Origin: an uncultured Bacteroidales bacterium | GTDB lineage: Bacteria > Bacteroidota > Bacteroidia > Bacteroidales > Muribaculaceae | Reading direction: 5' to 3' | DNA: 41,504 nt | Assembly: GCA_902774055.1 (NCBI GenBank) | Contig: CACYGX010000033.1 | Span: forward strand, 1 to 41,504 | In this document: one piece after another, positions 1 to 41,504 of the stretch | How positions within the stretch are numbered: the first letter of the stretch is position 1 | How the letters are laid out: every line of letters begins with the position of its first letter | Notes under the pieces: model-generated | The model's database searches: none | The model's input: the letters and a program-made list of their open reading frames with translations, nothing else | What the model was told of the DNA's origin: nothing | Program-made: the position numbers and the translations under genes

Positions 1-89
1 GCCTCGTCAGGCGTGGGAAGACCAGTTGCATCAGTGCGAATTTCGTTACCGTTGATTAAGTAAACTCCTTGTTTGATTAATTCTACCAT
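1..89 (-). CDS. N-terminus of a gene cut by the left edge; possibly an aconitase-family hydratase
   Basis: An open frame reads leftward from an ATG at 89 and leaves the window after about 29 codons; it begins MVELIKQGVYLINGNE. It lies only 33 nt beyond the citCG stop, on the same strand and with no terminator between, so it is probably the last visible gene of the citrate lyase operon. The opening residues resemble, from memory, the start of the roughly 750-residue aconitase-like proteins annotated as 'hydratase' in anaerobes. That would suit a citrate operon. The identity is a weak guess from 29 residues; the existence of the gene is more secure. Confidence 0.4.
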   Translation of the reverse strand, partial: MVELIKQGVYLINGNEIRTDATGLPTPDE

Positions 90-122
90 GATAAAATTTA
101 AATGTTAATTGATATAGGGTTA

Positions 123-1886
123 TTAATTCAATATCGAGTGAATAAAAATTGTGAGCGCAACCATGTCGGCACTGCCGCCAGGAGAGACGTTGCGGGCGAT
201 GTAGTCGCGGTTCATCGCTTCCATGCCGGCGGTGCTGTAATTGTCGAGCAGCGCATGTGCCTCTTTTTTGACCTGTTGGGCCTGCTCGTAGCCCACGCGA
301 TGGATGACGTTGGTGTCGTCCAGCTGGCTCATGATGAGCAACAGTAGCTTGTGGCAGGCTGTCGAGGCATCGTCGTCAAGATAGCTGCGATAGGCGGGTA
401 ACCACACTTGGAACAGTTGCTGGTAACCCTCCTTAGCCAGGTCGAGTGCTCCGGTGACATGGTGAGCATTCACGGCATTATTGCCGTGGGTGCCCACCGT
501 GGGTGTGAAGCCCTCGGCGACTTGCATGATGGTGCCTTGCAGGTCTTGTTGGTTGACAATACCCTTGTGTGACGAGCACCAGGCGGCGGCCAGCGTGACA
601 AGGCCCATAGCAAACAGGGCTCCGCGGTGGGTGTTCACGCCGCCAGTGGCCTGGAGCATGGCCCGCTCGGCTTCGAGGCCGATTGTGCGCACTTGGTCCA
701 CGCTGGGCATAGCGTCCTGCTTGGCACAAGTGTGACCTAGAAGTGCTAACTGCACGAGATAGGGCAGCAGCGTGTCAATGCTCCTGCTCATCAACGCGAA
801 GTTCATGTCCTTGTGGGCACCGTTGTCGTTGCGGTCCACCAGTCCGGGCTTGGGCGTTGTGCCAAGCTCGGCGAGCAGGGCATGAACGGTCAGATGGGCA
901 ATGAGGTAGGGGACAGTGTCTTCGGGCACTAGCTTGAAGGCCCGACTGAATGACCCCTCGGCCAACGCCTGACGCACGCGGGACGCACTCACGGGCTCAT
1001 CGTCCTGCATGAGGCGGTCCACGGTCTTGACGGTGATGCCGTTCTTGGGCAATTGCTCCTGCATCAGCTCGTTGTAACGTGCTGTCAGCTTGTCAATGGG
1101 CTCGCTGCCCACATAGCGCGTTGTCACGCCCAAGGCGGGAGCAATGTGACGTGCAAACAGATCCAGATCCAGCGTGATGTGGGTATCGGTGGCGTCGGTC
1201 ACCTGTTTGAGGAAGTAGGTGGGGAACGTCAGGTCGCTGATGGCATAGTCACTGCCCTCAACCACCACCACGTTATTCAGTTCCTTGCAGCCGGCCTGGA
1301 TCATGGCGAGGCGCTCCGGGTAACGGAACTCAGAACGGTCCTCGCGCACCACGATGACATAGAGCGTCGATGCGCCAGCTGCAGCCTGCTCCACGAGGTA
1401 ACGGTGGCCACGGGTAAACGGGTTGGCATTCATGACGATGGCTGCAGCGCCATCAGGGCGGTTGCCACGCATGTGGCGCAGGTAGCCAGTGTAGGCACTG
1501 ATGCCTTTCATGCCGTTCTCCATCAGGATGGCCTTGGGGGCGCTGGCAATGACCTTGAAGGCCATGCTCTCAAACACCGTGCGGTTTTCGGGCTTGGTAT
1601 ATACCTTTACCGATTCGGCCCCTTGTTGGAGGGCCATGCCGATGAGGCGGGAAATCAGTTTGTTGCTCAGGCCGGTTTCCCGTGCTGCCTCGCCCACGGC
1701 TATGCACTTGATGACATTGCCCTGCAACCCTCCGCCGGCAATGATGTTGCCGTCATCGTCGGTAACGGCAGCATAGTAGTCCACGTCCTCAAGACGCAGC
1801 CCACTGTCGGCAAGGAAACGCTCCACCCGAGCCCTGTTGGACTTGAGCGAGAGCGGCATGTCGCAGATTTCAAAGTTATCGTACAT
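123..1886 (-). CDS. citC-citG: Fused citrate lyase ligase (CitC) and triphosphoribosyl-dephospho-CoA synthase (CitG)
   Basis: This protein of about 587 residues joins two citrate lyase maturation enzymes. Residues 1 to about 330 are CitC: an N-terminal acetyltransferase-like region and a nucleotidyltransferase with the NPFTRGH motif near 155-161 and ASRVRQ near 301. CitC acetylates the CitD prosthetic group using acetate and ATP. From about 332 to the end it is CitG, which makes the prosthetic-group precursor from dephospho-CoA and ATP; KPGLVDRND and GAHKDM (near 346-361), GVNTHRG and the terminal NVSPGGSAD are visible. I chose the ATG at 1886, which overlaps the citX stop by 11 nt; a TTG at 1895 is the alternative. 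CitG is more often separate or fused to CitX, so the CitC-CitG order is notable. Family calls are strong. Confidence 0.9.
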   Translation of the reverse strand: MYDNFEICDMPLSLKSNRARVERFLADSGLRLEDVDYYAAVTDDDGNIIAGGGLQGNVIKCIAVGEAARETGLSNKLISRLIGMALQQGAESVKVYTKPENRTVFESMAFKVIASAPKAILMENGMKGISAYTGYLRHMRGNRPDGAAAIVMNANPFTRGHRYLVEQAAAGASTLYVIVVREDRSEFRYPERLAMIQAGCKELNNVVVVEGSDYAISDLTFPTYFLKQVTDATDTHITLDLDLFARHIAPALGVTTRYVGSEPIDKLTARYNELMQEQLPKNGITVKTVDRLMQDDEPVSASRVRQALAEGSFSRAFKLVPEDTVPYLIAHLTVHALLAELGTTPKPGLVDRNDNGAHKDMNFALMSRSIDTLLPYLVQLALLGHTCAKQDAMPSVDQVRTIGLEAERAMLQATGGVNTHRGALFAMGLVTLAAAWCSSHKGIVNQQDLQGTIMQVAEGFTPTVGTHGNNAVNAHHVTGALDLAKEGYQQLFQVWLPAYRSYLDDDASTACHKLLLLIMSQLDDTNVIHRVGYEQAQQVKKEAHALLDNYSTAGMEAMNRDYIARNVSPGGSADMVALTIFIHSILN

Positions 1887-2379
1887 AGTCGTCAATCAGC
1901 TGTTGGATGTGAGCCATCAACTCCTCTTGAGTGTGGCTATGGTTGCGCATGCACCAGCGGGCCTCATGATCGCACAACAGGCAACGACGCGGTTCTCCAC
2001 CCACCGCCTGGCGGCTGATGGGCGTTCCGTCGTCGGCCATGACATCAATGTCGAACAGCCGCCCTAGCGGGTGGCTGTCTTCAATGTCACAGGTCACACG
2101 TTTGGCTTCCATCGCTGGCAAGTCGGTGATGAGATAGGCCTCAAAACCTGTTGTCAGGTCGCGGGCACGTGTCGCCTGAACGTGCTCGCCCAGTCGGTCG
2201 AGCAACGATGTAAGGGCCGCTTGTGCGGTAACTACCGAGTAGAGATTACGCTTGACGTTGCCAGGCATCACTACGGTGAGGCACACAAGTGTCTTGCCGG
2301 AATGCTGCTGGAGCAACTGCTGCTGTAGGGCGTGACGGTTGTCACGGCTTTGCAGTAGAGCGTCAAGCGTAATCTCCAT
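1876..2379 (-). CDS. citX: Apo-citrate lyase phosphoribosyl-dephospho-CoA transferase
   Basis: CitX (167 aa) attaches the phosphoribosyl-dephospho-CoA prosthetic group, made by CitG, to the serine of the CitD acyl carrier protein. The family motif GRLFDIDVM is present near residues 106-114, and a cysteine-bearing RRCLLCDHEA segment follows near 131-140, as in known CitX proteins. Length is normal for a stand-alone CitX. The gene sits 47 nt after citF and overlaps the start of the citC-citG fusion, so all three maturation activities are translated together. Confidence 0.9.
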   Translation of the reverse strand: MEITLDALLQSRDNRHALQQQLLQQHSGKTLVCLTVVMPGNVKRNLYSVVTAQAALTSLLDRLGEHVQATRARDLTTGFEAYLITDLPAMEAKRVTCDIEDSHPLGRLFDIDVMADDGTPISRQAVGGEPRRCLLCDHEARWCMRNHSHTQEELMAHIQQLIDDYVR

Positions 2380-2426
2380 CGCTAGTTTCTTATTTGTTTA
2401 CGGGCTATTTTCTCGAGTGCGAGAGA

Positions 2427-3965
2427 TTAGCCTACGATGTTCTTGATAACGTCCTGTACCGATCCGTCACGGTTCAATACCACGCCGACAACCTTGTCGC
2501 CGAAGGGCAGGGGAGCGGGATCGCCAATGATTGAGCGGGCCTTGGCAGCCAGGTCGTGGATGTCCACGATCTTGAGGCCGGCAGCCTCCAGACGCTCCTT
2601 GATCTCGGGACGGTTGGGGTTAACGGCGATACCGTACTCGGTAACGACAACGTCAACGTTGCTACCCGGAGTGATCAGGGTGGTTACCTCGTCAACGACG
2701 CAGGGGATGCGTCCGCGCAACAACGGGCAAACGATTACTGACAGGGCCGAGTCGGCAGCGGTGTCGGGGTGACCGCCGATGGCGCCACGGATGATACCGT
2801 CGCTACCAACGAGCACGTTCACGTTGAAGTTGACGTCAACCTCGAGGGCCGACAGGATAACGACATCCAGGAAGTGGGTTGCGGCACCCGGCTCCAGCAT
2901 GGCAGCATACTCGTTGGCCGATACGCCCTTGTGCAGGGGATCGTTCATCAACGACTCGGCAGCAACCTTGTCAAATGACTGAACATCGATCAGACGGCCA
3001 ATCAGACCCTCCTGATGCAGTTTCACCATGTGGCTGGTGATGCCACCCAGAGCGAAGCTGGCCTTGATGCCCTTGTCGAGCATACCTTGGCGCAGGTACT
3101 TGGTCACGGCGAGTGATGCACCGCCTGAACCCGTCTGCAGTGAGAAGCCGTTCTCGAAGTAACCGCTGTTCATCACCACCTTGGCAGCCTGCTTAGCGAG
3201 CAGGATGTCGCGCGGGTTCTTGGTGTCACGGATGGCACCCGAGGAAATCTTGCTCGAGTCACCCACCGAGTCAACAACGACAACATAGTCAACATCAGCC
3301 TCGCTGATGGCGTTGTGCTGGTTGGGATAGTCAACGAGGTCATCGGTCAGGATGACAGTCTTGTCGGCATACTTGGCATCGGGCAGGGCATAACCCAGTG
3401 AACCGCAGATGCTCTTGGCGTTCTCGCTGGTCGAGAAACCGGCAGCGTTACCCAGGGGGTCGCAAGACGAAGCGCCCAGGAAGGCAACGTCGATGTGCAG
3501 TTCGCCACTCTTGATGGCATAACCGCGTGAACCGTGGCTGCGGAATACGACGGGCTTCTCCATCAGACCGTGGGATACCTCGGTAGCGAGGGCACCGCGC
3601 AGGCCGCTGGTGTGCAACTGGGTGATCACGCCGTTCTTGATGTGCTCAATCAGGGGCTCATGCACGTCGATGAGGCTCGACGATGCCAGAGTCAGGTTCT
3701 TGAAGCCCATCTCGGCGAGTTTGGCAACTACCATGTTGATCACCTTGTCACCGCCGCGGAAGTGGTGGTGGAACGAGATGGTCATGCCGTCCTTCAGACC
3801 GCTCTTCTTGATGGCTTCCTCGAGGGTAACCACCTTGTTGCACTTGCGCTGCAATTCAAAGCGGGGAGTCGGATCCTTCTTCACTGCTGCGTCGTTATAG
3901 ACTGCCTTGTTCATCTTCTTTGCAGCCTCGGCGATCATGGCTGCTCTATCTTTGATACTGTTCAT
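2427..3965 (-). CDS. citF: Citrate lyase alpha subunit (citrate:acetyl-ACP transferase)
   Basis: CitF (512 aa, full length for the family) exchanges the acetyl group on the CitD acyl carrier protein for citrate, forming citryl-ACP and acetate. It belongs to the CoA-transferase superfamily. Visible features include the conserved SFHHHFRGGD segment at residues 64-73, a glycine-rich TGSGGASLAVTKYL region and the late VVTEYGIAVNP motif typical of CoA-transferase folds. Its ATG overlaps the citE stop by 4 nt (ATGA), indicating translational coupling. With CitE and CitD it forms the soluble citrate lyase complex that splits citrate to acetate and oxaloacetate. Confidence 0.95.
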   Translation of the reverse strand: MNSIKDRAAMIAEAAKKMNKAVYNDAAVKKDPTPRFELQRKCNKVVTLEEAIKKSGLKDGMTISFHHHFRGGDKVINMVVAKLAEMGFKNLTLASSSLIDVHEPLIEHIKNGVITQLHTSGLRGALATEVSHGLMEKPVVFRSHGSRGYAIKSGELHIDVAFLGASSCDPLGNAAGFSTSENAKSICGSLGYALPDAKYADKTVILTDDLVDYPNQHNAISEADVDYVVVVDSVGDSSKISSGAIRDTKNPRDILLAKQAAKVVMNSGYFENGFSLQTGSGGASLAVTKYLRQGMLDKGIKASFALGGITSHMVKLHQEGLIGRLIDVQSFDKVAAESLMNDPLHKGVSANEYAAMLEPGAATHFLDVVILSALEVDVNFNVNVLVGSDGIIRGAIGGHPDTAADSALSVIVCPLLRGRIPCVVDEVTTLITPGSNVDVVVTEYGIAVNPNRPEIKERLEAAGLKIVDIHDLAAKARSIIGDPAPLPFGDKVVGVVLNRDGSVQDVIKNIVG

Positions 3966-4852
3966 GCTAAGTCCTCCTTTGTCATGATGCCCGACGCGAT
4001 GGCCAGGTCGATGGTACGTTGTGCTCTGATAACCACGTTGCCGTTAACGGCAATAACGCCACTGCCGCGCTTCTCGGCTTCCTTGATGGCGGCGAGGATG
4101 GTCTTAGCCTTCTCGATTTCCTTCTCCTTGGGTGCGAAAATCTCATTAACAACCTCGATTTGGCGAGGGTTGATGATGGATTTGCCGTCGAAGCCCATGG
4201 CCTTGATCATCTCAACCTCGCGACGGAAGGTGTCCATGTCGTTGAGGTTGCTGAATACGGTGTCAAGAGCGTCGATGCCGGCAGCACGGGCTGCAGTCAC
4301 GATGCACTGGCGAGCCATTTGCAGTTCCATGCCGAAGAAGGGCGAGTCGCCCGTCGTGCGCTGTGCTTTCAGGTTAGCGCAGTAGTCCTCGGCGCCCAGG
4401 GCGATACCCATCATGCGCTTGCTAGCCGTTGCGATAGCATAGGCGTTGAGCGCGCCCAGCGTGCTCTCGATGGCGGCCATGATTTGGGTGCGGCCTACGC
4501 AGCCCAGCTCGGTCTCCACTTTGATGATTTCTTTCTCGAGTTCCACTACCTCCTCGGCAGTCTCGGTCTTGGGCATGCGGATGACGTGAACGCCAGCCTT
4601 TACCACAGCCTCGACATCCTTTTTACCATAAGGAGTGTTCAGCGGGTTGATACGTACTACCATCTCGGTGTTGCCGTAGTCGATAGTCTTCAATGCATTG
4701 TGAACCAGCAGACGCGCAGCATCCTTTTCGGCCATGGTGACAGAGTCCTCAAGGTCGAGCATGATTGAATCGGGACCGTAAATGTGAGCGTCGGCCATCA
4801 TTCCCGGGTTGTTACCAGGGACAAACATCATTGTTCTTCTGAGTCGTTGCAT
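3962..4852 (-). CDS. citE: Citrate lyase beta subunit (citryl-ACP lyase)
   Basis: CitE (296 aa) cleaves citryl-ACP to oxaloacetate and acetyl-ACP. It is a HpcH/HpaI-type TIM barrel. The opening LRRTMMFVPGNNP, the metal-site segment LDLEDSV at residues 32-38, the RINPLNTPYG arginine motif and the GAEDY motif are characteristic. The gene sits between citD (36 nt upstream) and citF (4-nt overlap), the canonical D-E-F order. Related CitE-like proteins act on malyl-CoA or citramalyl-CoA, but the adjacent citD, citF, citX and citC-citG make true citrate lyase the best reading. Confidence 0.95.
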   Translation of the reverse strand: MQRLRRTMMFVPGNNPGMMADAHIYGPDSIMLDLEDSVTMAEKDAARLLVHNALKTIDYGNTEMVVRINPLNTPYGKKDVEAVVKAGVHVIRMPKTETAEEVVELEKEIIKVETELGCVGRTQIMAAIESTLGALNAYAIATASKRMMGIALGAEDYCANLKAQRTTGDSPFFGMELQMARQCIVTAARAAGIDALDTVFSNLNDMDTFRREVEMIKAMGFDGKSIINPRQIEVVNEIFAPKEKEIEKAKTILAAIKEAEKRGSGVIAVNGNVVIRAQRTIDLAIASGIMTKEDLA

Positions 4853-4888
4853 AACAATTTTCTCGTTTTAATTGATGGTTAAGGTTAA

Positions 4889-5170
4889 TTAGTCGGCCCA
4901 CACGTCTTTGCCAGTGGCGCGAACGGCGGCTGCCGTCACGCGGGCGCGGATGGTGCAGTCCAGGGCTCCCTTGTCCGTGGCTTTCACCTCGGCTTGGTCG
5001 ATGCCCAGGCCCTGCAGGGTCTCGGTGATAACTTTCTTGATTTGGTCGCCAAACTGGTAGGCTACCGTGCTTTCAAGATCAATGTGCAGTCCAGCGTTGT
5101 CGTTGGGCGCAATCTGGATGAAAATGTCGCCGGATTCGAGTGTTCCGGCCATTGCCGTTTTGATCTCCAT
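4889..5170 (-). CDS. citD: Citrate lyase acyl carrier protein (gamma subunit)
   Basis: CitD (93 aa) carries the covalently bound phosphoribosyl-dephospho-CoA arm on which acetyl and citryl thioesters form. The attachment serine is most likely Ser13 in the AGTLESGD segment, matching Ser14 of enterobacterial CitD. The rest follows the family: QIAPND, then a segment ending in GALDCTIRARV. It is the first gene of the operon, following a Bacteroidetes-type promoter and a leader of about 140 nt. Confidence 0.93.
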   Translation of the reverse strand: MEIKTAMAGTLESGDIFIQIAPNDNAGLHIDLESTVAYQFGDQIKKVITETLQGLGIDQAEVKATDKGALDCTIRARVTAAAVRATGKDVWAD

Positions 5171-5318
5171 TTTTTAGGTTAAAAAACGTTTTTAAAATAT
5201 TAATAAAAGTTCGTTAATGTAGTCAATTAGTTGATGCCGAATAAACTTGTGCAAGCTCATGAACCAGTAAAGGTCGCTTTTGATGGTTGAGGCTTAGCAG
5301 GGTTTATTTAAAAGCGCT

Positions 5319-5349
5319 CAAAATTAGGCATTATTTTATTACTGACAAA
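5319..5349 (-). promoter_or_regulatory. Promoter of the cit operon
   Basis: On the minus strand TTTG (5346-5349) is followed after 19 nt by TAATTTTG (5319-5326), matching the Bacteroidetes -33/-7 consensus TTTG and TAnnTTTG. Transcription would begin near 5313, leaving a leader of about 140 nt before citD. Confidence 0.75.
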
Positions 5350-5414
5350 ATATTTTCGAGATGATTTTTTGACACCTGAACAGGCATTGAAAAGCCCTAG
5401 TTTTAAGGGAACTT

Positions 5415-5430
5415 GAAAACTATAGTTTTC
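5415..5430. repeat. Perfect 16-nt palindrome upstream of the cit promoter
   Basis: GAAAACTATAGTTTTC equals its own reverse complement. It lies about 65 nt upstream of the cit -33 element, where an activator or repressor could bind. No regulator gene is in the window, so an operator role is inference. Confidence 0.4.
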
Positions 5431-5437
5431 ATGAAAG

Positions 5438-5465
5438 AAAAGTGAGAAAAGGCGCAAAAAGCGCC
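5438..5465 (-). terminator. Hairpin and T-run after the acyltransferase gene
   Basis: On the minus strand GGCGC and GCGCC (5451-5465) pair around a T5 loop and are followed by TTTTCTCACTTTTC. The short stem makes it a moderate rho-independent terminator for the gene ending at 5539. Confidence 0.5.
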
Positions 5466-5538
5466 ATGATATCTTTCATTTTGTCAGTTTTATCGCTTTT
5501 TGGCCGAGAAGTATTTTTGTGTGTCGGCAGCGGGTAGT

Positions 5539-6630
5539 CTAATGCCTGCGATTGCGGCCCAAACGACGATAAGTGGGCACCACATAATACTTGTGGGCTG
5601 CCCAAGCGGCAAGCAGTAATGCGGCATTTTGAACCACAAAGTGAAGAATGGGCTGATTGCTGATTCCCAGCTTGTTGCACAGGGGCTCGAGGGCGAAATA
5701 AACACCCAGTTGCAACAGATAGATTTCAAATGTATATTGCTGCATAATGACCAGCGGCTTGCTGCTGAGCAGTCTGGATAACAGACCCATCTTGCTGCTG
5801 GTCAAGATAAACGTCATTAACAGGACGACAACCGACGGGGCCAGGATACAGAATGCCCTGAAGCAGTGCTCATGCAGGTAGGTCTTCTCGAACCAGTACA
5901 GCACAGCGAACACGAGAACCCCAAGCACCTCTATTACAGTCGATAAGTTGCTCGTGAGCTTGTTGGAGAGTTGCTTCCACCATGCGCATTGTGTGGTGTT
6001 GAAAATGACGATGCCTGTGGCAAAATCCAGGATCCTGATGGGCGGGAACTCATACATGTGATAGTAGTTGAGCAGCAGGCTGTCGGACTCCATCGAGTTG
6101 CGATAGCCTCCAATGAATTCCAATCCCAGCAGCACGACGATGAGCAAGGCTTGCCATGGCAGTCTCATCGGGCGCAAAATCCTGACAATCAATGGTGAAA
6201 TCAGGTAAAGGAAGAACAAATCACAAATCCACCATCCCACAGCATTGTAGCCAAAATAGATATCTGATGAAGAGAACCAGGGGCTCAAGAGCGACAGGTG
6301 GATGAGAACCGTCTTGACGGCAAAGCTCAATTGGCCCTTGAGGAAAACAAAGGCAAACAGACAGACAACCAGCGCCAGCACATACATGGGATACATCTTT
6401 GCCAACTTGTCAAGCATGTAATGGTAATGGTCGTTGAGCCGATAGGATGAGTCGAAGTTGTGGCGTTTGGCCGTGAAAAAACCACTATAGACGAAGCAGA
6501 AGGACACACAGACGCTGTTCATGAACACGCTGATGCTTTCGCTCACCCACAGGTGACCCATGACGATGGTGACGACCGCGATGAGTTGGAGCGTGGCCAG
6601 GGAGTATAGGTGGTTCTGTTTGGTTTCCAT
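5539..6630 (-). CDS. Membrane acyltransferase, acyltransferase-3 (OafA/YrhL-like) family
   Basis: This protein of about 363 residues is a polytopic membrane protein with around ten hydrophobic helices. The early segment LATLQLIAVVTIVMGHLW resembles the first helix of acyltransferase-3 enzymes, including the usual histidine near the end of that helix. Members transfer acetyl or other acyl groups to sugars in surface polysaccharides or glycopeptides; the acceptor here is unknown. I chose the ATG at 6630 over a TTG at 6657, because the TTG lies inside the TAATTTTGC promoter element (6654-6662). The gene stands alone, with no polysaccharide genes adjacent. Confidence 0.8.
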   Translation of the reverse strand: METKQNHLYSLATLQLIAVVTIVMGHLWVSESISVFMNSVCVSFCFVYSGFFTAKRHNFDSSYRLNDHYHYMLDKLAKMYPMYVLALVVCLFAFVFLKGQLSFAVKTVLIHLSLLSPWFSSSDIYFGYNAVGWWICDLFFLYLISPLIVRILRPMRLPWQALLIVVLLGLEFIGGYRNSMESDSLLLNYYHMYEFPPIRILDFATGIVIFNTTQCAWWKQLSNKLTSNLSTVIEVLGVLVFAVLYWFEKTYLHEHCFRAFCILAPSVVVLLMTFILTSSKMGLLSRLLSSKPLVIMQQYTFEIYLLQLGVYFALEPLCNKLGISNQPILHFVVQNAALLLAAWAAHKYYVVPTYRRLGRNRRH

Positions 6631-6653
6631 CTTGAAAAATCTGAGTTTAAGGT

Positions 6654-6662
6654 GCAAAATTA
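6654..6662 (-). promoter_or_regulatory. -7 element for the acyltransferase gene
   Basis: TAATTTTGC on the minus strand fits TAnnTTTGC and lies about 24 nt before the ATG at 6630. No clear -33 TTTG is seen at the expected distance. Confidence 0.5.
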
Positions 6663-6684
6663 GGCATTTTTCTCTTCATGGAGG

Positions 6685-7224
6685 CTAATTGCCAGTAAAA
6701 GTGTGTTCTGACGGCTTGCGATAGCCTGCTGGTGCTTCGGCGGCAATGGCAGGGGGATAATCCTCCTCGCCTGGGCTGGTGTAGCGTGGTTTTGCACCGT
6801 TGCGCTGCAGTACGATGCGACTCAAGGTGAGGTCCAGTTCGCGGAGAGTTTCGACACGGTTTTTGGGCGATAGTTGGCATTCCCAGACGACGATAACATG
6901 CCACCCAGCGGCCTGCAGGAGCGCTTGGTTGCGGGCATCGCGTTCGCGGTTACGGTTGATTTTGTCCTGCCAGAATTGGGCATGGGTTGCGGGCTTGTGC
7001 TTGGTGCAGTCGTGTCCGTGCCAGAAACAACCGTTGACAAAAATCACCGTGCGCCACTTGCGCAACACGATGTCGGGGCGTCCTGGCAGCGATTTCACAT
7101 ACAGTCGATAGCGGAACCCTTGTCGCCACAACCATCGCCGCACCACCATTTCGGGCTTGGTGTCGCGTCCCCTGATGCGGCTCATGCAGCGATGCCGCTG
7201 CTCGGGTGTCATTCTGTCGGCCAT
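6685..7224 (-). CDS. vsr: Very short patch repair endonuclease (Vsr family)
   Basis: Vsr (179 aa) nicks DNA 5' of T in T:G mismatches arising from deamination of 5-methylcytosine. The family features are clear: MTPEQRHRCMSRIRGRDTKPE at the N-terminus, the nuclease core PGRPDIV with catalytic Asp51, and the zinc/active-site block VNGCFWHGHDC (Cys66, His69, His71, Cys73). The tail after about residue 140 is low in conservation and rich in Pro and Glu. Vsr genes normally lie beside a C5-cytosine methyltransferase; none is adjacent here. The start at 7224 is only 6 nt from the -7 element, so the mRNA may be leaderless, or Met5 (7212) is the true start. Confidence 0.92.
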   Translation of the reverse strand: MADRMTPEQRHRCMSRIRGRDTKPEMVVRRWLWRQGFRYRLYVKSLPGRPDIVLRKWRTVIFVNGCFWHGHDCTKHKPATHAQFWQDKINRNRERDARNQALLQAAGWHVIVVWECQLSPKNRVETLRELDLTLSRIVLQRNGAKPRYTSPGEEDYPPAIAAEAPAGYRKPSEHTFTGN

Positions 7225-7230
7225 TGCAGC

Positions 7231-7262
7231 GCAAAGTTACTCATTTCCCCCATTATCGCAAA
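7231..7262 (-). promoter_or_regulatory. Promoter of vsr
   Basis: TTTG (7259-7262, minus) lies 19 nt upstream of TAACTTTGC (7231-7239), an excellent Bacteroidetes promoter. The predicted start of transcription, near 7226, nearly coincides with the vsr ATG. Confidence 0.75.
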
Positions 7263-7311
7263 ATCCCAAGACTTTTTCGGGGGGAATATATGCCGATTGG
7301 AGAAAAAGCAG

Positions 7312-7320
7312 TATCTTTAC
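7312..7320 (+). promoter_or_regulatory. Possible -7 element for holB
   Basis: TATCTTTAC is one base from TAnnTTTG and lies 27 nt before the holB ATG. No good -33 element is seen. Confidence 0.4.
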
Positions 7321-7347
7321 ACTCCAAAAAAGAAGAACAAGGAACAC

Positions 7348-8478
7348 ATGAAATTCAGCGAAGTTTTAGGCAACGAGCAGGCGATAGGACAGATACGGCG
7401 GATGATAGACGCCGACCGTTTGCCCCACGCCCTGTTGCTATATGGCGAACCGGGAATACCCAAGTTGGGTTTGGCGATGGCAGCGGCTCAATACCTGCAT
7501 TGCAAGAACCATGTTGACGGTGACGCTTGTGGCGTGTGCCCCATGTGCCGCCAGCATCAATCGTTTAACCAGGTAGATACCCACTACAGTTATCCGTTCA
7601 CCAACCGCAAGGGCGACAGCAACAGCCCCTGTGATGCTAATGACTATATCGATGAGTGGCGCGAATTTGTTACCAGTTATCCCGTTGAGGACTACCAGGC
7701 ATGGCTCGGATTGCTGAAGAACGACAATGCTCAGCCGCAAATCTTTGTGCGCGAGGCCGATAGCATCATGCGCAAGATGACCCTGAGCGCCTACACCGCC
7801 AAGTATAAGGTGCTCATCATGTGGCTCCCCGAGAAACTGAAGGAGGAGGCTGCCAACAAGTTGCTCAAACTCATCGAGGAACCTTACGATGACTGCAAGT
7901 TCATTCTTGTGAGTGATAACGAGAAAGGCATCCTGGGCACAATCCTGTCCCGTTGCCAGCGCATCGAGTTGCGCAAGCCCTCGACCCCGATGATTGCCCA
8001 GTATTTGGCCGACCGTTATGGTATGGACATGCAGGATGCGATGGCTCTTGCCGCACCAGCCGATGGCAATGTCAACATGGCCGAACGCATGGTGCAGACC
8101 GGTAGCGAGTTCCATGAGTTTCGTGAGCGCTTCATCGAGTTGATGCGTTTATCCTACCAGCACGACCTGGTCAAACTCAAGTCGTGGAGCGAAGCCATTG
8201 CCGACATGAAGCGTGAAAAAGCACGCCGTTTTCTCAGTTATGCGGTTCGTCAGGTGCGCGAGAACTTCATCTACAACCTGCACAATCCGGCCTTGAATTA
8301 TCTTACACGCGAGGAAGAGGCTTTCTCGACGCGCTTTTCACCGTTTATCAACGAACGCAACGTTGAGGGCATTGTCGGTGAACTTGAGCGTGCGAGCACC
8401 GATATTGCAGGTAACGCTAATGCCAAACTTGTTTTGTTCGACCTCACCATCCGTCTTTCTATCCTTATTAGGAAATAA
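7348..8478 (+). CDS. holB: DNA polymerase III subunit delta' (clamp loader)
   Basis: HolB (376 aa) is the delta' subunit of the clamp loader that places the sliding clamp on primed DNA. It has the AAA+ opening with HALLLYGEPGIPKLGLA near 27-43, where the P-loop is degenerate as usual in delta', zinc-binding cysteines Cys52, Cys61, Cys64 and Cys67, the DEAD-box-like region replaced by KVLIMWLPEKLKEEAANKLLK, and the SRC motif in ILSRCQRIEL. The frame is open well upstream, but this ATG at 7348 matches the family start (MKFSEVLGNE). It is followed after 25 nt by the addB-like gene. Confidence 0.92.
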   Translation: MKFSEVLGNEQAIGQIRRMIDADRLPHALLLYGEPGIPKLGLAMAAAQYLHCKNHVDGDACGVCPMCRQHQSFNQVDTHYSYPFTNRKGDSNSPCDANDYIDEWREFVTSYPVEDYQAWLGLLKNDNAQPQIFVREADSIMRKMTLSAYTAKYKVLIMWLPEKLKEEAANKLLKLIEEPYDDCKFILVSDNEKGILGTILSRCQRIELRKPSTPMIAQYLADRYGMDMQDAMALAAPADGNVNMAERMVQTGSEFHEFRERFIELMRLSYQHDLVKLKSWSEAIADMKREKARRFLSYAVRQVRENFIYNLHNPALNYLTREEEAFSTRFSPFINERNVEGIVGELERASTDIAGNANAKLVLFDLTIRLSILIRK

Positions 8479-8503
8479 TATCCTCTGAAAAAGTACGCTG
8501 AAT

Positions 8504-11500
8504 ATGAATACGCCATTCTTGCAACAAGTTGCACAATATTATAGCCGTTCTGAAGGTCTTGAAGATTATTGCTTTGTTTTCCCTAACCGAAGGGGTGGGC
8601 AGTTCTTCAGCCATTATCTGCAACTACAACTCATTAATGATGATGTGGCTGAGCGTTCGGTGAAGCCTCATTTGATGCCTTGTGTGACCTCTATCAATGA
8701 ATTGGTCACTGAACTCACTGGCACGAGTGTAGCAACCGATATCGAGATGATTTTCGCTCTCTATGACGCTTATTGCCAGGCTATGGGTGACAAGGCCCAA
8801 GAGTTTGACAAGTTCATCTATTGGGCACAACTCATTATCGGTGACTTTAATGACATCGACAAGTCACTGAACGATGCTGAAGAGATTTATCGCAACTTGA
8901 GCGATCTGCACAATTTGGGCAGCAATTACCTGACTGCTGAGGTGCAGGAGCAAGTGAGACGCATATTTGGCGACAGCCTGTTCTTGTCGTTCTTTGATGC
9001 GTCGGCCGAGGCCGACCTGTGGCAGAAGCGCAGCAAGGATACCAAGAGCGGCGAGGTCAAACAGGAGTTTATGAGCCTGTGGAACGCGCTTGCAACCATC
9101 TACAAGAGTTACCATGAGGCGCTTGCTGGCAAGGGACTGGTCTCTCCAGGAATGCAATTGCGGCAAGCGGCCGAGACATCAAGCTTCAAGTGCTGTTATA
9201 GCAAGTTGGTGTTTGTGGGTTTCGGCGTCCTCTCGGCTGCCGAAGTGAAACTGATGGATCACTTCAAGGCCGAGCAGAAGGCCGATTTCTGGTGGGATAA
9301 TGCTGGGTTGGAAGCCATGTTCAGCAAGGCCCCTCACGATCCGGGAGCATTGCTTATTGATGGCTACTGTAAGCACTTTGGCGCCACGGCTATCGAGCCA
9401 CTCGACGACTGCAAGCAAACCTTGCGTGTCGTGTCGGTTCCCTCTGGTGTTGGGCAGGCCAAGGTGGCCTTTGACGAGGTAGTGGATATGTGGAAAGACC
9501 GTAACCACACCAATCTTGACACAGCCATCGTGCTGCCTGACGAGAACCTGCTGGTGCCCTTGTTACACTCGGTTCATGACGTGGGGGCGCTCAACGTGAC
9601 CCTGGGTTACCCCTTGCGTAGCTCAGGCATTGTCTCGCTCATGCACATTGTCGCGCGTCTCCACCACCAGGCGACCAAAGAAAAAATTGGATGGACTTAT
9701 TATCGCGAGGATGTATATGATATCTTGTCCCATCCCTTGATCAAGACCTTTTTTACCAAGGAGGCAATGGCCAAGATGTCCCAATTCACCTATACTAACC
9801 GCTTCAGGATTCCAGCCAGCGAGTTCGAGGGACTGGGTTTCAGCGACTTGTTCGCTCCGGCCATGGACAGTGAGCAGGGGGGTGATGAGCATCAGCAGCA
9901 GTCTGACTATCTGGACCATCTGTTGGCCTTCTGCAACAGGCTGATGGAGAGGATGCAACCCGCCGAGGCCCAGCCTCAGGGCAAAACTGACGATGACGAG
10001 GCTCTCAACACTGTCGAGTTGCCCTTGCAGCAGGCATTCTTGACCATGTATATCGATGTGCTCACCCAACTCAAGCAGTCGCTGTCGGCCTGTGAACGCC
10101 CGTTGCAGAGTTCCACCGTGTTTTATCTCATTGACCGCTTGTCGTCAACGGCCATGGTTCCCTTCACGGGAGAACCCTTGCATGGCCTTCAGATCATGGG
10201 TCTGCTAGAAACGCGTAGCCTCGACTTTGACAATGTCGTGATCCTATCGATGAATGAGAAAATATTTCCTCGACATCGCAGTATCAACTCATTCATTCCC
10301 AACTATATCCGTCGCGCCCATGGCATGTCCACGACCGAGCAGCAGGAAGCGATCGTCTCGTTCAACTTCTACCGCCTGCTCAATCGTGCCCGCCATGTGA
10401 CCATGATCTATGATTCCAGCGTTGATTCAATGGGTTCCAGCGAGAAGTCCCGTTTTATCACCCAGCTCGAGAAGGTGCATGGCAAAAAGTTGGATTTTGT
10501 CGAGATGAATCCAACGATTGAGACGTCCTCGGCTGTCGCCATTCATGCTCCTAACAAGGGCTACGATGACCTGCTCAGGCGCTACCTGCAGCATCACACC
10601 TATGCCTCCGATTGGTATCTGTCGCCCAGTGCCATCAACAAGTATATAGGATGCCCGTTGCAGTTCTATCTGCACTATATTCAGAACCTGAACAACGACA
10701 GCGATGCCGGCGACTTTATGGATTCGGGAACCTTTGGCACGATTGTCCACGACACCCTTGACGACTGCTACAATAGCCCGCAGTTACAGGAGCGCCATGG
10801 ATTGGTTGACGTGGAGTATATCAAGTGGTTTGAGAAAAACGCCATGGACAAGGCCATCGTGCGCAATATCAAGAGGCTCTATCTGCATGTCCCCGAGGAC
10901 AAATTGGCTACCGATACCACCCAGTTGCGTGGTGAGGCACTCATGCTTGTTGACACCATTAAGAGCTATGTGAAGTATGTTCTTGACTATGATGTCGACA
11001 AAATTGCAGAAACGGGCGGACCGTTCACGGTCATCGAGTGCGAGACGACTCACAACAGGCTCCAGATGGACATGGCGGGCGTCAAGTTCAACTTTACTTA
11101 CAAGCCCGACCGTGTGGATCGCCTGAATGACGGCACCGTGCGCATTGTGGACTACAAGACGGGCTCTGACGAAACGACTTTCTCTAAGATGGATGACCTG
11201 TTCGTCGGCGGTAAGCAAAAGCACCGCACGGCCATTCTGCAATTGTTTCTATACAGTTATGCCTATCTCCAGGAATTCCCGTCGATAGGCAAGATAACAC
11301 CTGTTATTTACAGGATATCGTCGATGCAGCAAAGTGGCGTCTGGTACAAGCCTGACAAAAAAACCAAACCTAAACAGGTCGATTTCTCGATGGCAGCCGA
11401 TAACGAGTTGTGCCAAGAGTTTATCACCCGCATGGCGGCAACCATCAGCGTCATGTTCACTCAGCCATTTAAACAGTGTATTGAGGACGGCTATTCTTGC

Positions 11501-11557
11501 AGGTATTGCCGTTTCTTGGACTTCTGCCGCCGCATGCCCAAGTCCGACGACTATTAG
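8504..11557 (+). CDS. addB: AddB-like PD-(D/E)XK nuclease with iron-sulfur cysteines
   Basis: This 1017-residue protein resembles the Bacteroidetes AddB/RexB subunit of the AddAB helicase-nuclease that resects double-strand breaks for recombination. The N-terminal two thirds are helicase-like without a clear Walker A (VFPNRRGGQFF replaces it). The C-terminal RecB-type nuclease shows His749 (GTIVHDTL) and Asp883-Tyr-Lys885 (VDYKTG). Cys717, Cys999, Cys1002 and Cys1008 are placed as in the 4Fe-4S cluster that staples AddB. The AddA partner is not in the window. It is likely co-transcribed with holB, and its stop is 3 nt from the end of convergent hslR. Confidence 0.85.
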   Translation: MNTPFLQQVAQYYSRSEGLEDYCFVFPNRRGGQFFSHYLQLQLINDDVAERSVKPHLMPCVTSINELVTELTGTSVATDIEMIFALYDAYCQAMGDKAQEFDKFIYWAQLIIGDFNDIDKSLNDAEEIYRNLSDLHNLGSNYLTAEVQEQVRRIFGDSLFLSFFDASAEADLWQKRSKDTKSGEVKQEFMSLWNALATIYKSYHEALAGKGLVSPGMQLRQAAETSSFKCCYSKLVFVGFGVLSAAEVKLMDHFKAEQKADFWWDNAGLEAMFSKAPHDPGALLIDGYCKHFGATAIEPLDDCKQTLRVVSVPSGVGQAKVAFDEVVDMWKDRNHTNLDTAIVLPDENLLVPLLHSVHDVGALNVTLGYPLRSSGIVSLMHIVARLHHQATKEKIGWTYYREDVYDILSHPLIKTFFTKEAMAKMSQFTYTNRFRIPASEFEGLGFSDLFAPAMDSEQGGDEHQQQSDYLDHLLAFCNRLMERMQPAEAQPQGKTDDDEALNTVELPLQQAFLTMYIDVLTQLKQSLSACERPLQSSTVFYLIDRLSSTAMVPFTGEPLHGLQIMGLLETRSLDFDNVVILSMNEKIFPRHRSINSFIPNYIRRAHGMSTTEQQEAIVSFNFYRLLNRARHVTMIYDSSVDSMGSSEKSRFITQLEKVHGKKLDFVEMNPTIETSSAVAIHAPNKGYDDLLRRYLQHHTYASDWYLSPSAINKYIGCPLQFYLHYIQNLNNDSDAGDFMDSGTFGTIVHDTLDDCYNSPQLQERHGLVDVEYIKWFEKNAMDKAIVRNIKRLYLHVPEDKLATDTTQLRGEALMLVDTIKSYVKYVLDYDVDKIAETGGPFTVIECETTHNRLQMDMAGVKFNFTYKPDRVDRLNDGTVRIVDYKTGSDETTFSKMDDLFVGGKQKHRTAILQLFLYSYAYLQEFPSIGKITPVIYRISSMQQSGVWYKPDKKTKPKQVDFSMAADNELCQEFITRMAATISVMFTQPFKQCIEDGYSCRYCRFLDFCRRMPKSDDY

Positions 11558-11560
11558 TCG

Positions 11561-12088
11561 TTAATCCTCCTTGCCGTTCTGGCCTTTCTCCTTCTTGCGT
11601 CGGGCGATGTCCTCGTTCAGACGGTTCTCGTCGTCTTCGGTCCACAGGGGGTTGTCCTCCTCGTCCCAGTCAAACGCGTCATCAAGCGGAGTGGGATCGT
11701 CAAAGCCGAAGAAGGCATCGTCGGTAAATTCCTGCAGTTCACGTCCCTCTTTCTTGGTCGGGCGGCCCATGCCGCGCTGGCGGTTGACAAAGCCGTCAAT
11801 CTTGACCATCTCGAGCAGGCGCAACTGGTCGGCACTGGTGATGTTCTTGAGGTAGAGCGGCACCAGTTTGGCGCCCACGCGGTTGTTGAGCACCTCAATG
11901 ACCTCAAATGAATAGGTTACTGGCGGCTTGCGTACGTCGATGCGGTCGCCCACTTTGATGCTGTGTGACGGCTTCACGGGCATGCCACCGATGGTCACGC
12001 GGCCCAGTTTACAAGCCGTGGTGGCGATGGTGCGCGTCTTGAACACGCGGGTGGCCCAGAGCCACTTGTCGATTCTCACTTCTTTCAT
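11561..12088 (-). CDS. hslR: S4-domain RNA-binding protein, Hsp15 (HslR) family
   Basis: This 175-residue protein begins with a classic S4 RNA-binding domain (VRIDKWLWATRVFKTRTIA at residues 4-22, then GRVTIGG and KPSHSIKVGD). Hsp15 proteins bind free 50S subunits that carry nascent chains with tRNA and help recycle stalled ribosomes. After about residue 115 comes an acidic, low-complexity tail (DDAFFGFDD, FDWDEEDN) ending in Lys-rich segments. It follows pth by 11 nt. Pairing with peptidyl-tRNA hydrolase fits a shared role in clearing stalled peptidyl-tRNA. Confidence 0.85.
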   Translation of the reverse strand: MKEVRIDKWLWATRVFKTRTIATTACKLGRVTIGGMPVKPSHSIKVGDRIDVRKPPVTYSFEVIEVLNNRVGAKLVPLYLKNITSADQLRLLEMVKIDGFVNRQRGMGRPTKKEGRELQEFTDDAFFGFDDPTPLDDAFDWDEEDNPLWTEDDENRLNEDIARRKKEKGQNGKED

Positions 12089-12099
12089 GTCGCATTAAC

Positions 12100-12663
12100 C
12101 TACTTATTGTTGTAATTGTTCATAGCGAACGTCACGCCTGACAGGCAGAAGGCCTTGATGGCGTCGATGGCGACCTTGGCGCGTTCGGGCAGGATGGCGA
12201 GTTCCTCAGGGGTGGGGTAGCCCAGCACATAGTCAACTTGGGCTCCCGGCGGGAAGTCGTTGCCCACACCAAATCGTAATCGTGCCCATTGCTGGCTCTG
12301 CAGCATGTCGGTGATGTTCTTCAGCCCGTTGTGGCCTCCGTCAGCACCCTTGGAGCGGATGCGGATTTGCCCGAATGGCAAGGCAATGTCATCAACGATG
12401 ACCAGCAGATGGCTCAGGTCGATTTTCTCCTTGATCATCCAGTAGCGCACGGCTTCACCGCTCAGGTTCATGTAGGTGGACGGCTTCAAGAGCACGAGTT
12501 GCTGGTTCTTGAGGCGCATCTCGGCCACGGCACCATAGCGTTGCGTGCTATAAACAATATTGGATGCCTCGGCGAGAGCATCCAATATTGTAAATCCTAT
12601 GTTGTGGCGGGTCCCCTGGTACTCGGCACCAATGTTCCCCAAACCGACAATGAGATATTTCAT
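12100..12663 (-). CDS. pth: Peptidyl-tRNA hydrolase
   Basis: Pth (187 aa) hydrolyses the ester bond of peptidyl-tRNA released from stalled ribosomes. Conserved residues are present: Asn10 and the catalytic His20 in [18 protein letters not shown], the [10 protein letters not shown] segment, the catalytic aspartate in VDDIALPFG and [12 protein letters not shown]. It lies 50 nt after rplY, a common pairing. An unusual 13-bp perfect inverted repeat lies within its first codons (12555-12590). Confidence 0.95.
12555..12590. repeat. 13-bp inverted repeat inside pth
   Basis: CAATATTGGATGC (12555-12567) and its exact complement (12578-12590) are separated by 10 nt, in codons of roughly residues 25-36 of pth. 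In the mRNA this would be a stable hairpin shortly after the start codon. The coding frame is kept. Confidence 0.7.
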
Positions 12664-12713
12664 AGGTTGTTTCGGGTGTATTGCAGCAATTGGTGCTGCA
12701 ACAGCAATGATGA

Positions 12714-13412
12714 TTACTCGGCAGCAGCCTCGCCTTCGGCAGCCTCGCCCTCTTCGCCCTCGGTAACTGCATTAGCAGCAGCACGGGTGGTGCGAACGCC
12801 AGCAATAACCAGGTCGGCAGCGTTAACCAGCTCAAAGTTGTCGAACTTGCAGTCGCGAACCTTGATGGTCTTGCCAATCTCCAGCTTGTCCACGTTGAGC
12901 ATGATGGTCTCGGGAATGTCCTTGTACAGACCTTTAACCTTCACTTTCTTCATGCTCAGGTAGAGCTTACCACCAGCCTTTACACCGACAGCGTGACCCT
13001 CGAGGTGAACGGGGATTTGAACTACAACGGGCTTGTCATCATAAACCTCCATGAGGTCGATGTGAAGAACCGCGTCGCTAACGGGGTGGAACTGGAGGTC
13101 CTTGAGGACGGCCTTGCGGGTCTGTCCGTCATAGGTCAAGTCGATAACATACACGTCGGTGCTGTAGATGAGCTTGCGCACGTCGGCGAAGTTCACTACC
13201 AGGTCGGTGGTGATGATACCCTTGCCGTCACGGCCAATGGGCACGACCTTCTCACCAGCCAGCAGCTTGCCGCTGTAGTTACCATTCTTGTCCAGGTCAA
13301 CGAGCTTGCCACCATTGAGGACAACGGGAATCTTGTTCTCCTTGCGGAGGGCCTTAGCGGCCTTCTTGCCGAGGTCGGTACGAGCCTCTGCGTTCAATTG
13401 ATAAGTCTTCAT
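12714..13412 (-). CDS. rplY: 50S ribosomal protein L25, CTC family
   Basis: This 232-residue protein is a CTC-type L25, which binds 5S rRNA. Anchors are [20 protein letters not shown] at the N-terminus, [36 protein letters not shown] and the C-terminal beta domain [14 protein letters not shown]. Compared with Bacteroides L25 as I remember it, about 35 residues (roughly 38-72) are inserted in the first domain, between NGGK and FADVRKL. The tail is rich in Ala and Glu. It leads the rplY-pth-hslR transcript from a promoter about 95 nt upstream. Confidence 0.92.
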
Positions 13413-13505
13413 TTTTAAATAATTGTGTTACTCAAAATTAAAGTGATTTGTTAATAAAACGCTTCCTTTAATTTCCCATCACACTGGAAACTTCAAAAAA
13501 GCGCG

Positions 13506-13536
13506 GCAAAGTTACAACATTTTTCCCATCCCACAA
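13506..13536 (-). promoter_or_regulatory. Promoter of rplY-pth-hslR
   Basis: On the minus strand TTG (13534-13536) precedes TAACTTTGC (13506-13514) by 19 nt. Transcription would start near 13500, giving a leader of about 88 nt. Confidence 0.7.
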
Positions 13537-13621
13537 TGTAAAACCCCGTAAAAAGTGCTTGAGGCGTAAAAAATGGGGAAAAAAGGGAATCAATTGAACC
13601 CTCCTGTTTTTTGTCAAGCAC

Positions 13622-13666
13622 AAAAAGCAAAAAAATGAGTGCCAACAGGTTGAACTGCTGGCACTC
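13622..13666 (-). terminator. Terminator of the ribosomal operon after tsf
   Basis: GAGTGCCA-type arms (13637-13647 and 13656-13666, 11 bp with one mismatch, 8-nt loop) are followed on the minus strand by T7 and a second T-run. This is a strong rho-independent terminator 30 nt beyond the tsf stop. Confidence 0.85.
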
Positions 13667-13696
13667 ACCATGTTGTGTTGTGTCTCGATATCGAGA

Positions 13697-14665
13697 TTAG
13701 TCAACGTTGAGGTTGACACGCTTCAGATCGATGGCCTTGAGGTCCTTATCGGCAGCAACAAGGAACTGGGCAACAGTCTCCTTGTTCTCGCCAGCCTCGT
13801 AAACCTGCTCCATCAGGACGTTCTCCTGATAGAACTTGTTCAGGCGACCCTGGGCGATGTTCTGGATCATCTGCTCGGGCATGTTGGCCTCCTTCTGCTT
13901 GGCGGTCTCGTCCATGAGCTTCAGAGCCTCGGCAACCTGAGCCTCGGTCATGTAACCCTTGCGGATAGCCTCGTCGCGGTGCTCCTCGGTAGCGCAGTAG
14001 TAGGGGTTGAAGCCAGCCTTCTTCAAGGCGTTCTCAACAGCCTTGCTCACCTGCTCGGCGCGGGTCTTGTCCACAGCCATGCGGAGCTCTTCGTCGATAA
14101 CTTCCTGAGGAATCTGCTCGCGGGTGGCCTTGATGGGATTCATCGAAGCAACCTGCATAGCAATAGCCTTGGCTACGTCCTCTGCCACGTTCTCCTGGTT
14201 GAAGGCAACAGCGGCTGAGAGCATACCGTTGAAGTGGTTGTAAACAACGGTCGAGGGGGCGTTCAGGCACTCATAGGCGCCCAATTCCATCTTCTCGCCA
14301 GTGATACCGCTCAGGGCGGTGATCTGCTCGCTCACGGCCTTGCCGTCCATCTGGAGGGCATTGAGCTCGTCGAGGTTAGCGGGCTTCTGGGCCATTGCGA
14401 GGTCCAGGATAGCCTTGGCAAGGTTGACAAACTTCTCGTTCTTGGCAACGAAGTCGGTCTCACACTTGAGGGCGATGATAGCAGCGAACTTGCCGTCGGT
14501 CTTACCGATAGCGATGCCCTGAGCTGCCTGACGGTCTTCACGCTTGGCGGCGATGGCCTGGCCGCGCTTGCGGATCAGCTCCATAGCCTTGGTGATGTCG
14601 TTGTCGCTCTCGATGAGCGCCTTCTTGCAGTCGCTCAAGCCTGCGCCGGTCATGTCGCGCGCAGC
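13697..14665 (-). CDS. tsf: Elongation factor Ts, lacking its own start and fused in frame to rpsB
   Basis: EF-Ts catalyses GDP release from EF-Tu. The body is complete from RDMTGAGLSDCKKAL to the end, including KCETDFVAKNEKFV, SGITGEKMEL and NMPEQMIQNIAQGRLNKF. The usual first dozen or so residues (MA..ADI..LR), the start codon and the intergenic gap are absent: the reading frame runs straight out of the S2 tail (PKAEEAAA) into MTGAG. As sequenced, tsf is readable only as part of one open frame of 506 codons, 13697-15217. Because rpsB and tsf are normally separate adjacent genes, I infer that a segment is missing here. The boundary at about 14665 is approximate. Confidence 0.85.
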   Translation of the reverse strand, partial: AARDMTGAGLSDCKKALIESDNDITKAMELIRKRGQAIAAKREDRQAAQGIAIGKTDGKFAAIIALKCETDFVAKNEKFVNLAKAILDLAMAQKPANLDELNALQMDGKAVSEQITALSGITGEKMELGAYECLNAPSTVVYNHFNGMLSAAVAFNQENVAEDVAKAIAMQVASMNPIKATREQIPQEVIDEELRMAVDKTRAEQVSKAVENALKKAGFNPYYCATEEHRDEAIRKGYMTEAQVAEALKLMDETAKQKEANMPEQMIQNIAQGRLNKFYQENVLMEQVYEAGENKETVAQFLVAADKDLKAIDLKRVNLNVD

Positions 14666-15453
14666 AGCCTCTTCGGCCTTGGGGGCCTCTTCGGCAGCAG
14701 CGGCGGGACGGCGAACACGCTGGCGGCGGGGCTTGGGAGCCTCTTTTACCTCCTCGTCATCGGCCTCAGCATCCTTGTTGTCGATCTGCTCGGCCTTGCG
14801 CTCCTCCAGACCTTCCTTGATAGCCTCACAAACGGTGGCCAGGATGATGTCGATTGACTTGCTGGCGTCATCGTTGGCGGGGATAGCAAAGTCCACGTTG
14901 GTGGGGTCACTGTTGGTGTCCACAATACCGAACACGGGGATACCCAGGCGGTTAGCCTCGGCAACAGCGATATGCTCCTTGAGCACGTCAACCACGAACA
15001 GGGCGCTGGGAAGACGGTTCAGGTTCTTGATGGAACCCAGGTTCTTCTCCAACTTTGCACGCTGGCGGCTCAACTGCAGCTTCTCGCGCTTGGACATGTT
15101 GTCCATGGTGCCGTCGGTCTCCATCTTGTCGATGGTGTCCATCTTCTTCACAGCCTTGCGGATGGTGGTGAAGTTGGTCAGCATACCGCCGGGCCAACGC
15201 TCGATAACGTAGGGCATACTTCCTTGGCCTGCTTCTTGGTGGCAACAAAAAGAATGCGCTTGCCGCTCTTGGCAATGTTCTTCAGTGCGAATGCTGCCTC
15301 TTCCAGCTTGGCGCTGGTCTTGTATAAGTCGATAATGTGGATACCGTTACGCTCCATGAAGATATAGGGCGCCATCGCGGGGTTCCATTTGCGTTTCAGG
15401 TGACCAAAGTGGCAAGTAGCCTCAAGCAGTTGGTCAAAATTAGGTGTCTGCAT
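14666..15453 (-). pseudogene. rpsB: 30S ribosomal protein S2, broken by a frameshifting deletion
   Basis: S2 is essential for the 30S subunit. The 5' part begins at the ATG at 15453 and matches S2 through LFVATKKQAKE. After 2 bases (15218-15219) the sequence jumps to ATG CCC (15217) in another frame, resuming at MPYVIERWPGGML and continuing through VFGIVDTNSDPTNVDFAIPANDD. Normal S2 has about ten residues between these points, so about 28 nt appear to be missing. The C-terminal extension (low-complexity Arg, Ala, Glu, Pro) then runs without a stop into tsf. An essential gene broken twice points to an assembly or strain-merging artefact. The neighbours rplM, rpsI and tsf support the identity. 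Confidence 0.9.
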
Positions 15454-15497
15454 TGTTTTGTTTGTTTTTTAATAAAATGTTTACGTTCGACTAAATC

Positions 15498-15582
15498 AAT
15501 CGCATAGTAGCCACCGCAGTTCCCAGTGTGAGTCTATGCGATTTGGATACTAAACTCGATATAGTTCACGCTACACGTAGCG
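15498..15582. repeat. Inverted repeats in the rpsI-rpsB gap, possible S2 leader
   Basis: In the 194-nt gap between rpsI and rpsB, AATCGCATAG (15498-15507) is exactly complementary to CTATGCGATT (15534-15543), and GCTAC/GTAGC forms a second small hairpin near 15572-15582. A structured leader that regulates rpsB-tsf is possible. I do not recognise a described RNA family. Confidence 0.4.
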
Positions 15583-15647
15583 CATCTATATTTAATGTAG
15601 AGCAAGCATCGGACCACGGCAAGCCGCAGCCCATCGTCATGCGGCGA

Positions 15648-16034
15648 TTAACGCTTGCTGAACTGGAATCTCTTGCGGGCCTTGGGCTGACCGGGTTTCT
15701 TGCGCTCTACAGCACGCGGGTCGCGGGTCATGAAACCCTCCTTGCGCAGTGCGCTCTTGTCCTCGGGGTTGATCTTCACCAGGGCGCGGGCGATAGCGAG
15801 ACGCAGGGCCTCGGCCTGTCCCTTGTAACCACCACCAACGAGGTTCACCTTAATGTCATACTTCTCGGCAACATCCAGCGTGCTAAGCGGCTGCTTAACG
15901 ATGTATTGCAGGATGGGATTGGGGAAGTAGTCTGCCAACGGGCGTTTGTTAATCGTGATTTCGCCATTGCCTTCCTTCACATACACGCGAGCGATAGCGG
16001 CTTTGCGGCGACCTACTGCATTAATCTGTTCCAT
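15648..16034 (-). CDS. rpsI: 30S ribosomal protein S9
   Basis: S9 (128 aa) is a 30S head protein whose basic C-terminal tail reaches the P-site tRNA. The sequence is complete: NAVGRRKAAIARVYV at the start, VNLVGGGYKGQAEALRLAIARAL in the middle, and the invariant tail ending in KRFQFSKR. It follows rplM by 5 nt, the standard order. Confidence 0.97.
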   Translation of the reverse strand: MEQINAVGRRKAAIARVYVKEGNGEITINKRPLADYFPNPILQYIVKQPLSTLDVAEKYDIKVNLVGGGYKGQAEALRLAIARALVKINPEDKSALRKEGFMTRDPRAVERKKPGQPKARKRFQFSKR

Positions 16035-16039
16035 GCTTC

Positions 16040-16522
16040 TTATTTCAGTTTGTTAATGTCAATAACTTTGGGATTCTGTGCCTCGTGGGGATGCTCGGGG
16101 CCGTTGTAAACGTGAACGTTCTTCAACAGCTTAGCACCCAGACGGTTCTTGGGCAGCATGCCCTTGATGACTTGCATGTACAGGGGGTGCATACCCTTGC
16201 GCAGGTCTTTCTTCTTCTCGCTCTTGGCCTGAAGCAGGGCAGGAGTCGTGAAACGCTGACCACCGGGGTAGCCAGTGTAGCGCACGTACTGGTGCTCGGT
16301 CCACTTCTTGCCGGTCATCTTGCACTTGTCGGCATTGATGATGATCACATTGTCACCGCAATCAACATGCGGGGTGTAATTGGTCTTGTACTTGCCGCGC
16401 AGCAATTTTGCCACCTTTGAGCACAAGCGACCCAGGATCTGGTCGGTAGCATCCACTACCACCCATTCCTTCTGTACGGTCTCGGCGTTTGCCGAAATGG
16501 TTTTGTAACTTAAAGTATCCAC
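16040..16522 (-). CDS. rplM: 50S ribosomal protein L13
   Basis: L13 (160 aa) is an early-assembling 50S protein. Recognisable segments are KEWVVVDATDQILGRLCSKVAKLLRGK, TPHVDCGDNVIIINADK, YTGYPGGQR, KGMLPKNRLGAKLL and the C-terminal VIDINKLK. It is slightly longer than Bacteroides L13 as I remember it, with a short insertion (GMHPLYMQ) before KGMLPKN. It is the first gene of rplM-rpsI-rpsB-tsf, with a leader of about 108 nt. Confidence 0.96.
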   Translation of the reverse strand: MDTLSYKTISANAETVQKEWVVVDATDQILGRLCSKVAKLLRGKYKTNYTPHVDCGDNVIIINADKCKMTGKKWTEHQYVRYTGYPGGQRFTTPALLQAKSEKKKDLRKGMHPLYMQVIKGMLPKNRLGAKLLKNVHVYNGPEHPHEAQNPKVIDINKLK

Positions 16523-16635
16523 TTTTTTAAATTCCTAATTAATAGTTAGTTAATTGCCCAAGCAACACCATGCGGAACGGCCAAATTCCACACGACATTG
16601 CCATAACGGGTTCTTACCTTGATAATAATCGGCGC

Positions 16636-16668
16636 GCAAAGGTACTGCTTTTACTTTTCCCCACCAAA
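16636..16668 (-). promoter_or_regulatory. Promoter of the rplM operon
   Basis: TTTG (16665-16668, minus) and TACCTTTGC (16636-16644) are 20 nt apart, a near-ideal Bacteroidetes promoter. The transcript would have a leader of about 108 nt before rplM. Confidence 0.85.
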
Positions 16669-16874
16669 CTTTTTACCTTTTTTGCCACTCCAACTTGCCA
16701 AAACTGACCACGATTTCATGTTTTTTAATAATGATTAACATTTTAAAACAGGAAATTTCCATCAAAACGGTCCATTTCACCCTCTTTGACGCCCCAAAAT
16801 GACCCCTCTCGAAGCAAACTTATGCCAAATAAAAAAACAATAGTCTGTGAAAAACGCTGCAACGCTGAGGAAAC

Positions 16875-16956
16875 GTAGGGCCTCGCCTTGGCGTGGCCGC
16901 ATCGGGGACGGTAATACATACTCCTGCTGAACGGCCACGCCAAGGCGAGGCCCTAC
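16875..16956. repeat. Dispersed palindromic element, long copy
   Basis: Two perfectly complementary 25-nt arms (16875-16899 and 16932-16956), each beginning GTAGGGCCTCGCC, flank a 32-nt centre. A short version of the same element lies at 34284-34311. One outer flank reads CGTAGGG and the other CTGTAGGG in both copies, so the element appears to have defined, unequal ends. Confidence 0.85.
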
Positions 16957-16987
16957 AGTCATCCTGCAAAAAAGGCCCTGAGGTCTA

Positions 16988-17025
16988 AAAAGAAAACAAA
17001 GCGGTGATGTTGCCAACACCGCTTT
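16988..17025 (-). terminator. Terminator of the acyl-CoA synthetase gene
   Basis: AAAGCGGTG (16998-17006) pairs with CACCGCTTT (17017-17025). On the minus strand it is followed by GTTTTCTTTTT. It lies about 70 nt beyond the stop at 17096. Confidence 0.75.
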
Positions 17026-17095
17026 GAAATTCATCTATAGTTAGGTCTATATACCTATATTATATATGTGGTTGCTAATCAGCCACCATCACTTG

Positions 17096-19156
17096 TTACT
17101 TCTCGACGCGGATGCGGGCGTCAACGGCGGTCACGTGATCGCTGTCGGCCAGCAGCGGGTTGATGTCCATCTCCTTGATCTCGGGAGTGTAGTGGAGCAT
17201 GGTCGAGAGGCGCATGATGATTTTCACATACAGTTCCTCGTTCAGGCCCTTCTTGCCGCGGGTACCCTGGATGATCTTGTAACCCTTGAGGGAGCGTACC
17301 ATGCGTTCAGCCTCGGGCTGGGACAGGGGCGCCAGACCAAATTGTACGTCCTTGAGTACCTCGACGAAGATGCCGCCCAAGCCGCACAGCACGTTGTGGC
17401 CAAAGTTGTTCTCGTACTTGGCGCCGATGAACAGCTCGGTGCCGCTGATCATCTTCTGGATCATCACGGCAGTGGCATCGGGAATCTGCATCATGCGGTC
17501 AAACTCGGCCTCAAGTTGAGCGTCGTCCTTGACGTTGAGCGTCACGCCGCCCACGTCACTCTTGTGCACGGGGCCAACGACCTTGACCACGATGGGATAG
17601 CCCATCTCGCGGGCTGCGGCGACGAGCTCGTCGCGGTTGGCCGATACCTTCTCGGGCACTACGGGGATGGCGGCAGCCTGCAGCAGAGCGCGCACCTGGT
17701 CGGGAGCGATGTAACCGTCCTCCTTGATGCCGTCAATGATGTTGCGCACGGCAGTGGCGTCAACCTCGGGGCACAGGTTGTCGGTGGTTGCGGGCTTAGG
17801 CGTGTCGATAACGCGGGTAATGGCATTGGCCAGGTCCACCTCGTCGGCAAAGATCACGTGTCCCTTATCGATAAATTCCTTCACCTCGCGGCTGGCGGTG
17901 TTTTGGCTCGGCAGCACGGGGAAGATGGGTTTCTTGCAGGTGAGCATTTTTTCATGCAGCATGTTGTAGGCGTCGTCGCAGGGGAAGAGGCCAGGTGTGC
18001 CAAATATGACCACGATGGCGTCCACGTTGTCGTAGCGCTTCTCGCAGTAGTCGATGCAGATGCCCAGGTGCTCGGGAGTGCCCGTTGCCAGGAAGTCGAT
18101 GGGGTTGGCTACCGATGAACCGGGATAGAGTTGGGCCTTCAGTTCCTCGCTGATCTTGGGATCGAGCGTGGGCACGTTCATGCCACCCTTGGACAGGGCA
18201 TCGGTCAGCATCACACCAGGGCCTCCGGCGTGGGTGATGATGGCAACGTTGCGACCGGCCACCTCGGGCAGGGTGAGCACACAGCCCACGGTGGTCAACT
18301 CCTCGCGTGAGTAGCAGCGCACGATGCCAGCCTTGCGGAACAAGGCGTCAACGGCGGTGTCGCTCGATGCGATAGCGCCAGTGTGGCTCGATGCAGCGCG
18401 GCTACCGCTCTCGCTCGAACCCGACTTGATGGCGGCGATGCGGCAACCCTTGTTGATGAGTGAGCGGGCATGCTTGAGCAAGCGCTGGGGGTTAGAGATA
18501 TTCTCGATGTAGAGCAACTTGACCTTGGAGTCACGCTCGGGGTCAAAGTTCTCGTCCATGTATTGCAGTACGTCCTCGATACCAATCTGCTTGCCGTTAC
18601 CAATCGACCACACGCTGTTGAACTCGAGACCCTTGCTCACGCCAGAGTCAACGATGAACACGGCGGTAGCACCCGAGCCGCTGATGAAGTCGGCGCCCTT
18701 GGGGCTCAGTGCGGGAATGGGGCGGGTGAACACGCTGTGGTGGTTGGTGGTCAACAGGCCGATGCAGTTGGGGCCGATGAGCGCGGCGCCATATTTAGCG
18801 CAGGTGTCCAGGATGTGCTGCTCCAGCAAACCACCCTCGTGGGTCTCCTCGCCAAAGCCGGCGCTGATGATGATGAACGCCCTGACGCCCTTGTACTCGG
18901 TCAGGAAGTCAACATACTCGGGGCAGTACTTTGCTGCCACCACTAGGATAGCCAGGTCGGCGTTAGGCAGTTCCTTCATGTCCTGATAGGCCTTGATGCC
19001 TTGTACCACGTCCTCCTTGGGGTTGAGGATGTAGAGGTCGCCCTTGTAGCCACCTTGCTTCAAGTTGCGCACGATAGCGCCACCGGGCTTCTGCTCGTTG
19101 TTGCTGCCGCCAATAACGACAATGCTCTTAGGATTCAGTAATTGCTGATTAATCAT
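17096..19156 (-). CDS. ADP-forming acyl-CoA synthetase (acetate-CoA ligase type), alpha-beta fusion
   Basis: This 686-residue enzyme converts acyl-CoA, ADP and phosphate into acid, CoA and ATP. The N-terminal CoA-binding and ligase domains (about 1-460) start with NPKSIVVIGGSNN and carry the phosphorylated histidine His258 in SSHTGAIASSD. The C-terminal ATP-grasp half (about 470-686) has GYPIVVKVVGPVHKSDVGGV, GLGGIFVEVLKDV and the late EMDINPL. It lies opposite iorA, iorB and an aminotransferase, so the likely substrates are aryl- or branched-chain acyl-CoAs from 2-oxoacid oxidation, with ATP made by substrate-level phosphorylation. The exact acyl preference cannot be read from sequence. Confidence 0.9.
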   Translation of the reverse strand: MINQQLLNPKSIVVIGGSNNEQKPGGAIVRNLKQGGYKGDLYILNPKEDVVQGIKAYQDMKELPNADLAILVVAAKYCPEYVDFLTEYKGVRAFIIISAGFGEETHEGGLLEQHILDTCAKYGAALIGPNCIGLLTTNHHSVFTRPIPALSPKGADFISGSGATAVFIVDSGVSKGLEFNSVWSIGNGKQIGIEDVLQYMDENFDPERDSKVKLLYIENISNPQRLLKHARSLINKGCRIAAIKSGSSESGSRAASSHTGAIASSDTAVDALFRKAGIVRCYSREELTTVGCVLTLPEVAGRNVAIITHAGGPGVMLTDALSKGGMNVPTLDPKISEELKAQLYPGSSVANPIDFLATGTPEHLGICIDYCEKRYDNVDAIVVIFGTPGLFPCDDAYNMLHEKMLTCKKPIFPVLPSQNTASREVKEFIDKGHVIFADEVDLANAITRVIDTPKPATTDNLCPEVDATAVRNIIDGIKEDGYIAPDQVRALLQAAAIPVVPEKVSANRDELVAAAREMGYPIVVKVVGPVHKSDVGGVTLNVKDDAQLEAEFDRMMQIPDATAVMIQKMISGTELFIGAKYENNFGHNVLCGLGGIFVEVLKDVQFGLAPLSQPEAERMVRSLKGYKIIQGTRGKKGLNEELYVKIIMRLSTMLHYTPEIKEMDINPLLADSDHVTAVDARIRVEK

Positions 19157-19221
19157 TTTTTTATATTTAGTTTTAAGTTATTATTTGCCAGTCTTTGGGT
19201 TAACAGTTGCACAAATCGTGT

Positions 19222-19254
19222 GCAAAGGTAGTGCAAGTCGAGGGGAAAACCAAA
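19222..19254 (-). promoter_or_regulatory. Promoter of the acyl-CoA synthetase gene
   Basis: TTTG (19251-19254, minus) stands 20 nt from TACCTTTGC (19222-19230), a full match to the Bacteroidetes consensus, with a leader of about 60 nt. Confidence 0.85.
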
Positions 19255-19502
19255 TTTATTTGAGTATTCCCGAGGTGCAGCCAACCTTCGCCACAACGCG
19301 ACAAAGGTACACAAAATAATCGAGAAACAATCAAGCACTTCACAATTTAAAGATATAAGTGTATTGTTAGGGTCACCATTATCATTTTCAAGAAGGGAAT
19401 GGCCTGTGTTTGGGCTCAAGGCAAGGCATGGGTGCTGGTGTCCGGGTCGGTTGAATGGTTGTCACCGTTTCTTGGTGTTATTGGTCAAAAATCCTTAAAA
19501 AA

Positions 19503-19534
19503 TTTGTAGAGTGGATTATTATATGTAACTTTGT
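19503..19534 (+). promoter_or_regulatory. Promoter of iorA-iorB-aminotransferase
   Basis: TTTG (19503-19506) is followed after 19 nt by TAACTTTGT (19526-19534). The leader to iorA is about 58 nt. Confidence 0.8.
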
Positions 19535-19596
19535 GGGTTGAAAGATACTTCTAATACACTAACTAATTGAGATAATACTAGTTAAACCTTATAATA

Positions 19597-21207
19597 ATGA
19601 GAAAGTTACTCTTAGGTGATGAGGCTATCGCCCAGGGCGCGCTTGACGCGGGTCTGAGCGGCGTGTATGCCTATCCAGGTACTCCCTCGACCGAGATCAC
19701 GGAGTACATTCAGAATTCTAAGTTAGCGGTGGAACGCAATGTTCATCGCCGCTGGTGTACCAACGAAAAGACGGCTATGGAGGCTGCCCTGGGTATGTCC
19801 TTCATGGGCAAGCGCGCGCTGGTCTGCATGAAGCATGTGGGCTTGAACGTGTGCGCCGACCCGTTCGTTAACTCGGGCATGACGGGTGTGAACGGTGGTC
19901 TGGTGGTTCTCGTGGCCGACGACCCCTCGATGCACTCTTCCCAGGACGAGCAGGACAGCCGTTTCTATGGCAAGTTCGCTATGATTCCCACGCTGGAGCC
20001 TAGCACCCAACAGGAGGCCTACGACATGATGGAGAAGGCCTATGAGTTGAGCGAGGAGGTGTGCTTGCCCGTGCTCATGCGCGTGACCACCCGCATGGCC
20101 CACAGCCGTGCCGTGGTAGAGGTGAAAGAGACCCCGCGTGCCGAGAACGAATTGAACTACGATGCCAAGGCTAGCCACTGGGTATTGCTCCCCGGCAACG
20201 CCATCAAGCGTAACATTACCGTTACTGGTCAGCAGGCCGACCTCGAGGATCGTGCCGTCAAGAGCGAGTACAACAAGTACATTGACGGTGCCGACCACTC
20301 GATGGGTGTTATTGCCACAGGTATCGCCTACAACTACTTGATGGAGTGCTATCCTGACGGATGCCCCTATCCCGTGCTCAAGATCAGCCAGTATCCCATG
20401 CCCAAGGAACTCATCCGCCGCATGACTGCCGACTGTGACGCCGTGCTCATCGCCGAGGAAGGCCAGCCCTTCGTCGAGGATCTCGTGCGTGGCGTGATGC
20501 CGGGCAATGCAGTAATCAAGGGCCGCCTCACCGGTGAGCTGCCCCGCACGGGCGAATTGAGCCCCGATGCCTTGAAGAATGCTCTGGGTCTCCCCGTCAG
20601 CGAGGGCTATCCCAGCTGTGAGAATGTGGCTCCGCGTCCCCCCGCACTGTGCCAGGGTTGCGGTCACCGCGATGTTTACACCGCGTTGAACGAGGTGCTG
20701 AAGGAGTATCCCAATGCTCGCGTGTTTGGCGACATCGGTTGCTACACGCTGGGCTTCATGCCCCCCTTCAAGGCTATCCACTCGTGTGTTGACATGGGTG
20801 CCAGCATCACCATGGCCAAGGGTGCCGCCGATGCCGGCCAGTGGCCCGCCGTTGCCATCATCGGCGACTCGACCTTTACCCACTCGGGTATGACGGGTCT
20901 GCTCGACGCCATCAACGAGAACGCCAACATCACCGTTATCATCAGCGATAACTTGACCACCGGTATGACGGGTGGTCAGGACTCGGCAGGTACCAACAAG
21001 TTTGAGGCCATCTGCCGTGGTCTGGGTATGACCGACGAGCACCTTAAGGTGGTTGTTCCCCTGCCCAAGAACATGCCCGAAATCACGCAAGTGATGCGTG
21101 ACGAGATTAACTATCGCGGCACCAGCGTGATTATCCCGCGCCGCGAGTGCATGCAAACATTACAACGTCATCTCAAACAAAAGAAAGCACAGGAGGCAAA
21201 GCAATGA
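19597..21207 (+). CDS. iorA: Indolepyruvate:ferredoxin oxidoreductase alpha subunit
   Basis: IorA (536 aa) is the thiamine-diphosphate subunit that oxidatively decarboxylates arylpyruvates to aryl-acetyl-CoA, reducing ferredoxin. The N-terminal half begins LLGDEAIAQGALDAGLSGVYAYPGTPSTEI. The TPP-binding half has CQGCGHRDVYTAL, GDIGCYTLGFMPPF and the GDSTFTHSGMTGL motif near 423. The protein ends at about the point where many IorA proteins continue into a C-terminal two-cluster ferredoxin domain; that domain is absent. Its stop overlaps the iorB ATG (ATGA, 21204-21207). Confidence 0.92.
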   Translation: MRKLLLGDEAIAQGALDAGLSGVYAYPGTPSTEITEYIQNSKLAVERNVHRRWCTNEKTAMEAALGMSFMGKRALVCMKHVGLNVCADPFVNSGMTGVNGGLVVLVADDPSMHSSQDEQDSRFYGKFAMIPTLEPSTQQEAYDMMEKAYELSEEVCLPVLMRVTTRMAHSRAVVEVKETPRAENELNYDAKASHWVLLPGNAIKRNITVTGQQADLEDRAVKSEYNKYIDGADHSMGVIATGIAYNYLMECYPDGCPYPVLKISQYPMPKELIRRMTADCDAVLIAEEGQPFVEDLVRGVMPGNAVIKGRLTGELPRTGELSPDALKNALGLPVSEGYPSCENVAPRPPALCQGCGHRDVYTALNEVLKEYPNARVFGDIGCYTLGFMPPFKAIHSCVDMGASITMAKGAADAGQWPAVAIIGDSTFTHSGMTGLLDAINENANITVIISDNLTTGMTGGQDSAGTNKFEAICRGLGMTDEHLKVVVPLPKNMPEITQVMRDEINYRGTSVIIPRRECMQTLQRHLKQKKAQEAKQ

Positions 21208-21717
21208 AAACTGATATCATTTTGTGCGGCGTGGGTGGACAAGGTATCCTCTCCATCGCTACCGTGATTGGCGAAGCAGCCATGCACGAGAATCTTTATA
21301 TCAAGCAGGCCCAATCCCATCCACAGCGACTTGATCGCTAAGGGTTCGGCCGACGTGATTATCTCGATGGAACCGATGGAGGCCCTGCGCTACCTGCCTT
21401 TCCTGAACAAGGAGGGCTGGATCATCACTTCGAGCAAGCCTTTTGTGAACATCACCAACTATCCCGAGGTGGATACCGTGATGGCCGAATTGGCCAAGGT
21501 GAAGAACGTCATTACCCTCGATATCGAGCAGTTGGCCAAGGATAACGAGATTCCTCGCTCGGCCAATGTCATCCTGCTGGGTGCTGCCCAGAAGGCCCTC
21601 GGCATCGAGTATGATAAACTCGAGAACGCCATTCGCCGCGTCTTTGGCCGTAAGGGCGACGCAGTGGTTGACGCCAACCTCAAGGCACTTGCCATCGGAA
21701 AGGAGGCTCAGCGATGA
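21204..21717 (+). pseudogene. iorB: Indolepyruvate oxidoreductase beta subunit, frameshifted by an internal deletion
   Basis: IorB is the partner of IorA. The frame from 21204 reads MKTDIILCGVGGQGILSIATVIGEA to YIKQA at 21311, then leaves the family and stops at 21341. The family sequence resumes in another frame at NPIHSDLIAKG from 21313 and continues through ISMEPMEALRYLPFL to a TGA at 21717. The block normally between these points, about 20 residues around VHGMSQRGGDVQSN, is missing, along with the frame. It overlaps the aminotransferase ATG by 4 nt. Genuine inactivation would disable the pathway; an assembly defect seems likelier, given the similar scars in rpsB. Confidence 0.9.
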
Positions 21718-23030
21718 GACCCACACCCATTAGCCGCGAGATCATCGACCGCGCGATTGACGAGTATGGCATCATCGACTATGCCAACGCCACCATCCGT
21801 GAGGTGAAGGCCATTGCCGAGCGTGCTGAGCGCGAGTCGGGACAGGAGTTTATCAAGATGGAGATGGGTATTCCCGGACTGCCCGCTGCCAAGATTGGTG
21901 TCGAAGCACAGATTAAGGCGTTGCAGAACGGTTGCGCCCGCCTCTATCCCGCACTGCCCGGTGAGCCCATGATCAAGGAAGCCACCTCGCGCTTCATCAA
22001 GGCGTTTATCGACATTGACATTCCCGCCGAGTGCTGCATTCCCACCGTCGGCTCGATGCAGGGCACCTTTGCCTCGTTGCTCACCATCACCCAGAGCAAC
22101 AAGAAGAAGAACAAAGCCCTCTTTATCGACCCCGGTTTCCCCGTGCAGAAGCTGCAATTGGAGATTCAGGATGTCCCCTACGAGACGTTCGACATCTACG
22201 AGTTCCGTGGTCCCAAACTGCGTGCCAAACTCGAGGAATATATGGCTAAGGGCGACGTTTGCTGCCTTATCTACAGCAACCCCAACAACCCTGCTTGGAT
22301 CTGCTTGACCGACGATGAGTTGCGTGATATCGGCGAGTTGGCTACCAAGTATGATGTCATTGTGCTTGAAGACCTGGCTTACTTCGCTATGGACTTCCGT
22401 CTGGACATCAGCAAGCCTTTTGAGCCGCCCTTCCAGCCCAGCGTGGCCAAATATACCGACAACTACATCATGCACATCAGCGGTAGCAAGGCCTTCTCCT
22501 ATGCTGGCGAGCGCATCGCGATGACTTGCATCAGCCCGACGATCTTCCATCGTCACTATCCCGACCTGTCGGCCCGCTACGACGGACTGCCCTTTGGCAA
22601 GGTGTTCATCACCCGCACGCTCTATGCCCTGTCATCAGGCACGAGCCACAGCGCCCAGTATGCCCTCGCGGCCATTATGGACGCTGCCAGCAACGGTGAG
22701 TACCACTTCCGTGACGATGTCATCGTCTATGGTGAGCGTGCCCACAAGTTGAAGGAGATTTTCACCCGCCATGGTTTCCGCATCGTTTACGGCATGGACG
22801 GTGACAAACCCATCGCCGACGGTTTCTACTTCACCATCGGTTACGGCAACATGACCAGTGGTCAGTTGGCGCGTGAGTTGATGTACTACGGCGTTAGCGC
22901 TATCTGCTTGGCCACTACCGGCTCATGGCAGGAAGGTCTGCGCGTGTGCACCTCGTTCATCCAGGATCACCAGTACGAGATCCTCGACGAACGCATGGCC
23001 ATCTTCGCCGAGAACAATCCCATCGAATAA
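21714..23030 (+). CDS. PLP-dependent aminotransferase, class I/II fold
   Basis: This 438-residue fold-type I aminotransferase shows the NPNNP motif, the D/Y pair in VLEDLAYFAMD, the Schiff-base lysine Lys259 in SGSKAFSYAGERIA and a C-terminal arginine in GLRVCTSF that would bind the substrate carboxylate. It is translationally coupled to iorB, so it probably supplies arylpyruvates or other 2-oxoacids from amino acids to the oxidoreductase. Precise amino acid specificity cannot be told; aromatic amino acids are inferred from context. Confidence 0.88.
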   Translation: MRPTPISREIIDRAIDEYGIIDYANATIREVKAIAERAERESGQEFIKMEMGIPGLPAAKIGVEAQIKALQNGCARLYPALPGEPMIKEATSRFIKAFIDIDIPAECCIPTVGSMQGTFASLLTITQSNKKKNKALFIDPGFPVQKLQLEIQDVPYETFDIYEFRGPKLRAKLEEYMAKGDVCCLIYSNPNNPAWICLTDDELRDIGELATKYDVIVLEDLAYFAMDFRLDISKPFEPPFQPSVAKYTDNYIMHISGSKAFSYAGERIAMTCISPTIFHRHYPDLSARYDGLPFGKVFITRTLYALSSGTSHSAQYALAAIMDAASNGEYHFRDDVIVYGERAHKLKEIFTRHGFRIVYGMDGDKPIADGFYFTIGYGNMTSGQLARELMYYGVSAICLATTGSWQEGLRVCTSFIQDHQYEILDERMAIFAENNPIE

Positions 23031-23057
23031 GGACTAGAAACCTAGGTCTAAAAACAA

Positions 23058-23090
23058 AAATGCGGGGCGCCTCAACAGGCCCCCGCATTT
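23058..23090. terminator. Bidirectional terminator
   Basis: AATGCGGGG and CCCCGCATT pair around a loop of about 13 nt. The minus strand continues into TTTTTGTTTTT, the plus strand into TTTATTATA. It can serve both the aminotransferase (plus) and the YGPPP protein (minus). Confidence 0.75.
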
Positions 23091-23125
23091 ATTATAGGTA
23101 TGGAAGAGGATGGGTATAGAGGGAC

Positions 23126-23878
23126 TTAGTCCTCATTCTTAACGGGTGAAGCAACCACGACGATGAAATTAGCGATACGTTGCAGGGTACCCAGTTGCTT
23201 CATCATGTCACTGGTCAGCTGTACGCCCAAGTTGTTCTCTATCTCTTGTGAGAACGCTTCCAGTTGCTCAGCATCCAATTTCAGGTCGCGGATAATGTTG
23301 GCCTCAATTGGGATGTAGTTCTGACGAGACAATTGCATAACATAGTCTTGGAGTATTTCGCTAACGATATGTGTCGCTTCCGACTTGTCGTTGGCGGCCA
23401 TAGAGCGCAAACCTTCGGAATCTAAAATAATACGTCGGGGAGGGGGCGGGCCATAGACCAGCTCATGCGCTTTCATGGCGCGCTCGATGGAGTCGCGGCG
23501 CATGGCCTCAATACGTTCCCGCTCGGCCTGCATCATTTTCTCTTGATTAATGGAATCGGCGATCTCCTGTTCTCTGATCTGTTGGTCCTTGTCCTTTTTC
23601 TTCTTTTTGTCCTTGTCCCTTTGGGCTGGAGGCGGACCATAGACAACTACAGTCTGGTCAATACTCCGGTTCACCACCTGATTCATGGCAAACAAATCGT
23701 CGAAGTCGTACACATCACCGTTGATGGAAACAACATCGGCAGCCGTGAGTTTTACCTCGTCGCTCGGCGGCTGTGTCACGGGGGAGCCAGTGGCAATGCC
23801 TGGCGTGAGGCCTGCCGCAACTACTGCGCCCACAGCGGTGATTGATTTCCTTGTTTTGTCCTTGTTTTTCTTTTTCAT
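23126..23878 (-). CDS. Secreted-looking protein with two YGPPP motifs, partner of the radical SAM enzyme
   Basis: I do not recognise a named family with certainty. The 250 residues begin with a very basic stretch (MKKKNKDKTRK) and a short hydrophobic segment with small residues (ITAVGAVVAAGLTPGIATGSP), which could be an export or leader signal. Residues 47-64 (ADVVSINGDVYDFDDLFA) may be a recognition segment. VVYGPPPAQR (Tyr80) and LVYGPPPPRR (Tyr142) are two copies of one motif, separated by a charged, helical linker. The C-terminal 100 residues are predicted helical and hydrophobic at the end. The gene starts 13 nt after the radical SAM gene. I infer that it is the substrate of that enzyme; Tyr-Gly-Pro sites are plausible modification points. 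Confidence 0.75.
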   Translation of the reverse strand: MKKKNKDKTRKSITAVGAVVAAGLTPGIATGSPVTQPPSDEVKLTAADVVSINGDVYDFDDLFAMNQVVNRSIDQTVVVYGPPPAQRDKDKKKKKDKDQQIREQEIADSINQEKMMQAERERIEAMRRDSIERAMKAHELVYGPPPPRRIILDSEGLRSMAANDKSEATHIVSEILQDYVMQLSRQNYIPIEANIIRDLKLDAEQLEAFSQEIENNLGVQLTSDMMKQLGTLQRIANFIVVVASPVKNED

Positions 23879-23891
23879 AGCGTATTGCGTT

Positions 23892-24962
23892 TTAGAGTTT
23901 TATGTTCTTCAGTCGGTTGTAGTGGCACAGCATCAAGTCTCCATTCTCGTCACGCAGGTGGAAACCATTGCCCTGGCAGTAACGGAATGCCTCGCAATCC
24001 TGGCACACGCCGTGTCGCATCCACTCACGGTCGCGGTATTGCTCGAAACGGTTTTCCCACACGTCCCAGAAACGGTCACGATAGATGTTCCCCTGATTAT
24101 AGTCGCTGCGGATGCTCAGGCAGCCCGAGATGGCACCGTCGGCGCGAACGCTCGCTACTGTCAGTCCTGCCTGGCAGTTGTAGAAAGAGTTGCGAACGAG
24201 TCCTTCGTATGCACCCAGATAGCCCTCACAGGCATAACTCAGGTTAATTTTTCCCTCACGGCGGGTGAGGACGATGAAGTTGAGCAGATCGCGGAACTGC
24301 TCATCGGTGAGTTGCAGGCTCTCGTCGTCGGTTGCGCGCCCCATGGGGATGATGGTGAAACAGCGCCAACGGGTGACGCCGGCCTCGATGAGCAGTTGCT
24401 TGAGCTCGTCAAGGTGGTTGATGTTGCGGCTGTTCACGCAGGTGATGATGTCCCAGGTGAGGTGGGGAATGGTCTGCACTGCTTCTACGGCCCGCATGGC
24501 GCGGTCAAAGCCCGTAGGGGAGTTGCGCAGCCAGTTGTGGTCGTCGCGGGTGCCGTCCACATCGATGGATAGCGTATTGATGCCGGCCTGTGCCAACTCG
24601 CGGGCGACAGAGCGGTCCAGGGTGATGCCATTGGTCACCATGCCCCACATGAAGCCGCGCTCACGGATGGCACGTCCGCAGTCCATCAGGTCAGGACGGA
24701 CCAGCGGCTCACCGCCAATGGTGTTCACCAACACGCGGCGGGGGTTGCAGTGTGCTGCCACATCATCGAGCACTGGCAGGAAATCGGCAAACGGCATGTC
24801 GGGCACGGCAGAGACTTTCAAGCAGTCACTGCCGCAGTGTCGGCACGCCATATTGCAGCGCAGGGTACACTCCCAAAACAGCTGTCGCAATGGGTGTTCC
24901 CGCTTGAGGCGCTCCACCAGTTCATAGGTGTCCTCCAGGCATTGTTGTTGATGCACATTCAT
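23892..24962 (-). CDS. Radical SAM/SPASM enzyme
   Basis: This 356-residue enzyme has the radical SAM cluster motif CNMACRHC (Cys36, Cys40, Cys43) within a cysteine-rich stretch starting WECTLRC, the GGEPL motif and, in the C-terminal third, a SPASM-like set of cysteines (FYNCQAG, ISGCLS, GVCQDCEAFRYCQGN, LMLCHY) for auxiliary clusters. Such enzymes often modify peptides or proteins. The opening resembles the Bacteroidetes rSAM/lipoprotein group as I remember it, but the neighbour here is the YGPPP protein rather than a typical lipoprotein. A consensus promoter directly precedes it. Function is inferred from family only. Confidence 0.88.
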   Translation of the reverse strand: MNVHQQQCLEDTYELVERLKREHPLRQLFWECTLRCNMACRHCGSDCLKVSAVPDMPFADFLPVLDDVAAHCNPRRVLVNTIGGEPLVRPDLMDCGRAIRERGFMWGMVTNGITLDRSVARELAQAGINTLSIDVDGTRDDHNWLRNSPTGFDRAMRAVEAVQTIPHLTWDIITCVNSRNINHLDELKQLLIEAGVTRWRCFTIIPMGRATDDESLQLTDEQFRDLLNFIVLTRREGKINLSYACEGYLGAYEGLVRNSFYNCQAGLTVASVRADGAISGCLSIRSDYNQGNIYRDRFWDVWENRFEQYRDREWMRHGVCQDCEAFRYCQGNGFHLRDENGDLMLCHYNRLKNIKL

Positions 24963-24981
24963 GGGCCATCAATTTTTATTC

Positions 24982-25014
24982 ACAAAGATAAACCAATATT
25001 TAATAATATGCAAA
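24982..25014 (-). promoter_or_regulatory. Promoter of the radical SAM/YGPPP operon
   Basis: TTTG (25011-25014, minus) lies 20 nt from TATCTTTGT (24982-24990). Transcription would start only about 15 nt before the radical SAM ATG. Confidence 0.8.
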
Positions 25015-25089
25015 TATTCAGTGCAATAAATCAGTATAACAGTTCCAACAACTTCCGAATGTGGCAGCCTGCAGGTATCACAGACGGAA

Positions 25090-25142
25090 TAATAATCAAA
25101 CAAGCCCTATGTTCGAACCGTCAGTGTCAAACATAGGGCTTG
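25090..25142 (-). terminator. Terminator of the patatin-barrel gene
   Basis: CAAGCCCTATGTT (25101-25113) and its exact complement (25130-25142) form a 13-bp stem with a 16-nt loop. The minus strand continues into TTTGATTATTATT. Confidence 0.75.
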
Positions 25143-25183
25143 TTAAAATGTAGGGTGTATCGTTGAGGCAATTGCCGTCGGGA

Positions 25184-27214
25184 TTAGAATTCGAAGCCGA
25201 GGTTGATGTAGGGGTAGACTTGGTGGGTAAAGTTGCTCCAACTCAGTGAGCCGCCTAGCGGGCCGAAGATGCTGTTGTAGCTGTATGCCAGCTGGAAGCC
25301 CCAAATGGGCTTGTTGTCAAACAGATGGCCCAGTTTGTCGTTTTGTTCAGCGATTTGTCCCTTGAAGGTGATGTAGTGCTCCTGGAACACTCGTTGTTGC
25401 ACTTTGATGCCAGTCACAAACACTTTGCTGTCCATCATGTGGCAATGACCGAAGCCTGCAAACGGCAGTTGTTGGGGATAGTAGATGCCAAAGCGGTTAC
25501 CGCCCACCATGTTCATGAGCGTTGCCGGCATGTTGTCTCCAAACACCAGTCGGCCGTAGGCCATAGGCTGCAGATGGGTTGTGCTGGTCAGCGGCAATGT
25601 CATGCGCCACTGGACAGACACTTCATTGAATCCGGTACGGCCTTTCCATTGAACGAAGTCATCGGTATAGTAGGCATATTTGAGCTCGGTTTTCATGCCG
25701 TGGCGGGTAAAGTACCAGTGGTCTTCGGTATTGTATTGGGCACTAGCGTGATAGTTGAAGTAGTAAATGTCCTTCTTGAACGGCTTGATGCTATATTCGT
25801 TGCTCAGGACATCATAGTTGTGGTAATACTCCCACGAGAGCCCTAAATCGACATTGAAGTTGAGGGCATCGAGCGAGAGCAGTGTGGCATTGGCCTTCTG
25901 ATAGAGGAATAACAGGTTGTCCGAGCGGTGTTTGCCCTGATAGATGTTGACATCCTCGTGCCATATCTCGTAGGAGGCACCAATCTTGTAGTGAGCGCGT
26001 GGGCTCATGTTCCAGGCCAAGCGGCCCATCGTGCGCTTACCCAACCTGAGGGTGAGGTCCACGTTCTTCTCCAACTTATCACCATAGTAATAGGTGGCAC
26101 CTAATTGGGCTGCTACCAGTTCCTCGTTGTCATAGCGCAGGCCCATACTGGCCTTGATGGAGTTCTTGGCGTTCTCTTCCTCTACAAGCGCCCTGGCTTC
26201 CATCTCATCGACGTCGCTCAAGTTGAGGAATTTGTATTGGGGCATGTAGTCGGCAGGGACACCCGCCTTTTCCTTGAGAATCATGATAGAGTCCAATTTG
26301 GCCCTCGCCGCATCCTCTCCGCGCTTGATCAGGTTCTTGATAGCCGAGTGGTAGAAATGGGCTGCCGAATAGCCCCTCACCGGAACACGGATCACCAGGT
26401 CGCAGTATTTTATGTTTTCGAGGCTGCGATTGTGAACGTCGGCTCCCACTGCCCTTTCCAGAATGTCTTGGGTAGAGTAATACTTATCGTTCAGGCCAAG
26501 GTCGGTGAGGACGCCAATCACAATGTCAGCCCCCATCTTACGGGCCAGGTCGGCAGGGAAGTTGTTCTTTGTGCCACCATCAACTAGGATATAGGGATCC
26601 ATCCTCACGGGCGAGAAAACGCCTGGCACCGCCATACTGGCCCTGATGCTCTTGGCCAGCGAGCCGTGGTCAAGCACCACCTCGCTGTCGGTTTTCAAGT
26701 CAGTAGCGATACAGCCAAAGGCGCGTGGCAATGTCCTGAAGTCGATATCTTCGGGCTGGCGCAGGTAGTGGCGCAAAGTTTTCTCGACGTTGGTGCCGCG
26801 AATCAGTCCGCCAGCCAGTGTGTCCTGACTTTTGTCTAAGAACATGCGGTAGTCAAACAGGTAGATGTTTTGTTTCTCACGCTCATCAAGGGTCTGGTTC
26901 CTCATGGATAGACGGTCGCGCAGGATCTCGCCCCAGTCCATGCTGTTGACGATGCCCTCGACATCCTCGGCATCATAGCCCACGGCATACATGCCGCCAA
27001 TAATGCTGCCCATCGAGGTGCCAGTAACGATATCGATAGGCATGCCGGCTTCTTCCAGCACTTTGAGGGCGCCGATGTGTATCGTACCCATTGCGCCGCC
27101 ACCACACAGTACTACGGCCACTTTTTTACGTTCCTTCTTGAAAGGATTCACATGTTGGGCAACCAGGTTGATTGCCATTAAAGCGAGTAAGGTAAGAGTA
27201 ATAAATCGTTTCAT
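25184..27214 (-). CDS. Patatin-like phospholipase with a C-terminal outer-membrane barrel
   Basis: This protein of about 676 residues has a signal peptide (MKRFITLTLLALMAINLVAQ), then a patatin lipase domain with the oxyanion motif GGGAMG (38-43), nucleophile Ser67 in GTSMG and the DGG aspartate near 211. About residues 310-380 could be a POTRA-like link, and the rest is rich in alternating aromatic beta-strands ending in aromatic-final GFEF, as in outer-membrane barrels. This layout matches PlpD-type (type Vd) proteins, in which the barrel exposes or releases a lipase. The ATG at 27214 is preferred over an upstream frame start at 27241, because the latter overlaps the promoter. Confidence 0.85.
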   Translation of the reverse strand: MKRFITLTLLALMAINLVAQHVNPFKKERKKVAVVLCGGGAMGTIHIGALKVLEEAGMPIDIVTGTSMGSIIGGMYAVGYDAEDVEGIVNSMDWGEILRDRLSMRNQTLDEREKQNIYLFDYRMFLDKSQDTLAGGLIRGTNVEKTLRHYLRQPEDIDFRTLPRAFGCIATDLKTDSEVVLDHGSLAKSIRASMAVPGVFSPVRMDPYILVDGGTKNNFPADLARKMGADIVIGVLTDLGLNDKYYSTQDILERAVGADVHNRSLENIKYCDLVIRVPVRGYSAAHFYHSAIKNLIKRGEDAARAKLDSIMILKEKAGVPADYMPQYKFLNLSDVDEMEARALVEEENAKNSIKASMGLRYDNEELVAAQLGATYYYGDKLEKNVDLTLRLGKRTMGRLAWNMSPRAHYKIGASYEIWHEDVNIYQGKHRSDNLLFLYQKANATLLSLDALNFNVDLGLSWEYYHNYDVLSNEYSIKPFKKDIYYFNYHASAQYNTEDHWYFTRHGMKTELKYAYYTDDFVQWKGRTGFNEVSVQWRMTLPLTSTTHLQPMAYGRLVFGDNMPATLMNMVGGNRFGIYYPQQLPFAGFGHCHMMDSKVFVTGIKVQQRVFQEHYITFKGQIAEQNDKLGHLFDNKPIWGFQLAYSYNSIFGPLGGSLSWSNFTHQVYPYINLGFEF

Positions 27215-27229
27215 TTGTATTATTTTTTT

Positions 27230-27238
27230 GCAAAGGTA
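27230..27238 (-). promoter_or_regulatory. -7 element of the patatin-barrel gene
   Basis: TACCTTTGC on the minus strand lies 15 nt before the ATG at 27214. No matching -33 TTTG is seen. Confidence 0.6.
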
Positions 27239-27259
27239 CATTTTTTTGATAAATCTTCT

Positions 27260-27268
27260 TACCTTTGT
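27260..27268 (+). promoter_or_regulatory. -7 element of the dTDP-glucose dehydratase gene
   Basis: TACCTTTGT fits the -7 consensus and lies 24 nt before the ATG at 27293, back to back with the patatin promoter. The -33 is not clear. Confidence 0.6.
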
Positions 27269-27292
27269 GAAATAATTATAACCCTAAAGAAT

Positions 27293-28492
27293 ATGAAGAC
27301 TTATCTCGTGACTGGAGCCGCCGGTTTTATTGGCTCGAATTTTGTGAAGTATATTTTAAACAAGTATGGCGACAACATCGAGGTCATCATTCTTGACGCC
27401 TTGACCTATGCCGGTAATCTCGCGTCAATCAAGGAAGAGATTGAGCGTCCCAATGTGACTTTTGTCCGTGGCGATGTGGGTGACCGCGAACTGGTTCAAG
27501 ACATCATGAGGGAATATGATGTGGACTATATCGTCAATTTTGCCGCCGAGAGTCACGTGGACCGTAGCATCACCAATCCGCGCCTGTTCCTGGAGACCAA
27601 CATCCTGGGCACGCAGAACATGCTCGATTGCGCCCGAGAGGCCTGGTTTACGGGAAAGGACGCTAAGGGGCACAACACCTATGCCCCAGGGAAAAAATAC
27701 CTGCAAATCTCGACCGACGAGGTCTATGGCTCGCTCAGTAAAGACTATGATGAGCCCCACGAGTTGGAGGTGAGTGGCGATGTGCGCGAGGTCATCCAGG
27801 GTCGCACCGACCTCAAGACCTACGGGCGCCATTTCTTTACCGAGGAGACCCCTCTGGCACCCCGTTCGCCCTATTCGGCCAGCAAGACCAGCGCCGACCT
27901 CATCACGATGGCCTATCACGAGACCTACGGCCTGCCCGTCAACATCACCCGTTGCAGCAACAACTATGGCCCGTATCATTTTCCCGAGAAACTTATCCCG
28001 CTGATTATCAAAAACATCCTCGAGGGTAAAAAACTGCCCGTTTATGGCAAGGGCGAGAACGTTCGCGACTGGCTCTACGTCGAGGACCACTGCAAGGCCA
28101 TCGACCTCGTGCTGCGTCAGGGAACCGTCGGTGAGGTGTATAACATTGGCGGCTTCAACGAGGAGAGCAACATCAACATCGTCAAGCAGGTCATTGCTAT
28201 CATTGCTCGCATCATGCATGAGGAACCCGAGTACCAGCAGTTGCTCAAGTGTGACCTCGATGTCATTAACAACGACCTCATCGAGTTTGTCACCGACCGT
28301 CCAGGCCACGACATGCGCTACGCCATCGATCCCACCAAGATTGCCCGCGAACTCGGCTGGTACCCCGAGACCCCCTTCACCGAGGGCATCGAGAAAACCA
28401 TCCGCTGGAACCTTGACCACCAGCCCTGGGTGAACAGCGTCACCAGCGGCGATTACCAGAAGTACTACGAAGAAATGTACGGCAACCGGTAA
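27293..28492 (+). CDS. rfbB: dTDP-glucose 4,6-dehydratase
   Basis: RfbB (399 aa) converts dTDP-glucose to dTDP-4-keto-6-deoxyglucose, the entry step to dTDP-rhamnose and other deoxysugars. It is a short-chain dehydrogenase of the extended type: the NAD motif GAAGFIGSN (8-16), LDALTYAGNL, the STDEVYGSL catalytic region, the YSASK Tyr/Lys pair, and NNYGPYHFPEKLIPL. The N-terminus was set at the ATG at 27293, which opens directly into MKTYLVTGAAGFIG. It has about 50 residues more than the E. coli enzyme because of inserts, including one in the AWFTGKDAKGHNTYAPG region. No rfbA, rfbC or rfbD is adjacent. Confidence 0.95.
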   Translation: MKTYLVTGAAGFIGSNFVKYILNKYGDNIEVIILDALTYAGNLASIKEEIERPNVTFVRGDVGDRELVQDIMREYDVDYIVNFAAESHVDRSITNPRLFLETNILGTQNMLDCAREAWFTGKDAKGHNTYAPGKKYLQISTDEVYGSLSKDYDEPHELEVSGDVREVIQGRTDLKTYGRHFFTEETPLAPRSPYSASKTSADLITMAYHETYGLPVNITRCSNNYGPYHFPEKLIPLIIKNILEGKKLPVYGKGENVRDWLYVEDHCKAIDLVLRQGTVGEVYNIGGFNEESNINIVKQVIAIIARIMHEEPEYQQLLKCDLDVINNDLIEFVTDRPGHDMRYAIDPTKIARELGWYPETPFTEGIEKTIRWNLDHQPWVNSVTSGDYQKYYEEMYGNR

Positions 28493-28508
28493 AATGAATC
28501 GTTGTTGA

Positions 28509-28736
28509 ATGAGGTATCGGGTTGTATTTGAGTTTCAGACCGAGGACGGCGCGATGAGCGACGTGTATAATTGCCCTGATGAGCAGCAGGCAAAGGAAAA
28601 ATTTGATGAACTGAAAGATAGCATCGAGCATGCTATCGACCCTGACGGTTGCGAGGTGATTGATGAGCCGTCACACTATAGCGTCATCAACCGCGAGGCG
28701 GGCATTTTTGCTTACGTCCGCATGCTTGATGAGTGA
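28509..28736 (+). CDS. Small hypothetical protein downstream of rfbB
   Basis: An unrecognised 75-residue acidic protein (MRYRVVFEFQTEDGAM...) starts 16 nt after rfbB. It has the alternating pattern of a small alpha/beta fold: a beta start, a charged helix (EQQAKEKFDELKDSIEHAI) and a terminal strand (IFAYVRML). Spacing and codon use suggest a real gene transcribed with rfbB. No function can be assigned. Confidence 0.6.
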   Translation: MRYRVVFEFQTEDGAMSDVYNCPDEQQAKEKFDELKDSIEHAIDPDGCEVIDEPSHYSVINREAGIFAYVRMLDE

Positions 28737-28746
28737 AAAAGATAGA

Positions 28747-28767
28747 GTCCTGCTATAATAGCTGGAC
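28747..28767. repeat. Near-palindrome between two hypothetical genes
   Basis: GTCC-T-GCTAT and ATAGC-T-GGAC pair around a single A, with one T:T mismatch. It lies just upstream of the membrane protein gene and could be an operator or a weak attenuator. No T-run follows. Confidence 0.35.
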
Positions 28768-28799
28768 TATGCACATATGGCTTACTAATCAATATAGTT

Positions 28800-29417
28800 A
28801 TGTGGGATCTTTGTAAAGATTTATTGTGGGGCATCGTGTCGTTTGGTGCTGTAGTATTTATCGTTGGAGTAATCATAAAACTGTTTTTACAGACAAAGTT
28901 AGGTGCTTTTGTGGGTGCTCTGATTTTCTTTTTATTTATGATGAATTGCATTATTGCGTTCGACACTCATGTTGCCACAATAATCGGTTTTAATCCTTTT
29001 GGCTTTATTCCTCTTGCTGCAGAATTCATTGGAAACGTCATTGGGAGTGCCCTTGACCATGTCTTAGGTATAGTGTTTTTTAAACCCATTATGGATTGGT
29101 TCTTTGGGGGTATTACATATATGCTGATATTCTATTCATTAAACTACTTTTGCTACATGTTGCTCTCAGCCTCTTTCAGAAGTGTGATCATAAGTTTCCT
29201 TCTTTACGTTTTGTGGCTAATTGCTTTCCATTATTTATATTTCTATCCGTATATGGGTGATAATGTTATCCTTAAGATATTTACAGTTCCAAATATTGTC
29301 CCTCCTCATTTCAAAACTTATTATTATGTGGGAGTAGCTATCCCTTCTTTGCATGCGCTAATGTTTACAATTAGGAATAAGAGATTTGTTGATACAGAAT
29401 TAATTGAAGATGATTGA
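28800..29417 (+). CDS. Hypothetical polytopic membrane protein
   Basis: I do not recognise this 205-residue protein. It has about five hydrophobic helices (roughly 10-30, 35-53, 55-80, 100-120 and 127-150) and a short charged tail (KRFVDTELIEDD). The gene is much richer in A and T than its neighbours and uses many TTT, ATT and TTA codons, which suggests recent acquisition or low expression. No paired toxin or transport gene is evident. Confidence 0.6.
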   Translation: MWDLCKDLLWGIVSFGAVVFIVGVIIKLFLQTKLGAFVGALIFFLFMMNCIIAFDTHVATIIGFNPFGFIPLAAEFIGNVIGSALDHVLGIVFFKPIMDWFFGGITYMLIFYSLNYFCYMLLSASFRSVIISFLLYVLWLIAFHYLYFYPYMGDNVILKIFTVPNIVPPHFKTYYYVGVAIPSLHALMFTIRNKRFVDTELIEDD

Positions 29418-29487
29418 TAACTCTAAAAGAGCTAGAAAAGCTTGTAATCAGAAAAATGAGTGACGGGGATGCAGGGATGGCAGGTGG

Positions 29488-29516
29488 GGTGACGATTTGT
29501 CACCTTATTATATAAT
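29488..29516 (+). terminator. Weak hairpin after the membrane protein gene
   Basis: GGTGAC (29488-29493) and GTCACC (29499-29504) pair around a 5-nt loop, and TTATTATATAAT follows. The T-run is broken, so termination is uncertain. Confidence 0.35.
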
Positions 29517-29530
29517 GGCATATAATTTGA

Positions 29531-29560
29531 TGTGGAGTGGGGCGGAGACCTCCCTCCACA
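29531..29560 (+). repeat. Hairpin in the htpG leader region
   Basis: TGTGGAG (29531-29537) pairs with CTCCACA (29554-29560), with further G-C pairing inside. It stands about 100 nt before htpG; a heat-responsive or attenuating role is only conjecture. Confidence 0.35.
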
Positions 29561-29656
29561 ATTGTTATCAAACAACAAGATGGACGACTTCAACGACTAT
29601 CTGTCGTTTGAAAAGGTGAGATAAGAACTAACAACTTAAAAAAATAAGAAAAGAAT

Positions 29657-31705
29657 ATGCCAAAAGGAACTATTGGGGTAACGACGAACAACATCTTCCC
29701 CGTTATTAAGAAATTTCTTTATAGTGATCACGAGATTTTCCTGCGCGAGCTGGTGAGCAACGCTGTTGATGCCACTCAAAAGCTGAAGACCCTGTCGGGG
29801 GCCGGCGTTTTCAAGGGCTCGACCGAGGACCTGCGCGTGAACATCGCCGTGGATAAGGAAGCCGGCACACTCACTGTGAGTGATAGCGGTATCGGTATGA
29901 CTGCCGAGGAAATTGATAAATACATCAATCAGATTGCCTTCTCAGGAGCCGAGGAATTCCTTGAGAAATACAAGGACACGGCTAATGCCATTATCGGCCA
30001 CTTTGGTCTGGGCTTCTACTCGGCCTTTATGGTCGCCAAGAAGGTAGAAATACGCACCCTGAGTTGGCAGGAGGGAGCCAAGGGCGTCTGCTGGACCTGT
30101 GACGGCTCACCCGAGTTTGAAATGGAGGAATGCGACAAGACCGAGCGAGGAACCGACATTATCCTTACCCTCGACGACGATGAGAAGGAATTTCTCGAGA
30201 GCGCCCGCATCGAGGGCCTGTTGAAGAAGTATTGCCGCTTCTTGCCCGTGCCCATCATCTTCGGCAAGGAGCAGGAGTGGAAAGACGGCAAGTATCAGGA
30301 TACCGACAAGGACAAAGTCATCAATGACGTGGAGCCCCTGTGGTCGCGCATGCCGGCCGATTTGAAGGACGAGGACTACCTCAAGTTCTACCATGCCATC
30401 GAACCGATGCAGGACGACCCCCTGTTCTGGATTCACCTCAACGTGGATTATCCCTTTACCCTGACGGGTATCCTCTATTTCCCCAAAATCAAGAACAACC
30501 TGGACATCCGCAAGGACCGCATCCAGCTCTATTGCAACCAGGTCTATGTCACCGATAGCGTCGAGGGCGTTGTCCCCGACTGGCTGATGCTCCTGCAGGG
30601 CGTCATCGACAGCCCCGATATCCCGCTGAACGTGTCGCGCAGCTACCTGCAGAGCGACCGCGCCGTGAAGAAGATCTCGACCTATATCACCAAGAAAGTC
30701 GCCGCCCGCCTGGAGGAAATCGTCAAGGACCAGCCCGACGAGTTCGAGAAGAAGTGGAACGATATCAAGATCTTTATCGAGTACGGCATGTTGAGCGACG
30801 AGAAGTTCTGTGAATCAGGTCTCAAGTTCGCCTTGCTCGAGAATACCGAGGGCAAGTACTTTAAACTCGATGATTACCGCAAACTCATCGAGGGCGAGCA
30901 GACCGATAAGGACGGTAACCTGATTTGCCTCTATGCCACTGACAAGGAGGCCCAGTATTCCTACATCAAGGGCGCTACCGACAAGGGCTATGATGTGCTG
31001 CTGATGAATGGCGAACTGGACGTGCCCTTTGTGGGCATGCTGGAGCAGAAGCAGGAAAAGATGCGCTTTGTGCGTGTGGACAGCGATGTGCTCGACAACC
31101 TCATTCGCAAGCAAGAGGACAATAAGCCGCAGTTCACCCCCGAGCAGCAGGAGATTGCCCAGACCTTGTTCAAGTCCCAGATTCCGCCCGTCGAGAAGGC
31201 TGAGTTCATGATCTCCTTTGCCGCCATGTCGCCCGACGACAAGCCCGTGGTTATCACCCAGGCCGAGTACATGCGCCGCATGAAGGATATGGCCCGTTTC
31301 CAGCCCGGCATGAGCTTCTATGGTGAGATGCCCGACATGTACAGCATGGTGCTCAATACCAAGCACCCGCTTATCCAGAAGGTCATCGAACAGGCCGAGC
31401 AGGCCCTTGACGCCGAAATCAAACCGGTAAACGAGGAAATTAACGCCACCCAAAACGTTGTCAAGGCCATCCGCGACCTCGACAAGGACAACAAGGGCGT
31501 GCCCGAGGACAAGAAGAAAGACCTCGAGGACAATGAGAAGCACCTCGACGAACTGCGCAAGAAGAAAGAGAACATCGTTGTGGCCTATGCTGCCGGCGAG
31601 AGCCGTGTTCACCAGCTCATCGATATTGCCCTGTTAAGCAACAACATGCTCAAGGGCGAAGGCCTCGACCGCTTCCTGAAGCGCTCAATAGGCTTGCTCA
31701 AGTAG
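29657..31705 (+). CDS. htpG: Molecular chaperone HtpG (Hsp90 family)
   Basis: HtpG (682 aa) is an ATP-driven dimeric chaperone. The N-terminal GHKL ATPase has NIFPVIKKFLYSDHEIFLRELVSNAVDATQKL, the DSGIGM motif and GHFGLGFYSAFMVA. The middle domain carries the catalytic-loop arginine region NVSRSYLQSD. The C-terminal dimerisation domain is interrupted by a charged coiled-coil insertion (about residues 590-650, EEINATQNVVKAIRDL to LDELRKKKENIV), which as I recall is typical of Bacteroidetes HtpG. It stands alone, with a terminator after it. Confidence 0.97.
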   Translation: MPKGTIGVTTNNIFPVIKKFLYSDHEIFLRELVSNAVDATQKLKTLSGAGVFKGSTEDLRVNIAVDKEAGTLTVSDSGIGMTAEEIDKYINQIAFSGAEEFLEKYKDTANAIIGHFGLGFYSAFMVAKKVEIRTLSWQEGAKGVCWTCDGSPEFEMEECDKTERGTDIILTLDDDEKEFLESARIEGLLKKYCRFLPVPIIFGKEQEWKDGKYQDTDKDKVINDVEPLWSRMPADLKDEDYLKFYHAIEPMQDDPLFWIHLNVDYPFTLTGILYFPKIKNNLDIRKDRIQLYCNQVYVTDSVEGVVPDWLMLLQGVIDSPDIPLNVSRSYLQSDRAVKKISTYITKKVAARLEEIVKDQPDEFEKKWNDIKIFIEYGMLSDEKFCESGLKFALLENTEGKYFKLDDYRKLIEGEQTDKDGNLICLYATDKEAQYSYIKGATDKGYDVLLMNGELDVPFVGMLEQKQEKMRFVRVDSDVLDNLIRKQEDNKPQFTPEQQEIAQTLFKSQIPPVEKAEFMISFAAMSPDDKPVVITQAEYMRRMKDMARFQPGMSFYGEMPDMYSMVLNTKHPLIQKVIEQAEQALDAEIKPVNEEINATQNVVKAIRDLDKDNKGVPEDKKKDLEDNEKHLDELRKKKENIVVAYAAGESRVHQLIDIALLSNNMLKGEGLDRFLKRSIGLLK

Positions 31706-31723
31706 TACTGAAAAAGAAACGGC

Positions 31724-31762
31724 AATCAAGGACGGTCAACCGATGGCCGTCCTTGATTTTTC
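31724..31762 (+). terminator. Terminator of htpG
   Basis: AATCAAGGACGG and CCGTCCTTGATT (31724-31735, 31747-31758) pair in a 12-bp stem with an 11-nt loop, followed by TTTT. Confidence 0.85.
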
Positions 31763-31797
31763 GCCTTGGTTGTGATGTCGGGTTGAAATATATATGC

Positions 31798-31806
31798 TAC
31801 CTTTGT
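31798..31806 (+). promoter_or_regulatory. -7 element of the dockerin protein gene
   Basis: TACCTTTGT matches the -7 consensus; the leader is about 46 nt. The -33 is not convincing. Confidence 0.55.
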
Positions 31807-31856
31807 CATGCTTTTATACCCGAGTGATTGAAACCTCATCCTAAATCCTGTCAATT

Positions 31857-32531
31857 ATGAAAAAGATACTGCTACTTGCCGCCTCGCTGCTGGTGACGAT
31901 TGCCGCCCTTGGAGAAGTGCCGCAATTTTCTTCCAAGTCCTATGATGGCTGGATTTACAACAGCCCGGTGACTGAACTCAATGCCACAACGATCTTGGCT
32001 AACCAGATTGTCCTTTATACCACCAGCCAAGGGCTCACCTTCCTGCTGACGTCACCCCAGTTTAGCTGCAGCCCTGGCCAAACCATTTCAATGACTGTGA
32101 CATGGGTTACCGATCAGTGGAAAAACAGTAACTTTGTCGAGAGCCACGTGGCGCTCACGGCGGCCCTCCTCGATGACGCTGGAGTGGCGGTTGACTCTGT
32201 GACATGGACACCCGTTGACGTTAAGCGCACTAATACAGTGAACCTTGAAATCACTGTGCCTAAAGGACTGAGGGCAGCCCGTTTACGCTTTGCCGCATGG
32301 AAGGGCGAGGTGAATAGTGCGGGAGCCGTTCGCCAGATTGTGGCAACCTCTTTTCTCAGGGGGGATGTCAATCAGGACGGTGAAGTGACTGTGGCAGACG
32401 TGAATGCAGTTGTGGACGTGATACTGGGTGGCACAGCCGACCTCGAGATCATCTCCCATGCCGATGTCAACCTGGATAATGAGGTTACTATTGCCGATAT
32501 CAACGATGTGATTAACATCATCTTGCAATAG
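31857..32531 (+). CDS. Secreted protein with a C-terminal dockerin type I domain
   Basis: This 224-residue protein has a signal peptide (MKKILLLAASLLVTIAALGE), a beta-rich central region (about 25-165) of unrecognised family, possibly a carbohydrate- or protein-binding sandwich, and a dockerin type I pair at 169-190 and 202-223. Each dockerin repeat has the calcium-loop pattern D-x-N-x-D/N-G/N-x-V-x-x-x-D (Asp170-Asn172-Asp174...Asp181; Asp203-Asn205-Asp207...Asp214). Dockerins bind cohesins; no cohesin gene is in the window. Similar dockerin ends are known on Bacteroidetes secreted proteins without true cellulosomes. Confidence 0.8.
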   Translation: MKKILLLAASLLVTIAALGEVPQFSSKSYDGWIYNSPVTELNATTILANQIVLYTTSQGLTFLLTSPQFSCSPGQTISMTVTWVTDQWKNSNFVESHVALTAALLDDAGVAVDSVTWTPVDVKRTNTVNLEITVPKGLRAARLRFAAWKGEVNSAGAVRQIVATSFLRGDVNQDGEVTVADVNAVVDVILGGTADLEIISHADVNLDNEVTIADINDVINIILQ

Positions 32532-32854
32532 AATGTTCTATTATTGGTGATTTCATTAATAATAGTCCCTATTTTGGGTTTATAAAGCAAAAATAAGTAA
32601 TAATTTATGTGAAAAGTTGCTACTTTCAATTATTTATTGTACTTTTGCTTGATTTCTTATCTTCGTGCCAAATCATTGGCCATTTAAAGAGGAAAAATTG
32701 ATGAAATGTCGAAAAAACGGCCTTTTTATCTAGAAATTTTCCTTAATGAATGTTAAATTTTGGCCGAATAAGAAAAATGTATTACTTTTGCCGAATGTTA
32801 TGGAGTAAAAAACCAACAATTAATTAATAAATCGTGTTTAATAAATTTTTTATT
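32532..32854. other. Gene-free region before the OmpA gene
   Basis: These 323 nt are AT-rich and hold no gene. Just after the upstream stop, CTATTATT (32538-32545) can pair with AATAATAG (32558-32565), a weak hairpin. The OmpA promoter lies at 32759-32791. Confidence 0.6.
32759..32791 (+). promoter_or_regulatory. Promoter of the OmpA-family gene
   Basis: TTTG (32759-32762) is followed after 20 nt by TACTTTTGC (32783-32791). The leader is about 59 nt and A-rich near the ATG, as is usual for strongly translated Bacteroidetes genes. Confidence 0.85.
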
Positions 32855-34096
32855 ATGAAAAAGATTATCTTGACTTTAGCCCTTCTTATGGGCGTGTTTG
32901 CTGCTCAGGCTCAGTCTCTGGAGCAGAACAAGTTCTTTGACAACTGGTCGGTAACCCTGAAGGGTGGTGCTATCATGCCTTTCCAGGGCTATGCATTCTG
33001 GCCCAGCGCTCGTGGTATCTTCGGTATGGAGATCCGCAAGCAGCTCACTCCGGTCTTCGGTCTGGGTGTAGAGGGTGAGGCTACTATCAACACCACCAGC
33101 TGGCAGAAAGAGCCCAACTATTGGGGACCCAAGAGCCCGAACATCATCGACCACACTCTGGCTGGTATGTTTGGTACTGTAAACCTGGGTAACCTCTTCA
33201 TGGGTTATGCTGGCAAGCCCCGCTTCTTCGAGCTCGAGGCAGTATTTGGTGCAGGTTGGTTGCACGCTTTCCACCGCGCTGGTGAGTCAGCTCATGTTTA
33301 TGGTAATGACTATGACAGCTGGTACACCAAGGCTGGTGCTAACCTGAACTTCAACTTTGGTGAGGCTCGCGCCTTTACCTTCAGCTTGAAGCCCGCTGTT
33401 GTTTGGGACATGAACGGTGACATCATGCAGGCTTATCGTCACTGCAGCAATGTTAAGACCATCGAAGGTCCTCACAGCAACCTGAGCAAGATGAATGCTA
33501 ACCACGCAGCTGTAGAGCTCGAGGCTGGTATCACCTATCACTTCAAGGGTAGCAACGGCGAGCGTTACATGACCTTCTGCCCCTACAAGTACAGCCAGGA
33601 CGACATCGACGCTCTGAACGGTCAGATCAACGGCCTCCGCAACCAGCTCAATGGTCTGCAGGGTGACCTCGATGCTGCTAACGCACGCAACGCTCAGCTC
33701 CAGCGCGATCTCGACGCTGCTCGCAAGGCTAAGCCCGAGACCAAGACTGAGGTCATCGACAAGAGCGCTAAGTACATGAACGTTCTCGTTCACTTCAAGG
33801 TTAACAAGACCAACATCACCGCTGACCAGCAGCCCAATGTTGAGCGCGTAGCTATGTACCTCAAGAACAACCCCACTGCCACTGTTGACATCAAGGGTTA
33901 TGCTTCTCCCGAGGGTCCCAAGGACAACAACATCCGTCTGGCCAATGGCCGCGCCGAGGCTGTTAAGAACATGCTGATCAACAAGTACAAAATCGATCCT
34001 AGCCGCATCAAGGCTGAGGGCTGTGGTATCAGCGACATGTTCGAGGAGCTCAGCTGGAACCGCGTTTCGATCTGCGAACTTATCGTTAAGAAGTAA
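32855..34096 (+). CDS. OmpA-family outer-membrane protein
   Basis: This 413-residue protein has a signal peptide (MKKIILTLALLMGVFAAQAQ), an N-terminal beta-barrel domain of about 200 residues, a coiled-coil (about residues 250-290, QINGLRNQLNGLQGDLDAAN) and an OmpA C-terminal peptidoglycan-binding domain (NVLVHFKVNKTNI, then YASPEGPKDNNIRLANGRAEAV). It anchors the outer membrane to the cell wall and is probably abundant: codon use is strongly biased (GCT, GGT, AAC, CTG) compared with the neighbours. I chose the ATG at 32855; a GTG at 32834 in the same frame would spoil the signal peptide. Confidence 0.93.
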   Translation: MKKIILTLALLMGVFAAQAQSLEQNKFFDNWSVTLKGGAIMPFQGYAFWPSARGIFGMEIRKQLTPVFGLGVEGEATINTTSWQKEPNYWGPKSPNIIDHTLAGMFGTVNLGNLFMGYAGKPRFFELEAVFGAGWLHAFHRAGESAHVYGNDYDSWYTKAGANLNFNFGEARAFTFSLKPAVVWDMNGDIMQAYRHCSNVKTIEGPHSNLSKMNANHAAVELEAGITYHFKGSNGERYMTFCPYKYSQDDIDALNGQINGLRNQLNGLQGDLDAANARNAQLQRDLDAARKAKPETKTEVIDKSAKYMNVLVHFKVNKTNITADQQPNVERVAMYLKNNPTATVDIKGYASPEGPKDNNIRLANGRAEAVKNMLINKYKIDPSRIKAEGCGISDMFEELSWNRVSICELIVKK

Positions 34097-34137
34097 TTCT
34101 GACCGATTCGTTAATCGAACAAACGGTTAACCAAAAA

Positions 34138-34180
34138 AACGACCCCGTTGACAATCAAGTCAGCGGGGTTGTTCTTTTTT
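34138..34180 (+). terminator. Terminator of the OmpA-family gene
   Basis: A stem formed by ACCCCGTTGAC and GTCAGCGGGGT (near 34142-34170, one bulge) is followed by TTGTTCTTTTTT. Confidence 0.8.
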
Positions 34181-34283
34181 GATGTGTATCATTGGTGTCC
34201 GCAAAATGTTTCTAAACTCATCGTGATTTTCTGATGAATAACAGTCAAGGTGCATTTGTGAAATCACGGGCTTACATGTGACT

Positions 34284-34311
34284 GTAGGGCCTCGCCAAGG
34301 CGTGGCCCTAC
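34284..34311. repeat. Dispersed palindromic element, short copy
   Basis: A 28-nt near-palindrome with arms GTAGGGCC and GGCCCTAC around TCGCCAAGGCGT. It repeats the arm sequence and flanks of the longer element at 16875-16956 and lies between the convergent OmpA and lipoprotein genes. Confidence 0.8.
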
Positions 34312-34384
34312 GTTCTGCACCTGCCACAGTAATGCGGCGTTTTTAGTGAGCCCTCATGGATCGTGTTGAAGGGGGAAGAGGCGG

Positions 34385-35005
34385 TTACTTGAGCGTCCTC
34401 ATGTGGTCCTGGTCAAGCTGCTTGCCGAAGCGCTCGCGGATGATGTGGCCCACGGCGTCACCACGGTTGATGTGCTCGACGGTGATGCGCTGTAATGAGT
34501 CGTTGAGCAGGCTGTCCTGGCGCACCATGCGCTGCTCGTCGTCATGCTTAAGCGACGAGTCGGCTGCCATGTTGAGGTATTCCTGCCATGTGGCGGAGCG
34601 GGCATTCATGATGCCATTGCGCTGGTTGATATAGTGCAGGTATCTGCTATTCTCGGCGCTGCCAGTGATAGTCCAGGAACCACGCTTGATGGTGATGTGG
34701 GTGTCGCCACTTTCAAGCACGAAGTAGAACGGCTCTACTGTGTCGTTGTCCCAACGGATGAGGGCCACCTTGGGCTGGTCGGTCTGCCCAGTGAAAGTAA
34801 ATGTGCCACCCGTGTTGCGGTCGCTGCCGCATACTCTCAACTGGCCATAGGCGTTTTCCAGCACCAGCAGGGTCGCGGAATCGTGGCGCTGGGTGTTGTC
34901 AAGGGTGCAGACCACGCGGTAATCAAGTCCGCGAGAGTGCTTGTCGCAGCCCGTCATGCCCATGATGGCCAGCAATGCACCAAGAGATAGAATCATCTTT
35001 TTCAT
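34385..35005 (-). CDS. Lipoprotein with a DUF4369-like domain
   Basis: This 206-residue protein has a lipoprotein signal (MKKMILSLGALLAIMGMTGC, lipidated Cys20). The body begins like DUF4369 domains found at the N-terminus of Bacteroidetes thioredoxin-like lipoproteins: a strand reporting on ligand turnover (RVVCTLDN), GTFTFTGQTDQPKVALIRW and FVLESGDTHITIKRG. No thioredoxin domain follows; instead there is a charged helical tail. The ATG lies 4 nt from the end of the -7 element, so the message could be leaderless, or Met4 could be used. Function unknown. Confidence 0.75.
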   Translation of the reverse strand: MKKMILSLGALLAIMGMTGCDKHSRGLDYRVVCTLDNTQRHDSATLLVLENAYGQLRVCGSDRNTGGTFTFTGQTDQPKVALIRWDNDTVEPFYFVLESGDTHITIKRGSWTITGSAENSRYLHYINQRNGIMNARSATWQEYLNMAADSSLKHDDEQRMVRQDSLLNDSLQRITVEHINRGDAVGHIIRERFGKQLDQDHMRTLK

Positions 35006-35009
35006 GGTC

Positions 35010-35039
35010 GCAAAATTACGAAATCTTTTGAAATATCAA
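35010..35039 (-). promoter_or_regulatory. Promoter of the DUF4369 lipoprotein gene
   Basis: TAATTTTGC (35010-35018, minus), with TTG (35037-35039) 18 nt upstream. It overlaps the outward promoter of the DPP IV gene. Confidence 0.65.
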
Positions 35040-35058
35040 GGGAAAAGCATACCTTTGC
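35027..35058 (+). promoter_or_regulatory. Promoter of the DPP IV gene
   Basis: TTTG (35027-35030) is followed after 19 nt by TACCTTTGC (35050-35058). The leader is about 34 nt. Confidence 0.85.
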
Positions 35059-35096
35059 GAGGAAATTCAAGAAACTAAAACTTATTACCATTGACA

Positions 35097-37271
35097 ATGA
35101 AAATGAATAGACGACATTGCCTAGCATTATTACTCATGGCTCTCGTGATGCTGCCCGTGGTGGCGCAGCAACAATTCACGCTCGAGGACCTGAACTTCGG
35201 CGGAAAGAATTACCGCAAAATGATTGCCAAGAACCGCTCCCTGATGTGGTGGGGCGATCAACTGATACGCAAATCTGGTGACACTTGTTGGACGGTCAAT
35301 GTGGCCAACGGCAAGGAAAAAGTGCTTTTTACCACCGATAAATTGAACAAGCGTGCCGGCTTGACGGCCGACTCGTTACAGGTGGCGATGATTGAGTCTT
35401 TCCCTTATGCCGACCAGCCCCTGGTGAAGGCGTGGAGCGACACTGAGCGTATGCTCGTCAACTTCAAGACAGGCAAGGTCGTGTGGCACCAACCGAATGA
35501 TTTTGCTGTACAGGCCATGGAGTGGAATGAGAAAAGCCGAGCAACAGCCTTTGTCAAGGACGACAACCTCTTTGTCACCGATGGCGCGGGCAACACCCGC
35601 CAGGTGACCACCGATGGCTCGCGCGACCTCGTGTATGGCCAGAGCGTGCACCGCAACGAGTTTGGCATCGAGGGCGGTCTGTTCTGGAACCCGCAGGGCA
35701 CCCGTTTGGCCTTCTACCGCATGGACCAGAGCATGGTGACCGATTATCCCTTGATTAACGTTCCCGAGTTAGACGATAGCACACAGGTGATAGCCACTCC
35801 AGCTCCCGAGAAATACCCCATGGCGGGTCAGACCTCACATCTGGTGACCGTGGGCGTTCTTGACGTGGCGACAGGCGATACCGTCTATCTCAAGGCGGGC
35901 GACCCGACCGACCGCTATTTCTCCAATATCTCGTGGAATCCTGATGGCAATATCGTCTATGTGATGGAGGGTAACCGCGACCAGAACGTGGTGGACCTGG
36001 TGGCCTATGATGCCGTAACGGGCAACCGTGTCGCTTCGATTTACCACGAGGCTCATCCCAAGTATGTAGAGCCACAGCACCCCATCACCTTCCTGCCGTG
36101 GGACAAGGAGAAATTCATCATGTGGAGCGAGAAAGACGGCTACAACCACCTCTACCTGTATGATGTTAAGGGCAAGCAGGTGAAGCAGCTCACAAGCGGC
36201 AACTGGGTGGTCATGGATATGCTGGGTTTTGATACCGATAGACAGTCGGTAATCATCAGTGCCAATGCCGAGTCCCCCATTCAGCAAAACCTTTACCGTG
36301 TTGATGTCTCCACCGGCGAGATGACCCGCATTGACGAAGGTGGACGAGGTTGGCACACGGGCCGACTCAGCGCCAGTGGCCATTACCTCATCGACAATTA
36401 TCAGGAGCCTGATGTGCCGCGCAATATCGCCATTGTGGACACCCGCAAGAATACGCAATTCCGCTATTTCACCGCTCCCGATCCCTGGCAGGGCTATACC
36501 GTGCCCGAGTACCGTTGTGGCACCATCAAGGCTGCCGATGACAGTACCGACCTCTATTATCGCATGGTCATGCCCGTTGACTTCGATCCGGCCAAGAAAT
36601 ATCCCACAGTGGTCTATGTCTATGGTGGTCCCCACGCCCACAACGTGGATGTCCGTTGGCATTATGGCAGCCGCAGTTGGGAGACCTATATGGCCCAGCG
36701 TGGTTACCTCCTGTTCATTCTCGACAACCGCGGCAGCGAGAACCGTGGACGTGACTTTGAGCAGGCCACATTCCGCCACCTTGGTCAGGTGGAGATGCAG
36801 GACCAGATGCGCGGCGTGGACTTCCTTCGCACCCTCAACTATGTTGATACGGCTCGACTGGGCGTTCATGGCTGGAGTTTCGGCGGCTTCATGACCATCA
36901 GTTTGATGACCAATTATCCCGACGTCTTCAAGGTGGGTGTCGCTGGTGGTCCCGTCATCGACTGGAAGTGGTATGAGGTGATGTATGGCGAGCGTTACAT
37001 GGACACCCCGCAGACCAATCCCGAGGGTTACGAGCAGACCAGCCTGCTCAGCAAGGCTGCTAACCTCAAGGGCCGTCTCCAAATCATTATCGGCCTGAAC
37101 GATCCCACGGTTGTTCCCCAGCATGCTTACAGTTTCTTGAAAGCCTGTATCGCTGCCGGAACGCAACCCGATTTCTATGTGTATCCAGGTCAGGGTCACA
37201 ACATGATGGGGCACCAGAGCGTCCATTTGCACGAGCGCATTACCCGTTATTTCGACGACTACTTGAAGTAA
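35097..37271 (+). CDS. Prolyl dipeptidyl peptidase IV (S9 family)
   Basis: This protein of about 724 residues removes X-Pro or X-Ala dipeptides from peptide N-termini. A signal peptide (about 1-23, LALLLMALVMLPVVAQQ) sends it to the periplasm. Then come the beta-propeller (about 30-480) and the alpha/beta-hydrolase domain with Ser594 in GWSFGG, Asp669 in GLNDPTV and His701 in GQGHNM. I chose the ATG at 35097; an in-frame TTG at 35091 and an ATG at 35103 are alternatives. Such enzymes support growth on proline-rich peptides and match the amino acid fermentation genes around it. Confidence 0.93.
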   Translation: MKMNRRHCLALLLMALVMLPVVAQQQFTLEDLNFGGKNYRKMIAKNRSLMWWGDQLIRKSGDTCWTVNVANGKEKVLFTTDKLNKRAGLTADSLQVAMIESFPYADQPLVKAWSDTERMLVNFKTGKVVWHQPNDFAVQAMEWNEKSRATAFVKDDNLFVTDGAGNTRQVTTDGSRDLVYGQSVHRNEFGIEGGLFWNPQGTRLAFYRMDQSMVTDYPLINVPELDDSTQVIATPAPEKYPMAGQTSHLVTVGVLDVATGDTVYLKAGDPTDRYFSNISWNPDGNIVYVMEGNRDQNVVDLVAYDAVTGNRVASIYHEAHPKYVEPQHPITFLPWDKEKFIMWSEKDGYNHLYLYDVKGKQVKQLTSGNWVVMDMLGFDTDRQSVIISANAESPIQQNLYRVDVSTGEMTRIDEGGRGWHTGRLSASGHYLIDNYQEPDVPRNIAIVDTRKNTQFRYFTAPDPWQGYTVPEYRCGTIKAADDSTDLYYRMVMPVDFDPAKKYPTVVYVYGGPHAHNVDVRWHYGSRSWETYMAQRGYLLFILDNRGSENRGRDFEQATFRHLGQVEMQDQMRGVDFLRTLNYVDTARLGVHGWSFGGFMTISLMTNYPDVFKVGVAGGPVIDWKWYEVMYGERYMDTPQTNPEGYEQTSLLSKAANLKGRLQIIIGLNDPTVVPQHAYSFLKACIAAGTQPDFYVYPGQGHNMMGHQSVHLHERITRYFDDYLK

Positions 37272-37294
37272 GAGGGTAGGGTAGATAAAACAAT

Positions 37295-37338
37295 AATCAG
37301 GCTGGAAGCATGATGGCGCTTCCAGCCTGATGTGTTTT
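37295..37338. terminator. Bidirectional terminator between DPP IV and flotillin genes
   Basis: ATCAGGCTGGAAGC (37295-37308) and its complement (37317-37330) form a 14-bp stem with an 8-nt loop. GTGTTTTAT follows on plus and TATTGTTTTATC on minus. Confidence 0.85.
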
Positions 37339-37352
37339 ATGGGAAATGGGCT

Positions 37353-38846
37353 TTACTCTTCCTTGGTGGGTGTCTTGGGGGCATCGTCCTTGGGACCCTC
37401 GTGCTTGCGAACGATGCTGGCGAGGTCCACACCCACGGCACTCTTGACCGTGTCATTGACCTGGGCGAGCACGATGGGAAGTGTTCCAGTGATCGTACCG
37501 ATGCCGGCGCCACTGTCACCACCGGTGCTGTAGATGTTCACACCCTGGATGGTGGCTACCTGTTCGGCCACATTGCGAGTGATCTCGGGCAACTTGTCGA
37601 TGACCATCTGGGCCACAGCGGCATCATTGTACTTCTTGAAGGCCTCGGCCTTTTTCTCCATGGCCTGGGCTTCGGCTTCACCTTTCTTCTGCACGGCATA
37701 GGCTTCGGCCTCACCTCGAGCCTTGATACCCTCGGCCTCTTGCATCATGGCAAACTTCTGGGCCTCGGCTTTGGCACGGATGGCTTCGGCTTCCTGCTCA
37801 GCCTCGTAGCGCTGAGCCTCGGCTTCGCGTTTGCGCTTCTCCAGGTCGGCCTCGGCGTTTTTCTGCACTTGGAACTTCTCGGCCTCGGCTTGGATTTGCT
37901 TCGAGTAGCGGTCGGCATCAGCCTGCTTGTTGACCTCGGCGAGCAGGGTGTTCTCGCGGATCTTGATCTGCTCGTTGGTCAAGTCCTGCTCCTTCTTGGT
38001 TCGGGCAATTTGTGCATCGACCTCTTTCTCGTTGAGCACCTTCTGCTGCTCCTGCTCTTGGATGCGGTAGGCGGCGTCGGCCTGTGCCTGGCGAGTGTCG
38101 GCTTCCTGCTTGAGGTCTGCGCGGCGAATGGTCAGTTCATTCTGTCGCTCGGCGATAGCGGTCTGTGAGGCCACGGTGGCGTCGTTGGCGAGTTTCTCGT
38201 TCTCGGCCTTGGCCTGAGCGATGTCCTTCTCGGCCTGTGCCTTGGTGATGGCGGCATTCTTGCGGATTGTCCAGGTGTTATCAGCACCCAGGTTCTCAAT
38301 CAACCCCAGTTCGTCGGTGATGTTCTGCACATTGAAGGCAAGAATCGAGATTCCCAACTTGGCCATGTCGGGAGCCGCTTTGTCCATCACCTGGTTGGAG
38401 AAGCCGTCACGGTCCACGTTCAGTTCCTTCAAGCCCTGACTGCCGATTAGCTCACGCAGGTTACCTTGCAAGGTGTCCTGCAGCTGGTTGGAGATGGTGG
38501 CGGCATCCATGTTCAGGAAGTTGCGGGCGGCGAGCCTCACACCGTCGGGGGTGGGTGTCACGGCAACTTTTGCTACAGCGTCAACATTCACGTTGATAAA
38601 GTCGTTGGTGGGCACGCTGCGCTCGGTGCGGATGTCAACCGTCAACTGGCCCAGGTAAACCTTGTCGAGGCGTTCAAAGATGGGGATTTTCACGCCACCG
38701 GCACCGATGAGGATGCGCGGTTCGCGCTTAATACCAGAGATCACATAAGCGGTGCTGGGAGGTGCTTTGACATAACAAGTTAACAAAACCACTAACAGCA
38801 GCAGGACAATCACACCTGCAATAATTCCTATTTCTAAAGTTCCCAT
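37353..38846 (-). CDS. Flotillin-like SPFH-domain membrane protein
   Basis: This 497-residue protein has an N-terminal membrane segment (about 6-24), an SPFH domain (about 30-210, including PTNDFINVNVDAVAKVAV and ISILAFNVQNITDELG), a long Ala/Glu-rich coiled coil (about 215-420, repeats of KAEAQ) and a C-terminal region with NIYSTGGDSGAGIG. Flotillins scaffold membrane microdomains. It lacks an adjacent NfeD-type partner. It could be called YqiK/FloT-like; I do not choose between them. Confidence 0.9.
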   Translation of the reverse strand: MGTLEIGIIAGVIVLLLLVVLLTCYVKAPPSTAYVISGIKREPRILIGAGGVKIPIFERLDKVYLGQLTVDIRTERSVPTNDFINVNVDAVAKVAVTPTPDGVRLAARNFLNMDAATISNQLQDTLQGNLRELIGSQGLKELNVDRDGFSNQVMDKAAPDMAKLGISILAFNVQNITDELGLIENLGADNTWTIRKNAAITKAQAEKDIAQAKAENEKLANDATVASQTAIAERQNELTIRRADLKQEADTRQAQADAAYRIQEQEQQKVLNEKEVDAQIARTKKEQDLTNEQIKIRENTLLAEVNKQADADRYSKQIQAEAEKFQVQKNAEADLEKRKREAEAQRYEAEQEAEAIRAKAEAQKFAMMQEAEGIKARGEAEAYAVQKKGEAEAQAMEKKAEAFKKYNDAAVAQMVIDKLPEITRNVAEQVATIQGVNIYSTGGDSGAGIGTITGTLPIVLAQVNDTVKSAVGVDLASIVRKHEGPKDDAPKTPTKEE

Positions 38847-39006
38847 AACACTTAAAATTTAAATATGGTTGATTACAATTGTCTTTAATTAGAACGTAAA
38901 AGAACTCTTTTCCCTACGAATTTTTAGTTAAAAACTGCAAAAATCATGCCAATTTCTTTCTTGATGTATGTCATCGGCCGTTGGCAACGCGTTGTATATA
39001 GAGAAG

Positions 39007-39025
39007 TTATCTATAAGATAGATAA
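39007..39025. repeat. Inverted repeat upstream of the lysine fermentation operon
   Basis: TTATCTAT and ATAGATAA are perfectly complementary and separated by AAG. The site lies about 50 nt before the -7 element of atoD, near position -75, and could be a regulator-binding site. Confidence 0.45.
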
Positions 39026-39075
39026 AAAGTTAATAAAATAATGGCTAGAACTGCTGAAAAATGGGGAATTTTTCC

Positions 39076-39084
39076 TATATTTGC
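39076..39084 (+). promoter_or_regulatory. -7 element of the lysine fermentation operon
   Basis: TATATTTGC fits TAnnTTTGC and lies 44 nt before the atoD ATG. No strong -33 TTTG is seen, as is common for promoters that need an activator. Confidence 0.65.
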
Positions 39085-39128
39085 AGCCTATTATGACATA
39101 AACCAATAAATTCCAAATCATAAACATT

Positions 39129-39779
39129 ATGAACAAACAAATCACATTGCAACAAGCCGTTGAGAAGGTACATGACGGCATGACTATTATGTTTGGCGGT
39201 TTCTTGGGTAATGGCAGCGCCACCCAGATTATTGACGCCATTGTAGAGAAGGGTGTTAAAGACCTCACTATCATTGCTAACGACACTGCCTATGACGAGG
39301 TGGCTCATGGCAAACTGGTCAGCAACCATCAGGTGAAAAAGGCTATCGTTTCCCACACGGGTACCAACAAGCAGACCGCATTGCAGAAGAATGAGGGCAC
39401 CCTCATCGTGGAATACGTTCCCCAGGGCACTCTGGCCGAGCGCATCCGTGCAGCAGGTGCTGGCTTGGGCGGCGTTTTGACCCCCACTGGTCTGGGCACC
39501 ATCATGGCCGACGGCAAGGAAATCATCAAGGTGGACGGCAAGGAATTCTTGCTGGAGAAGCCTCTGCGTGCCGACATCGCCTTCCTGCGTGCCAACATCG
39601 TTGACGAGTTTGGTAACATGGTATTCCTGGGCACCACCAACAACTTCAACCCGCTGATGGCTACCGCTGCCGACTATGTTGTCGTTGAGGCCGAGAAGTT
39701 GGTTCCCGTTGGTGAGATCGCTCCCGAACACGTTCATGCCTCGGGCATCTATGTTGACGGCATCTATGTTGAGAAATAA
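39129..39779 (+). CDS. atoD: Acetate/butyrate-acetoacetate CoA-transferase alpha subunit
   Basis: AtoD (216 aa) is one half of a family I CoA-transferase that moves CoA between acyl-CoA and acetoacetate. It shows the MTIMFGGFLGNGSATQIIDAI segment (18-38), AERIRAAGAGLGGVLTPTGLGT and the end VPVGEIAPEHVHASGIYVDGI. In lysine fermentation it acts with AtoB-type thiolysis steps downstream of Kce. The beta subunit (AtoA), which carries the catalytic glutamate, is not adjacent and presumably lies beyond the right edge. It is the first gene of the operon. Confidence 0.9.
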   Translation: MNKQITLQQAVEKVHDGMTIMFGGFLGNGSATQIIDAIVEKGVKDLTIIANDTAYDEVAHGKLVSNHQVKKAIVSHTGTNKQTALQKNEGTLIVEYVPQGTLAERIRAAGAGLGGVLTPTGLGTIMADGKEIIKVDGKEFLLEKPLRADIAFLRANIVDEFGNMVFLGTTNNFNPLMATAADYVVVEAEKLVPVGEIAPEHVHASGIYVDGIYVEK

Positions 39780-39826
39780 GCCTGTGGGCGTTAGTAATTT
39801 ATTTACATAAAACTTAAAACTAAGAA

Positions 39827-40216
39827 ATGGAATACAAGACAATGATCAGACTGCGCATGAGCGCAAAGGATGCCCACTACGGTGGCAATCTGGTTGACGG
39901 AGCGCACATGGTGCATCTGTTTGGTGACGTGGCTACCGAGTTGTTGATTATGCGTGACGGCGACGAAGGCTTGTTCTGCGCCTATGACAACATTGAGTTC
40001 CTGGCACCTGTTTACGCTGGTGACTTTATCGAGGCCGAGGGTTGGATTGACCGCGAGGGCAACACCTCACGCCACATGATGTTTGAGGCCCGCAAGGTGG
40101 CTCAAGCCCGTCCTGACATCTCGGCATCGGCTGCCGATATCCTTGACGAGCCCGTTGTGGTTTGCCGTGCATCAGGCACCTGCGTGACCCCGAAAGATTG
40201 CCAACGCAAGAAATAA
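39827..40216 (+). CDS. kal: 3-aminobutyryl-CoA ammonia-lyase
   Basis: Kal (129 aa) is a hotdog-fold enzyme that eliminates ammonia from 3-aminobutyryl-CoA to give crotonyl-CoA in lysine fermentation. The sequence starts [33 protein letters not shown], typical of the family. Its length fits, and it sits between atoD and kce, as in lysine-fermenting anaerobes. The identification rests on both sequence and neighbours. Confidence 0.88.
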
Positions 40217-40224
40217 AAACAACC

Positions 40225-40253
40225 AAGGACTAAGGACTAACAACTAAGGACTA
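40225..40253 (+). repeat. Three AAGGACTA repeats before kce
   Basis: AAGGACTA occurs at 40225-40232, 40232-40239 and 40246-40253, the last core being 6-7 nt from the kce ATG. Each AAGGA resembles a Shine-Dalgarno core. This may be a repeat expansion that sets translation strength. Confidence 0.5.
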
Positions 40254-40256
40254 AAA

Positions 40257-41090
40257 ATGGATAAACTGATTATCACTGCCGCCATCTGCGGTGCTGAGGT
40301 TACTAAGGAGCAAAACCCCAATGTGCCCTATACTGTTGAAGAAATCGTCCGTGAGGCCAAGTCGGCTGTCGATGCCGGAGCCGCCATCGTTCACCTGCAT
40401 GTTCGCTGGGACGACGGTACGCCCACTCAGGACCGTGCCCGCTTCCAGGAGTGTGAAGAGGCTATCCTCAAGGTGTGCCCCAATGTCATCCTGATTCCGT
40501 CAACTGGCGGTGCTGTGGGTATGACTCCTGACGAGCGCCTGCAATCCACCGACACGACCCCGCTGCCCGAAATGGCAACGCTCGACTGCGGTACCTGCAA
40601 CTTTGGCGACGAGATATTTGACAACACGATGCCCACGATGCGTGCCTTCGGCAAGCGCATGATGGAACGCGGCATCAAGCCCGAGTATGAGTGCTTTGAG
40701 ATGGGTCACCTTGACACCATCTTGACCATGGCCCGCAAGGGTGAGGTTCCTGGTGCCCCCATGCAGTTCAACTTTGTGCTCGGTGTTCCCGGTTGCACCC
40801 CTGCCACTGTAGCCAACCTGTGCTGGCTCGTGAACGGCATTCCCGCTGGTTCTACCTGGACGGTGACCGGCGTTGGTCGTCATGCCTTCCCGATGGCTGC
40901 TGCCGCTATCGCCATGGGCGGTAACGTGCGTGTGGGCTTTGAGGACAACCTCTACCTCTCCAAGGGCGTGCTCGCCAAGAGCAACGGCGAACTTGTAGAG
41001 AAGGTCGTACGCATTGCCAAGGAACTGGGTCGTCCCATCGCTACCAGCGACGAGGCTCGCGAAATCCTCGGCCTGCCCAAGCGCAACTAA
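40257..41090 (+). CDS. kce: 3-keto-5-aminohexanoate cleavage enzyme
   Basis: Kce (277 aa) condenses 3-keto-5-aminohexanoate with acetyl-CoA, giving acetoacetate and 3-aminobutyryl-CoA. It is a zinc-dependent BKACE family TIM barrel: the metal ligands HLHVR (near residue 47-51), the STGGAVGMTPDERL segment, the late VGRHAFPMAAAAIAMGGNVRVGFEDN motif with another metal histidine and glutamate. The next gene, kdd, makes its substrate and kal uses its product. Confidence 0.93.
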   Translation: MDKLIITAAICGAEVTKEQNPNVPYTVEEIVREAKSAVDAGAAIVHLHVRWDDGTPTQDRARFQECEEAILKVCPNVILIPSTGGAVGMTPDERLQSTDTTPLPEMATLDCGTCNFGDEIFDNTMPTMRAFGKRMMERGIKPEYECFEMGHLDTILTMARKGEVPGAPMQFNFVLGVPGCTPATVANLCWLVNGIPAGSTWTVTGVGRHAFPMAAAAIAMGGNVRVGFEDNLYLSKGVLAKSNGELVEKVVRIAKELGRPIATSDEAREILGLPKRN

Positions 41091-41150
41091 TCGTATTACA
41101 GAGAATTAACAACTAAAAATAAACGTTTAACAATTAAACCAATTAAAACA

Positions 41151-41504
41151 ATGCAGAAACACGGAAATAGATTCGGTACCCACCGAGTAATCGAGCCCAA
41201 GGGCATTCTTCCCCAGCCCGCCAACAAGTTGGACAACAACATGGACGAGATCTACGACAACGAGATCCTCATCGATGTACAGACGCTGAATATTGACTCC
41301 GCTTCGTTCACCGACATCCACAACTATGCTAAGCAGCAGGCTAAGGACCCCAACAACGAGGCTGAGGTCATGGAGGAAATCAAGAAGGAGATGCTCCTCA
41401 ACGTTGAGTTGCAGGGCAAGCACCGCAACCGTCGCACCGGTTCGGGCGGTATGCTCCTGGGTAAGGTAGAGAAGATCGGTGATGCCCTCAAGGGCAAAAT
41501 CGAC
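41151..41504 (+). CDS. kdd: L-erythro-3,5-diaminohexanoate dehydrogenase, N-terminal part
   Basis: The first 118 codons are present, then the window ends. The opening (MQKHGNRFGTHRVIEPKGILPQPANKL, then NEILIDVQTLNIDSASFT and TGSGGMLLGKVEKIGD) matches Kdd, which oxidatively deaminates 3,5-diaminohexanoate to 3-keto-5-aminohexanoate with NAD. Its place right after kce confirms the pathway. The lysine aminomutase genes are expected beyond the edge. Confidence 0.9.
   Translation, partial: MQKHGNRFGTHRVIEPKGILPQPANKLDNNMDEIYDNEILIDVQTLNIDSASFTDIHNYAKQQAKDPNNEAEVMEEIKKEMLLNVELQGKHRNRRTGSGGMLLGKVEKIGDALKGKID

Follow-up and report, generated by a model that had tools for sequence, protein, structure and literature searches.

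Results

Organization of the locus

The window, i.e. the whole stretch of 41,504 nucleotides analysed here, comes from an uncultured Bacteroidales bacterium (Muribaculaceae) and carries on its minus strand a gene for a radical SAM/SPASM enzyme followed by a gene for a second protein, which we call the partner and presume to be the substrate (Table 1). The ORF coordinates agree with an earlier reading made from the letters alone (the sequence-only reading) as to this two-gene arrangement and its 13-nt gap. The same reading had placed a promoter and a terminator around the pair, and both have a counterpart: a Bacteroides-type promoter-like site (25014-24983) ends 20 nt 5' of the enzyme start codon, and a strong hairpin lies 3' of the pair, between convergent genes (-25.3 kcal/mol, z -4.5 versus shuffles). 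The pattern used for the former, which we take to be the Bacteroides-type consensus (-33 TTTG / -7 TANNTTTG), has 8 matches in the window for 0.32 expected. Scans of the E. coli type proved unhelpful as a guide: no terminator was returned at the ends of either gene, and for promoters two promoter-like sites were returned between 22900 and 25300, both on the plus strand. The Bacteroides-type pattern and RNA folding were used instead.

The flanking genes encode an aminotransferase, on the opposite strand, and a patatin-like outer-membrane protein; both were scanned and neither is an RRE. A plasmid or phage home of the locus was discarded, the best plasmid match reaching 54% and the phage matches being weak, without any sign of a mobile origin. 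Elsewhere in the window, positions 123-4852 hold a citrate lyase cluster according to Pfam (CitF, a CitE-type lyase and a citrate lyase ligase-CitG fusion), and the gene that follows the TPP-dependent oxidoreductase subunit (19597-21207) looks like a split gene, showing up as a pair of ORFs that overlap but are read in different frames (21147-21717).

Table 1. Features of the enzyme-partner locus, in positions of the window.
Feature	Position	Strand	Details and basis
Bacteroides-type promoter-like site	24983..25014	minus	pattern match
Radical SAM/SPASM enzyme, TIGR04133	23892..24962	minus	356 aa; ORF, NCBIfam score
CX3CX2C motif (Cys36, Cys40, Cys43), SAM-binding 4Fe-4S cluster	24834..24857	minus	invariant in 34 aligned enzymes
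SPASM region (Cys263, 281, 320, 323, 329, 346)	23925..24176	minus	invariant in 34 aligned enzymes
Partner, presumed substrate	23126..23878	minus	250 aa; 13 nt 3' of the enzyme
Hydrophobic segment, residues 13-31, likely signal or anchor	23786..23842	minus	mean Kyte-Doolittle 1.53
N-terminal module TAADVVSING, residues 45-54	23717..23746	minus	T45, A46, A47, V50 and G54 invariant in 21 partners
Site 1, Val79-Tyr80-Gly81-Pro-Pro-Pro	23627..23644	minus	sequence
Site 2, Val141-Tyr142-Gly143-Pro-Pro-Pro	23441..23458	minus	sequence
Acyl-carrier-like C-terminal domain, residues 154-243 (predicted)	23150..23419	minus	Foldseek on predicted model
Ala203 at the carrier-Ser position	23270-23272	minus	alignment
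Terminator-like hairpin, then T run	23054..23095	minus	RNA folding versus shuffles

The enzyme

Judged by its score on the NCBIfam model TIGR04133 (514.1 bits for a cut-off of 425), the enzyme is a member of this family, in keeping with its earlier placement in the Bacteroidetes rSAM/lipoprotein group. PF04055 and PF13186 are both above their gathering thresholds, and the AlphaFold model (mean pLDDT 90.6) has the fold of a SPASM enzyme, the best matches among PDB structures being BlsE, SuiB, anSME and SkfB; a sequence search of the PDB returned distant rSAM enzymes only. The six SPASM cysteines are also invariant in an alignment of 16 enzymes that includes the Nostoc TIGR04103 enzyme.

The model TIGR04103, which we take to be the PlpX family (IPR026482), gives the window enzyme 132.2 bits for a cut-off of 725, and a heme b synthase model gives it 125. 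A profile search at E<=1 found no PqqD-type domain (RRE) in the enzyme or in the partner. Because its score is below the TIGR04103 cut-off and no RRE was found in the pair or in the flanking genes scanned, we do not file the enzyme in the PlpX family; by analogy, it nevertheless most likely works like PlpX.

TIGR04133 scores above its cut-off in 41 of the 198 Bacteroidales genomes sampled. The pair formed by this family and a lipoprotein is as such already known from public annotation, which gives a name to the enzyme family and, in other records, to the lipoprotein; a family name has thus been assigned, a function has not. In the literature searched, TIGR04133 and TIGR04134 were mentioned nowhere and biochemical data on TIGR04133 were not found.

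The partner protein

The N-terminus of the partner is basic and is followed by a short hydrophobic stretch, as the sequence-only reading had it, albeit a weak one: the 19 residues from residue 13 average 1.53 on the Kyte-Doolittle scale, which makes them the top 19-mer among the stretches compared. On this ground the protein may be exported or anchored in the membrane. The YGPPP motif is indeed present twice, at Tyr80 and Tyr142, with a Val before each. As for the Arg-rich residues said to follow both, they are found after site 2 (RR), whereas site 1 is followed by a Lys-rich stretch. When the partner was shuffled 50,000 times, at least one YGPPP appeared in 3 shuffles and two in none; the double motif is not due to chance. 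Both YG sites lie in non-helical, low-confidence stretches of the predicted model.

The partner had also been described as other than a standard lipoprotein, and it is so: it has no match to TIGR04134 at E<=1, which rules out membership of that family, and no cysteine at all, so that a thioether within the partner is impossible.

The C-terminal third has an acyl-carrier fold in the predicted model, a point absent from the sequence-only reading. Acyl carriers or their complexes make up most of the 50 Foldseek matches listed out of 424, with a target-normalised TM up to 0.81, a probability of 1.00 and a best E of 1.1e-3, which is modest. PF00550 gives 14.5 bits on the partner, under the gathering cut-off of 20.8, and the column of the phosphopantetheine serine, which is Ser in 10 of 21 aligned partners, holds Ala203 here. 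The domain is thus classed as a carrier on the strength of its predicted fold and of its relatives rather than of its function.

The XYG motif beside TIGR04133-type enzymes

We then looked at the ORFs of 60-320 aa lying within 60 bp of an enzyme gene (adjacent ORFs) at 119 loci of TIGR04133-type enzymes from Bacteroidales genomes, some of them below the family cut-off. A second set was formed by the best 80 of the 582 relatives listed by a scan of genome contigs; the two sets have 9 enzymes in common. At the 119 loci, YG.P is present in 81 of the 132 adjacent ORFs and in 11 of the remaining 1221. The corresponding figures for the best 80 of 582 relatives are 59 of 100 adjacent and 23 of 2091 other ORFs. 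By a looser count in the latter set, a neighbour with YG.P is present at 66 of the 80 loci and one with YG at 75. Within 700 bp, a same-strand ORF with YG.P was found at 92 of the 119 loci and at none of 17 control rSAM loci (20 taken, 3 dropped for want of an enzyme ORF by phmmer). Since the control loci give only 7 adjacent ORFs, a stronger control is provided by the 1221 and 2091 other ORFs of the enzyme loci themselves.

Among the 27 loci of the 119 that lack YG.P within 700 bp, 15 have an XYG minus that Pro in a plausible partner (e.g. YGVRRDP, YGPRPR, YGTGPS); at the other 12, some of which lie at contig ends, no XYG was seen in a plausible partner over the same distance. The strict YGPPP is much rarer, being found in an adjacent ORF at 16 of the 119 loci and at 8 of the best 80 of 582 relatives. 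We thus rejected it as the motif of the family, and the expectation that most homologues of the enzyme would have a YGPPP partner did not hold. What recurs in Bacteroidales is X-Tyr-Gly, usually XYGxP, with the Pro two residues past the Gly. In 176 partner contexts the residue before YG is V in 77, M in 35, E in 25, C in 16 and L in 7. Given this recurrence beside TIGR04133-type genes, the Tyr motif is likely to be the target of the enzyme, as had been suggested.

Scaffolds and conservation of the partner

The proteins that carry the motif have unrelated scaffolds, namely lipoproteins, coiled-coil-like proteins with one to several XYG sites each, TonB_C proteins and, in the window's genus, acyl-carrier-like proteins. 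In many relatives the partner is a small upstream lipoprotein with the motif right after or near the lipobox Cys, e.g. ACYGTPQ; TIGR04134 lipoproteins are represented by records from Treponema saccharophilum and Parabacteroides distasonis.

Partners in the window's genus lie downstream of the enzyme, and 23 of the 70 loci scanned hold 28 ORFs with an N-terminal TAAD-type pattern, all 28 of which contain XYG. These proteins end either in an acyl-carrier-like domain or in TonB_C. PF00550 is above gathering in 6 of 8 acyl-carrier-type partners scanned, and TonB_C was recovered in both TonB_C-type partners scanned; partners of the latter type mostly have a single YG. One acyl-carrier-type partner (L076) even passes TIGR00517, with 71.9 bits for 70.45. 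Across 21 aligned acyl-carrier-type partners the invariant positions are seven columns in residues 22-54 and the two YG pairs; past residue 54, only Y80 G81 and Y142 G143 do not vary. YG was observed 46 times, for 6.6 in shuffles. A second, overlapping set of 12 partners keeps Y80, G81 and Y142 invariant, site 2 reading YS or YD in L157 and L160. The number of XYG or XYGxP sites differs among the genus loci compared, which answers the question, put in the sequence-only reading, whether the motif count varies between strains. The partner also occurs in tandem, as many as three full copies having been seen side by side, with between one and three XYGxP sites per copy (L268).

Among 101 genomes of the genus, a relative of the partner is present in 44 and the enzyme in 64. 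Of the 44 genomes with a partner relative, 42 also have the enzyme; one of the two exceptions has an enzyme fragment at a contig end, and the other (G432) has no enzyme in the 8 kb read. Conversely, 22 of the 64 enzyme-bearing genomes have no match resembling the window partner (P0001). The enzyme is therefore present in 42 of 44 genomes with a partner versus 22 of 57 without (Fisher p 1e-9, a value to be read with the caution that genes of one operon are not independent).

Two observations concern the N-terminal segments in this genus. In L071, L073 and L075 a lipobox-like A-A-C or T-A-C closes the hydrophobic segment and, because the window partner has no Cys, the type of anchoring seems from the sequences to vary within the partner family. 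In L067:2593-3168, L068, L070, L072 and L076, an acyl carrier domain with a DSL serine stands behind a signal-like hydrophobic segment, an odd arrangement for a phosphopantetheine carrier.

Enzyme tree and related XYG peptides

A first tree of 40 rows, including 13 of the 17 control enzymes, grouped TIGR04133 with six PlpX-, GDL- and Agathobacter-type rows at 96/93, the controls L091, L093 and L094 being weak next neighbours. In a second tree of 43 rows, with eight rows added and five omitted (L091, L093, L094, L098 and the PqqE row L238), the group was split off at 99/98; two AhbD-like rows of this tree score 329 and 172 bits on TIGR04545, both below the cut-off of 500. As the omission could flatter the grouping, the five rows were restored in a tree of 48 rows, from which AhbD and NirJ members above cut-off are absent. 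Here 28 rows (TIGR04133, TIGR04103, GDL-type, Agathobacter and kin) split from 20 other rSAM rows with a support of 98/95; several of the outside rows drew long-branch warnings. Inside the 28-row group, the position of TIGR04133 is settled neither by the 43-row tree (64/66) nor by the 48-row tree. MftC is known to act on a C-terminal Val-Tyr; its rows fall outside the 28-row group in the 48-row tree, and an MftC-like chemistry was set aside.

The window enzyme and the Nostoc TIGR04103 enzyme share 26% identity (pair E 1e-35), and the latter adjoins a Nif11 precursor that ends in IALYGLPPELF. The DUF1843 peptides of GDL-type enzymes have an XYG (LYG, PYG) near their N-terminus, e.g. RMLYGGAM and KPYGVAI. 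No convincing XYG peptide was found within 700 bp of L257, L260, L262 and L263, in or near the group, nor of L258 and L259.

Several of these loci deserve mention on their own account. On the Agathobacter rectalis plasmid NZ_CP143948.1, a 68-aa ORF missing from the gene table lies just 5' of the radical SAM gene (L149:2710-2916) and ends in VMYGTGVRM, making it a likely XYG peptide. In the Bacteroidales genome G165, an enzyme that groups with the Agathobacter one (L265:1928-3379) is followed 35 bp downstream by an ORF of 214 aa, whose product has six KYGYP repeats (five KYGYPC, one KYGYPG) and is apparently a multi-site XYG substrate. The Azospirillum GDL-motif loci L150, L152 and L153 encode DUF1843 peptides with LYG or PYG, one copy per locus being XYM (RPMYMAT/YPMYMAT). 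Finally, on a Tropicibacter oceani plasmid (L151:2674-5482), a TIGR04103-like enzyme overlaps the start of a gene with a trypsin-like peptidase domain, an overlap of interest because spliceotides inhibit proteases.

Discussion

Comparison with known systems

The window pair resembles the TIGR04133/TIGR04134 pair in that its enzyme is a full TIGR04133 member and that the lipoprotein partners also carry YGxP. On the other hand, its partner is downstream, whereas most lipoprotein partners among the loci compared are upstream, it has no Cys and two sites, and it is a protein unmatched by TIGR04134 with a carrier-like C-terminal domain.

A second parallel can be drawn with the PlpXY splicease of Pleurocapsa (Morinaka 2018, Lakis 2022, Scott 2022), which likewise combines an rSAM/SPASM enzyme with an XYG substrate. 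According to PMC10533398, PlpXY excises tyramine at XYG, its natural sites being MYG and LYG, and it can splice, with no RiPP leader present, an affibody fusion that carries a ten-residue PlpA2 core with a GYG motif. As described in PMC10533398, PMC10373908 and PMC11002830, a precursor may have several splice sites, as in the window partner, and an xP also follows the site in PlpA2-derived tags (YGLPI). The window partner has the XYG of PlpX-type splice sites as VYG, twice, and both sites are YG in 21/21 relatives; the window enzyme falls in the same 28-row tree group as the Nostoc TIGR04103 enzyme, but the branching inside that group is not settled. Unlike PlpXY, the window system has no visible RRE and no Nif11 or nitrile-hydratase leader, and its substrate would be an envelope-type protein of 250 aa. 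The motif alone is not always enough, since PlpXY accepted only 2 of 16 insertions of splice tags into FtsZ (Table 1 of PMC10533398).

The GDL-motif peptide maturases (TIGR03913) with their DUF1843 peptides belong to the same tree group and have XYG in their peptides; unlike the window partner, these peptides are small and signal-less, come in sets of two or three, and some are XYM. As regards acyl carrier proteins (PF00550/TIGR00517), the predicted helices of residues 154-243 fit the fold, but the window domain stays under the PF00550 cut-off and has no serine.

A possible splicing of the partner

We propose that the enzyme modifies the partner at both XYG sites, and a PlpX-like splicing at Val79-Tyr80-Gly81 and Val141-Tyr142-Gly143 is, by analogy, what probably takes place; the site, the neighbouring residues and the kin of the enzyme point that way, each of them indirectly. 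The data show a recurrent pair of enzyme and partner in which a YG target is conserved; that this YG is modified, and that the reaction is an excision, is inferred. A 5'-deoxyadenosyl radical would attack the Tyr of an XYG site, a tyramine equivalent (C8H9NO, -135.08 Da) would be excised from the backbone and the ends rejoined, and Val79 and Val141 would become alpha-keto-beta-amino residues beside Gly. The enzyme would read only the short motif XYG(x)P, placed in a flexible linker, leaving the scaffold free to vary. Here the scaffold would be an exported or membrane-anchored protein, with its N-terminal hydrophobic segment and a carrier-like domain minus the serine. At the cell envelope, the two ketoamides would act as electrophiles and could plausibly trap proteases of the serine or cysteine type. 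The idea of an envelope-bound protease trap is a guess by analogy, made because spliceotide products inhibit proteases, as described in PMC11117315 and PMC10373908.

One could also assume that the partner is the substrate and YG the target, but that another rSAM chemistry acts on the Tyr without any excision, such as a C-C, ether or cyclophane cross-link or an oxidation (-2 Da). Cross-links of this sort are made by many SPASM enzymes, the best PDB fold matches of the window enzyme include SuiB, anSME and SkfB, and the motif evidence is compatible with any Tyr-directed reaction. We nevertheless hold this alternative to be rather unlikely: Gly follows Tyr at both sites in 21/21 partners, and at site 1 in 12/12 of the second set, as in XYG splice sites; the enzyme stands apart from MftC, PqqE and the other rSAM rows in the tree; and its score on NF050035, the family of aromatic cross-linking maturases (WgkB), is low, at 69.5 bits for a cut-off of 650. 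Aromatic cross-linking, which the sequence-only reading had offered as an example, thus fits less well than a PlpX-type excision of tyramine, to which both the XYG motif and the enzyme tree point.

It would be more surprising, and we judge it improbable, that XYGxP is a docking motif only, the enzyme then modifying a different residue in the partner, or else some small molecule, with the partner as carrier or chaperone. The acyl-carrier fold of the C-terminal domain would suit such a role, all the more as the near relative L076 has a true carrier domain by its TIGR00517 score. However, the window has Ala203 in place of the carrier serine, which is kept in 10/21 partners, TonB_C, lipoprotein and coiled-coil-like scaffolds replace the carrier while the YG stays, and nothing else is invariant beyond residue 54 in 21 partners. 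That the two genes are chance neighbours and the motif low-complexity noise is hardly credible, for although YGPPP is short and the partner repetitive in places, YG.P is enriched 50- to 70-fold in ORFs beside the enzyme and the two genes co-occur in the genus as described above, with one of the two misses at a contig edge.

Coming back to splicing, a broader hypothesis can be put forward tentatively. TIGR04133 enzymes could be protein spliceases, found throughout Bacteroidales, that act not on peptides but on exported folded envelope proteins in which XYG is kept and the carrier of the motif is swapped between lipoprotein, coiled coil, TonB_C and acyl-carrier domains. The genus would have recruited a true acyl carrier, whose serine would then have been lost in the lineage of the window, leaving a display scaffold for two ketoamide warheads at the surface. 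A literature search, the scope of which excluded Scott 2022, found no paper linking XYG across unrelated scaffolds, describing carrier or TonB_C partners, or reporting the loss of the serine.

If TIGR04133 enzymes do splice XYG, proteins with an altered backbone would be frequent on Bacteroidales of the gut and rumen, and splicing would extend, with neither a RiPP leader nor a visible RRE, to proteins that are folded and exported. This would also provide a testable reason for the presence of CYGxP or VYGxP in unrelated partners, as well as a wider toolbox for the making of reactive ketoamide proteins.
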